Of a DNA stretch of 46,340 bases, positions 1-46,340 are shown piece after piece. The position numbers were made by a program, and so were the translations under genes. Under the pieces are notes generated by a model. The model was given only the letters and a program-made list of their open reading frames with translations, did no database searches and was not told where the DNA came from. This DNA is from Deltaproteobacteria bacterium HGW-Deltaproteobacteria-13 (GTDB lineage: Bacteria > Desulfobacterota > Syntrophia > Syntrophales > Smithellaceae). The stretch is from the NCBI GenBank assembly GCA_002840555.1, contig PHBJ01000005.1, positions 238,045 to 284,384 of the forward strand, written 5' to 3'. Each line of letters opens with the position of its first letter. Position 1 is the first letter of the stretch.

Positions 1-1450
1 CATATCGGGATTGGCCACATCGCTCGCGGAGGGGACGACAACGATTACGGCATCATCAGGAAGCGTTTCCGGCTTCACGACCCTCACAATACTCCCGCCG
101 ACGATTACATCTATCGCGGTAACGCCGGCAAATCCAAGTATTGACCGGGGCGCAACGCAGCAATTCATTGCCACCGGCACCTATTCAGACAACACCACGC
201 AAGTCATCACCGCTTCCGTGACCTGGAGTTCATCCGCGCCATCCGTCGCAACCATCAGCACAAGCGGACTGGCGGCATCGAATGCCGCCGGCGCAACAAC
301 GATCACCGCTTTGTCAGGAAGCATTTTCGGTTCCACGATACTGACCGTGCGGGCGTTAAGTAACGATAACGTGCTTGCCGTGGCTGTAAACGGCGGCTTA
401 AACGGTAATTATGTCAATGGGCCTTTCGTCAGCGTTACGATCTGTTCCCCCGGAACCTCAACCTGCAAGACCATAAACAATATTCTGCTGGATACGGGAG
501 CTTCCGGACTGCGGATATTCAAATCGCTTCTCACAGATATTCCTCTCACGCAGGTGGCCAGCGGAGCAGGATCGCTGGCGAACTGTATAAATTACGTTGA
601 CGGATCGGCGGAATGGGGATCGGTTCAGATAGCGGATATCATCATGGGCAACGAGGCAGCGATTAACGTCCCGATTCAGGTTATTGATGACACTTTTGGC
701 ACTTCACTTTCCCAAATCCAATCTCTCTGTGGAAACCCGGACACGACTCCACTGGTAACCGGATTCAACGGAATTTTAGGCGCCGGTCTCTTTAAACAGG
801 ATTGCGGCCCTGATTGCGTTAGTGCTTCGAGCAAAGGGATGTACTATTCCTGCAGGGGTTCAGTGTGCAGTCCAACAACAGTCCCTCTTTCCAATCAGGT
901 TCAAAATCCGGTTTCGCTGCTTCCGGTTGATAATAACGGCGTGATCGTGCAACTTCCGAGTATTCCCCTCGGAGGAGCGGCATCGGTTGACGGCAAGCTT
1001 TTTCTCGGCATTGATACGCGTTTGAATAACCCGTCTTCCGGAGCCATTATGTATCCCGCCGATCCGACCTATGGAGAATTCATAACGGTTTTTAACGGAA
1101 GCACATACAGAGATAGTTTCATTGACAGCGGCTCAAACGGATTGTTTTTTAACGCGGGTTCTCCGACCGATCTTATAACCTGCTGGGGTTGGTACTGCAA
1201 TGATCCCACACTGAGTTTATCCGCAACCACAAAAGGCTATACGGGCTCACCGAGCGGCGTAGTTTCGTTTCAGATAGGCGACGCTTCAGCCCTATTAAGT
1301 TCATCTAATCCCAACTTAGTGTTCATTGAACTTGGCGGGACGTATACATCCTTTGACTGGGGACTGCCGTTTTTCCTGGGACGAAACGTGTATGTCGGAA
1401 TTGAAGGAAAGACATCAAGCCTGGGCACAGGCCCCTATTGGGCGTATTAA
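1..1450 (+). CDS. Big_2-repeat / DUF3443 surface protein (5' end outside window)
   Basis: The reading frame is open from the first bases, and the residues before the first possible start (TTG at 11) continue a repeat, so the gene begins upstream of the window. At least one and a half bacterial Ig-like (Big_2) repeats are visible, each ending in an ATIS-TSGLA / GTTTITA pattern. A DUF3443-type domain follows from about residue 118 to the end. That domain has LLDTGASGLR near residue 160 and FIDSGSNGLFF near residue 373, two Asp-Thr/Ser-Gly motifs arranged as in pepsin-like aspartic proteases. It also contains several Cys residues, which suits an exported protein. DUF3443 has no established activity that I know of. 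The Ig-like repeats suggest a cell-surface or secreted location. Protease activity is only an inference from the motifs. Confidence 0.85.
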   Translation, partial: ISGLATSLAEGTTTITASSGSVSGFTTLTILPPTITSIAVTPANPSIDRGATQQFIATGTYSDNTTQVITASVTWSSSAPSVATISTSGLAASNAAGATTITALSGSIFGSTILTVRALSNDNVLAVAVNGGLNGNYVNGPFVSVTICSPGTSTCKTINNILLDTGASGLRIFKSLLTDIPLTQVASGAGSLANCINYVDGSAEWGSVQIADIIMGNEAAINVPIQVIDDTFGTSLSQIQSLCGNPDTTPLVTGFNGILGAGLFKQDCGPDCVSASSKGMYYSCRGSVCSPTTVPLSNQVQNPVSLLPVDNNGVIVQLPSIPLGGAASVDGKLFLGIDTRLNNPSSGAIMYPADPTYGEFITVFNGSTYRDSFIDSGSNGLFFNAGSPTDLITCWGWYCNDPTLSLSATTKGYTGSPSGVVSFQIGDASALLSSSNPNLVFIELGGTYTSFDWGLPFFLGRNVYVGIEGKTSSLGTGPYWAY

Positions 1451-1531
1451 CAAAAGTCAACGCTACAACTCGCGGATGGAAAGAAAGGCTGGAAACTAAA
1501 CGAATCATAACACAAAACACAGGAGGTAAAG

Positions 1532-1813
1532 ATGGAGGAAGTATTCATTAAAAAAGTGCGGGCGGCGGCAACAGCCGGCTGGTGGACTTTATTAATCGCC
1601 TATTGCATCCTGCTGATTCAATGGTTCGCCTATTTGCTGATTATACCCGGACAACCGGCCGCAATGCTTTGCCTGTGGGGTGAAGGAATCACCTGGTCCC
1701 AAATCCGCGATATATGGCTGTGGGGAATGGTGATGTATAAACTCGGCGTCGGAATGATGCTGTTCGTTGTCATCTGGCTGACGCTCTGGGCGAGGCAGCT
1801 GGCAAAAAAGTAG
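1532..1813 (+). CDS. Small two-helix membrane protein
   Basis: A 93-residue protein preceded by a strong Shine-Dalgarno sequence (AGGAGG at about 1521-1526). It has two hydrophobic segments, about residues 16-38 (rich in Trp, Leu and Ile) and about 65-86, joined by a short loop, and a short basic end (RQLAKK). I do not recognise a named family. It lies 81 bases after the DUF3443 gene on the same strand and may be co-transcribed with it, but nothing in the sequence links their functions. Confidence 0.8.
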   Translation: MEEVFIKKVRAAATAGWWTLLIAYCILLIQWFAYLLIIPGQPAAMLCLWGEGITWSQIRDIWLWGMVMYKLGVGMMLFVVIWLTLWARQLAKK

Positions 1814-1876
1814 ACCGGAGATTTTCTACCCGGAAAATATCAGCCTGTAACGCCGCATTTCCCAACCTGTTTTTCA

Positions 1877-1905
1877 TTGACATACAAGACAGGGTTTCCT
1901 ATACT
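1877..1905 (+). promoter_or_regulatory. Sigma70-type promoter for the coxD-coxE-acyl-CoA dehydrogenase operon
   Basis: A perfect -35 box TTGACA (1877-1882) is separated by 17 bases from TATACT (1900-1905). Transcription would start near 1912, giving a leader of about 95 bases before the ATPase gene at 2007. The spacer end TTTCC-TATA resembles two other promoters in the window (23732 and 25616, both on the minus strand). Confidence 0.7.
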
Positions 1906-2006
1906 CACGTCCAATAAAAGTAAGCTCTTATCAGAGAAAATCGCGGTTGAAATAACCACATCTTCTTAAGATTGTTTGTAAAATATCAGAAGGGATTAAA
2001 TTATTC

Positions 2007-2915
2007 ATGGGATATAATAGTGTTGATGATGTTCAATCAAGGCTGACGAAGGCCGGATACATTCCCTCAAGGGAAATCGCGACGGTTGTTTTCCTAGCGG
2101 CCGCAACGCAAAAGCCCGTTCTGGTCGAAGGACCGGCGGGCGTCGGCAAGACAGAGCTGGCCAAGGCCATCGCCCGCTCTCTGGATCGGGAACTTATCCG
2201 GCTCCAGTGTTATGAGGGTCTGGATGAAGCCAAGGCTCTTTATGAATGGGAATATGCCAAACAGCTTCTTTACACCCAGATGGTGAAAGACCGGCTCAAC
2301 GACATCATTTCTTCCGCCTCAACCCTGACTCAGGCGGTTGACCAGATAGCGGCACAGGAGGACGCCTTTTTCTCCGACCGTTTCATTCAGTCCCGGCCGC
2401 TTCTACAGGCCATCAGCTCGGAGAAACCTGTCGTGCTCCTGATAGATGAAGTGGATAAATCCGATCCGGAATTTGAAGCTTTTCTCCTGGAACTTTTAAG
2501 CGATTTTCAGGTTACCATCCCCGAGCTGGGCACCCGCAAGGCCATTCAGATTCCCTTTGTTCTTCTAACCTCCAACAATTACCGTGATATGAGCGACGCG
2601 CTGAAACGCCGCTGCGTTCATCTCTACATTGACTATCCCGCGCGGGATACGGAGATTTCCATCGTCCGGCTGAAAATTCCGGGAATCGAGGAGGGGCTGT
2701 GTGACAAACTGGTTGACGCGATCCGTAAAATCCGCACGCTCGATTTGAAAAAAAGTCCCAGCATTTCGGAAACACTCGATTGGGCGCAAGCGCTTATCGC
2801 CCTGCAAATCAATGAGCTGACTCCGGAAGTTATTTCGGAAACACTCAACATCGTCTGCAAATATCAGATCGATATGGAGAAAGTGCGTAAGAATATAGGC
2901 CGGGTTTTGCCGTAA
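2007..2915 (+). CDS. MoxR-family AAA+ ATPase, CoxD-like
   Basis: A 302-residue AAA+ ATPase. Visible motifs are Walker A GPAGVGKT (residues 42-49), Walker B VVLLIDEVD (142-150), sensor-1 TSNN (188-191) and paired arginines in LKRRC (200-203) suited to an arginine finger. Length and layout match the MoxR/CoxD group. These proteins work with a von Willebrand A (VWA) domain partner as chaperones that remodel or mature metal-containing enzymes; CoxD acts on the CuSMo site of aerobic CO dehydrogenase. The next gene encodes such a VWA partner, which supports the assignment. No CO dehydrogenase subunits are visible here, so the client is unknown. It may be the acyl-CoA dehydrogenase relative at the end of the operon. 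Confidence 0.9.
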   Translation: MGYNSVDDVQSRLTKAGYIPSREIATVVFLAAATQKPVLVEGPAGVGKTELAKAIARSLDRELIRLQCYEGLDEAKALYEWEYAKQLLYTQMVKDRLNDIISSASTLTQAVDQIAAQEDAFFSDRFIQSRPLLQAISSEKPVVLLIDEVDKSDPEFEAFLLELLSDFQVTIPELGTRKAIQIPFVLLTSNNYRDMSDALKRRCVHLYIDYPARDTEISIVRLKIPGIEEGLCDKLVDAIRKIRTLDLKKSPSISETLDWAQALIALQINELTPEVISETLNIVCKYQIDMEKVRKNIGRVLP

Positions 2916-2928
2916 TGTTAGAAAATGT

Positions 2929-2947
2929 CATCCGTAACCGACGGATG
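2929..2947 (+). other. Perfect 7-bp hairpin between the AAA+ and VWA genes
   Basis: CATCCGT (2929-2935) and ACGGATG (2941-2947) form a perfect stem with the 5-base loop AACCG. It lies in the 60-base gap between the two genes and has no T-run, so it is not a standard terminator. It could protect or set a processing point in the operon mRNA. Confidence 0.5.
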
Positions 2948-2975
2948 AGGAATCTCAAGATTTATCCGATAATAT

Positions 2976-4355
2976 ATGGTCAAACTCATTCAAAAATTTG
3001 TTTCCTGCTGCCGCGCTTCAGGCCTGCGTGTATCAACCTCGGAAGTTCTCGACAGTCTCAATCAGTTAAAGCTGATTGACCCGACCGATGAACCGGAATT
3101 CCAGTCTCTGCTTCGCGCTAATTTTGCCAAAAGCATGAGAGATGTACAGCATTTTGACCGGCTTTATCATCTCTTCTTTCATGAAATGCGCATGGACATA
3201 GGTGATATGAAGCAGGCCGCCTTTCACTCCGATCAAATAAAAAAATCGGCGGAAATTCTCAAACAGATGCCCCATGATAACCCTATTTACGATGCCGTTG
3301 TGGACTTCCTGCAGGGAAATCCTCTCGCGCTCCTTCAGGAAATGCGCCGCATCAGAACTGAAGCCGAAGTAACACAGCTGAGATTTAATCTGGGACCTTT
3401 GGGCAACCGCCTCAATGTGATGCTGCAGATTAATAGAGCCGCTTCCGCCGCCAGCGCTCTGGTGGAAGAAAATTATGCAAAAACGGATTCAGCCGCGGGA
3501 CGTGATCTTGCCGCCTATTTTGAAGAACGCGTTGCTTCTGCCCGTTCCATTCTCATGAATGAACCGCGTCCGGGAGACTCCGGCACTAAAAAACCTAAAA
3601 CGGAAGAACAGCGGCTTAAAGGACTGGGCGAGAAATCTTTTTCTTCTTTTAACCGCGAAGAAATTGAAGAAATGCGTGAAGCGATTGACAAGCTGGTTCG
3701 CAAGTTAAAAAATATCGTCAGCCGGCGTTTTTCCGTTCAAAACAGGGGCGGTATCGATGTTAAAAAGACTCTGCGGGCATCGGCAAAATACAACGGCGTT
3801 CCCGTGGAAATCAAATATCGCCGGAAATCGAAACGCAAAAGCCGGATTGTCACGCTCTGCGATGTGTCCGGTTCCGTCTGGGCGGCGGCGCGTTTTATGC
3901 TGAATTTGCTTTACTCCCTTCAGGATTGTTTTGACAAAGTGAACAGTTTTGTCTTTATTGACCAGTTGTCGGAAGTCACTTCCATCTTCGAGGAACATGA
4001 AATCAACGAAGCAATTCGAATGGTATTGGAAAAATCAGACGTGAATTATAACGCGTCAACGGATTATGGCGAAACGCTGCGGAATTTTAAAAAAGACCAT
4101 ATGGAACTTCTAACCAAGAAAACAACGCTGATCATCGTCGGCGACGGCCGCACCAATTATATGAATCCCGAAGACGCGATTCTGGGTCAAATGCGGGAAC
4201 GCTGCCGGCGGGTGATCTGGCTCAATCCGGAGCAGGAAAATCTCTGGGGCACCGGCGACAGTGAAATCAAATCATATATGCAGCATTGTCACGAAGTGCG
4301 TCAATGCCGGAACATCAACCAATTATTTGCTTTTATCGAGGAGCTGGTTTTATAA
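2976..4355 (+). CDS. VWA-domain protein, CoxE-like partner of the MoxR ATPase
   Basis: A 459-residue protein. The N-terminal half is helical and rich in Arg/Glu. The C-terminal third is a VWA domain beginning RIVTLCDVSGSV, with the metal-ion-dependent adhesion site DVSGS at residues 296-300 and a later Asp-rich strand (IIVGDGRTNY). This is the CoxE/DUF58-like VWA architecture that accompanies MoxR/CoxD ATPases. The VWA domain binds Mg2+ and is thought to present the client to the ATPase ring. It follows the ATPase by 60 bases and is followed after one base by the acyl-CoA dehydrogenase gene, so the three form an operon. Confidence 0.88.
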   Translation: MVKLIQKFVSCCRASGLRVSTSEVLDSLNQLKLIDPTDEPEFQSLLRANFAKSMRDVQHFDRLYHLFFHEMRMDIGDMKQAAFHSDQIKKSAEILKQMPHDNPIYDAVVDFLQGNPLALLQEMRRIRTEAEVTQLRFNLGPLGNRLNVMLQINRAASAASALVEENYAKTDSAAGRDLAAYFEERVASARSILMNEPRPGDSGTKKPKTEEQRLKGLGEKSFSSFNREEIEEMREAIDKLVRKLKNIVSRRFSVQNRGGIDVKKTLRASAKYNGVPVEIKYRRKSKRKSRIVTLCDVSGSVWAAARFMLNLLYSLQDCFDKVNSFVFIDQLSEVTSIFEEHEINEAIRMVLEKSDVNYNASTDYGETLRNFKKDHMELLTKKTTLIIVGDGRTNYMNPEDAILGQMRERCRRVIWLNPEQENLWGTGDSEIKSYMQHCHEVRQCRNINQLFAFIEELVL

Positions 4356-4356
4356 A

Positions 4357-5481
4357 ATGACTACTATTTCATCAGAACAATCTTACAGTTGGATATCGCG
4401 TTTCGCTATTGAACATGTCGCTTCCCGCACCGATTTGCAGACAGCACAGGATTTTCCCCGGGATATCTGGCAGAAAATGGGCGAGGCGGGTTTTTTCAAA
4501 ATAGGAATCACTCAGGAGTACGGCGGCAGCGGTGGCGGATTCATAGAACTGGCCAGAGCGGGAGAGGTTTTTGTCCGCAGCGGTTATAATACGGGGCTGG
4601 CGTTATCCTGGCTGTATCAGCAGATTATTGCCGTTTATCTGATCTCCCGCTGCGGCACTGAAAAACAGCACAAGGATTATCTGCCGCTGATGGCTAAAGG
4701 CAATTTAATTGCTTCCTTTGCCGTTTCCGAACCCAAACACGGAGCACACCCCAAGTTACTGACGTCCACAGCCACCTCCGACGGGGATGACTACAAACTC
4801 AATGGAGAAAAAACTTATCTGACTAACGCGCCGATTGCCGATCTTTTTATTGTCATCGCGATAACCGGTGAAGAACAACAGCAAAAAAAATTCAGCGCCT
4901 TTCTAGTGCCGTCCTCCGGCGAGGGCGTCACTGTCAAACCGCGGCTGAAATTCGATTTCCTCAAGCCCGCGCCGCATGGCGGCATTAAATTACAGGAATG
5001 CCGTGTTCCCGCTGCAAACATGCTTGGTGAAAAAGATACCGCTTATCCGAATATTGTAATCCCCTTCAGCGATGTGGAAAATGTCATTATGATGGGCGCC
5101 GTAACCGGAGCAATGGGCGCGGAACTTATGGACATGATCGTGGAAATAAACAAGTGTAATATTCATAAGGATAAATCTCTGCAAATTGAAGTCGGTGCAC
5201 TGGACGCCCTGCTGGAAACCATGCGCACGATTGTCCGCGACGCGGCGCAAAAACTGGATCAGCCGGAAAGAGCCGCCGTGCCACTGATGCTGGTATTTAA
5301 AGAGCTGGCCGCCGGTTTCCAGGCAAGGATAGCCGCCGCAGTAGCGAAATGGGAAATCAAAACAAAAGAACGCTTCAATGTGCTTCAAACCGATATTAAC
5401 GTCCTGGGAGCGCTTCAGGAAAAAACCCTGCAGGACAAGCAGGCCAAACTGGGAGACGAACTCCTGCATGGAGCGAGATAG
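4357..5481 (+). CDS. Divergent acyl-CoA dehydrogenase family protein
   Basis: A 374-residue flavoprotein-type protein. I take ATG 4357 as the start because it follows the VWA stop by one base, has GGAG about 13 bases upstream, and an upstream start would overlap that gene by nearly 100 bases. The N-terminal helical domain (GITQEYGGSGGG), the middle beta domain (FAVSEPKHGAHP, NGEKTYLTNA) and the third domain are all present. The C-terminus is short and lacks the usual YEGT-type segment that carries the catalytic Glu in medium-chain enzymes. Glu241 (in DVEN) lies close to, but apparently one position away from, the Glu used by isovaleryl- and long-chain enzymes. It may be a degenerate or specialised enzyme, possibly a client of the AAA+/VWA pair. 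Confidence 0.85.
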   Translation: MTTISSEQSYSWISRFAIEHVASRTDLQTAQDFPRDIWQKMGEAGFFKIGITQEYGGSGGGFIELARAGEVFVRSGYNTGLALSWLYQQIIAVYLISRCGTEKQHKDYLPLMAKGNLIASFAVSEPKHGAHPKLLTSTATSDGDDYKLNGEKTYLTNAPIADLFIVIAITGEEQQQKKFSAFLVPSSGEGVTVKPRLKFDFLKPAPHGGIKLQECRVPAANMLGEKDTAYPNIVIPFSDVENVIMMGAVTGAMGAELMDMIVEINKCNIHKDKSLQIEVGALDALLETMRTIVRDAAQKLDQPERAAVPLMLVFKELAAGFQARIAAAVAKWEIKTKERFNVLQTDINVLGALQEKTLQDKQAKLGDELLHGAR

Positions 5482-5625
5482 AGTCTATCCATTATACAAA
5501 AATTGCTTGTCTTTTTAATAACATATTGAGATAATAATTCGTGAAGATTGTAGATAATTTGAATCCTTGGCAAGATGAGGGGTAAAAAAGAGGATCCTGG
5601 AGTAAAAAAGGAGGAATGGCTCTTT

Positions 5626-6108
5626 ATGGAAGAAAGGATTATAGCAAAACGACAAAAGAAGAGCGAGCAAGACAAGGCTGAACTGTCGAAGAAAAAAGAA
5701 AGAAAAGTTGATCGGCTCAATGAAGAGAACGAGATCACCATTACGATCATCTCCGGAATAAAAGATATTCCTCAGGAACAGATTCTCTATAACTACAGCA
5801 AAGATATTTCCATGGCCGGCACGAAAATTCAGGGCAATGTTCTTTTGCCCAACGATACCTTTCTCAAAATAGATTTAACTTTAAAAAATGCAAAACAAAA
5901 GATAACCGTTTTCGGAAAAGTAATCTGGAATAAAGTCATCAATGAAGGCGAATATTACGAGGCAGGCGTGGAGTTTGTGGATACACCCAGCGACTCCATC
6001 AAGAAGCTTGAGAATTATATTTTATCGGTTCAGGATTATGCAAACCTTAATCCGGTCGGTGTACCGTATTGGATTTTTGCAAAATTTAACAAGCCCGCGC
6101 CTAAATAG
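5626..6108 (+). CDS. PilZ-domain protein
   Basis: I chose ATG 5626 (160 residues) because AAGGAGG lies at 5608-5614; an in-frame ATG at 5575 lacks a comparable site. Residues 1-35 are a highly charged, probably coiled segment of Lys and Glu. A PilZ beta-barrel follows, with the DxSxxG motif as DISMAG (residues 60-65), then strands VFGKVIW and EAGVEFVD. PilZ domains bind cyclic di-GMP through an RxxxR motif followed by DxSxxG. The Arg pair is not evident here (LYNYSK occupies that place), so binding may be weak or absent. It could control surface or motility functions, but no target is visible nearby. Confidence 0.8.
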   Translation: MEERIIAKRQKKSEQDKAELSKKKERKVDRLNEENEITITIISGIKDIPQEQILYNYSKDISMAGTKIQGNVLLPNDTFLKIDLTLKNAKQKITVFGKVIWNKVINEGEYYEAGVEFVDTPSDSIKKLENYILSVQDYANLNPVGVPYWIFAKFNKPAPK

Positions 6109-6154
6109 CTGCAAAGTTTTTTGCACATCAATTCAGAAAACATAAAAACAAGGA

Positions 6155-6237
6155 AACGTTCCGGGAAAACTTCCGGAAAAAGATTGCAGGATAAGCAGAC
6201 AAAAGCCGGATATAAATTTCTGCATAAAGCAAGATAG
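6155..6237 (+). pseudogene. Decayed fragment of the acyl-CoA dehydrogenase 3' end
   Basis: This 83-base stretch aligns with the last 84 bases of the acyl-CoA dehydrogenase gene (5398-5481), including the TAG stop, with about 60 identical positions and one single-base deletion. In translation, LQDKQAKLG and LLHGAR of the gene correspond to LQDKQTKAG and FLHKAR here. The deletion puts the two halves in different frames and there is no start, so it cannot be a gene. It looks like a remnant of a duplication that ended up on the far side of the PilZ gene. The rest of 6109-6386 holds nothing I recognise. Confidence 0.7.
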
Positions 6238-6386
6238 ACAGGGTCATCATATTATCTTATGATTTGTTGTTGTCCTGTAATCCTCAAGTTTCTATTTTCC
6301 GATTTTATGCCGGGGGACACCTGTCATAGACAACGAAATTTTATGAAGCCTTACGGATGGAAAGACGATGGAAGGGGGATTTAGAT

Positions 6387-6947
6387 ATGAACGCAAAAGG
6401 TATTGTTTATGTTGTAACAAAAACGAATATGATCGCAGCGATTGGTGAGGAAGCATGGACAGCCTTTATGGCCAAACTGGCCCAGAAGGATAAATATTTC
6501 AGCACGGTTATCATGTCCATTACCCCTATGCCGGTAGAAAAATTAATCATTTTTTTTGATGAGCTGTGCCGGGAATTCTGTAATGACGATAAAATGCAGT
6601 ATTTAAAGTTCGGAAAGGCAGGCGCTAAACTTGTCCTGGCGCCGGATGGTCCATACAAGTCATTTATGCTCACAAAGGATTTAAAGCAATTCGTCGAGTC
6701 GGTGATGCCTAAGCTCTGGTCTACGTATTTTGACACCGGTACAGCAATCGCACGATTAGAGAATAATGTTGCTCATATCAAAATCACCGGACTTCAAATT
6801 AAATATACTTATTTTGAATACCTCGTTATGGGTTACTTTCAGCAGGCTATCAAAATGTTTGGAAAGAAATCTTCAGCAAAACGGATCCGGAGTCTTGCCG
6901 CAGGAGATGAAGATATGTATTTCCAATACGCCTTAAAGGATTCATGA
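6387..6947 (+). CDS. Uncharacterised protein, possibly DUF2378/V4R-like
   Basis: I chose ATG 6387 (186 residues) because AAGGGGGA lies 6-13 bases upstream; an in-frame ATG at 6357 lacks a site. The protein is globular with no signal peptide. Its layout (LKFGKAGAKLV, then PKLWSTYFDTGTA, then ITGLQIKYTYFEYLVMGYFQQAIKMFG, and an end with AAGDEDMYFQYAL) recalls the DUF2378 / 4-vinyl-reductase-like sensory folds of deltaproteobacteria. That is a weak resemblance judged by eye. It sits between the PilZ gene and a small membrane protein gene, so a signalling role is possible but unproven. Confidence 0.7.
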   Translation: MNAKGIVYVVTKTNMIAAIGEEAWTAFMAKLAQKDKYFSTVIMSITPMPVEKLIIFFDELCREFCNDDKMQYLKFGKAGAKLVLAPDGPYKSFMLTKDLKQFVESVMPKLWSTYFDTGTAIARLENNVAHIKITGLQIKYTYFEYLVMGYFQQAIKMFGKKSSAKRIRSLAAGDEDMYFQYALKDS

Positions 6948-6978
6948 CCATAAAACAGAGGAAGGCAACAGGAGAACG

Positions 6979-7185
6979 ATGATCGACCGGTTATTTAATC
7001 CCATCTTGGATGTCCTGGATTCCAATCCATATCTGGGAACGATTATCATAGCCTTTGTTATAATTTTAATCGGTGTTGTTTTCCCTCCGTCATTAATATT
7101 ATTTGTGGTATTTATCGGTTATGGAGTTTATTTAAAGTTTAAACGAGCTGGCAATCAAAAAAAAGAGTCTAAATTAAAAGGTTGA
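6979..7185 (+). CDS. Small hydrophobic membrane protein
   Basis: A 68-residue protein with CAGGAGA just upstream of ATG 6979. One long hydrophobic stretch (about residues 18-52) could span the membrane twice, with a turn at VVFPPS. The tail is basic ([16 protein letters not shown]). The gene follows its neighbour by 31 bases, and its last 12 bases overlap the 3' end of copA on the other strand. Family unknown. Confidence 0.7.
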
Positions 7186-9438
7186 CGCCTTTTTCCAGAC
7201 CCTGCGCAGGCGCAAAGAATTGCTCACAACCGAGAACGAACTCAAAGCCATCGCTGCCGCGGCAAATTCGGGATTAAGCAGTATTCCCCAAAAAGGATAT
7301 AGCGCTCCCGCGGCAATGGGAATGCCAATCACATTATAGAAAAAAGCCCAGAAAAGATTCTGTTTGATTACGCGCATTGTCGCTTCTGACAGACCGATGG
7401 CTTCCGGCACGCCCATTAAATCATCGCGGATTAAAGTGATGTCGCTGGCTTCAATAGCCACATCCGTTCCCGCGCCGATGGCAATGCCGACGTCCGCCGC
7501 CGCCAGCGCCGGAGCGTCGTTAATCCCGTCACCGATCATGGCCACAACTTCACCGGCGGCCTGCAGTTTTCTTATTTCGTCAGCCTTGTTGCCCGGAAGA
7601 ACTTCCGCCAATACCTGATCAATGCCAACTTGAGCGGCAACGGCTTTAGCCGTGCCCGCGTTGTCGCCGGTAATCATCATGACCTTCAGCCCCCGTCTCT
7701 TCAAGCTTTCCACCGCTTGTCCGGCTGAAGTTTTCGGCGTATCGGCTAATGCGATCAAGCCCAGGGCGGTTGTGTCCAAAGCGACATACACCACCGTTTT
7801 CCCTTCCCGGACAAGCCGGTTCGCCGGTTCATCCAAATCATCCACGGGGATACCTTTGCTTTTCATCAGAAAACGGTTGCCAACAAGACATGATTTATTT
7901 TCGAGCAAGGCTTGTGCTCCCATGCCTGATAACGCTGTAAATTTATCCACGGCGGAAATCGCTATTCCATCGGTCTTGGCTTTTAGCAGAATGGCCTGCG
8001 CCAGCGGATGTTCGGAATTTTTTTCCAGGGCGGCGGCAGAAGCAAGAACCTGTTTTTCATCAAAACCTGCCGTCGCGACAATATCAGTTACTGCCAGTTC
8101 GCCGCGTGTCAGCGTGCCCGTTTTATCGAAAACGGCAACGGAAAGCTTATGTATTTTTTCCAGAGCCTCACCGCCCTTGATTAAAATTCCGCTTTGCGCT
8201 CCCAAACCGGTTCCCACCATGATGGCTGTCGGTGTCGCCAGTCCCAGAGCACAGGGGCAGGCAATCACCAGCACGGAAACAAAATTGATCAGGGCGCGGC
8301 TGAAATTACTTTCAACGGGTAAAAAATACCAGATACAAAAAGTAATAAAGGCAACCCCAAAAACCGCCGGAACAAAAACGGAAGCAATCTTATCCGCCAG
8401 CCGCTGAATAGGCGCTTTGGAGCCCTGCGCTTCTTCCACTAGGCGGATAATTTGCGCCAGAGCGGTTTGCGCGCCTATGCCTGTCGCGCGAAAAGTAAAA
8501 CTGCCTGTCTTGTTGATGGTGGCGGCAAATACCTTCTGTCCGATTTCCCTGGCTGCCGGCATGCTTTCACCGGTCAGCATGGATTCATCGATTGTGGATT
8601 CACCTGATAAAATGACTCCGTCAACAGGAATTCTTCCTCCAGGTTTGACAAGCAGGATGTCATCCATCCGCACTTCATCTACGGCAATTTCGATCTCCTG
8701 ATCTTCTCTGAGCAAAGTAGCCGTTTTGGGTTTTAATCCCATCAGTTTTTTTATGGCCGTAGACGTTTTTCCTTTGGCTTTGGCCTCCAGAAGCCTGCCG
8801 ACAAGGATAAGCGTGACAATCATCGCCGCCCCGTCATAATAGACATGAGGCATCACGCCGGCCGTCATAAAGAAATGGGGGAAGAAAGTTGCAGCCGCTG
8901 AATAAGCATAGGCTGAAAAAGCGCCGACAGCCACCAGCGTGTTCATATCGGATGTTTTTTGCAGCGCGGCCTTGTAGGCGCCCACAAAAAAACGGCTGCC
9001 TACCCAGAAAACCGCGGGGGTGGTTAAGATAAACATGCCCCAAAGCATAATCTCACGGGGAATGGCCTGCAGAAAAACAAACCAGTGCTGCATTGAGCCG
9101 AAGAAAATAATCACGCTCAATACTGCGCCACAGGTTACTTTTAACTTTAGGTCTTTTAATTCTCTGACACGGGAAGCTTCTATGGGATCAGCTATATTAT
9201 CCTTAAGTTCGCCTAAAAATTCATAACCGTGTTCAGTAATGACCTTCTGAAGCTCCGCAAGATCCCCCCATTTTGCTCCATGAATAATTGTGGCATGTCC
9301 GTTTGCCAGGTTGACGCTTGCTTCCTGCACACCCTCAACACTTTTGAGGGCCTCCTCCACGCGTCTTACACAGGCCGCACAGGTCATTCCGCCCACGGCA
9401 ATAGTTATTTTCCCGCTATCTGCCACTTTATTCGACAA
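7174..9438 (-). CDS. copA: Copper-transporting P1B-type ATPase
   Basis: A 754-residue heavy-metal ATPase that exports Cu+ from the cytoplasm using ATP. It has one N-terminal metal-binding domain with GMTCAAC (Cys20 and Cys23), the membrane CPC site (residues 394-396, [12 protein letters not shown]), the phosphorylated Asp438 in DKTGT, the TGES loop, an HP motif (SEHPLAQA) and the hinge [10 protein letters not shown]. The start appears to be TTG 9438, which lies inside the end of copZ (11-base overlap) with AGGA upstream; this suggests translational coupling. CPC with a single metal-binding domain fits Cu+ specificity. The 3' end overlaps a convergent gene by 12 bases. Confidence 0.96.
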
Positions 9439-9628
9439 CTTCGTATCCTGCCTTTTTTATCGCTGCGGCAACGACATCGGGATCAACTGCTTTATCTTCC
9501 TCGTAAGTCGCCATGCCGCTCTTTAAATCCACATTGACACCTCGTACCCCGTCCACGGCGTTGAGCGCTTTGGTCACCGCCATGACACAATGTCCGCAGC
9601 TCATTCCTTTTATTTTTATACTTTTCAT
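9428..9628 (-). CDS. copZ: Copper chaperone (HMA domain)
   Basis: A 66-residue heavy-metal-associated domain with GMSCGHC (Cys11 and Cys14), the length typical of CopZ/Atx1. It carries Cu+ in the cytoplasm and hands it to CopA. A strong ribosome binding site (AAGGAGG) lies about 9 bases upstream. The gene overlaps the start of copA, so the two are made together. The AT-rich region 9629-9791 separates it from the divergent hydrolase gene and must hold promoters for both; I see no clear CueR or CsoR operator there. Confidence 0.93.
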
Positions 9629-9791
9629 CGGATCAACCTCCTTATTTTGCTATTAATTTAAGAACTTTTATTATAATAGCAAGGTCCATTATTATTTTTT
9701 TAATACTTTTACATTTATTTTTTGATATTTATCCTGCTTGATTTTAAACTCATTCTGTATTATTGCATAATAAATATATCAAAGGTGAAAA

Positions 9792-10631
9792 ATGATCATT
9801 CACTGTTGGGGCTCCAGAGGCTCTATTACTGTTTCAGGCAAACAATATTTGCGCTACGGAGGCAACACCACCTGCCTTGAAATCAGGACAAAGGATGATA
9901 AAATATTGATCGTTGATGCCGGTTCCGGTATGCGTGAGGCGGGTAATTCTCTTATGGCCGGAGGTCATCATGATTTCACGCTCTTATTAACACATGCCCA
10001 CTGGGATCACATTATTGGCTTCCCCTTTTTTAAACCTATTTATTCAAGCAAAACCAATTTGAATATATTGGGCTGTCCTTTTGCCCGGGCTTCTATAAAA
10101 GAATTGCTCTCGCGCATTATGGAAGCGCCCAATTTTCCTGTAAATTTTGACTCCATACGCGCCAAGATATCATATCAGGACAACGGTGTTGAATCTTTCA
10201 GGTTTGGTTCGATGGTCATCACACCCGTAGCGTTAAGCCATCCTAATCAGGGCACGGGGTATAAGTTTGAAGAAGACGGTAAGTGTTTTGTTTTTCTGAC
10301 TGATAACGAACTTGGTTACAAGCATGAAGGAGGTCTTGCCCTGAAGGAATATATTAAGTTTGCCGACGGCGCTGATTTACTCTTTCACGATGCCGAATAT
10401 AAAGAAGAAGAATATAAAAAAACCCGCGGATGGGGACATTCTTCTTACAAAGACGCCCTTCATCTGGCGCTGAATGCCGGAGTAAAAAAAATAGGTTTAT
10501 TTCATCATAACCAGGAAAGAATTGATGACGAAATCGACGTGATTGTAAAAAATTGTCAGGGACTAATCAAAAAAAGCGGTAAGAAGCTGGAATGCATTGC
10601 CGTCGGCGAGTCAATGGAATTCAAGCTCTAA
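9792..10631 (+). CDS. Metallo-beta-lactamase fold hydrolase, phosphodiesterase-like
   Basis: A 279-residue protein with the metal-binding motif THAHWDH (His68, His70, Asp72, His73), an early GSRGS and NTTCLE segment, and later metal ligands in LSHPNQGTG, FLTDNE and HHNQ. The GSRGS start and NTTC segment are typical of a subgroup of metallo-beta-lactamase proteins related to cyclic phosphodiesterases and RNase Z, often found alone or fused to signalling domains. It is cytoplasmic (no signal peptide). The site AAAGGTG precedes ATG 9792. The substrate cannot be told from the sequence. Confidence 0.87.
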   Translation: MIIHCWGSRGSITVSGKQYLRYGGNTTCLEIRTKDDKILIVDAGSGMREAGNSLMAGGHHDFTLLLTHAHWDHIIGFPFFKPIYSSKTNLNILGCPFARASIKELLSRIMEAPNFPVNFDSIRAKISYQDNGVESFRFGSMVITPVALSHPNQGTGYKFEEDGKCFVFLTDNELGYKHEGGLALKEYIKFADGADLLFHDAEYKEEEYKKTRGWGHSSYKDALHLALNAGVKKIGLFHHNQERIDDEIDVIVKNCQGLIKKSGKKLECIAVGESMEFKL

Positions 10632-10663
10632 GGTTCATAACCCGGTTCCAAAGATAAAATATC

Positions 10664-11056
10664 ATGTTTTTCCTCTTGCACATTTTATGTATGGCAACAG
10701 CGGCGGCAGGGATTATTACCGGTGTCAGTGCGGCTGCTTTTTTCCGCAAAAATAAAAACTGGCTGAAGATTCATAAGACATGCAATTCATGGAGTCTCGG
10801 GGGCATAGCCGTGGGAATCATCATGGCTTTCCTCTTTGTTTTAAGTTCAGGCGGGAAGCATATGGACGGACTTCACCAGATTACCGGTTTGACGGTTTTT
10901 ATTATTGCTTTCATCACACTGTTTCTGGGGTTTTATCAGTTTAAAGCAAAAAATAAATCAGCCGCAAGAACAGCGCATCGGTGGCTTGGACGTTTATCCC
11001 TGTTGCTGTTGCCGGCAGCCATTGCATTGGGATTGAGGCTCGTCAGTATCATTTAG
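10664..11056 (+). CDS. Four-helix membrane protein, cytochrome b561-like
   Basis: A 130-residue protein with four predicted membrane helices (about residues 3-25, 43-63, 71-92 and 107-128). His residues sit near the helix ends at H6, H37 (KIHKTCN), H71 (HQITG) and H105 (AHRWLGR). Paired His residues across four helices, and the GLTVF...GFYQFK pattern, resemble the b561/ferric-reductase family that holds two b-type haems and moves electrons across the membrane. Haem binding is an inference. It lies 32 bases after the hydrolase gene and 59 or more bases before msrA. Confidence 0.75.
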   Translation: MFFLLHILCMATAAAGIITGVSAAAFFRKNKNWLKIHKTCNSWSLGGIAVGIIMAFLFVLSSGGKHMDGLHQITGLTVFIIAFITLFLGFYQFKAKNKSAARTAHRWLGRLSLLLLPAAIALGLRLVSII

Positions 11057-11127
11057 AAATTGATGATGACGTTGAAATGCTGAAAATACCGGCACACCCC
11101 TGATTCACTTTTGTTTTGGTCTTTCTT

Positions 11128-11721
11128 ATGACGGCCGATCCGGCGATTGGAGCGCAGAAGGATATGGATACAAAAGGCACAAAAAGTATGCATGAGGAAA
11201 TCACTCTGGGCGGGGGATGTTTCTGGTGTCTGGATGCTGTTTATAGAGAAATCAAAGGAGTGGAGAAAGTTATTTCCGGATATTCCGGAGGTTCCATGGC
11301 CAATCCGGATTATGAAAAAGTAACCACAGGATTGACGGGACACGCGGAAGTTGTGCAGATAACCTTTAATCCTCGAATAATAACGCAGGAAAAGATTCTC
11401 CAAATATTTTTCGTCATCCATGACCCGACAACATTAAATTGTCAGGGGGCCGATATTGGCACTCAATACCGTTCAATTATTTTCTACCGGAATCAAAAAC
11501 AAAAAGATGTTATCGATAAAGTCATCGGAGAGCTTAAAAAAGAAAAGGTTTACGAAAATTCGATTGTAACCGAGGTGGTTCCCTTTCAATCTTTTTATGC
11601 CGCTGAAGACTATCATCAGGATTTTTATAAAAAAAATAAGCAGGCGGGTTATTGTCAATTTATCATTAATCCTAAATTGGAAAAATTTAAAAAAACCTTC
11701 CAGGATAATTTAAAGAACTGA
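11128..11721 (+). CDS. msrA: Peptide methionine sulfoxide reductase A
   Basis: MsrA reduces the S-epimer of methionine sulfoxide in oxidised proteins. The signature GGGCFWC carries the catalytic Cys31 (counted from 11128) with a following Cys34. HAEVVQI, DPTTLNCQG and YHQDFYKKN are also typical. The start is uncertain: ATG 11128, ATG 11164 and ATG 11188 (just before the conserved domain) are all possible, and none has a strong ribosome binding site. With TTG 11116 or ATG 11128 the N-terminus looks like a weak hydrophobic leader ending in GAQ, so export cannot be excluded. There is no msrB in the window. Confidence 0.93.
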   Translation: MTADPAIGAQKDMDTKGTKSMHEEITLGGGCFWCLDAVYREIKGVEKVISGYSGGSMANPDYEKVTTGLTGHAEVVQITFNPRIITQEKILQIFFVIHDPTTLNCQGADIGTQYRSIIFYRNQKQKDVIDKVIGELKKEKVYENSIVTEVVPFQSFYAAEDYHQDFYKKNKQAGYCQFIINPKLEKFKKTFQDNLKN

Positions 11722-11761
11722 TCATTTAAAATAAAACGCGATTTCTTTAACGGCTCCCGAT

Positions 11762-13456
11762 ATGTTTCTTCCGACAACCGGCAACGAATTAAAAAAATTA
11801 AAATGGGATAAGCTCGATATCATACTTGTCACCGGCGACGCTTATATCGACAGCCCTTTTATCGGCGTTTCCATAATCGGCCGGGTCCTTACCGCCGCCG
11901 GATTTCGCGTGGGAATCATCGCCCAACCCGACTGGCAGAGCAAGACCGACATTGGCCGGCTGGGAGAGCCCGAACTGTTCTGGGGCATCACCGGCGGCTG
12001 CATGGATTCGATGGTTGCCAATTACACAGCGACGAAAAAAAAGAGGCATGATGATGATCTGACCGCCGGAGGCAAAAATAACCGCCGTCCCGACCGCGCC
12101 GTCGTCGTTTACGCCAATCTGATCCGCCGGTATTTCAAAAATACCAAACCGCTGGTTCTGGGCGGTGTTGAGGCCAGTCTCCGCCGTGTTGCCCACTATG
12201 ATTTCTGGTCGGATTCCGTCCGCCGGTCGATTCTTTTTGACGCCCGCGCCGACATACTCGTTTATGGCATGGCCGAGAAGGCCATTGTCGAACTCGCGCA
12301 GAAAATGCGGGAGGGTAAAGATATAGAAGATATCAGAGGAATTTGTTATATTTCCCCTGCCCCGCCGCCTGATTATATTGAATTGCCGGCCTATGAGGAC
12401 GTTGCGGCGGATAAAAAATCTTTTGTCAGCATGTTTAATATATTTTATCAAAACAATGATCCCTTGACCGCGCAGGGTTTATTTCAGCGATACGATAAAC
12501 GTTACCTGGTTCAAAACCCGCCGCAGCCTCATCTGACCATTGACGAACTGGACAATATCTATGCGCTTGATTTTACCCGTGACGTTCATCCCTTCTACAG
12601 TGAACAAGGCAAGGTCAAGGCGATGGAAACGATTAAATTTTCGATAACCTCCCACCGCGGCTGTTTCGGTGAATGTAATTTCTGTTCGATTGGCCTGCAT
12701 GAAGGAAGAACCGTGATCAGCCGAAGCGAAAAATCAATCATTGCTGAGGCACGGAAACTCACCGCGTTTCCCGATTTTAAAGGCTATATTCTGGACGTTG
12801 GCGGATCCACCGCAAACATGTATGGCATCGAATGCTCCAGAAAACAGAAAAACGGCGCGTGCAAAAATAAAAGATGCCTCTATCCGCAAGTATGCGACGT
12901 CTTAAAACCGGATCACAGCCGGCAGATCAATTTATTAGAAAGCCTGCGGAATATAGCAGGCGTCAAAAAAGTCTTTGTTGCTTCCGGCATAAGGTACGAT
13001 TTGCTCTTAAGCGATAAAAAACACTGCACAAGTTACATGCGCGAACTGGTAAAGCATCACACCTCCGGTCAGTTGAAGGTGGCTCCCGAACATATCACCC
13101 CAAACACCTTAAAACTGATGGGCAAGCCGCAAGCCCGGTCATTGCTGAACTTTAAGCATATTTTTGAAGAGATAAATAAATCATCAGGGCAAAAACAATT
13201 TCTGACTTATTATTTTATCGCCGCCCATCCGGGCTGCACCGAAGAAGACATGCGCGAGCTTAAATCTTTCGCCGGAAGAGAACTGAAAACCAACCCGCGG
13301 CAGGTACAGATTTTTACACCGCTTCCTTTAACGTACTCGGGCCTGATGTATTTCACGGAAATTGATCCATTTACCGGAAAGAAAATTTTCGTGGAAAAGA
13401 AAACAGAGAAAAAACAAAGACAAAAAGATATTGTTGTTGGAAGGACGAACAGGTAA
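11762..13456 (+). CDS. YgiQ-family radical SAM protein (UPF0313)
   Basis: A 564-residue protein with the radical SAM cluster motif Cys301-xxx-Cys305-xx-Cys308 in GCFGECNFCS. The N-terminal part (GDAYIDSPFIGVSIIGRVL) and the later segments GGSTANMYGI, KVAPEHI and HPGCTEEDM are hallmarks of the YgiQ/UPF0313 family. These enzymes bind a 4Fe-4S cluster and S-adenosylmethionine; their substrate is not known to me. The gene follows msrA by 40 bases and ends just before a terminator-like structure. The C-terminal basic, low-complexity tail (EKKTEKKQRQKD) is normal for the family. Confidence 0.93.
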   Translation: MFLPTTGNELKKLKWDKLDIILVTGDAYIDSPFIGVSIIGRVLTAAGFRVGIIAQPDWQSKTDIGRLGEPELFWGITGGCMDSMVANYTATKKKRHDDDLTAGGKNNRRPDRAVVVYANLIRRYFKNTKPLVLGGVEASLRRVAHYDFWSDSVRRSILFDARADILVYGMAEKAIVELAQKMREGKDIEDIRGICYISPAPPPDYIELPAYEDVAADKKSFVSMFNIFYQNNDPLTAQGLFQRYDKRYLVQNPPQPHLTIDELDNIYALDFTRDVHPFYSEQGKVKAMETIKFSITSHRGCFGECNFCSIGLHEGRTVISRSEKSIIAEARKLTAFPDFKGYILDVGGSTANMYGIECSRKQKNGACKNKRCLYPQVCDVLKPDHSRQINLLESLRNIAGVKKVFVASGIRYDLLLSDKKHCTSYMRELVKHHTSGQLKVAPEHITPNTLKLMGKPQARSLLNFKHIFEEINKSSGQKQFLTYYFIAAHPGCTEEDMRELKSFAGRELKTNPRQVQIFTPLPLTYSGLMYFTEIDPFTGKKIFVEKKTEKKQRQKDIVVGRTNR

Positions 13457-13479
13457 AGAGGTTACATTATTTGTCCTTG

Positions 13480-13529
13480 CCGGACTCCTTGCCCAGCGAA
13501 TGCAAGGTGATCCTGCAATCCGGTTTTTT
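13480..13529 (+). terminator. Possible rho-independent terminator of the ygiQ transcript
   Basis: Outer stem CCGGA (13480-13484) / TCCGG (13519-13523) is followed directly by six T residues (13524-13529). Inside it lies a second stem CCTTGC (13487-13492) / GCAAGG (13502-13507). It starts 24 bases after the ygiQ stop. The long interior loop makes it imperfect. Confidence 0.5.
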
Positions 13530-13787
13530 CTAATAAGGATGCGGTCCCCCGAATGCCCCCGCAATCGGTCATCAACAGACCTCACGCCCATGCATGAATT
13601 ATGATTAAAGATTATTTTGCTTGATAATAAATATTAAAAGTAATATATAAAAACAAACTGATCTTGTACGTTTCTCGATCTCTTCTCAACGTCTGCGGGC
13701 ATCACAACAATCCAAAATAATTAGTCAAGCTGCGTAAAGGCACGTTGTCGAGGAGCCTTATTTATTGAATGCTCCAAGGAGAGAACG
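13530..13787 (+). other. Intergenic region before the STAS-like gene, with a possible promoter
   Basis: No convincing gene is seen between the ygiQ stop and 13787. An AT-rich stretch contains TTGATA (13621-13626), 17 bases, then TATATA (13644-13649), a weak sigma70-like promoter that would leave a leader of about 130 bases. A good ribosome binding site (AAGGAGAG) sits just before ATG 13788. Confidence 0.4.
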
Positions 13788-14177
13788 ATGGACTGTTTTG
13801 TGAAAGTCAGTTCGGATGGGAAGACTGTTATTTCTAAAGCTGAAGGTAAATTGGATAACGCCGATTATTCATTCATGCGTAATAAAATAGTTGACTCGGT
13901 AAAAAGATGTCATGCGAAACACATCCTTTTAGACCTTCGCCAGGCAATTGTGGCGGCTTCAGTTACGGAGATATATCAAGCTGCCGCTTCAAGCATTCAA
14001 ATGTTTCCCCCGGGATTTAAATATGCGATCGTATATTCGGAGAAGACGATGCCGGAGGAGAACGCAATATTTGGAGAAACAGTAGCACGTAACCGGGGAG
14101 GGCTGGTCAAAATATTCAAAAATATTTCTGAAGCTAAAAGATGGCTGGCCATTCCGGAAATAGAATATGAACAATAA
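13788..14177 (+). CDS. STAS/SpoIIAA-like protein
   Basis: A 129-residue cytoplasmic protein. It starts with two strands (DCFVKVSSDGKTVISKAEGKL), followed by the strand HILLDLRQ and a helix, then KYAIVYSE and a late helix with SEAKRWL. This matches the small SpoIIAA-like/STAS-like fold seen in many environmental bacteria, usually as single-domain proteins of unknown partner. The serine that is phosphorylated in classical anti-sigma-factor antagonists is not obvious. No kinase is nearby. Confidence 0.7.
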   Translation: MDCFVKVSSDGKTVISKAEGKLDNADYSFMRNKIVDSVKRCHAKHILLDLRQAIVAASVTEIYQAAASSIQMFPPGFKYAIVYSEKTMPEENAIFGETVARNRGGLVKIFKNISEAKRWLAIPEIEYEQ

Positions 14178-14471
14178 TCAATGCACGTACAGCAGCCGGT
14201 AATTCTCTGCCGGTAAAGAATGGTAAAGAAGAATGGAAAAGAAGGATTTAAGCTGGAAGGAGCAAGGCGTAAATCTGACAGAGATAAAGAGACAGAAGGA
14301 AGAGAAAAGACACTTGAAGAACCTGAGGAAGAAGAAAAAGGCATACGCGGCGGCAATTGCCGGAAGGGAAATGAGATCGTTCCTGATGAATGCCGCAGGA
14401 GATTGCCTGAAGGGCAAATCTTCCTGAAAACATTACAATGAATGCGGTGAGACCATCATCTCTGATAACCA

Positions 14472-14816
14472 TCAGACTCGGCCGTACTTATCTTCAAAGC
14501 GTTCTATGTCTTCATCACCGCAATACACACCTGTCTGCACTTCGATGATGATCAGATTTTCTTCCGAATAATTCTGGACCCGGTGTCTGGTCTTTTCAGG
14601 AATATCCAGCGAGTTGCCCGCGCTCAAAGCTTTTTTTTCTTCTCCGACAATTGCGTCTCCTTTGCCTGCAACGACAAACCAGTGTTCGGCACGTAAATGA
14701 TGAAGCTGTAAGCTCAGGCATCCGCCCGGTTCAACGACAATTCTCTTGACTTTATGGTTGGGGCCTTCCGACAAGACTTCAAAACTGCCCCAAGGGCGTT
14801 TGCTGATTTTTCCCAT
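14472..14816 (-). CDS. Stand-alone cupin, mannose-6-phosphate isomerase type II-like
   Basis: A 114-residue single cupin domain beginning RPWGSFEVL, with metal-ligand motif LQLHHLRAEHWFVVAGKG and second motif IPEKTRHRVQN. It closely resembles the C-terminal isomerase domain of bifunctional mannose-1-phosphate guanylyltransferase / phosphomannose isomerase (type II), but without the guanylyltransferase part. Such short forms occur as separate genes. It could isomerise mannose-6-phosphate and fructose-6-phosphate or bind another sugar phosphate. It is the only minus-strand gene in 9792-18785 and has no operon partner. Confidence 0.88.
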   Translation of the reverse strand: MGKISKRPWGSFEVLSEGPNHKVKRIVVEPGGCLSLQLHHLRAEHWFVVAGKGDAIVGEEKKALSAGNSLDIPEKTRHRVQNYSEENLIIIEVQTGVYCGDEDIERFEDKYGRV

Positions 14817-14951
14817 TTTTCCCGCCTGTAAATTTTGTTTTTAACTAACACAAAATGAAACCAATGAAAAGACCTTTCCGGGCTCGCTTTAGATAACAAA
14901 TTATGGTAGTTACATGAAAAAATCACGGCGGAAAGAAATTATCAATTTTTC

Positions 14952-15638
14952 ATGAATATTACCTACACGGTCCATAGAAGCAGGAAAAGAAAAAAAACCA
15001 TTTCCCTGCAAATCGGCAACAATTCGGAAGTCATTATTTCCGCCCCTTATTTTACACCTGCTGACGAAATCAACCGCTTTGTTGAGGAAAAACAAGACTG
15101 GATTTCCAAAGCGATGCAAAAACGCTCACAGGCGCTTCATCTCCACAAAGAGAAGGAATATGTCACCGGCGAAACATTTTATTATTTAGGGCAATCCTAT
15201 CCGCTGGAAGCCCGTTTTGAACCACTGGAAAACACGGGGGTGATATTCTGGAACAACCGTTTTTTTCTTAATTGCCCCGCAGAAAGGGAGATGAGAAAAT
15301 ATCATTTTGCGCTGTGGTATAAGAAAAAAGCCAAAGAATACCTGAACGTCCGTGTTGAACATTTAAGCCGGGAAACGAACCTTCAACATGGAGGCATCAG
15401 AATTACTTCGGCTCGACAGCGCTGGGGCTCCTGTTCGGAAGACAATTCCCTGGCTTTCAGTTTCCGCCTGATGATGGCGCCGCCGGAGGTGATCGACTAC
15501 GTCATTATCCATGAGCTGATGCATATTCGTCAAAAAAATCATTCTTCAAAATTCTGGAACTTAGTGGTAGAACATACGCCGGATTACAAGACTCACCGGC
15601 GCTGGTTCCGGGATAACAATCATCAATTTATTCTTTGA
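14952..15638 (+). CDS. YgjP-like zinc metallopeptidase (DUF45)
   Basis: A 228-residue protein with the gluzincin-type motif HELMH (His187, Glu188, His191) and the family block TSARQRWGSCSEDNSLAFS just before it, plus a downstream HRRWFR. This is the DUF45/YgjP/SprT-like peptidase family, found widely in bacteria and often placed next to type I restriction genes, though none is present here. Cytoplasmic, no signal peptide. Two genes downstream is feoB; there is no clear functional link. Confidence 0.88.
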   Translation: MNITYTVHRSRKRKKTISLQIGNNSEVIISAPYFTPADEINRFVEEKQDWISKAMQKRSQALHLHKEKEYVTGETFYYLGQSYPLEARFEPLENTGVIFWNNRFFLNCPAEREMRKYHFALWYKKKAKEYLNVRVEHLSRETNLQHGGIRITSARQRWGSCSEDNSLAFSFRLMMAPPEVIDYVIIHELMHIRQKNHSSKFWNLVVEHTPDYKTHRRWFRDNNHQFIL

Positions 15639-15671
15639 GCAGAGTTTAAAAAAGGATTAATAAATAATTAT

Positions 15672-16541
15672 ATGGAAACCATCGAAACCATCGATCTGAA
15701 GCACCGGAGTTGCCTGACGGAACGTTTTCATCAAATGAATCTGCAAATTTCCGATTATACCTTCGCCAATGTTTATCTGTTCCGTAAAACCAGCAACTAT
15801 GAATTTCTGACAATGGATTGCGGATTATTTGTTTCCGGAGAGAATAAACAAAAACAGCGTTATGTCATGCCGTTAAATAATCCGCGCGACTGTGATATTC
15901 GGACATTTCAGGACGTTTTACGCGGAGAGAAATTTTTCTTCCCCATCCCGGAAGCATGGCTTCCTTTTTTCCCTGAGGATAAATTCGTCATCAGCTGCGA
16001 CGAAAGTGATTCCGATTATATATACCTTACCGGAAACATGGCCAGCTTTAAGGGAAGACAATATGTACGCCATCGGAATCATTTGCATCAGTTTCTTGCT
16101 TTGTATGGGCCTGAAGACCAACCCATATCCTCAACGAATTATCAGGATGCGATGAGTGTTCTGCAGGAATGGCAGGATAATTCCAAATTAGCTTCGGATA
16201 AAACCGATTTTGAACATTGCAGTGAAGCGCTGCATAAATTTTCCGGTCTTGCTCTCTGGGGAACAATATATTACATTGAGAACAAACCGGCAGGGTTTAT
16301 TATCGGCGAGGCGCTGAACGCGGATACATTCTGCCTGCATTTTGCCAAAGCATCCACGACGTATCACGGCATTTATGAATTTATGTTTAACGACACGGCC
16401 CGAAAACTGCTGCCGCAATATAAATATCTTAATCTCGAAGAAGATATGGGTGATAAAAATTTGCGCCGTACAAAAGGTTCTTACGGCCCGGAATTGCTGT
16501 TGAGAAAATACCGTATCAGCATCAGAGGGTTTGGAAAGTAG
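15672..16541 (+). CDS. DUF2156 protein (GNAT-like fold)
   Basis: A 289-residue protein of the DUF2156 family, related to the catalytic domain of MprF-type phosphatidylglycerol lysyltransferases but without the membrane part. Typical segments are the early FANVYLFR, the central RKHRNHLHQF-like QYVRHRNHLHQF, and the late KYLNLEEDMGDKNLRRTKGSYGPELLLRKY. Such soluble forms probably transfer an acyl or aminoacyl group, but the substrate is unknown. The gene ends 6 bases before feoB and is likely co-transcribed with it. Confidence 0.85.
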   Translation: METIETIDLKHRSCLTERFHQMNLQISDYTFANVYLFRKTSNYEFLTMDCGLFVSGENKQKQRYVMPLNNPRDCDIRTFQDVLRGEKFFFPIPEAWLPFFPEDKFVISCDESDSDYIYLTGNMASFKGRQYVRHRNHLHQFLALYGPEDQPISSTNYQDAMSVLQEWQDNSKLASDKTDFEHCSEALHKFSGLALWGTIYYIENKPAGFIIGEALNADTFCLHFAKASTTYHGIYEFMFNDTARKLLPQYKYLNLEEDMGDKNLRRTKGSYGPELLLRKYRISIRGFGK

Positions 16542-16547
16542 AGATTC

Positions 16548-18785
16548 ATGAGCGACTCCATTAACATCACATCATTGCATGAAGGCGATCAGGGCGTGAT
16601 CGATTCCATTGAAGGCGGTTCGGCCATAACCAGCCGCTTTGCCGGAATGGGCATAGTCACAAACGCCCGGTTCCGCGTTGCCCAGATGAGCGGCGGCCTG
16701 ATCATCATTCAGGTGGCGGATACGCGGATTGCCCTGGGCAGCGGCGAAGCTTCAAAAATCATGGTAAGCAAAATCAATTCCGGAGAAGAAACATGTCTGC
16801 CGCCCGTTGAAAAGGAAATCTTTGTGGCCCTGGTCGGCCAGCCCAATGTGGGCAAATCAACCGTGTTTAATATTCTAACCGGTTTGTCACAGCATGTCGG
16901 CAACTGGCCGGGAAAAACCGTGGAGAAAAAAGAAGGCTTCCATCGCGCTGATAATGTTCTAATCAGGATTGTCGATTTGCCGGGAACTTACAGCCTCACG
17001 GCGTTTTCCGAGGAAGAAAGAATTACCCGTGATTTCATCATCAGGGAAAAACCCGATCTGGTCGTGCTCGTATTAAACGCGGCGGCGCTGGAGCGAAGTC
17101 TTTATCTTTTATCTGAAGTGCTTCTACTTAACCGGCCTGTGATCGCTGCCGTCAATATGCTGGATGTTGCTTCCAATCAAGGCATCCAGCTCGACACAAG
17201 GGCATTGCAGGATTCTTTGGGAATACCTGTCATTCCCATGGTGGCGAAACGAAACAGCGGCATTAAAGAGCTTGTGGCGCAGATATCTTCCCTGGCCCTC
17301 TCCGAATATAAATTTCATCCGCGCCTGCCGGAAGTTTCCGCCGATCATCTGCAAATTTATCAGGACATTCTGAAAGAGGTGCGGCCTTATATTCAGGAGC
17401 CTTACACGCCTGAATGGATCGCGGTAAAATTGATGGAGGGCGACAACGAAGTATCAAAAATAGTGGAAGATACCGTGCAGAAACCCGCGCGGGATAAAAT
17501 ACAAGATCTTCTTATAAAGCATGAAGACGCGCTGCATGCCGTGGTCAACGGACGTTATGACTGGATTGAAATCATTACCCGGGCGTCGGTTTCCCGTTTT
17601 AAAATGGGGCAGGTTGTACTTACCGACAGAATCGACCATGTTCTCACCCGGCCCATATTCGGCATACCCATCCTGCTCGCGGTCATGGCCTTCGTCTTTT
17701 TTCTTACCTACGCGGTGGGAGTGCCTCTGCAAGTCTGGCTGAGCGATCTGATTCACCAATTTATTATTTTTTCCGAACCATTGACAAAAGGGTGGCCGGC
17801 CTGGCTTAGCGGATTATTACTCAACGGCGTTATCGGCGGAGCGGGCTCCGTGCTCACTTTTCTGCCGGTGCTCCTGATCTTTTTTGCCATGATGGCCCTT
17901 CTGGAAGACACAGGTTATATGGCGCGCGCCGCTTTTGTCATGGACAAAATCATGCATCTTGTCGGCCTTCATGGAAAAAGCTTTATTCCCATGTGTCTGG
18001 GATTCGGCTGCAACGTGCCCGCTGTTCTGGGAGCGCGGATTATCGAAACAAAAAAGGCCAGAATGATCACCCTGCTTTTAATTCCGTTTGTACCCTGCAC
18101 CGCGCGGCTGGCCGTATTGACATTAATTTCCGCCGCCATTTTCGGGTCTAACGCCGCTTATGTGTCCTGGAGCATTCTGGCGCTGAATATCGCGGTGCTC
18201 GGAATGGTGGGAATGCTTGTCAACAAAACACTCTGGAAGCAGGACGCTCCCTTTATCATGGAACTGCCCATTTACCACACGCCCGATATAAAAACAATTT
18301 TGATGGTGGTCTGGTCACGGACATTATCCTTTATCCGTAAAGCGGGAACTGTCATTCTGGGCGTTTCTCTGATGATCTGGTTAGTATCGTATTTTCCCAC
18401 CGGCAATGTGGAAGAAAGTTTTCTAGCCTCATTCGGCAGAATGCTTCAACCCTTGGGCGCGCCGCTGGGGTTGGATTGGAAGATGATTACGTCTCTGTTA
18501 ACCGGCCTGGTGGCGAAAGAAAATGTCGTGGCGACGCTGGGGGTTCTTTATTCCGTGGGAAGAGAGGGGCTGTCCGCCATACTGCCCAACGTTATGAGCC
18601 ATGCATCAGCCGCGGCATTTCTCGTGGTGATGATGCTCTTTATCCCCTGCGCCGCGACAGTCGCCGTGCTGAAAAAAGAAATGAGCAACAACAAATGGTT
18701 CTATGCCACTATGATTATGACGCTTCTTATTTCCTACCTCGGAGGAATCGCGGCGTATAACTTTGTCAAATGGCTTGGCATATAA
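16548..18785 (+). CDS. feoB: Ferrous iron transporter FeoB with fused FeoA domain
   Basis: A 745-residue protein that imports Fe2+ across the cytoplasmic membrane. Residues 1-80 form an SH3-like FeoA domain (LHEGDQGVID, RFAGMGI). The G domain begins at about 90, with Walker A GQPNVGKST (97-105), DLPGTYSL and NMLD motifs. The membrane part has the two gate repeats, PMCLGFGCNVPAV and FIPCAATVAVL, plus FVPCTARLAVL. FeoA is usually a separate small protein; here it is joined in frame. There is no feoC and no obvious Fur box, since the gene starts only 6 bases after DUF2156. Confidence 0.96.
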   Translation: MSDSINITSLHEGDQGVIDSIEGGSAITSRFAGMGIVTNARFRVAQMSGGLIIIQVADTRIALGSGEASKIMVSKINSGEETCLPPVEKEIFVALVGQPNVGKSTVFNILTGLSQHVGNWPGKTVEKKEGFHRADNVLIRIVDLPGTYSLTAFSEEERITRDFIIREKPDLVVLVLNAAALERSLYLLSEVLLLNRPVIAAVNMLDVASNQGIQLDTRALQDSLGIPVIPMVAKRNSGIKELVAQISSLALSEYKFHPRLPEVSADHLQIYQDILKEVRPYIQEPYTPEWIAVKLMEGDNEVSKIVEDTVQKPARDKIQDLLIKHEDALHAVVNGRYDWIEIITRASVSRFKMGQVVLTDRIDHVLTRPIFGIPILLAVMAFVFFLTYAVGVPLQVWLSDLIHQFIIFSEPLTKGWPAWLSGLLLNGVIGGAGSVLTFLPVLLIFFAMMALLEDTGYMARAAFVMDKIMHLVGLHGKSFIPMCLGFGCNVPAVLGARIIETKKARMITLLLIPFVPCTARLAVLTLISAAIFGSNAAYVSWSILALNIAVLGMVGMLVNKTLWKQDAPFIMELPIYHTPDIKTILMVVWSRTLSFIRKAGTVILGVSLMIWLVSYFPTGNVEESFLASFGRMLQPLGAPLGLDWKMITSLLTGLVAKENVVATLGVLYSVGREGLSAILPNVMSHASAAAFLVVMMLFIPCAATVAVLKKEMSNNKWFYATMIMTLLISYLGGIAAYNFVKWLGI

Positions 18786-18810
18786 GATACAAGTTCGATC
18801 TTCTTCCTGT

Positions 18811-18880
18811 GTCATGCCGGACTTGATCCGGCATCCAGAAAAAAACAATACTGGATTGCCCAATCCAGTTGGGCAATGAC
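18811..18880. repeat. Palindromic repeat doublet, copy 1
   Basis: Two inverted arms. The left arm 18811-18838 (GTCAT...CATCCAG) contains ATGCCGGA/TCCGGCAT around the loop CTTGA. The right arm 18851-18880 (CTGGATT...AATGAC) contains ATTGCCCAA/TTGGGCAAT around TCCAG. A 12-base A-rich spacer separates them. It lies between the convergent ends of feoB and a lipoprotein gene, so the stems may also stop transcription from both sides. Same design as 40264-40343 and 42765-43153. Confidence 0.85.
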
Positions 18881-18893
18881 AAATTAAATAAAT

Positions 18894-20093
18894 CTAATAG
18901 CCGATTGCTCTCACCACCGGACGGTAGAGAAAGAGATTGCGGCGGATGAAACTGGTCGGGTTCTGAGAATCTTCCGCCGAATTACAGACGTATGTCACGA
19001 TAAGATTTCTATTGCGGGAATATTCAATATGCTCTTTCCCCGCATAACAAAAATTGTTTTTGTCATAAAGGCGGCTTTGAGGATCAACCTCCGGAATCGG
19101 CGCGCCCAAAGTTTTCGGTGTTGTCCATGGGCCTTCAGGCTTATCGGCGGCCTGGTACAATAATTTATCGCCCTTGTTTTGCGTGCTTAAATAGACAGCA
19201 ATCCATTTCTTTTCGGCGGCATGGTATCTTACGCTTAATTCGGAAACCGAGGCGTCAAGAACAACCTTAACCGTTTCGGGATTCAGTTTGTTTTGCCAGG
19301 TTCCGTCTTTTGTAAAATATTCAACGGCTCCTGCCGGATTATCAATCCTGCTTGCAGGAATACGGGCAAGAATATTCCCCAAAATATTCACCTGGTCTTT
19401 GGAATAAGCATAGAACGGATAAAAATAAACATCATTCTTATATACAACAGACGTTGACGCAAAAGCCCTGATATCCGGCGAAATTGCCGGTGTCAGATCA
19501 ATGTAATCATAGTTCCATTTGTTCGGATCCGCCGCCGAGAAGTCTTTTATTCTGACAAATTTATGTCCTGTGATCTTAAAATTGAAAAGCTCCCCTTCCT
19601 TGTTTGTCGGCGTTACTACGATTAAAGGAATATATAACACATCATTAACTTTGAAAGGGTCCTGCGGCCAGAGCCATTCATTTTCACCGAATGATGATGC
19701 AAATTCTCCATTTTTCTTTTTCAGATAGTACTTAATGTTGAATTCGTTATTGGCAGAACAGGTCGAAACCGCCAGCGTTGTTCCCGCTACAAAATCCATA
19801 TCAACGCGGTCCTTTCTTCCTTCCTCACGGTCAACAAATGTATCTCCGAACAGCCACAATGTGCGTTCCTGATCCAGCTTAATGGAGTAAGCGCCGTCAC
19901 CGCCATACCAGCCGTCCTTGTCGGGAAAAACAGGCAAGCATTGGCCCCTGGGAACTTCAGCGGTATATTTTTCAGATATAAAAGTCGAACAGGAAAAAAG
20001 AGGAAAGATTAACAGCAGCAGAACAAAAACAATTGATTTCTTCTTCATACCCAATAAGTTCATTTTTTCAAAATCAACAACTTTACGTTTCAT
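18894..20093 (-). CDS. DUF4185-like beta-propeller lipoprotein
   Basis: A 399-residue protein. A lipoprotein signal ends at FPLFSC (Cys about residue 35 from the first ATG). Met16 (20048) would give a signal peptide of ordinary length beginning MKKKS, but the ATG at 20093 has the better upstream context, so the start is open. The mature part begins WYGGDGAYSIKLDQERTLWLFGDTF, typical of DUF4185 and related five-bladed propeller glycosidase-like proteins, and later has SELSVRYHAAEKKW. It is probably anchored in the outer membrane and may bind or cleave glycans. The first ATG follows the mntP stop by 3 bases. Confidence 0.8.
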   Translation of the reverse strand: MKRKVVDFEKMNLLGMKKKSIVFVLLLLIFPLFSCSTFISEKYTAEVPRGQCLPVFPDKDGWYGGDGAYSIKLDQERTLWLFGDTFVDREEGRKDRVDMDFVAGTTLAVSTCSANNEFNIKYYLKKKNGEFASSFGENEWLWPQDPFKVNDVLYIPLIVVTPTNKEGELFNFKITGHKFVRIKDFSAADPNKWNYDYIDLTPAISPDIRAFASTSVVYKNDVYFYPFYAYSKDQVNILGNILARIPASRIDNPAGAVEYFTKDGTWQNKLNPETVKVVLDASVSELSVRYHAAEKKWIAVYLSTQNKGDKLLYQAADKPEGPWTTPKTLGAPIPEVDPQSRLYDKNNFCYAGKEHIEYSRNRNLIVTYVCNSAEDSQNPTSFIRRNLFLYRPVVRAIGY

Positions 20094-20096
20094 AAA

Positions 20097-20654
20097 TTAT
20101 ATCCCGTGATCAATAAGAATCTTTACACCCATCGCAATTAAAACCAAACCGCCGAATATTTCCACTTTTTTACCAAAGATTTTTGCCAGCACCTTGCCAA
20201 ACATCATCCCCGTGACGGTCATCAAAAAGCAAACCATGCCAATGACTATCGCGGGAAAAACAACGGCCACTTTCAATATGGAAAAGCTGAATCCCACGGC
20301 CAGGGCGTCTATGCTGGTGGCAATCGACAGCATGAGCAATGGCCAGCCGCGTGTTTGATCGGCCTTTTCCTCATTACTTTCTTTTTCGAATCCTTCCCAT
20401 ATCATTTTTCCGCCGACCAGGGCCAAAAGCGCAAAAGCAATCCAGTGATCAAATGACGCTATGATTTCAACGACCGTCAGACCGGCCAACCAGCCGGCAA
20501 TGGGCATAACAAACTGAAACAAACCAAAAGACCCTGCCAGCCTCAGTACCGGGGCCCATGATTTTTTATCATGGACGGCTCCAATGCCGATCGCTACGGA
20601 AAAAGCATCCACGCCAAGTCCTACGGCCAGAATAAAAATAGTTACTAAACCCAT
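20097..20654 (-). CDS. mntP: Manganese efflux pump MntP
   Basis: A 185-residue, six-helix membrane protein with the two family motifs GVDAFSVAIGIGA (about 15-27) and SIDALAVGFSFS (about 114-125), each carrying an acidic residue in a helix. MntP exports Mn2+. It follows uvrC by only 15 bases, so any manganese riboswitch would have to lie upstream of uvrC, and I saw none there. Confidence 0.92.
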   Translation of the reverse strand: MGLVTIFILAVGLGVDAFSVAIGIGAVHDKKSWAPVLRLAGSFGLFQFVMPIAGWLAGLTVVEIIASFDHWIAFALLALVGGKMIWEGFEKESNEEKADQTRGWPLLMLSIATSIDALAVGFSFSILKVAVVFPAIVIGMVCFLMTVTGMMFGKVLAKIFGKKVEIFGGLVLIAMGVKILIDHGI

Positions 20655-20669
20655 ATTAAATCATCATCC

Positions 20670-22514
20670 TTACTTTTCACTTTTCAAATGATTGTAAATC
20701 TTTTCCGCCAGAGATTTACCAATTCCCGGGACTTTTTGCAAATCATCAAGGGAGGCTTCCCGAACTCGTTTACTCGAACCGAAATGCTTCAGCAATATTT
20801 TCCTTCGTTCCTGGCCAACATCGGCGATATCGTCAAGGATAGAACCCATATCATCTTTCTGTTTTAGCTGATGATGATAGCTCAAAGCGAACCGATGCGC
20901 TTCATCGCGTACCTGCTGGAGGATTCGCAGCGCGTGCGGCCAGGCGGATAAATAAACGGCGTCTTTTCGCCCCGGCAGATAAACACGGTCTTCCGATTTT
21001 GCCACCTTCTTCTTTATGATTCCTTTTCCGGATATCATAGCGCGCTCCTCTTTGGCCAAACCGATAACGTCTACTTTAATTTTTAAATCTTTCAACACTA
21101 AAAGAGCCACGCCCAATTGTCCCTTGCCGCCGTCAACAACAACGAGATCAGGCAGACTTTCTCCGCGCGCGAAGCGGCGGGAGAGAACCTCATACATCAT
21201 CGCGTAATCGTCGGGTTCGGATAACGCTTTAATCCGATAGCGCCGGTAGCTGTTTTTATCCGGCTCGCCATCCTGAAAAACCACCATCGAGCCCACGGCA
21301 TGCTTGCCGCTGATATTGGAAATATCATAGCATTCCATGCGCCGCGGTAATCTTGACAAAGATAATTTCTCGTAAAGAATCAGCAAAGCGGCAGATTTTT
21401 GTTCTTCTTTTTTGTGCGCCGCTTCCCAGAGATTGCGGGCATTGTCATTGGCCATATCCAGCAAAGCGTTCTTTGTTCCGATGGACGGCACCGTCAGCGC
21501 GACTTTTTTATTTTTCTTTTCCGCCAGCCACTCGATAATTACTTCTTCATCCGGCAAATGACAGGGAATAATAATTTCATCCGGCACAATCGCTTTGTCA
21601 TCATAAAACTGAGTGAGGCAGGACGAAACAATTTCAGCCATATCCATTTTTATTTTAACCGGCGCGAAGGATTTACTGCCGAGAAGTTTTCCGCCGCGCA
21701 CAAACAAAATACAAAGCTGATAATGATCATCCTGCGCGTACAAACCAATTACATCCTGATCCTTTGTGCCGCCCCAATCAACATGTTGTTTCTCCAGCGC
21801 GTGCTCGAGGGCTCCAATGCGGTCGCGCAGGCGCGCCGCTTCTTCATAATTGAGCTCCCCGGACGCTTCATCCATCTGTTTCTTCAGTTCGGAAATCAAT
21901 TCGCGACGCCGCCCCTGCAGGAAGGATACGGCGCTTTGGGTCAGTTTCTTATAGGCTTCTTCATCTATCAATCCTTTACAGGGAGCCAGGCATCGTCCGA
22001 TTTGATATTCGAGACAGGGTCTTGGACGCAGTTTGAAATCCCGGTTGCGGCAGGAACGCAGCGGAAATACCTGCAAAACAAAGCGCAGAGTCTCTTTGGC
22101 CGCCAGTCCCGAAGGATAAGGGCCGAAATAAAGCGCGGCGTCATTGAATCGTTTGCGCACCAGTTGCAGGCGGGGGAATTTTTCCGTGGGATCCAGCGAT
22201 AAATGATAATACGTTTTATCATCGCGTAAAGTAACGTTGTAGCGGGGACGGTGACGCTTGATTAAATTATTTTCCAGAATCAGGGCTTCTTTTTCCGTTA
22301 CGGTATTGATAAATTCAATATCATGGACCCGGGCCATCAGAAAAGGCGCCATCGGACGGGTGTCTTTGCCGGTAAAATAGGAAGCAACGCGACTTTTCAA
22401 ATCATTGGCTTTGCCGACGTAAATAATTTTCCGCGCCGAGTCCTTCATTAAATAAACACCGGGACTGCGCGGAAAGGAACCGATTTTATCTTTTAAGGCG
22501 TTGTTTTCTTCCAT
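20670..22514 (-). CDS. uvrC: Excinuclease ABC subunit C
   Basis: A 614-residue UvrC that makes the two incisions around damaged DNA with UvrA and UvrB. The N-terminal GIY-YIG domain is clear (GVYL at 19-22, IYVG at 31-34). A UVR UvrB-binding motif follows near residues 205-240 (ELKKQMDEASGELNYEEAARLRD). Next comes the RNase H-like nuclease half (ECYDISNISG, VVVDGGKGQLG) and the C-terminal helix-hairpin-helix (VPGIGKSLAEKI). Full length for the family. uvrB is also in this window, about 14 kb away; uvrA is not. Confidence 0.97.
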   Translation of the reverse strand: MEENNALKDKIGSFPRSPGVYLMKDSARKIIYVGKANDLKSRVASYFTGKDTRPMAPFLMARVHDIEFINTVTEKEALILENNLIKRHRPRYNVTLRDDKTYYHLSLDPTEKFPRLQLVRKRFNDAALYFGPYPSGLAAKETLRFVLQVFPLRSCRNRDFKLRPRPCLEYQIGRCLAPCKGLIDEEAYKKLTQSAVSFLQGRRRELISELKKQMDEASGELNYEEAARLRDRIGALEHALEKQHVDWGGTKDQDVIGLYAQDDHYQLCILFVRGGKLLGSKSFAPVKIKMDMAEIVSSCLTQFYDDKAIVPDEIIIPCHLPDEEVIIEWLAEKKNKKVALTVPSIGTKNALLDMANDNARNLWEAAHKKEEQKSAALLILYEKLSLSRLPRRMECYDISNISGKHAVGSMVVFQDGEPDKNSYRRYRIKALSEPDDYAMMYEVLSRRFARGESLPDLVVVDGGKGQLGVALLVLKDLKIKVDVIGLAKEERAMISGKGIIKKKVAKSEDRVYLPGRKDAVYLSAWPHALRILQQVRDEAHRFALSYHHQLKQKDDMGSILDDIADVGQERRKILLKHFGSSKRVREASLDDLQKVPGIGKSLAEKIYNHLKSEK

Positions 22515-22611
22515 AAATTCAATATAAATCCTGCCGTTACTTATATCAGTTTTGAATTTAAGTGGGAATTATTATTTGGAGGGCGACATGCCGGGCAAGC
22601 CAAACAAAAAC

Positions 22612-23655
22612 TTATTTTCCGGATTTCTTTCTAACCGTGTCCGTCAGGCGGTCGCAAATTGCCAGAGCAATTTTTCTGTTGGAGGCATCGTTCACATGTA
22701 TGTAATCTTTAAAGACGGTCTCCGTGGACCCGGCAAATATTCCGCTAAGATCATAAAACTCAAAAGGGAAACTCTTTTGTTCTTCCCGCGTGTTCCGGAG
22801 GATCATCGCCCTGACATCGCCGGTATACTGCCGGATCGTATTCACTTCTCCTTGAGACCATCCTGCCAATATTTTTTTTTCCACTTCCGAAACAGCAGAA
22901 CTCTTGTAAAACAATAAGGGCTGAAAAAAAGCGACGTATTCCACATTGTACGCGCGGCATATTCGGCCGGCCTTTACCAAATTACTCGCATAAATTCGGG
23001 CGATTTTCTCCGACCAGGGCTTTGTTCCATACCCTACAGCCATTCGCAAATCTGAAAAATTGCCAAACTTTTCGAAGAAATACGGCCTGAACAAATGCCG
23101 CAGCATTTCGCTCCCATAGGCCAAGAGGGACAGCAGGGGATATTCTCCAGTCTCTTTGAACAACACATTATTTTCGTAGGCCAGGAAATTAAAGGGAAAG
23201 CCAGGCCGGGGATCGTATAGAACAGGATCCATGATATCGTTGCCGCCATCATAGATAACAACAATATCCGGTTCAGAGTCCAGCACATGGAAGACCAGAT
23301 GGGCAAGTTCCTGACTTGAATTCTGCGAGATCACTCCGTAGTTTAAAACACGGACGCCGTCAAATCCTCTCCGCTGAAGTTCCTGTTCAACGTATACCGG
23401 CAAAGGCGGATTTCCATAGGCCACCGTAGACCCCCCCAGCATAAATATCCTCAACTCGCCTTTGGCTTTAGGCGGCTCTTTTGCGCCGTAGTCAAAGGGA
23501 CTGAACATAGTATAGGGACTCGCGTGCCTAACAGGCATTCTTTCTTCGAAGGGACTGAGCTTGGGATATAAATAGCGAAAAAACATTTCGCCGAGGGAAA
23601 AAGAAACAATCAGAAAAATAATAATAAAGAAGAGCCACCTGAATTTTCCGGACAT
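22612..23655 (-). CDS. Membrane-anchored SGNH/GDSL hydrolase
   Basis: A 347-residue protein with one N-terminal membrane helix (about residues 6-22) and a large outer part. SGNH blocks are visible: GGSTVAYG (nucleophile Ser76), LNYGVISQNS (Asn), YDGGND (Asn139) and a late DYIHVND (Asp-His). It is probably an esterase acting outside the cytoplasm on lipid or polysaccharide acyl groups. The substrate is unknown. A strong promoter lies upstream (23732-23760). Confidence 0.85.
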   Translation of the reverse strand: MSGKFRWLFFIIIFLIVSFSLGEMFFRYLYPKLSPFEERMPVRHASPYTMFSPFDYGAKEPPKAKGELRIFMLGGSTVAYGNPPLPVYVEQELQRRGFDGVRVLNYGVISQNSSQELAHLVFHVLDSEPDIVVIYDGGNDIMDPVLYDPRPGFPFNFLAYENNVLFKETGEYPLLSLLAYGSEMLRHLFRPYFFEKFGNFSDLRMAVGYGTKPWSEKIARIYASNLVKAGRICRAYNVEYVAFFQPLLFYKSSAVSEVEKKILAGWSQGEVNTIRQYTGDVRAMILRNTREEQKSFPFEFYDLSGIFAGSTETVFKDYIHVNDASNRKIALAICDRLTDTVRKKSGK

Positions 23656-23731
23656 GGGTGTATGTTCCTTCCGACAGACCCATTAAAGCTCTGATCGAAT
23701 TTTGTTTATAAGCTATTTTTCTGACAGGCAA

Positions 23732-23760
23732 AATATAGGGAAGTTCCCGTTATATGTCAA
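23732..23760 (-). promoter_or_regulatory. Sigma70-type promoter for the SGNH hydrolase gene, with a palindrome
   Basis: On the minus strand TTGACA (plus 23755-23760), 17 bases, then TATATT (plus 23732-23737). The spacer end next to the -10 box is the perfect palindrome GGGAAGTTCCC (23738-23748, plus strand). The same arrangement is found at 25616-25644. The leader would be about 70 bases. Confidence 0.8.
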
Positions 23761-23797
23761 TTATTTTTCCAACAAGATGCGGTGCCGGCAAACTGAA

Positions 23798-23833
23798 GAT
23801 AAAAAAAGGGGGCGGGTTTATCGTCCGCCCCCC
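23798..23833 (-). terminator. Rho-independent terminator of the FKBP transcript
   Basis: On the minus strand, a stem of GGGGGCGG / CCGCCCCC (plus 23808-23815 with 23825-23832), a 9-base loop, and a run of seven T residues (plus 23801-23807). It lies just after the stop of the gene ending at 23856. Confidence 0.88.
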
Positions 23834-23855
23834 GGTTATGTTGTTGTTAAAAAAA

Positions 23856-24581
23856 CTATTTACCGGCTTTTTGTTTAGGCATCGCCCCCGGACGAGGCGC
23901 GAGCATGGATGCCGCCGCGCCAACTTTCACATCCAGCAACTCCACTTCAAAGACCAGCGTCGCGCCGCCGGGAATAACGGGAGGACGTCCGTTGTCGCCG
24001 TATGCTAAATTCGATGGACACACCAATTTCGCTTTTCCACCCACCTTCATCATGCTGACACCTTCCGCCCAGCAGGGAAGAACCTGACCTAACGGGAATT
24101 CCACGGGCTGGCCACGCTTGACGGAACTGTCAAATTCTTTGCCGTCGGCAAAAGTGCCGGTGTAGTGAACTTTGACGACATCCGCGGCTTTAGGCTGAAT
24201 ACCTGTACCGGCCTTAATTTCCGTATAGATCAATCCCGAAGCGGTTTTTTGCGCTCCCTTTTCAGCAGCGGCTTTTTCCAGAAACGGCTTGGCCAGCGCT
24301 TTTTGTTTTTCAGCGGCTCTGGCCATGCGGGCCTTAACCAATTCGCCAAGTTTCGGTACGTTGGCGTCCGCATCTACGGCTAATTTCTTGCCGGCAGACG
24401 CGTCGGACAGACCCTGCTGAACGTATTTCAACTCTTCGGGAGACAGATCAAAAATTGATATTTGTTTGTTAAGATGAACGCCCAGAGAATAGAAGGCCTT
24501 CTGATCATCAGTTTTCGGTTCCTGAGAGCAGGCAGGAATAAACAGAAGAGCAGCAAAAACAATAAACATTAATTTACGCAT
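23856..24581 (-). CDS. FKBP-type peptidyl-prolyl isomerase, lipoprotein (Mip-like)
   Basis: A 241-residue lipoprotein: signal MRKLMFIVFAALLFIPAC, with lipobox Cys18. An N-terminal helical dimerisation domain follows (about 25-115) and then an FKBP domain (about 120-220) with VKVHYTGTFADGKEFDSS, PVEFPLGQVLPCW and LAYGDNGRPPVIPGGATLVFEVELLDV. It isomerises Xaa-Pro bonds and helps fold proteins in the envelope. AAAGGA lies 6 bases before ATG. It is a tandem copy of the next gene (24696-25424), with the main difference at the signal peptide. Terminated by the strong hairpin at 23798-23833. Confidence 0.95.
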   Translation of the reverse strand: MRKLMFIVFAALLFIPACSQEPKTDDQKAFYSLGVHLNKQISIFDLSPEELKYVQQGLSDASAGKKLAVDADANVPKLGELVKARMARAAEKQKALAKPFLEKAAAEKGAQKTASGLIYTEIKAGTGIQPKAADVVKVHYTGTFADGKEFDSSVKRGQPVEFPLGQVLPCWAEGVSMMKVGGKAKLVCPSNLAYGDNGRPPVIPGGATLVFEVELLDVKVGAAASMLAPRPGAMPKQKAGK

Positions 24582-24695
24582 AACAATCCTTTCTTTTCAT
24601 GTTAATTTTTTAAATGTCTCTTTGCCGCAAGACAAAGAGGCTGATTAAGCATTTTCATTCAAGACAATAAAGGCAATGGCCTCCATTATCGTAAA

Positions 24696-25424
24696 CTATT
24701 TCTTCGAACCTGTTTTAGACTTCTGGGTCTTCGGAGTCGCCTTAGGCGCTGCTGCCGCAGGAGCCTTCACAATATCCAGAAGTTCCACTTCAAAGACCAG
24801 TGTTGCGCCGCCGGGAATGACAGGGGGTCTGCCCTGGTCGCCGTAAGCTATATCCGAGGGACAAATCAATTTAGCCTTGCCGCCGACCTTCATTTTGCCT
24901 ACACCTTCCGTCCAGCAGGGAATGACCTGTCCTAACGGAAATTCCACGGGCTGGCCGCGCTGCACGGAGCTGTCAAAAACCTTGCCGTCAATGAAGCTGC
25001 CTGTGTAGTGAACCTTGACGTTGTCAGTAGCTTTGGGTTGAGCGCCGGTGCCGGCTTTGATGGGCTGGTAAATCAGGCCGGAAGCCAACTTCTCCGCGCC
25101 TTTTTCCTTGGCAGCTTTCTCTAAATAGGGTTTGGCCGAATCCTTTTGTTTTTGCGCTGCGGCCTGCATCCGTGCCATAGCCAGGGTATTGATGTTCTGC
25201 TTATAGGCTTCCGGATCCGCAGTCAGCGTTTTACCGGCCGCGGCATCGGTTATACCCTGCTGGACATATTCATATTCATCGGCGGACAGATTAAAAACGG
25301 ACAACTGCTTTGTCACAAGAGCACCCAGCGCATACAAAGTTTTCTGGTCTTCAGTCTGAGGCTGAGCGGCCCATGCCGGAACAGCCATGCAAAGAACAAC
25401 AACCGCAATCATAAGTTTACGCAT
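24696..25424 (-). CDS. FKBP-type peptidyl-prolyl isomerase, periplasmic (Mip-like)
   Basis: I chose ATG 25424 (242 residues), which has AAAGGAA 6 bases upstream; an in-frame ATG 21 bases further up has no such site. The signal peptide MRKLMIAVVVLCMAVPAWAA looks like a signal peptidase I type (no lipobox Cys). The dimerisation domain and the FKBP domain parallel those of the neighbour (VKVHYTGSFIDGKVFDSS, PVEFPLGQVIPCW). The C-terminal tail is rich in Ala, Lys and Thr. Transcribed first from the promoter at 25616-25644. The pair is a tandem duplication that has diverged. Confidence 0.95.
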   Translation of the reverse strand: MRKLMIAVVVLCMAVPAWAAQPQTEDQKTLYALGALVTKQLSVFNLSADEYEYVQQGITDAAAGKTLTADPEAYKQNINTLAMARMQAAAQKQKDSAKPYLEKAAKEKGAEKLASGLIYQPIKAGTGAQPKATDNVKVHYTGSFIDGKVFDSSVQRGQPVEFPLGQVIPCWTEGVGKMKVGGKAKLICPSDIAYGDQGRPPVIPGGATLVFEVELLDIVKAPAAAAPKATPKTQKSKTGSKK

Positions 25425-25615
25425 AATATTCCTTTCTTGAATCATAATTTTTTAAATTTACTTGCCGTAAAGCAAAACGTCTGATCAAAAGCTAAGAAAC
25501 ATTTTCCTCCAAAACAACCAAAGCATGAGACGCCATCATTTATTTCATAATGCCGGAGCCTTAAGCGTTGCTTGATTTGATTTTTTTGACAAGACATTGC
25601 TTTCTTTCATGGGAG

Positions 25616-25644
25616 AATATAGGGAAGTTCCGTTGGTATGTCAA
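25616..25644 (-). promoter_or_regulatory. Sigma70-type promoter for the FKBP genes, with a palindrome
   Basis: On the minus strand TTGACA (plus 25639-25644), 17 bases, TATATT (plus 25616-25621). The spacer holds GGGAAGTTCCG (25622-25632), with a GGAA/TTCC core. The 37-base stretch 25616-25652 differs from 23732-23768 only inside a 7-base segment. The leader to 25424 is about 190 bases. Confidence 0.75.
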
Positions 25645-25729
25645 TTATTTTTATCCATATTTTTTTGTGACGGTGTGTTGTGGCAGAAAACAGGAGGACC
25701 CCATACCGGAACAAATGAACGTGTTTTCT

Positions 25730-27562
25730 TTACATTTCTATCCGGGTTACAATCCCATGAAGTTTCTTTGACGGCAACCGGTAAAATTGCACAAAATTGG
25801 GGAAAAAACGCTTGATAATGCTGAACGCCTTCCAAACGGGATTTCTGGAAATAATATCTTCATCGCCATAAAAAATGACCTTTTCTTTTATATTCTCCCT
25901 TTCCAGCAGGGCTTCCACATTAACGACAGTCATGTAACCCGCATGGATCTCAAACGAATCAAGACCTGTTCCGATGCCCTGCCGGTATTGCGTATTCAGT
26001 TCGTAGGGATGTTCCGTCCGAATGATGCTTGCCATGATATTTCGCTCAAAAAGAATATTGCTCTCCAGGATGCAGTGAACCATATAGGGCGGCACCAAAT
26101 TGGAACTTCGCGTAAAAAAGAGAGCCGTACCGGGGATATTTTTTCCGCGGGCAAAAACCTGTTCATAACTCGGAAGAAAGGTTGCCATATCCAGAGGCAT
26201 CAGACGTTTAAAGAGATGGCGATGTCCCCTGATCCAGATGACCATGAGCGTAAGCGGAATAGCAGCAAGAACCAACGACCAGTAGGCGCCGTGAGGAATT
26301 TTATAAAAGGTGGATATCAAATAAAATAAATCGACAACCACGACCAGAGCCGCGATGGCGACCTTCCATTTTTCCCGGTGGTAAAAGACAATCATCATAA
26401 CGATGCCCGTGATGGTCATGGAACCGGTAACAGCCATGCCGTATGCCGCCGCAAGATTGGATGATTTCCGGAAGATCAGCATCATCAGAAGAACGCTCAG
26501 CATAAGGAACCAGTTGACGACACCGATATATATCTGCGACTGAATTGCCGTGGACGTGAAGTTTATCTTCATCAGCGGCATAAACCGCGTGGTTATGGCC
26601 TGATAGACGACGGAGAAAACACCGCTGATCATCGCCTGCGAGGCAATGACGGTAGCCGTGATCGCCAAAAGCAGAAAAGGAATATAGAGCCATTCGAATT
26701 GTTCGTGAAACATGCTGAATAAATAAGTCGTCGCCTGCGGGTGGTGCAGGGCATAGACGGCTTGTCCCATATAATTAATAATCAGAGCGGTAAAAACAAA
26801 ATACCAGGCATGGATAATCGGTTTTCTGCCCAAATGACCCATGTCGGCATACAGAGCTTCGCCTCCGGTTGCGCACAGAATGACTTCGGAAAGAACGAAA
26901 AAACCGGAAATCCCGTTGTCAGAAACAAATTTCCAGGCAAAGTAAGGATTAACAGCATGGATGATCTCCGGCATGGACATGATCGAAATGAGTCCGGAAA
27001 CCGTCAGTGCTATAAACCATATCAGCATAATGGGACCGAACATCCAGGCGAGCCTGTCCGTCCCGCGTGATTGAAGCAGAAAAAGCACAACGGTAATGAT
27101 CATGGCGATGATCAGCAGACTGCTGCCGCCGGTCTGTTCCATTCCGGGAATAATCACAATGCCTTCCACGGCGGAAAGGATACTGATGGCCGGGGTAATG
27201 ACGCCGTCGCCGAGAAGCAGTGAAACGCCAATCAGCGTAAGAACCGTCACAAGGCCCGCGACACGGCCCGATTTCAGCAGAGGCAGCACGATTTCCCGCA
27301 AAACAATTGCGCCGCCTTCCCCCCGGTGAGACAGGCTTGTTGCCAGCCAGGCATATTCAATGGAAACGAGAATCGTCAAGGTCCAGACAATGAGAGAAAC
27401 TATTCCCATGATATTGTCAGGCGTGGGTTTCGTCAATAAGAAGACGACTGCGAGGGTGTATATCGGGCTTGTCCCTATGTCGCCGAAAACCAGTCCCATG
27501 GCCTTGACGATACCGCCCCAGAATGATTCGGTGGGTTCTGCCTGTCTGAGTCTTATTTTCAT
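25730..27562 (-). CDS. kup: KUP-family potassium uptake protein
   Basis: A 610-residue membrane protein of the KUP/HAK/KT family, which brings in K+ together with H+. The start contains the family signature LVFGDIGTSPIYTLAV. It has about twelve membrane helices (to about residue 455) and a soluble C-terminal part. Also visible are LLLGDGVITPAISILSAVEG and GGEALYADMGHLG. Full length. No strong ribosome binding site is seen before ATG 27562. The promoter is at 27736-27765. The 284 bases between it and the FKBP gene hold the FKBP promoter. Confidence 0.96.
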   Translation of the reverse strand: MKIRLRQAEPTESFWGGIVKAMGLVFGDIGTSPIYTLAVVFLLTKPTPDNIMGIVSLIVWTLTILVSIEYAWLATSLSHRGEGGAIVLREIVLPLLKSGRVAGLVTVLTLIGVSLLLGDGVITPAISILSAVEGIVIIPGMEQTGGSSLLIIAMIITVVLFLLQSRGTDRLAWMFGPIMLIWFIALTVSGLISIMSMPEIIHAVNPYFAWKFVSDNGISGFFVLSEVILCATGGEALYADMGHLGRKPIIHAWYFVFTALIINYMGQAVYALHHPQATTYLFSMFHEQFEWLYIPFLLLAITATVIASQAMISGVFSVVYQAITTRFMPLMKINFTSTAIQSQIYIGVVNWFLMLSVLLMMLIFRKSSNLAAAYGMAVTGSMTITGIVMMIVFYHREKWKVAIAALVVVVDLFYLISTFYKIPHGAYWSLVLAAIPLTLMVIWIRGHRHLFKRLMPLDMATFLPSYEQVFARGKNIPGTALFFTRSSNLVPPYMVHCILESNILFERNIMASIIRTEHPYELNTQYRQGIGTGLDSFEIHAGYMTVVNVEALLERENIKEKVIFYGDEDIISRNPVWKAFSIIKRFFPNFVQFYRLPSKKLHGIVTRIEM

Positions 27563-27735
27563 TGATGGTTTAAATGATGAACAGCATCATGCCTGACGCG
27601 AGAAGAATGATTTTTCATTGTAAAATGGATCCTCCGCTCAGGAACATTACCAAACCCTATCGAAAGCTCAACCATGAACCGGTTTGACATGTCCCACCCC
27701 TTATCAATTTTTGCCTATACCTTGATTTTGCGCAT

Positions 27736-27765
27736 GTTATAGGCAAAGACTGTTTTAGATGTCAA
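27736..27765 (-). promoter_or_regulatory. Sigma70-type promoter for kup
   Basis: On the minus strand TTGACA (plus 27760-27765), 18 bases, TATAAC (plus 27736-27741). The leader would be about 170 bases to the kup start at 27562. I did not find a c-di-AMP (ydaO-type) riboswitch by eye, though such switches regulate kup genes in some bacteria. Confidence 0.6.
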
Positions 27766-27855
27766 GCCCCTTTCCATCTCATTTCCCTCTGCTTTTTATC
27801 TCAAAACACGCCATGGCCGCCGCATATTATTTTACTCTTAACGGGTTGAAAAGAA

Positions 27856-28485
27856 TTAACGGTCAGCCCCGGCAGGCGCCAATCTTCGCAGATACTGATC
27901 ATGTAATTTTGTCAGCAGGATGATCGCAACGATCGAACCTATCAGGCACCAGAACATATCGGTTTGCGTATCCCAGATGTAGCCTTGTGTTCCCAGGAAG
28001 GCTTCCGTATCGCCCGGATTGGAAAGGGAAGCCGCCCATTCAAAAATTTCGTATAATGCTGAGAAAGCCAGAGGCACGGCAATGGACACAAAGCCAAGCC
28101 ATTTGCCGCGCTTCAGAGGCGATGTTCGCGCCATGATCTCACGCGCATATATTGCCGGACCAAAACCCTGCATGAAGTGCCCGATCTTGTCATAATTATT
28201 ACGGGTCCAGCCGAACCAATCCTCCATCCAGAAACCCAGAGGCACTTTGGCATACGAGTAATGGCCGCCAAACATCAAAATGACAGCGTGGATGGCGATA
28301 AGCGTATACATTAAATCAGTCAGTCGAAACCGCTGATATGTAAATAACATGATGGGCAGCGCAATCATGAAAGGAAAAGTTTCCAATACCCACGTAAGAC
28401 GGGTATCATGCGGATTAATTCCCGACCATGCCCAAAAAATCAATACGATGATTAACAATATTAGAGGATATTTTTTTGGTGACAT
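27856..28485 (-). CDS. YjdF-like membrane protein (DUF2238)
   Basis: I chose ATG 28485 (209 residues), which has GGAGG 12 bases upstream; the in-frame ATG at 28524 lacks a site. Six or so membrane helices. The motifs GGHYSYAKVPLG, NYDKIGHFMQGFGPAI and ALYEIFEW are typical of DUF2238 (E. coli YjdF). Function unknown. Stands alone between kup and the divergent 5'-nucleotidase gene. Confidence 0.9.
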   Translation of the reverse strand: MSPKKYPLILLIIVLIFWAWSGINPHDTRLTWVLETFPFMIALPIMLFTYQRFRLTDLMYTLIAIHAVILMFGGHYSYAKVPLGFWMEDWFGWTRNNYDKIGHFMQGFGPAIYAREIMARTSPLKRGKWLGFVSIAVPLAFSALYEIFEWAASLSNPGDTEAFLGTQGYIWDTQTDMFWCLIGSIVAIILLTKLHDQYLRRLAPAGADR

Positions 28486-28667
28486 CCTATGATTCCACCT
28501 CCATAAATGATTGAGATTAATCATGATGCTACTTTATTTAACAAAAAATAAAAAGAGATAATTATGCCGTGATATCAAAAAGGAATAGATTTCCCGTTTC
28601 CGGTGTTTTGTGTTAATAAAGAAGCGAAGCTTCTAAAAAGAATCGATCACATTGTGAAGGTTTAAAA

Positions 28668-30635
28668 ATGAAAAAATTCGTAACGAAAATCTTTCTTATA
28701 TTTATTTTTCTTAATTTCGTATTTATTCCAAGCGCGGTTAACGCCGCGCCGACGGAAGGTGCGGGACAAACGGCCGCAGAGATTAATTCTAAAAAAGAAT
28801 TGGTGATTCTTTTTACCCATGATCTGCATTCATATTTTCTGCCCCATCGGATTTTAACCGAAAAGGGGGAGCAACTGCAGCAGGGCGGATACGCAAGACT
28901 CGCTTATGTCATTGACGAGCAGAGGCGGCTTCATCCTCATCATAAAACCATTCTGGTGGACGCGGGCGATTTTTCGATGGGCACACTTTTCCACACGTCA
29001 TTCATGACTGAAGCGTCGGAGTTACGGCTGATGGGGAAAATGGGCTATGAAGTGACCACATTCGGCAATCATGATTTTGATTTCCATCCCGCCGGTCTGG
29101 CCAAAATGCTTACGTCCGCCCGATCCAGGGGCGAAGCGTTGCCGGCAATCGTCGCTTCGAATACCGTGCTGAGCAAAAACGCCCCGGGCGACGCGATGCT
29201 TAAGAAGCCCTTCGCGGATTATCCGGTCAGAGATTACATAATCATCGAAAGAAACGGTCTGCGCATCGGCCTGTTCGGTATTATCGGCAAAGACGCCGTC
29301 CATGATACTCCTTTTGCCAGGCCGGTTACTTTTGCCGAGCAGATCGAAGCAAGCAAGCGTGTGGTTGATATACTGAAAAACAAAGAGAAGGTCGACATCG
29401 TCATTTGTCTTTCTCACAGCGGAACGTTTGTTGATAAAAGCAGATCAGAAGATGAAATTTTAGCTGAAACGATACCGCAAATTGACATCATCATCAGCGG
29501 TCACACGCACACAGTCCTGCCGGAGCCGATTATTATCGGCAAGACAATCATCGTCTCCAGCGGCAAATACAGTGAGTATCTGGGAGTGCTGGCCGTCAGC
29601 TATGAAAAACAGAATGGCGTGGCGCTGATGTCATATCAATTGAAAAATATCTCCACGGACGTTCCCGAAGACAAGGCCATCGCGTCCGAAATTTCCCGCT
29701 ACAAAGAAATCGTAAATCAGAATTTCCTTGCTCCTTATAACTTAACCTATGATGACGTTATAGCCGAATCGGATTTCTCCATGGAATCGATCTATTCGGC
29801 CTTTAAGAAGCCTCGTGAAATGGGACTGGGTAATTTAATTACCGACGCGTATCGCGCGGCCATTAAGCAGGCCGAAGGCGCCAATTACCAATACGTTCAT
29901 GTGGCCATGCAACCGCTCGGGCTTATCCGGGATTCCTTTCAAAAAGGCAAAATAACCGTCGCGGATGTTTTTCAGGTTCTGTCCCTGGGGATCGGCCCGG
30001 ACGGCATCGCCGGTTACCCTCTGGTATCGTTCTATGTCAGCGGAGGAGAACTCAAAGATATTCTGGAAGTCCATACCACCATAGCGCCGTTGAAAAAAAG
30101 AGACGCATATTTGCAGGTATCAGGCGTGAAATTCACCTACAATCCCCGGCGTGTCTGGTTTGACCGGGTGACGTCCGTTGAAGTGCAGGATGGAGACGGA
30201 ACTTTTCGGCCGCTTGATCAAAACAAACTTTATCGTGTCTGCGCTAATTTATACACGGCGACATTGATTGATTATGTCGGCTCGGCCAGTCATGGGTTGA
30301 TTAAAGTGCTGCCCAAAGACCAATCGGGAAAGCCCCTGCCCGATCTGAAATCGGCCATCGTTTATATAAAGAAACCTGAGGAACTAAAAGAATGGCTGGC
30401 GCTCACCCTCTATCTGCGCTCATTTAAAGATACGGACGGCCTGAGCGTGCCGCGGATACCGGAACGATACAGCAAACCGGAAGGGAGATATCTTGCGCAG
30501 CCCTCCCTAAATCCAGTCAAGCTTTTTGGCGGCGGAAACATCATCACATACAGCGTTTTACTCGCGGGGATGGGATTACTGCTGCTCTGCGGTTTAATCG
30601 TTTATTTTGTTGTTAGAAAGATAAGAAAAAAATAA
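28668..30635 (+). CDS. 5'-nucleotidase/UshA-family phosphoesterase with C-terminal membrane anchor
   Basis: A 655-residue exported enzyme. Signal peptide about residues 1-27 (ending VNAA). The calcineurin-like domain has THDLHSY, VDAGDFSMG, FGNHDFDFHP, LSHSG and SGHTHTVLPEP for two metal ions. The C-terminal UshA-type substrate domain follows (LGNLITDAYR, YVSGGELKDIL). A helix near residues 628-650 and the basic tail RKIRKK anchor it in the membrane, unlike the soluble UshA of E. coli. It probably releases phosphate from nucleotides outside the cytoplasm. GAAGGT precedes ATG. Confidence 0.93.
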   Translation: MKKFVTKIFLIFIFLNFVFIPSAVNAAPTEGAGQTAAEINSKKELVILFTHDLHSYFLPHRILTEKGEQLQQGGYARLAYVIDEQRRLHPHHKTILVDAGDFSMGTLFHTSFMTEASELRLMGKMGYEVTTFGNHDFDFHPAGLAKMLTSARSRGEALPAIVASNTVLSKNAPGDAMLKKPFADYPVRDYIIIERNGLRIGLFGIIGKDAVHDTPFARPVTFAEQIEASKRVVDILKNKEKVDIVICLSHSGTFVDKSRSEDEILAETIPQIDIIISGHTHTVLPEPIIIGKTIIVSSGKYSEYLGVLAVSYEKQNGVALMSYQLKNISTDVPEDKAIASEISRYKEIVNQNFLAPYNLTYDDVIAESDFSMESIYSAFKKPREMGLGNLITDAYRAAIKQAEGANYQYVHVAMQPLGLIRDSFQKGKITVADVFQVLSLGIGPDGIAGYPLVSFYVSGGELKDILEVHTTIAPLKKRDAYLQVSGVKFTYNPRRVWFDRVTSVEVQDGDGTFRPLDQNKLYRVCANLYTATLIDYVGSASHGLIKVLPKDQSGKPLPDLKSAIVYIKKPEELKEWLALTLYLRSFKDTDGLSVPRIPERYSKPEGRYLAQPSLNPVKLFGGGNIITYSVLLAGMGLLLLCGLIVYFVVRKIRKK

Positions 30636-30645
30636 TCTTCAACAA

Positions 30646-30689
30646 GCTTCGCGATCGAAGCCAGGCGCCTCTTCTGTTACAGGAGAGGC
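30646..30689. terminator. Two stem-loops between convergent genes
   Basis: First stem GCTTCG/CGAAGC around CGAT (30646-30661). Second stem GCCTCT.CTG / CAG.AGAGGC around TTA (30667-30689) with one mispair, which overlaps the stop codon of the phospholipase D gene. On the minus strand a T-rich stretch follows the first stem after about 12 bases, so terminator function is likely but not textbook. Confidence 0.45.
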
Positions 30690-32185
30690 TTGATGGGAAG
30701 CAGTTGGTAGAGGCGCACCTTACTGCGTTTTGTAAACGAAACGTACTGATCCGGATTGTCCGTGGCGGCGTTCCAGCTGTTGCCCGGCGCCATGTCGGTT
30801 TCGATTGCAGCCTCCACCGCGCGCGACAGCGATGTGTTATGGATGATCGCGCCGACTTCGGTATTGAGATTTTCGGAACGCGGATCGAAATTGAACGTCC
30901 CGATATAGACGATTTGCCCATCGATCACCATGGTCTTGGCATGCAGTGAAAAGATGGGCGGCTTACCGTTTGCCGCGGGTAAACGCTTCATGAGCTTGTT
31001 CTGCACTTCCGGCGCGGGCTTGACCTCGTAAAGCTGTAATCCCATCTTCAGCAGCCGGTCGCGCTGGTTTCGATACCCGCTGAAAGCCTGAAGATTATCG
31101 GTTGAGGCGAGTGAATTGGTATTGACGCGCACGGTAACGCCGCGGGCGATGATCTGACGAAAGACATCGATCGCCTCGTCCGACATCACCAGATAGGGCG
31201 ACTGTATCACGACACGCTTTTTGGCGCTCAGGACCAACTTTGCCAGCGCCAGTGTCGTCCGTCCGCCGCCATCAAGGAACAACGTATTGTCGTTCTTACC
31301 GGGCCTGTCGCTGATGAACTCCACTTTGTCCCAGATCATCTGCCGTGAAAGCAAGGCAAAGGCAGCCGGGACATCCTGGATGGCAGCCCGAACCTCGGGA
31401 GCAAAATTTTCCGGCGATTTCGCGTAGTCGTGCAGCTCGCGATAGACCTGCCTGATCTCTTTGTCCTCCACGCGCACGTTTTTCTGCATCAGCCCCCAGC
31501 CGTTGTAAAGATCCTCGACCTTGACACTCAGTTTGCTATTCCAGAATCCTTCGAAGCTCGTCTGAATCGACTTGACCGCTTCGCCAAGCAGCAGTATTTC
31601 CCTGTCGCGAAAGTTGTACTCGTGATTGTAGTCGAAATACTCGGCAGCCATGTTCCGTCCGCCTGTAATGGCGATATTGCCGTCAACCACGACCGTTTTG
31701 TCGTGCATGCGCTGGTTCACGCCGCGGAAATTGGTCAGCAGGTTCATGAGGCGTTTTTGCAGCGGAACGCCAACCGATACCCGCGGATTATAGATGCGAA
31801 TGTCGATGTTTGGATGCAGGGCAAGCGCAAGAAGCGATTTGTCCGGCGCGTCGATCAGCAGGTCGTCCACGATGACCCGCACACGGACACCGCGGTCCGC
31901 CGCCCGCAGCAACGCCTCCGCCGCCAGGATACCGATGTTGTCCGTACTCCAGATAAAGTACTGGACATCGATCGACTTCCTGGCGTTGTCTGCCAGCCAC
32001 GCCCGCGCCAGTAAAGCCTCCGCACCCGTGTCCAGCACGTAAACGCCGCTCTTTCCCGCATTCGCCGCGATCCGGGCATCGATAAAATCCCTGGGCGTAT
32101 CATTCGCGGCAAGCGCGATCGACGCGCCTGCGACAAATATCGCAATCCATGCGGCAAGAATGAATTTTACTATTCTTATCATCAT
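30677..32185 (-). CDS. Phospholipase D-family protein, ClsC-type cardiolipin synthase-like
   Basis: I chose ATG 32185 (502 residues), because the following MIRIVKFILAAWIAIFVAGASIALAA is a clean signal peptide; an in-frame TTG at 32275 lies 90 bases upstream. Two HKD motifs are present: HDKTVVVDGNIAITGGRN and HAKTMVIDGQIVYIGTFN with DPRS. The overall order, including GGRNMAAEYF and MIWDKVEFISD, matches ClsC/YmdC cardiolipin synthases rather than ClsA. It would join phospholipids on the periplasmic side. Base composition is higher in GC than the neighbours (45 of 60 bases at 31861-31920), which hints at recent transfer. Confidence 0.9.
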   Translation of the reverse strand: MMIRIVKFILAAWIAIFVAGASIALAANDTPRDFIDARIAANAGKSGVYVLDTGAEALLARAWLADNARKSIDVQYFIWSTDNIGILAAEALLRAADRGVRVRVIVDDLLIDAPDKSLLALALHPNIDIRIYNPRVSVGVPLQKRLMNLLTNFRGVNQRMHDKTVVVDGNIAITGGRNMAAEYFDYNHEYNFRDREILLLGEAVKSIQTSFEGFWNSKLSVKVEDLYNGWGLMQKNVRVEDKEIRQVYRELHDYAKSPENFAPEVRAAIQDVPAAFALLSRQMIWDKVEFISDRPGKNDNTLFLDGGGRTTLALAKLVLSAKKRVVIQSPYLVMSDEAIDVFRQIIARGVTVRVNTNSLASTDNLQAFSGYRNQRDRLLKMGLQLYEVKPAPEVQNKLMKRLPAANGKPPIFSLHAKTMVIDGQIVYIGTFNFDPRSENLNTEVGAIIHNTSLSRAVEAAIETDMAPGNSWNAATDNPDQYVSFTKRSKVRLYQLLPIKPLL

Positions 32186-32278
32186 GTCAGTACGGGATGG
32201 TGATGTTCCGCAATACGAATGAATCAGGCGAAGATTTGACTCTTCGCAGATCGTTAACGATGTTGAGGTATTCAACCA

Positions 32279-34300
32279 TTACCTCTTTTCCTCCGCCGTG
32301 ACAGGCCTTGCTCTGACTGTAAAGACATCGTTTGCCAGACCTGCTGATTCAATATAACTTCCCCTGGCGGCAAATGCATCGCCTGTATCAAGCGCGCTGT
32401 CATAGATTGTAACATCATCAGAAGAAAATATGATTATTCTTCCCCCTTTGGGTTTGGTAAAATTTAAAACCATGTCTTCGTTGGTTACCAGCCACTCATT
32501 ATATCCGTAGCCCCCTATTTTAACGGAATTCTCTCCGGGTTTTAATGAGACCGCGCTCCCGGCCGGACTATATAACAGATCCGAAACCCATGCCCACGCG
32601 GCCCCATCCTTTTCAAAAAGAGTAAGTTCCGTCTGATCTCGGATAGCTTCAAAAGGCATGCCCGCGAACTCAGGTGAATCGATCCTTTTGAACCCCAGGA
32701 AAAACACATAGCCCGGCAGTTCTTTGTACAACAATGATTTTACAAAATGAGAATCCACGGACATAATTGATTCAAAAGGAGCAACATTGCGCCGCAGCCA
32801 GATCTTTCCATCCATATCGATCTTGAGGTTTTTCGGTTTTTCTAATGGCTTTATTTTTTGCATGCCGATCATATCGACTTTGGCCATTGTTACATGGTTC
32901 ACGAAATAGATTTCTTTGCCCGTATTGATAAAATAGAAACGGTTGCCTTCCGCATCGTGATAATAACCGTCACTGTAGACCAGTGTCATTGCCGGTGTTT
33001 TCTCCTTTTCCTTGAAACCGTATAAGATCGCGTTGTTTTTATCCGTATCAAACACGACCTGGGCCAATTTATTCTGGCTGGCATAATAACCGCTAAAGAT
33101 AGAATGATCCGGCGGCAATTTCTGCGTCCGGGGCGGTATCAGGGAAGCTTTCTCCTTTTCAGGAATGAGCTTTTTCTCCACCAGCACGGCATCGATCATA
33201 TCGAGCGCTATGTTCATCGCACCGCTTTCCCTTCCTGCCGCGATGACAGCAACGGATATCCTCTTTTCAGGCACCGTGAAAACCATCGAAGAATAATTTC
33301 CCGTGCCGCCGCTCTTGCCCAATACCTGAATCCCGGCCGCATCATACCGCGGAAGGCCCGTCAAGTCCCAGCCCAATCCAAATGAAAGCTCAGGATTTTT
33401 TAATTTGCCGGCAAATGCCGAAGGCTGAGCTTTCCTCATCTCGGCAAGAGACGCTTTCTTTAAAAGTTTGTTTTCAGCCGAAAAGGAATCTACAAAACGG
33501 CAAAGATCAACGGCTGTTGCTGATAACCCGCCCGCGCCCAGGACAGAGAGGGTTTCCACGGGATGAATTCTTCCTTTGGAATCGTAATACAACGCAACAG
33601 GTTTGCCCTTGATTTCCCCGACGCCTGTGCCGGTGTCTTTCAGACCCAGCCGTTTAAATATTCTTTTGTGAAGAAAGTCGATGTATTTTCCCCCGCTCAT
33701 CCGCTCCACGATCATTTCCGCCAGTGTAAAGCCGTCATTGCAATAAACGGTCATGGCTCCGGGATCATGCTTAAGATGCGCGCGGGCCAACGTATTGATT
33801 GTTTCCCGCTTCACATCGTCATCATACTTAAACCCGAAGGAATTCGAACCTTCGGTTCCCGGAATGCCCGATGTATGGTTTAACAGCATTCTCACGGTGA
33901 TCTTTTTGTATCTATCGTCAGCCATCCTGAATTCCGGCAGATAGTCCGTGACCGGCTGATCAAGCGACACGCTGCCGTCGTCAACAAGCAGCATAATTGA
34001 CGTTGCCACATACACCTTGCTGATGGAGCCGATGTTGAAAAGCGTCGCTGCGCCTACCGGGATACTCTTCTCTCTATTGGCCATGCCAAAGCCTTCGGCA
34101 TAGACGATCCTGCCGGCGACCATTATGGCGGCGGTGGCACTCCCGCATTTGCCGTTGTTGATGGCCTGCCAGATTTTGCTGCGGCCTTTGGTAATCGCGC
34201 TTTCATAGGGATTGTGTTTGCTTATCATCCTGGCTGACGCGAGTGAGGCAACCAGCAGGCAGCATAGACATACGAAGCAGACCATTCTTGTTTTGGGCAT
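32279..34300 (-). CDS. Serine hydrolase, class C beta-lactamase/penicillin-binding protein family
   Basis: A 673-residue exported protein. Signal peptide about 1-23 (CLLVASLASA). The beta-lactamase-fold domain has the SxxK motif Ser92-Ile-Ser-Lys95, the YxN motif Tyr186-Cys-Asn188 and NHTSGIPG (141-148), with a later KSGGTGNYSS in place of the third motif. Residues beyond about 390 form an extra beta-rich domain. Such proteins are usually peptidases or esterases rather than antibiotic-resistance enzymes. AAGGAGG precedes the start. Confidence 0.9.
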   Translation of the reverse strand: MPKTRMVCFVCLCCLLVASLASARMISKHNPYESAITKGRSKIWQAINNGKCGSATAAIMVAGRIVYAEGFGMANREKSIPVGAATLFNIGSISKVYVATSIMLLVDDGSVSLDQPVTDYLPEFRMADDRYKKITVRMLLNHTSGIPGTEGSNSFGFKYDDDVKRETINTLARAHLKHDPGAMTVYCNDGFTLAEMIVERMSGGKYIDFLHKRIFKRLGLKDTGTGVGEIKGKPVALYYDSKGRIHPVETLSVLGAGGLSATAVDLCRFVDSFSAENKLLKKASLAEMRKAQPSAFAGKLKNPELSFGLGWDLTGLPRYDAAGIQVLGKSGGTGNYSSMVFTVPEKRISVAVIAAGRESGAMNIALDMIDAVLVEKKLIPEKEKASLIPPRTQKLPPDHSIFSGYYASQNKLAQVVFDTDKNNAILYGFKEKEKTPAMTLVYSDGYYHDAEGNRFYFINTGKEIYFVNHVTMAKVDMIGMQKIKPLEKPKNLKIDMDGKIWLRRNVAPFESIMSVDSHFVKSLLYKELPGYVFFLGFKRIDSPEFAGMPFEAIRDQTELTLFEKDGAAWAWVSDLLYSPAGSAVSLKPGENSVKIGGYGYNEWLVTNEDMVLNFTKPKGGRIIIFSSDDVTIYDSALDTGDAFAARGSYIESAGLANDVFTVRARPVTAEEKR

Positions 34301-34326
34301 AATGTCCTCCTTATTAAAATGAACAA

Positions 34327-34347
34327 TCCCCCTTTAGTACAGGGGGA
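34327..34347 (-). terminator. Hairpin in the leader of the serine hydrolase gene
   Basis: On the minus strand TCCCCCT, 7-base loop, AGGGGGA, followed by TTGTTCATTTT. The perfect 7-bp stem lies 27 bases before the start codon at 34300. It may end transcripts from the phosphoesterase gene upstream or act as an attenuator. The rest of the 162-base gap holds nothing else I can name. Confidence 0.5.
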
Positions 34348-34462
34348 GGAAGAGACTGTGCCAAAGGAGTTCAGTTTCTTCCATTAATAACCAGTCCGAA
34401 GTACTGGTAAATTGCTCGCAATTGCAAATATTGATTGCGCATAATGACATTCATGGTCATTC

Positions 34463-36136
34463 TTATTTATTCTGTTCAAAATATTCTTTGATTTTCAGCC
34501 GGACAGTTTCGGGAAGCTTGATGCCGATGTCCTTGATCCGGCTTTCATATTTTTTAAACGAACGGGTATGCTGCGACGTATTGATGAATATCTGGAAATA
34601 GGAACGAATACTTCCCTCAATCTCTTTCCTGAATTCCATGTCCTGATTTAACAGATCTTCCACCGGAGCAATGAAGCGATAATTAATGGGCCGGCAAATG
34701 GAACGATAAGCCACGAAGCGCATCAGCATCTCATCCTCATAATTTTTCTCCCTGATGGCTTTCTCCACAGCATTGAGATCAATGGTGTCCATAATCTGAA
34801 AAGCATATTGCGGCTTTAAGATCTTTTCAATGATCGTTCTGGCCTTGTTAAATTGTTCGCAGGTATTGACTTCTCCTTCAAAATTGGGATCACAGCGAAC
34901 ATAGACCACAAAGTCGATATCGGAAGTATCTTCACAAAGTCCCATATTGGTGGAACCCATGACATCCATTGCGATATCATCGTGAATCCCTTCTTCGATG
35001 AGATGAACAACCTGTTCGAGTTTATTGAGGCGCTCTTCCGTTTCTTCCGTCTGGAACATGCGGTAAAACTGTTTAATATCGTTGTAGAGTTGTATCTCGG
35101 GAATGTGAGAGTATTTCTCCGTTTTTGAATCGAAGTTTTCGCCCCGCTTGAGGGCGTTATAGCGCTCGTCATCGACGATTGTTTCCTGCCAGTGTCCATT
35201 GTCTTGAGAATAGTAATCGGCAATATCATGGATGCGGTCTTCAACAATCTTTTTGAAGATTATTTTAGAGACATTCCGGCCTTCCATTTCGATAGCGTAG
35301 AAGAAGCCTCCTTCCGCAACGCCGCCGCTCAGAGTTGTTACCTCTCCGAAATTAGAGGGATTGAGGTAGATGGTTCCTTCGCTGATCTGAAAACCCCAAT
35401 CCATATGAACGTGACCTGTCAGACACAGAAGGACCGGATTGTTATCACAGTAATGTCTTAGCGCCGGTGAACCGGAAGTTCCGAACTGGTTTACCCGGTC
35501 ATGAATACCGTGAGCCGGTTGATGGCTTACGATGATATCAGGCTTGACGGCTTTGAAAAAATTATACATTTCATTGCGGCCGCTTTGAACATCCGCGCTT
35601 CCCGCATAAGGCACTACGTAACGTTCGGGAATTCCCGGCGTCCAGATGTTCGCTCCGCCGTAACCGGCAACTCTTAACCCGAACATATCATGCCAGTGCA
35701 GATGCAAGTCGCGTTCATGGAGAGATGTATATTTTAGATCCATGTCATAATTACCGGGCAAGGCAAAGACCAGAGACTTATGTTTCATAGACAGGATATT
35801 TTCCAGAACCTTGTATTTTTGTTGAAGCACCCGGCGGGCGCGAATGGTGTATCTCTGATATTGCGTGCCTTTTTGTTCAATCTCTTCAGAAATTTCGGGC
35901 GAATCGAGCAGTTCATCCACGAAATCTTCAATGATCACATTCTCTTTTTGCATTCTGAGACGCAAACCATGAAAATAAGATTGAAGCTCATGATAGTTGA
36001 TGGCCGTATTCATATTATAGAAGGGAAAATCAATGAGATCGCCCGCGATAATATAAATATCCGCCACAGTTTCGGACAACAAAGTCTTAACACGGTCAAA
36101 GGACCCGTGAATATCGGCCACATAAATAATTCTCAT
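34463..36136 (-). CDS. Metallophosphoesterase-nucleotidyltransferase fusion protein
   Basis: A 557-residue protein. Residues 1-300 are a calcineurin-like phosphoesterase: ADIHGSFD (Asp8, His10), AGDLIDF, PGNYDMD, SHQPAHG and LTGHVHMDWG. A linker with helical character follows. Residues about 370-557 contain a nucleotidyltransferase core, GSTNMG (394-399) with catalytic-type Asp406 and Asp408 (DID). A C-terminal helical part follows. No signal peptide, so cytoplasmic. Joining a phosphate-removing and a nucleotide-adding domain suggests work on RNA ends or a nucleotide signal, but the substrate is not known. Confidence 0.9.
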   Translation of the reverse strand: MRIIYVADIHGSFDRVKTLLSETVADIYIIAGDLIDFPFYNMNTAINYHELQSYFHGLRLRMQKENVIIEDFVDELLDSPEISEEIEQKGTQYQRYTIRARRVLQQKYKVLENILSMKHKSLVFALPGNYDMDLKYTSLHERDLHLHWHDMFGLRVAGYGGANIWTPGIPERYVVPYAGSADVQSGRNEMYNFFKAVKPDIIVSHQPAHGIHDRVNQFGTSGSPALRHYCDNNPVLLCLTGHVHMDWGFQISEGTIYLNPSNFGEVTTLSGGVAEGGFFYAIEMEGRNVSKIIFKKIVEDRIHDIADYYSQDNGHWQETIVDDERYNALKRGENFDSKTEKYSHIPEIQLYNDIKQFYRMFQTEETEERLNKLEQVVHLIEEGIHDDIAMDVMGSTNMGLCEDTSDIDFVVYVRCDPNFEGEVNTCEQFNKARTIIEKILKPQYAFQIMDTIDLNAVEKAIREKNYEDEMLMRFVAYRSICRPINYRFIAPVEDLLNQDMEFRKEIEGSIRSYFQIFINTSQHTRSFKKYESRIKDIGIKLPETVRLKIKEYFEQNK

Positions 36137-36216
36137 ATTGGTATCCCCGGCACTCGTTTAAATGATTATTTTATCTCTCTTCATGTTGCTTTCCACCGCA
36201 ATTACAAATAAAAGAT

Positions 36217-38211
36217 CTAGCCCATTTCGATGAGAACTTTGTTCAGTTCCTTGAGCTCGTCGCGCAGTTCGGCGGCGTGCTCGAATTCCATGTTTTTCGC
36301 GGCCTGCTTCATTTCTTTTGTGAGCTTCGCGATCAATGCCGGCAGATCTTCTTCTTTCAGCGGAGCGATTTTCTCGCTAACACCCGTAGGCACTGTCACA
36401 TAATCGGCTTCATAGATTGAGCCCAGCACATTGCTGATGGATTTCTTAATGGTCTCCGGCGTGATATTATTATCCTCATTATACTTTTGCTGAATAATGC
36501 GGCGGCGTTTGGTTTCATCAAGACAGGCCTGAATCGATTTGGTGATTTTATCAGCATACATGATCACTTTTCCGGCGACATTGCGCGCGGCGCGGCCGCT
36601 GGTCTGAATCAGCGATCGTTCCGAACGCAGAAACCCTTCTTTATCCGCGTCCAGAATCGCCACCAGTGATACCTCGGGAATGTCCAATCCTTCCCGCAGC
36701 AGGTTGACCCCGACAAGAACATCAAATTCTCCCAGACGCAAATCCCGGATAATTTCCACTCTCTCGAGAGTATGGATGTCGGAATGAAGATAGCGCACCC
36801 TGATATCCACTCCGGCGTAGTAGTCCGTTAGATTCTCCGCCATTCTTTTGGTCAGCGTCGTTACCAGCACCCTTTCATTCTTTTCAACTCGTTCTCTGAT
36901 TTCCGCGAGCAAATCGTCAACCTGATGTTTGGCCGGTTTTACTTCAATCACGGGGTCCATCAATCCGGTCGGGCGAATGATTTGTTCCACACGAACACCT
37001 TTGGCTTTCTCCGTCTCATACAGCGCCGGAGTTGCCGAGATATATATTCTCTGATTGGTCATGGCCTCGTACTCATCAAAACGCAACGGACGGTTATCCA
37101 GCGCGGACGGCAGACGAAATCCGTATTTAATCAGTGTTTCTTTACGTGAGCGATCACCCTTGTACATACCGGATAACTGCGGCAAGGTGGCGTGACTTTC
37201 ATCGATAATAATCAAAGCATCATGAGGCAGATATTCCATAAGCGTCGGCGGCGGTTCGCCGGGCCTGCGTCCGGTTAAATGGCGGGAATAATTTTCTATC
37301 CCCTGGCAGTAGCCCATCTCCTCCATCATCTCCAGATCGAAATTCGTGCGCTGCTCCAGACGCTGCACTTCCAGCAGTTTGTTTTGTTCTCTGTATTCCG
37401 CCAAAGTCTTCGCGAGTTCCGCGCGAATATCGGCAGTCGCTCTGGCAAGATTATCGCGCGAGGTAACATAGTGACTGCCGGGATAAACGGCTGTTTTTGT
37501 CACCGCGCTTATTTTCTTCCCCCGCAGGGGATCAATCAGCGACATGGATTCTATCGTGTCGCCGAAGAACTCTATCCGCAGGGCCTGCTCGTCTTCATAA
37601 GGCGGAAATATTTCCACGATATCGCCGCGAACGCGGAAGGTGCCGCGATGAAAATCAATGTCATTGCGCTCATATTGAATTTCCACCAACCGGTGCAGCA
37701 GTTCATCGCGGGGAAAATCTTTTCCCGCTTCCAATTGAACGATCATCTCTAAATAGGCATCCGGTGAGCCCAAGCCGTAAATGCAGGAAACGCTGGCGAC
37801 AATGATAACGTCACGCCGCGTCAGAAGAGAATGCGTTGCCGCGTGGCGCAGTTTGTCGATTTCCTCATTAATGGCCGAATCTTTTTCAATGTAGGTGTCC
37901 GTAACCGGCAGATAAGCTTCCGGCTGGTAATAATCGTAATAGCTCACAAAATATTCCACGGCATTTTCGGGAAAGAGTCCCTTGAATTCTTCGTATAACT
38001 GTGCCGCCAGGGTTTTATTATGCGCGATGATCAGCGCCGGACGCTGGACGCGTTCGATGACATTGGCAATCGTGAAGGTCTTACCGGAACCGGTAACGCC
38101 CAGCAGCACCTGATGCTCTTTTCCCTCCTTCAGGCCTTGAGTCAACTCGTCAATCGCCTGCGGCTGGTCTCCCGCCGGGACAAAATCAGTTATCATTGAT
38201 AGCTTTTCCAT
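36217..38211 (-). CDS. uvrB: Excinuclease ABC subunit B
   Basis: UvrB, the damage-checking helicase-like subunit of nucleotide excision repair. I chose ATG 38211 (664 residues); a TTG three codons upstream also fits and would overlap the previous gene by 4 bases. Walker A GVTGSGKT, the beta-hairpin region [20 protein letters not shown], the QTSGRAARN motif and a C-terminal UVR motif ([16 protein letters not shown]) are all there. The gene starts 5 bases after the AbiEii-like stop, so its transcription may depend on the toxin-antitoxin promoter. Confidence 0.97.
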
Positions 38212-38216
38212 ATTAC

Positions 38217-38879
38217 TCAACTAATTTTATCCCGCAGGCTCGTTTCCAGAATGCGGAATCCATTGTCCAGGTAATATTTTCGGGCAGACGCGTCAAGCAA
38301 CGTCCCCAACTTTACGGCAAAATCTTTCTTGCCGAGCTTTTCCAATCCAGCGAGCAGTTTGCCCGCAATTTCATTTTCAGTACAAAGGGGTATGCCTCTT
38401 TTTAACAAAAACTCAATATCGTAAGCGTCTCGGATTTCCTTGCGGCTGAGAAAGGCAGCAATTTTCGACTTCATCATTTCTTCCAGCGCAACGGTTTTTA
38501 TCAGAACCTGAATATTGGAGTTGGCGCCGTAAGCGATGCAGGTTTCCGTTTTGATGATCTTGGCCTCTTTGCGAATTTCGATTTTCAGCGCTCTGGGAAA
38601 TTGCGGCGATTTCAATTCGAATAGAATCGTAAAATGTTTATTGGCGGAATCGGCGAGCGTATAAAATTGCAGTAAATATTTTTCCATCTGCCTGTAAAAC
38701 TTTGCCCAGTCAATATCCTTTGCCACCCAGAAATCCAAATCCACCGAATAACGATCCAATCCATGGCATAAACGCAACATAGTGCCACCGCCGAAAATCA
38801 GGTTGGTCAGAAATCGTCCGCTGTTAAGCCTGTCCAGAACTTCCAGCTCAAATTGCTCATGTTGTATTAGATCCCGCAT
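38217..38879 (-). CDS. AbiEii-type nucleotidyltransferase (toxin)
   Basis: A 220-residue protein of the AbiEii family. The nucleotidyltransferase start [22 protein letters not shown] has the GG-T signature (residues 30-33) and the two catalytic Asp residues, Asp47 and Asp49. In the AbiE systems this protein is the toxin, which adds nucleotides to target RNA and stops growth, for example during phage infection. It overlaps the upstream antitoxin gene by 13 bases, as in AbiE operons. Confidence 0.88.
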
Positions 38880-39463
38880 AGTCTTTTTACCGTTTCTTTT
38901 GTTTTTTCAGGATAAACTTTCAACAGGCTCTTCAGCTTTTTCAATCCCAGCTTCTTCATGTCCAGCGAGTCAACGTCGAATTTATATTTGCCGAATGAGA
39001 AAAGATAGGCCGCGTCCAGAAAAGCCTTTTCTTTGGTCGCGATGAATACGCCGTCCTTTTTAATGAAATCGCCATAGTAGCGGTTCTGTAATTTGACATA
39101 ACTGAAAACGGCCTCCCGGACATTGTAAGCAATCGAACGTTTCAGACAGACGCTTTCCTGATAATTGTTCTGCGCCTGTGTTGTCACATCATAATACGCC
39201 AGGGCCGTCATCAAAGAAATATAAGACGGGACCTGCAAGACATTAGCAATTTTAAACAAATCCTGGCGCGTCAGACTTTCCCATTTCCAGGCGGTTGTAT
39301 AAATATTATTTTTAAATCTGACCAGCAAACCCTGCCGGACATAACGGCTGCACAATACGCGGGCGGAGGCCGGCTGAAGGCTGAAATTCTGCGCCACGTC
39401 GCCAAGCGTAAAATAGGGCTTCCGGCTTAATTCCTGCAATCTGGCTATATTTTTACTAAGCAT
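38867..39463 (-). CDS. AbiEi-like antitoxin, winged-helix repressor
   Basis: A 198-residue protein. The N-terminal third is a winged helix (about 1-60: SRKPYFTLGDVAQ, ARVLCSRYVRQGLLVRFKNNIYT), followed by a domain with SYISLMTALAYYD and KEKAFLDAAYL, typical of AbiEi-type antitoxins and related type IV antitoxins. It would repress its own operon and oppose the toxin. An inverted repeat lies directly over its ribosome binding site. Confidence 0.85.
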   Translation of the reverse strand: MLSKNIARLQELSRKPYFTLGDVAQNFSLQPASARVLCSRYVRQGLLVRFKNNIYTTAWKWESLTRQDLFKIANVLQVPSYISLMTALAYYDVTTQAQNNYQESVCLKRSIAYNVREAVFSYVKLQNRYYGDFIKKDGVFIATKEKAFLDAAYLFSFGKYKFDVDSLDMKKLGLKKLKSLLKVYPEKTKETVKRLCGI

Positions 39464-39493
39464 ATATAATTATCCTTTATGTTAATTATATAT
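39462..39493 (-). promoter_or_regulatory. Inverted repeat over the antitoxin ribosome binding site (candidate operator)
   Basis: Perfect 11-bp inverted repeat: ATATATAATTA (39462-39472) and TAATTATATAT (39483-39493), with a 10-base spacer. On the coding strand the spacer reads ACATAAAGGA and holds the ribosome binding site AAAGGA, and one arm overlaps the start codon. It is a likely binding site for the AbiEi-like protein. It is also AT-rich enough to contain the -10 box. Confidence 0.65.
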
Positions 39494-39610
39494 ACTTTGC
39501 AATATTTTGCAAGCAAAATGAATGAGTCCCGCCCCGGAACAAAATCAGTTATTATTGAAAATTTTCCATGTCGTGCAACTTATTATATAATTCCTGATAC
39601 ATCATAACAA

Positions 39611-40081
39611 TCAGATTTTCAAAAAAGCAATCTCCAGCAAACGTAATGTCGTGTCATATATCGTCGGATCGTTACCGGCCCTGGGACCGGCTACATTGAG
39701 GATTTTGATTTGATTTTCCGTCAGCCAGGAAATCATCCTTTCCGCCGCTTCCTGCAACGACAATTCTTTCATATCCAAATGAATCCACGGCTTATTATGT
39801 TGAACAGCAAATTCTCTGGTCAGAGCCGAGCCCATCTTCAGAAATCCATGGGAGACGATACCTGTTCCGTCTGAATCAAGCACATTCTTCTCCGTCCTTT
39901 TGGAATAATCACCTGTCGGCATCTCCTGTAAATGATATTTCAGAGGTAGGGTGCCGTCTTCCGTTTTTCTTCCTTTGGGAAGCCAGCCGCCATACGGAAT
40001 TTTATTCTCAATGGCAAAATCCAGAGCGGCTCTGTCCGCTCCGGTCTGACCGCCGGATATTATTTTTTCCACTTTATACAT
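39611..40081 (-). CDS. Putative molybdenum carrier protein, SLOG-like fold
   Basis: I chose ATG 40081 (156 residues), because the conserved domain starts at once: KVEKIISGGQTGADRAALD. Other family motifs are YGGWLPKGRKTEDG, RTEKNVLDSDGTGIV and VAGPRAGNDP. This is the putative molybdenum carrier family (PF12694), related in fold to the SLOG/lysine-decarboxylase-like nucleotide-binding proteins. The family function rests on slim evidence. It could bind a nucleotide. No strong ribosome binding site is seen. No molybdenum enzyme genes are near. Confidence 0.82.
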   Translation of the reverse strand: MYKVEKIISGGQTGADRAALDFAIENKIPYGGWLPKGRKTEDGTLPLKYHLQEMPTGDYSKRTEKNVLDSDGTGIVSHGFLKMGSALTREFAVQHNKPWIHLDMKELSLQEAAERMISWLTENQIKILNVAGPRAGNDPTIYDTTLRLLEIAFLKI

Positions 40082-40263
40082 AATTAAACTGAAATTCTTT
40101 AATTCTTTTAGTATTTCCTTTTTTCTGCGGTGTAATCCAGCATAAAACCAATATTTTTTTAAAACGAGACCTGCAGAATGTAAAGTAACATTTATTTTTA
40201 TTTGTCTACCTGCCCGGTACACCACCGGTCATCAAGCTACCTCAACGGCAAAATAAAAGTGTT

Positions 40264-40343
40264 GTCATTGCCCAACTTGATTGGGCAATCCAGTATTTCT
40301 TTCCTGGATTCCCTTGTCTCATTATCATTCGCAAGGGAATGAC
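40264..40343. repeat. Palindromic repeat doublet, copy 2
   Basis: The left arm 40264-40293 (GTCATTGCCC...CAATCCAG) contains ATTGCCCAA and TTGGGCAAT with loop CTTGA in the centre. The right arm 40304-40343 (CTGGATTCCC...GGAATGAC) has ATTCCCTTG (40308-40316) paired with CAAGGGAAT (40332-40340) over a long loop. The arms are inverted and separated by 10 bases. A third, degenerate arm lies at 40415-40439 with TCCCGTA/TACGGGA around the same CTTGA loop. Confidence 0.85.
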
Positions 40344-40368
40344 AGAGGGGAGCATTACCCGGCCCGCA

Positions 40369-40386
40369 GACCGGCGAATGCCGGTC
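40369..40386. other. Stem-loop in the gap before the helicase
   Basis: GACCGGC, loop GAAT, GCCGGTC: a perfect 7-bp stem at 40369-40386 on the plus strand, followed by CTTTACTTTT. It could act as a terminator, but no plus-strand gene leads into it. The 368 bases between 40226 and 40593 otherwise consist of repeat arms and the element at 40467-40593. Confidence 0.5.
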
Positions 40387-40466
40387 CTTTACTTTTAGGG
40401 CTGTTCAAAATCTTGTCCCGTACTTGATACGGGATGCTCAGATGCAATGCCCTAATTAACCATATA

Positions 40467-40593
40467 CATGACTATTCAAACGTGCCTAGATGCAAGGCGT
40501 GCGAGGATTTAGGAACGAGGCCTACTTTTAGCGTAGGCCGCAGTGACTAAACCGGAACACAACGCCGCAGATGGGCGCGTTTCAATAGTCATG
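40467..40593. mobile_element. 127-bp MITE-like element with terminal inverted repeats
   Basis: The ends match as inverted repeats: CATGACTATTCAAACG (40467-40482) and CGTTTCAATAGTCATG (40578-40593), 15 of 16 pairs. Inside is a perfect hairpin GGCCTAC/GTAGGCC (40519-40539). It has no gene. It ends immediately before the stop codon of the helicase (CTA at 40594-40596 on the plus strand). It looks like a small non-autonomous element, or an RNA-structured repeat. Only one copy is in the window. Confidence 0.55.
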
Positions 40594-42684
40594 CTAGAGG
40601 AAGAGGACTGGTTCCCTCAGTATCGCCTCCCTCGCCCTATACGCACACGCTGCGATTTCAGGATACGTATCTTTGAGCGACGTGATCTGGCGCAGATTAT
40701 CCCCCGTGCGTAAAATCAGCGACGCCATGTCGCCTTCGGCGATTCCCGTGGCCTTGATGACGGAATCCCAACTGTGCCCCTGCGCCCAGTAATACATGGC
40801 GGCGCCCGCGGAGGCATGAAGTTTGACTGTCGCAAAACCCGCCGTCTCCATTCGATGGATAAGCGGTCGCGCGGCAAGCACAACTTTTTTGAAAGAGAGC
40901 AGAAGTTTCGGCGGCAAATCTTTTACGGTCATTTTCATATCGTCATCACGATCGTAGGCAAAAAACGCGACAGCAGCGGCAAGAATTTTTTCGTTATCCT
41001 CAGGAAAAGCATTTTCGCGCAGACACTGCGCTACCAAAAGTGGATAATCCAGACGCAGTTTTGAAGCCCAGCGACCGTCATCGGTGAGCGATCCGGTTTC
41101 ATCCACAAATCCTTCTTTTTGCAGAAATTTCAAATGGCGCGAAAAATCCGTCCAAAGCGATTTTGCCGCAGACATTGTCGCCCCGTGATGCCGGATATTT
41201 TGCTGATAAGCCGCCAGCGACCTCTCGAATATTTTGCGAATGTCCTCCGGCGTCTGCGATAAAAGCAAATTCAAAACCATCGCAAAATCGTTTTTCAACC
41301 GGCTGAAAATATCTTCCGGTTTCTGAAACAGCAGATGCCGGATATGGTTTAAATCCATAAATTTCCCGCTGACGGCCAGCATAAAGCCGATGTTGTCCTG
41401 TCCCCGGCGGCCCGCGCGGCCGGTCATCTGGCTGAATTCCGTGGCCGAGAGCGGATTAAAATCATTTCCATTGAATAAATCCGAGTTAAAAAGCACGATG
41501 GTTCTCGCGGGGAAATTCACCCCTGCGGCAATGGTGGATGTGGCAAAGATCACGCGCAAATGTCCCCTGTTCATCATTTCTTCCACCAGCATCTTCCAGG
41601 CCGGCAGCTGCCCGCCGTGATGAGAAGCAATTCCCGACGATCGCAACGCTTTTAATTGCCGGTGACCGCTCAGTGACGGGAAACGGTCCAGCAGATCATA
41701 CAGAGAGTCATCAAATTCTCTGGAGTTGCGCAACGGCGGAAGCGCACCGCGCGCCGTCAGCGCCGCATCGCACTCCGCGCGCGATTTTAAAAAAAAGATG
41801 GCCGGCAGAAGGTTGAACCTTTCTAAAATTCTGATAATGCCGACATAATCCGGCATGTTTCTGCCGCGCAATCTTTTTTCGTCAGCTTTCTTTAAAATAT
41901 TAGCAACCGGCAGTGAAACTTTTTTCCCGTCCAGAAAGGGGTGCAGACAACCGGAAGGATGCAGGAAAATCGGATACAAAGGAACGGGACGTTTTTCTTC
42001 CCTGATGACCACGCACGATTTTTTGCGGATGGATTCCAGCCACTGCGCGATTTCCTCGCCGTTGCCGATTGTCGCTGATAAAAGCAGCAGGTTAACCCGC
42101 GCAGGAAGATAAATCATTATTTCTTCCCAAACAACGCCGCGATCTGCATCGCCTAAGAAATGCGCTTCATCCAGAATGACCAGATCGCAATTTAAATCTT
42201 TCCCGTGATGCATGGCGTCATAGAGCTGATTGCGTAGTATTTCGGTGGTGCCGACAATAATCGGCGCTTCCGTATTTTCCTTGGTATCGCCGGTGATGAT
42301 GCCCACATTTTCAGGATCGAAATGCAGGCCGAACTCCACCCACTTGGAATTGGAAAGGGCTTTCAGCGGCGAGGCGTACCAGGCACGTCCGCCCTTTTCC
42401 ATCACGGATAAAATCGCTTCCCGCGCGATCCAGGTTTTGCCGGAACCCGTCGGCGCGATAACCAGACAATCCGTCTTGTTAATCGCTTCCAGCGCTTTAA
42501 CCTGAAAATCATCGGGAACAAAAGGGGTGGGATGCGGTTTACCTATTTTAGCCAGAACTTTTTTCAACGCCGGCGCGATTTCCGGTTTGAAAAAAGATAC
42601 GTTCTCTTTTCTTTTAGATTTCCTGCCGGGGAAAGAACGCTTGAACTGGAAGGGCTTCTTTCTTTTTTCAATTTTTTCTTGCAT
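40594..42684 (-). CDS. Ski2-like DEAD/DEAH-box helicase
   Basis: A 696-residue superfamily 2 helicase. The N-terminus is a basic tail (about 1-30). Walker A APTGSGKT (77-84), the DEAH box (172-175), SAT (LLSATIG) and motif VI QMTGRAGRRG are clear. A helical C-terminal domain follows. It resembles the Ski2/Mtr4/Hel308 group, which in bacteria acts on RNA or on DNA during repair. Substrate uncertain. No partner gene sits beside it. Its stop codon directly abuts the repeat element at 40593. Confidence 0.92.
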   Translation of the reverse strand: MQEKIEKRKKPFQFKRSFPGRKSKRKENVSFFKPEIAPALKKVLAKIGKPHPTPFVPDDFQVKALEAINKTDCLVIAPTGSGKTWIAREAILSVMEKGGRAWYASPLKALSNSKWVEFGLHFDPENVGIITGDTKENTEAPIIVGTTEILRNQLYDAMHHGKDLNCDLVILDEAHFLGDADRGVVWEEIMIYLPARVNLLLLSATIGNGEEIAQWLESIRKKSCVVIREEKRPVPLYPIFLHPSGCLHPFLDGKKVSLPVANILKKADEKRLRGRNMPDYVGIIRILERFNLLPAIFFLKSRAECDAALTARGALPPLRNSREFDDSLYDLLDRFPSLSGHRQLKALRSSGIASHHGGQLPAWKMLVEEMMNRGHLRVIFATSTIAAGVNFPARTIVLFNSDLFNGNDFNPLSATEFSQMTGRAGRRGQDNIGFMLAVSGKFMDLNHIRHLLFQKPEDIFSRLKNDFAMVLNLLLSQTPEDIRKIFERSLAAYQQNIRHHGATMSAAKSLWTDFSRHLKFLQKEGFVDETGSLTDDGRWASKLRLDYPLLVAQCLRENAFPEDNEKILAAAVAFFAYDRDDDMKMTVKDLPPKLLLSFKKVVLAARPLIHRMETAGFATVKLHASAGAAMYYWAQGHSWDSVIKATGIAEGDMASLILRTGDNLRQITSLKDTYPEIAACAYRAREAILREPVLFL

Positions 42685-42764
42685 TATTATTACGACTCTA
42701 AGGGAAAAGGTCTATCGAACTGAAAAAAAATATAAGATTACCGGACAATCCAGTTTTCTCTTCT

Positions 42765-42794
42765 GTCATTGTCCAACTTGATTGGACAATCCAG
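42765..42794. repeat. Palindromic repeat arm, left of the GIY-YIG gene
   Basis: GTCATTGTCC...CAATCCAG, with ATTGTCCAA/TTGGACAAT around loop CTTGA. It pairs, in inverted orientation, with the arm at 43124-43153 to frame the GIY-YIG gene. A half arm with GGACAATCCAG lies at 42743-42753. Confidence 0.85.
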
Positions 42795-42809
42795 TTAACA
42801 AATTATCTT

Positions 42810-43112
42810 TTATCGTAGTGCAGAACAAGTATTCTCCGCAAGGTCACGCCACCCAGGATTCACTTTCTCTATAAGTTCTACCTTCCATTTTCTAGTCCAC
42901 CTCTTCAACTGTTTCTCTCTTTGCAAAGCCGCATTAACATCATTTACAGATTCATAATAGACAAGATTATGGACTCTATATCTTTTAGTAAAACCGTCTA
43001 TGAGATTGTTTTTATGTTCGTAAAGGCGTCTTTCCAAATCATTCGTGACGCCTATATATAAGGTGCCATTTCGTTTACTTGCCAACATATAAACATAATA
43101 TGTTTTATTCAT
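42810..43112 (-). CDS. Small GIY-YIG nuclease domain protein
   Basis: A 100-residue single-domain GIY-YIG protein. The signature is YVYMLASKRNGTLYIGVTND (YVY at 6-8, YIG at 19-21), followed by LERRLYEHK and a Glu in LQREKQLKRW. This is the stand-alone YhbQ/UPF0213-like family, often mislabelled as excinuclease subunit C. It would cut DNA; its role is unknown. No ribosome binding site is seen before ATG 43112; a repeat hairpin ends 11 bases upstream of it. Both sides are framed by arms of the palindromic repeat found elsewhere in the window. Confidence 0.93.
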   Translation of the reverse strand: MNKTYYVYMLASKRNGTLYIGVTNDLERRLYEHKNNLIDGFTKRYRVHNLVYYESVNDVNAALQREKQLKRWTRKWKVELIEKVNPGWRDLAENTCSALR

Positions 43113-43123
43113 TGGAAGAATTT

Positions 43124-43153
43124 CTGGATTGCCCGGTCAAGCCGGGCAATGAC
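43124..43153. repeat. Palindromic repeat arm, right of the GIY-YIG gene
   Basis: CTGGATTGCCC...GGGCAATGAC, with ATTGCCCGG/CCGGGCAAT around TCAAG. It is the inverted partner of the arm at 42765-42794. It lies between the tyrS stop and the GIY-YIG start and would form a hairpin in the GIY-YIG mRNA leader. Confidence 0.85.
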
Positions 43154-43203
43154 ATTTTTTCAAGAAATAAGGCAATGTCGCGTAAAAATTGAGAACTAAA
43201 ATA

Positions 43204-44490
43204 TTAGTCTTGAATCTCGATGATCAGATACTTCTTCTTCCCTTTTCTCACGCGCAATTCATTGCCGCCGCTAAAATCGGCAACCGTTAATTTCTCATCA
43301 ACGGATTTTACCTGCCGGTCATTAATGTAAATTCCGCCCTGCTCGATGAGGCGTTTGGATTCGGATAGAGATTTGGTTAACTCCGCTTTAGCGCAGGCCG
43401 ACGTAATCAGAACGCCTGTTTCCAAATCTTTTCGGGAAACTTTATAGCGGGTAATCGCCGACGTGTCGCTTGCCGCCGCTGTGCGGGGAATAGAACTGGA
43501 GGGAAACATATCCGCATCCACCGGACGGGAATGAAAAGCTTCCATGGAAGCCTGCCATGCGGCCACGGCCTCCTGCTCTCCATGTGTTACCTTGGTCGCT
43601 TCGAAGGCGAGCACCGCTTTGGCCATGTTCAGTTGAGCATCGGACAGCTTCTTGACAACGCTTATTTCGTTGAGCGGCAGGAAGGTAAAGAGTTTAAGAA
43701 ATCTTTCCAGATCGGCGTCATTGCAATTCACCCAGTACTGATAATATTCATAAGGTGTGGTCAGATTTTTATCTAGCCAGATGGTCCCTTTTTCTGTTTT
43801 CCCCATCTTTTGCCCCAAAGATGTGGTGATCAGCGGGAACGTTACGGCATGGGCGTCCTTGGCGGCAATCTTGCGGATCAGTTCGGTGCCGGCCAGCATA
43901 TTGCCCCACTGGTCGTTGCCGCCCATCTGCAAAGCGCAGCCGTAATTTTGAAACAAATAGAAAAAGTCATAGGCCTGGAGAATCATGTAATTAAATTCGA
44001 TAAAGTTCAGACCTTTTTCCATCCTGATCTTATAACTTTCCGCCGCCAGCATATGGTTCACGCTGAAATGGCGGCCGACGTCTCTCAAGAATTCGATATA
44101 GTTTATTTTTGTCAGCCAGTCGGCGTTGTTCAAAAGCAACGCCTTGCCGTCCGAAAAATCAAGGTACTGGGAAAGCTGTTTGCCCAGACACTGGGCGTTG
44201 TAGTCAATCTGTTCGCGGGTGAGAACCTGGCGCATTTCCGTTTTGCCGGAAGGATCGCCGATCAACCCGGTGCCGCCGCCGACAAGGGCGATAGGTTTAT
44301 TGCCGTTCGCTTGCATATGCGCCAGCGACATGATCGGCACGAGAGAGCCGATATGCAAACTGGCCGCGGTAGGATCGAAACCGATATAGCAATTCACCTG
44401 TCCTTCAGCAAAAAGTTTCTTGATCAAAGTTTCATCGGTTACCTGTTCAATGAAACCTCTTTCTTTTAAAATGTCATAGGCGCTTTTCAT
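43204..44490 (-). CDS. tyrS: Tyrosyl-tRNA synthetase
   Basis: A 428-residue class I synthetase that charges tRNA-Tyr. The HIGH-type motif is HIGS (46-49). The KMSKS motif is KMGKT (228-232), as in the TyrRS branch that uses KMGKT/KFGKS. A C-terminal S4 RNA-binding domain begins near 360 (RLIEQGGIYINDRQVKS). Full length. It follows ymdB by 11 bases. No T-box leader is visible, and none is expected within an operon. Confidence 0.97.
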   Translation of the reverse strand: MKSAYDILKERGFIEQVTDETLIKKLFAEGQVNCYIGFDPTAASLHIGSLVPIMSLAHMQANGNKPIALVGGGTGLIGDPSGKTEMRQVLTREQIDYNAQCLGKQLSQYLDFSDGKALLLNNADWLTKINYIEFLRDVGRHFSVNHMLAAESYKIRMEKGLNFIEFNYMILQAYDFFYLFQNYGCALQMGGNDQWGNMLAGTELIRKIAAKDAHAVTFPLITTSLGQKMGKTEKGTIWLDKNLTTPYEYYQYWVNCNDADLERFLKLFTFLPLNEISVVKKLSDAQLNMAKAVLAFEATKVTHGEQEAVAAWQASMEAFHSRPVDADMFPSSSIPRTAAASDTSAITRYKVSRKDLETGVLITSACAKAELTKSLSESKRLIEQGGIYINDRQVKSVDEKLTVADFSGGNELRVRKGKKKYLIIEIQD

Positions 44491-44501
44491 CCCGTCATAC
44501 C

Positions 44502-45287
44502 TTATTCTTTCAGTTTAATGCTGATTCTCTCAATGGAGTTTGCTTTACCTGTGGTCGAATCAATATTCATAATGACTCCCTGCATTCTGACATCATCCTT
44601 GGCCACGTCAAACTTGCTGGGCATTTGATTAAAAAATTTCTCGATAATGATTTCTTTCTTGATGCCGATGACGGAATCAAAAGGTCCGGTCATCCCGGCG
44701 TCGCTGATGTAGGCCGTGCCCTTGGGCAGAATTTCTTCGTCAGCCGTCTGCACGTGTGTATGCGTGCCTAAAACGGCGGATACTTCACCGTCAAGATACC
44801 AGCCCAGCGCTTTTTTTTCGGAAGTAGCTTCCGCATGAATATCCACGATAATAATATTTGTTTTTTTTCTCAATTCGGCGACCTTGTTCCTGGCCGCAAC
44901 AAATGGACAATCAATCGGCTGCATAAAAATCCGGCCGGCCAGATTGAGAACGCCCACGTATCCTCCCGTGGGAAGTGGTATCAAAACAGTTCCCGAGCCC
45001 GGAGTTCCATCCGGATAATTGGCCGGCCTCAAAAGCCTTTCAGTATCTCCGATAAACTCCAGCACTTCTTTTTTATTCCAGATATGATTTCCGGACGTAA
45101 GCACATCGATGCGTGCTTTATAAAGTTCTTCCACAACTCTTTTGTTGACGCCGAATCCGGCCGCGGCATTTTCACAATTGGCAATGACAAAGTCAATTTT
45201 TTTCTTGGAAATCAACGGCGGGAGAAGTTCACTTACCGCCATTCTTCCGGGACTGCCCACGATATCGCCTATAAACAATATTTTCAT
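44502..45287 (-). CDS. ymdB: YmdB-family metallophosphoesterase
   Basis: A 261-residue dinuclear-metal phosphoesterase of the YmdB family. The motifs GDIVGSPGR, ANCENAAAGFG, TSGNHIWN, DIHAEATSEK and GTHTHVQTAD are diagnostic. In Bacillus YmdB hydrolyses 2',3'-cyclic phosphates and affects RNA levels, and it is commonly placed beside rny, as here (34 bases after it). Cytoplasmic. Confidence 0.95.
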   Translation of the reverse strand: MKILFIGDIVGSPGRMAVSELLPPLISKKKIDFVIANCENAAAGFGVNKRVVEELYKARIDVLTSGNHIWNKKEVLEFIGDTERLLRPANYPDGTPGSGTVLIPLPTGGYVGVLNLAGRIFMQPIDCPFVAARNKVAELRKKTNIIIVDIHAEATSEKKALGWYLDGEVSAVLGTHTHVQTADEEILPKGTAYISDAGMTGPFDSVIGIKKEIIIEKFFNQMPSKFDVAKDDVRMQGVIMNIDSTTGKANSIERISIKLKE

Positions 45288-45321
45288 TTATCGCTTTTCC
45301 TTTTGCCGAACCGGACAAACT

Positions 45322-46340
45322 CTATTTCGCGAAATCGGAAACACGGGTTTCCCTGATTACGGTAACCTTGATCTGCCCCGGATACGTAAGCTCGTTTTCG
45401 ATTTTCTTGATAATATCCTTGCACAGCATCGTGGCGTCATTCTCGGATATCTTTTCATTTTCCACAAGTATGCGGATTTCACGGCCTGCCTGAATCGCAA
45501 AACATTTATCAACGCCATTAAAGGAATGGGCGATCTTTTCGAGCCCTTCCAGCCGTTTGACGTAGGTTTCCAGCATTTCACGGCGCGCGCCCGGCCTTGC
45601 CGCCGACAGCGTATCCGCAGCCTGAACCAGAACACCCAGCAACGTGTTGTTGCGCCCGTCATCATGATGGGTTGCGATCGCCTGAACGATGCGGGGATTT
45701 TCTCCGAAACGTTTGGCATAATCGGCGCCGATGGCCGCGTGTGTTCCTTCTATCTTATGATCTACCGCCTTGCCGATATCGTGCAGAAGTCCCGCGCGTT
45801 TGGCCTCTTTAATATTCACTTTCAGTTCCGCGGCCATGATGCCGGTCAGATAAGCAACATCCATGGAGTGCTGCAAAACATTCTGCGAATAACTGGTGCG
45901 GTATTTAAGAGAGCCCAGCAGATTGATGATCTCAGGATGGATATCGTGGACGCCAACATCAAAAGACGCCTTTTCACCTGTTTCCCGGATGATTTGCTCG
46001 ACTTCCGTTTTTACCTTTTTAACAATCTCTTCGATGCGGCCGGGGTGAATTCTTCCGTCCTGAATCAATCGCTCCAATGATAACCTGGCGACTTCCCTTC
46101 TGACCGGATCAAAGCTCGATAATACAACCGCTTCGGGCGTATCATCAATAATCAAATCTATTCCCGTTGCCGCTTCAATCGCCCGGATGTTCCGGCCTTC
46201 ACGGCCGATAATGCGCCCCTTCATTTCTTCGCTGGGCAGGTTGACCGCCGAAACAGTTTTTTCCGCGACAACATCTCCGGCGTATCGTTGAATCGCGTAG
46301 GCAACAATTTCCTGCGATTTTCTATCGGCGGTTAATTTGG
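45322..46340 (-). CDS. rny: Ribonuclease Y, C-terminal part (gene continues past window end)
   Basis: The frame stays open to base 46340, so the N-terminal membrane anchor and coiled coil are outside the window. Before the Met at 46224, the residues run [20 protein letters not shown] and [14 protein letters not shown], as in RNase Y. The KH domain [15 protein letters not shown] and the HD domain ([19 protein letters not shown]) follow, then [13 protein letters not shown]. RNase Y starts mRNA decay by internal cuts. First gene of the rny-ymdB-tyrS group. Confidence 0.96.

Follow-up and report, generated by a model that had tools for sequence, protein, structure and literature searches.

A GIY-YIG nuclease gene framed by CGTC-tagged REPs and its probable role as the cognate enzyme of the repeats

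The window analysed here, a stretch of 46,340 nucleotides from Deltaproteobacteria bacterium HGW-Deltaproteobacteria-13 (Smithellaceae; contig PHBJ01000005.1), carries between a tyrosyl-tRNA synthetase gene and a DEAD-box helicase gene a GIY-YIG nuclease gene of 100 codons (42810..43112, minus strand, ATG start) that lies between two palindromic repeat arms, one on its 3' side (42765..42794, plus strand; 9-bp stem, 5-nt loop, tag TGTC, tail CCAG) and one on its 5' side (43124..43153, minus strand; 9-bp stem, 5-nt loop). Gene-free doublets of the same kind of arm stand at 18811..18838 (plus strand; 8-bp stem, 5-nt loop) with 18851..18880 (minus strand; 9-bp stem, 5-nt loop) and, past the helicase gene, at 40264..40293 (plus strand) with 40304..40343 (minus strand; 15-nt loop). 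A scanner for GTC followed by a perfect stem, a loop and CCAG found exactly these three inverted pairs with zero tag mismatches, in one orientation and with spacers of 12, 10 and 329 bases, the gene leaving 15 bases to one arm and 11 to the other; the geometry described in the first-pass annotation was thus reproduced to the base. Two further scanner matches (2316-2345 and 3055-3083) have one tag mismatch each and unrelated stems. A 42-bp block over the arm at 40304-40343 has an identical copy beside the GIY-YIG element of locus L007/L090.

All window arms run from TGTC through a stem starting AT, a loop and the stem complement to CCAG. Five of the six fit the published definition of CGTC-tagged REPs, namely a CGTC or TGTC tag, an 8-9 bp stem beginning AT, a loop of 4-5 nucleotides, a CCA tail and a predominance of inverted dimers, and the sixth (40304-40343) departs from it in its 15-nt loop; judged by sequence, the window arms are the CGTC-tagged REPs of Di Nocera et al. 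2013, which in the excerpted text of that paper include Neisseria dRS3 and Rickettsia RPE-4 and RPE-6 (PMC3733652). The repeats are multicopy (74 pattern matches in the window genome, 0 for a control pattern), and across 51 genomes of the window's family GGAAT-stem doublets are tag-outward, as are the arms around the GIY-YIG gene, at 64 places and tag-inward at 8 (summed). Chimeric GTC...GAC palindromes, as an inter-arm deletion would leave, occur at 15 places in 10 of the 51 genomes, and palindromes of this sort are mentioned for REPINs in excerpts of Bertels and Rainey 2011 (PMC3116915). Predicted single-stranded DNA folds of arms and doublets beat all 200 shuffles (z-scores of -3.65 and -4.78 for the gene-flanking arms, -5.46 and -5.89 for the two doublets); since the outer TGTC/GACA and the inner CCAG/CTGG are paired in the predicted doublet fold, that fold is a four-armed junction.

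Two further observations concern repeats of other kinds. The loops of some CGTC arms hold an inserted second palindrome, for example ...GAACCGGCGAATGCCGGT... or AAGCCTGCCCCTGC...GGGG (left arm of L146, right arm and an upstream REP of L171, upstream arms of L085, both arms of L027), an arrangement suggesting that repeats insert into one another's loops. A separate repeat of about 100-200 bp, with ends like GGGCTGTTGAAAAACG and TTTTTGAACAGCCC, recurs beside synthetase and helicase genes (L144, L145, L149, L150, L184 and the window at about 40395-40600).

That the 329-base spacer holds a complete GIY-YIG gene is confirmed by a match to PF01541 of 68 bits (cut-off 22.6, E 9.3e-19). Among 116 aligned proteins, Y8, Y19 and R29 are conserved in 116 and E66 and N85 in 115, and we take these residues to be the catalytic Tyr, Tyr, Arg, Glu and Asn of GIY-YIG nucleases. 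Judging from dN/dS values of 0.04-0.20 in 17 pairs with dS between 0.05 and 1.6, the gene is under strong purifying selection. The structure model has a mean pLDDT of 91.5, and its best PDB fold matches are UPF0213 proteins and Slx1. A paralogue in the same genome (L003) is distant (37-38% identity to the window protein) and has zero arms within 250 bp. A phage origin was ruled out, as 2 of 50,697 phage records match (E <= 1e-8), both of one Rhizobium phage, at 40% identity over 75% of the query. Zero PF01797 matches at E <= 0.001 were found in the window genome, which is rated 100% complete; a Y1 transposase is absent from it by this search, and a RAYT was ruled out as current mobiliser there. 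As a separate observation, a DUF559 nuclease-like domain (PF04480, E 6e-44) that reads in frame into a radical-SAM-like gene (named from sequence) has CCCTCTCCCTTGAGGGGAGAGGG-type repeats on both sides in L204 (G000:C19:71500-79500, at about 2070-2480) and in L178 (at about 5700-6230), and may form with them a second small nuclease/palindromic repeat pair.

A genome-collection scan gave at least 579 relatives of the protein, and the record titles of the best 80 name Deltaproteobacteria, Patescibacteria, Chloroflexi, Cyanobacteria, Bacteroidetes, Nitrospirales, Omnitrophota, Planctomycetota, Alphaproteobacteria and others. A non-redundant set of 135 genes was formed from 143 loci by removing the distant paralogue L003, the duplicates L084, L086, L088 and L090 and the contig-end loci L013, L021 and L099, and an arm was counted if a correctly oriented GTC-hairpin lay within 60-70 bp of the gene. 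Strict arms on both sides were found for 57 of the 135 genes against 1 of 264 control ORFs from the same loci (Fisher p = 4e-30), which answers in the affirmative the question put by the first-pass annotation, whether stand-alone GIY-YIG genes are flanked beyond chance; strict or relaxed arms on both sides were found for 82 of 135 against 1 of 264, ruling out chance flanking, and any arm for 110 of 135 against 14 of 264. The contrast recurs in the subsets. Among the 78 testable genes of the best 80 relatives, 33 have both strict arms and 57 at least one (control ORFs, both arms, 1 of 213), and in the window's family both strict arms flank 17 of 28 genes (controls, 0 of 22). At 27 further phylum-sample loci, which represent 27 of 31 gene places (three were already in the set and one had no locus) and include two from the same-genus genome G011, strict arms on both sides were seen at 8, relaxed on both at 13 and any at 22 (controls, n = 20: both 0, any 1).

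The arms sit close to the gene: over the 53 rows that have strict arms on either side (3 of them duplicates), the median gap measured from CCA is 12 bp upstream, to the start codon, and 5 bp downstream, from the stop codon. The letter before GTC agrees between a gene's two arms in 43 of 58 cases and the letter after CCA in 44 of 58 (1 of 5000 shuffles each), whereas agreement is weaker further out (at best, one more position before GTC, 304 of 5000 shuffles); arm-to-arm agreement therefore stops at the arm edges, and the unit has sharp ends. Wrongly oriented arms, too, are somewhat enriched near the gene, a point against the reading preferred below: of 78 genes, 6 have one upstream and 9 have one downstream (43 and 47 in the right orientation), compared with 1 and 5 of 213 controls, and in a second set the counts are 8 and 13 of 112 against 3 and 10 of 246. 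This lies far below the right orientation and is expected where repeats cluster. Shuffled flanks gave 16 single matches in 1120, all downstream, probably because some arms overlap the end of the gene, which was left unshuffled.

Not all genes follow the pattern, and the exceptions count against a strict pairing. The scanner assigned no arm to 25 of the 135 genes, which is the kind of armless relative that the first-pass annotation had named as contrary evidence, although in at least six of these (L023, L032, L036, L070, L072, L073) inspection by eye reveals decayed GTC arms on one side or on both. The gene of Neisseria (L173) and those of Sinorhizobium/Rhizobium (L175, L176) have CGTC REPs around or next to them without being enclosed in a doublet, which likewise weighs against the reading preferred below. 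The Neisseria gonorrhoeae locus (NZ_CP119140.1, 1880260-1884541), where the GIY-YIG relative stands amid a CGTC-1 (dRS3-type) cluster, comes from a record filed as a plasmid yet 2.17 Mb long. A further GIY-YIG group without strict CGTC arms nearby was noted at L186-L188 (G014:C3:550624, G010:C55:99408, G010:C27:60138), its members being 82-87% identical to one another and 51-53% identical to the window protein.

Many genes without strict arms are accompanied, by eye, by other GTC-hairpin repeats, of the types GTCATTGCGAGC...GCAATCTC, GTCATTCTGAG...GAATCTC, GTCATGCCGAAC...GGCATCTC and GTCACTTCGACC...GAAGTCTT. Tails were labelled by rule as CCA or CTC, any strict arm giving CCA, and placed on a protein tree of 142 rows (138 different), in which 26 rows without an arm label were left uncounted. 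Over the 101 CCA and 15 CTC genes the tail type changes twice on the tree, whereas 200 shuffles required at least 12 changes and 14.35 on average. All 15 CTC genes fall in one clade of 22 rows, together with 1 of the 101 CCA genes (L064) and six unlabelled rows; SH-aLRT support for this clade is 90, without bootstrap, and many forks of the tree are open because the alignment has only 97 columns. Three genomes (G058, G094, G129) carry both protein clades on different contigs, each clade with its own repeat type, so host relatedness does not explain the co-segregation of tail and clade. By inspection, finer arm types inside the CCA group also seem to track clades.

These comparisons strongly support a nuclease/repeat pairing that, as far as sequence can tell, is specific and old. 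The explanation that we prefer, and regard as probable, is that GTC-tagged REPs (the CGTC type and its CTC-tailed sister type) have as their cognate enzyme a small GIY-YIG nuclease selective for DNA structure, with the gene-free doublets as its non-autonomous satellites. The first-pass annotation had proposed that such a nuclease moves or maintains the repeat family. Its dedication to the family is upheld by the flanking across phyla, the co-segregation of tail and clade, the shared orientation and the density correlation described below, whereas recognition, cleavage and mobilisation of the repeats by the protein are steps that we infer; in the same way, the satellite status of the doublets accords with their having the orientation of the arms around genes, and their spreading by the nuclease is conjectural.

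Sister sites bear on how the units come and go. The gene stands beside the same tyrosyl-tRNA synthetase gene in G011, G012, G008 and G009, the G012 copy carrying a stop. Of the eight gene-free synthetase-helicase junctions in same-genus genomes, seven (G022, G014, G010, G016, G015, G018, G017) have no arm by eye, and the eighth, G019, retains two half-arms fused together. Past the helicase gene, related genomes do include empty sites, which the first-pass annotation had suggested looking for in sister strains: G015 and G018 have neither gene unit nor doublet there, G016 carries an arm-gene-arm unit of 390 bp, and the window genome carries a doublet of 82 bp. The window doublet shares with the G016 unit (L184) the helicase-distal arm (in the window, 40264..40293) and its outer flank, 75 bp at 90.7% identity, and differs in the second arm; the three states carry no order in time, the intergenic DNA has diverged and the G018 alignment is rough. 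Genes of the same clade as that of the G016 unit lie past the helicase also in G034, G006 and G029, and at that place in G012 lies a gene of the other type, truncated at the contig end and accompanied by a GTCATTGCGAG arm. At a second locus the element of one clade lies on one side of a gene in G014, G024 and G001 (degenerate) and on the opposite side in G010, where G001 keeps a remnant and G000 has none. These comparisons indicate that units are gained, lost or shifted locally, yet are often old. Strain-level empty sites were not found in the plasmid collection, where the best-covered records carry the gene and the others among the matches listed cover parts of the query only.

The same sites weigh on a different account, in which the gene is a homing-type parasite: as a free-standing homing endonuclease it would cleave REP doublets and be copied into the spacer between the arms, with the repeats serving as its target and owing their spread to something else. 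GIY-YIG is a classic homing-endonuclease domain, the protein has weak matches to homing endonuclease profiles (one below cut-off), and the window doublet, with a different second arm, occupies the site where G016 has its gene unit. However, homing calls for an intact target in gene-free alleles, and gene-free sister sites are mostly empty or diverged, with no doublet in G015 and G018 past the helicase and no arm at the seven junctions listed above, and the matching letters of paired arms end at the arm edges. We consider homing unlikely, if the most serious of the competing accounts, and keep to a cognate enzyme of the repeats, with the caution that copies often stand at conserved places across genera, so that the gene itself moves little, which counts against that reading.

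Repeat density was compared in a sample of 98 phylum genomes at least 90% complete. The CGTC pattern has a median of 12.5 per Mb in 22 gene carriers and 2.7 in 76 gene-free genomes (p = 2.5e-5; p = 0.00011 without the window's own family), and densities of at least 20 per Mb occur, outside that family, in 8 of 20 carriers and 1 of 75 non-carriers. Mean density is higher in carriers in eight of the nine families with both states, the exception being f13, and this within-family comparison is the only control for phylogeny. All 9 family genomes that carry a gene of 75% identity or more have GTCATTGYCC-type repeats, as do 12 of the 42 others, a weak test in which the gene's own arms are counted. 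The first-pass annotation had held that repeats abundant in genomes that never had such a gene would speak against it, and here the result is divided: carriers are denser, but pattern matches occur in all 51 family genomes, including 14 that are gene-free at E <= 1e-12 (several of them incomplete), and G131 (27.9 per Mb) and G069 are repeat-rich without the gene. The family-wide matches and G131 count against the preferred explanation, and since repeats persist in gene-free genomes the link is a strong correlation, not strict dependence. Carriers poor in the CGTC pattern are G098, whose gene (L227) has CTC-type arms, and G127 (L222), with zero arms scored and a GTCATTGCGAGC repeat downstream in opposite orientation.

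It could instead be supposed that the protein is a housekeeping nuclease that removes or resolves REP cruciforms for the host, the flanking REPs regulating its own gene and nothing being spread. Low copy number, conserved positions and strong purifying selection would suit such a role, as would the resemblance to Slx1, a branched-DNA nuclease per PDB titles, and the GTC...GAC palindromes noted above. We hold it to be improbable because the gene is patchy (37 of 51 family and 22 of 98 phylum genomes, with at most five copies, some with internal stops), because carriers are richer in repeats, not poorer, and because the role needs no tight two-sided flanking. A RAYT or other Y1/HuH transposase as mover of the repeats, with the GIY-YIG gene a passenger trapped between two of them, is very improbable: RAYTs have been proposed as movers of GTAG REPs in excerpts of the REPIN literature (PMC8266576, PMC3116915), but the window genome has no PF01797 match, two-sided flanking is next to absent in control ORFs, a passenger is not expected to co-segregate with the repeat tail, and Di Nocera et al., in the excerpted text, report no CGTC-flanked tyrosine transposase gene (PMC3733652).

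If the nuclease is indeed the cognate enzyme of the repeats, its action may be pictured as follows. The unit that holds the gene between two REPs measures about 390 bp and runs TGTCAT...ATGACA. A doublet or gene unit, single-stranded or extruded, would fold into a four-armed junction made of paired TGTC/GACA, hairpin 1, paired CCAG/CTGG and hairpin 2; the Slx1-like nuclease would recognise the folded GTC arms or the junction of the doublet and cut there, and host repair might copy or rejoin the broken element elsewhere, the enzyme acting in trans on doublets and rarely moving its own gene. The GIY-YIG domain alone is not known to join strands, which counts against the scheme. We advance only tentatively, as a possibility that we rate somewhat short of even, the broader view that these units are autonomous mobile DNA of a class not described before: within some 390 bp, a single GIY-YIG gene of about 100 codons, enclosed by two GTC-tagged hairpins, would drive in trans the spread of the CGTC and CTC-tailed repeats that occur across phyla, by cutting four-armed junctions and without a transposase.

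Among known proteins, stand-alone GIY-YIG proteins of the UPF0213 type (1zg2, 1ywl) are alike in size and fold, with 23 and 28% identity to the window protein in structural matches. Slx1 is a larger protein that acts together with Slx4 and, per PDB titles, processes 5' flaps and branched DNA; its likeness to the window protein is one of fold only (E 2.6e-3).

The closest known system is the REPtron of RAYT (TnpA-REP) and REPINs, to which the first-pass annotation had pointed for its similar logic. As set out in excerpts of PMC8266576 and PMC3116915, the systems share a single small enzyme gene of low copy and conserved position close to inverted REPs with tags, satellite doublets, a correspondence between enzyme group and repeat type, and a presence that correlates with repeat number; RAYTs are usually single-copy and without evidence of mobility in the excerpted text of PMC8266576, a state that the local, often old GIY-YIG units resemble. 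The enzymes and tags differ, RAYT being an HuH Y1 transposase with GTAG-tagged repeats and the present protein a GIY-YIG nuclease with TGTC/CGTC-tagged ones. A further difference is that the GIY-YIG enzyme is not known to perform strand transfer. Our best reading is that the GIY-YIG/REP pairing works like a REPtron and is unrelated to RAYT. If so, REPIN-like systems, each a population of hairpin satellites maintained by a resident enzyme, evolved on more than one occasion from unrelated enzymes, and a function would be found for proteins that now either lack an annotation or are entered as 'GIY-YIG nuclease family protein', 'excinuclease ABC subunit C' or 'hypothetical protein'. Among the papers listed from open-access PubMed Central, none links GIY-YIG to REPs in its title or abstract, and the first-pass annotation likewise knew of no established description.

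The repeats themselves, in tag, stem, loop, CCA tail and inverted dimers, are like the CGTC REPs of Di Nocera et al. 2013, who in the excerpted text describe them as unassociated with transposase genes, never find them flanking a tyrosine transposase gene, report only a few associations, held to be fortuitous, with genes of other transposases, and state that they 'apparently lack a dedicated transposase' (PMC3733652); the term 'GIY' is absent from the main text of that paper. Since 2013 the CGTC REPs have stood as a large REP superfamily for which the excerpted text reports no dedicated enzyme (PMC3733652). The present analysis finds them on either side of a GIY-YIG gene in many phyla and extends the set by relatives with a CTC tail. 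If the nuclease is the missing enzyme, the question becomes testable with a 100-residue protein and short oligonucleotides. The pairing across phyla, with a matched repeat type for each enzyme branch, points to the GIY-YIG nuclease as the long-missing partner enzyme of the CGTC REPs.
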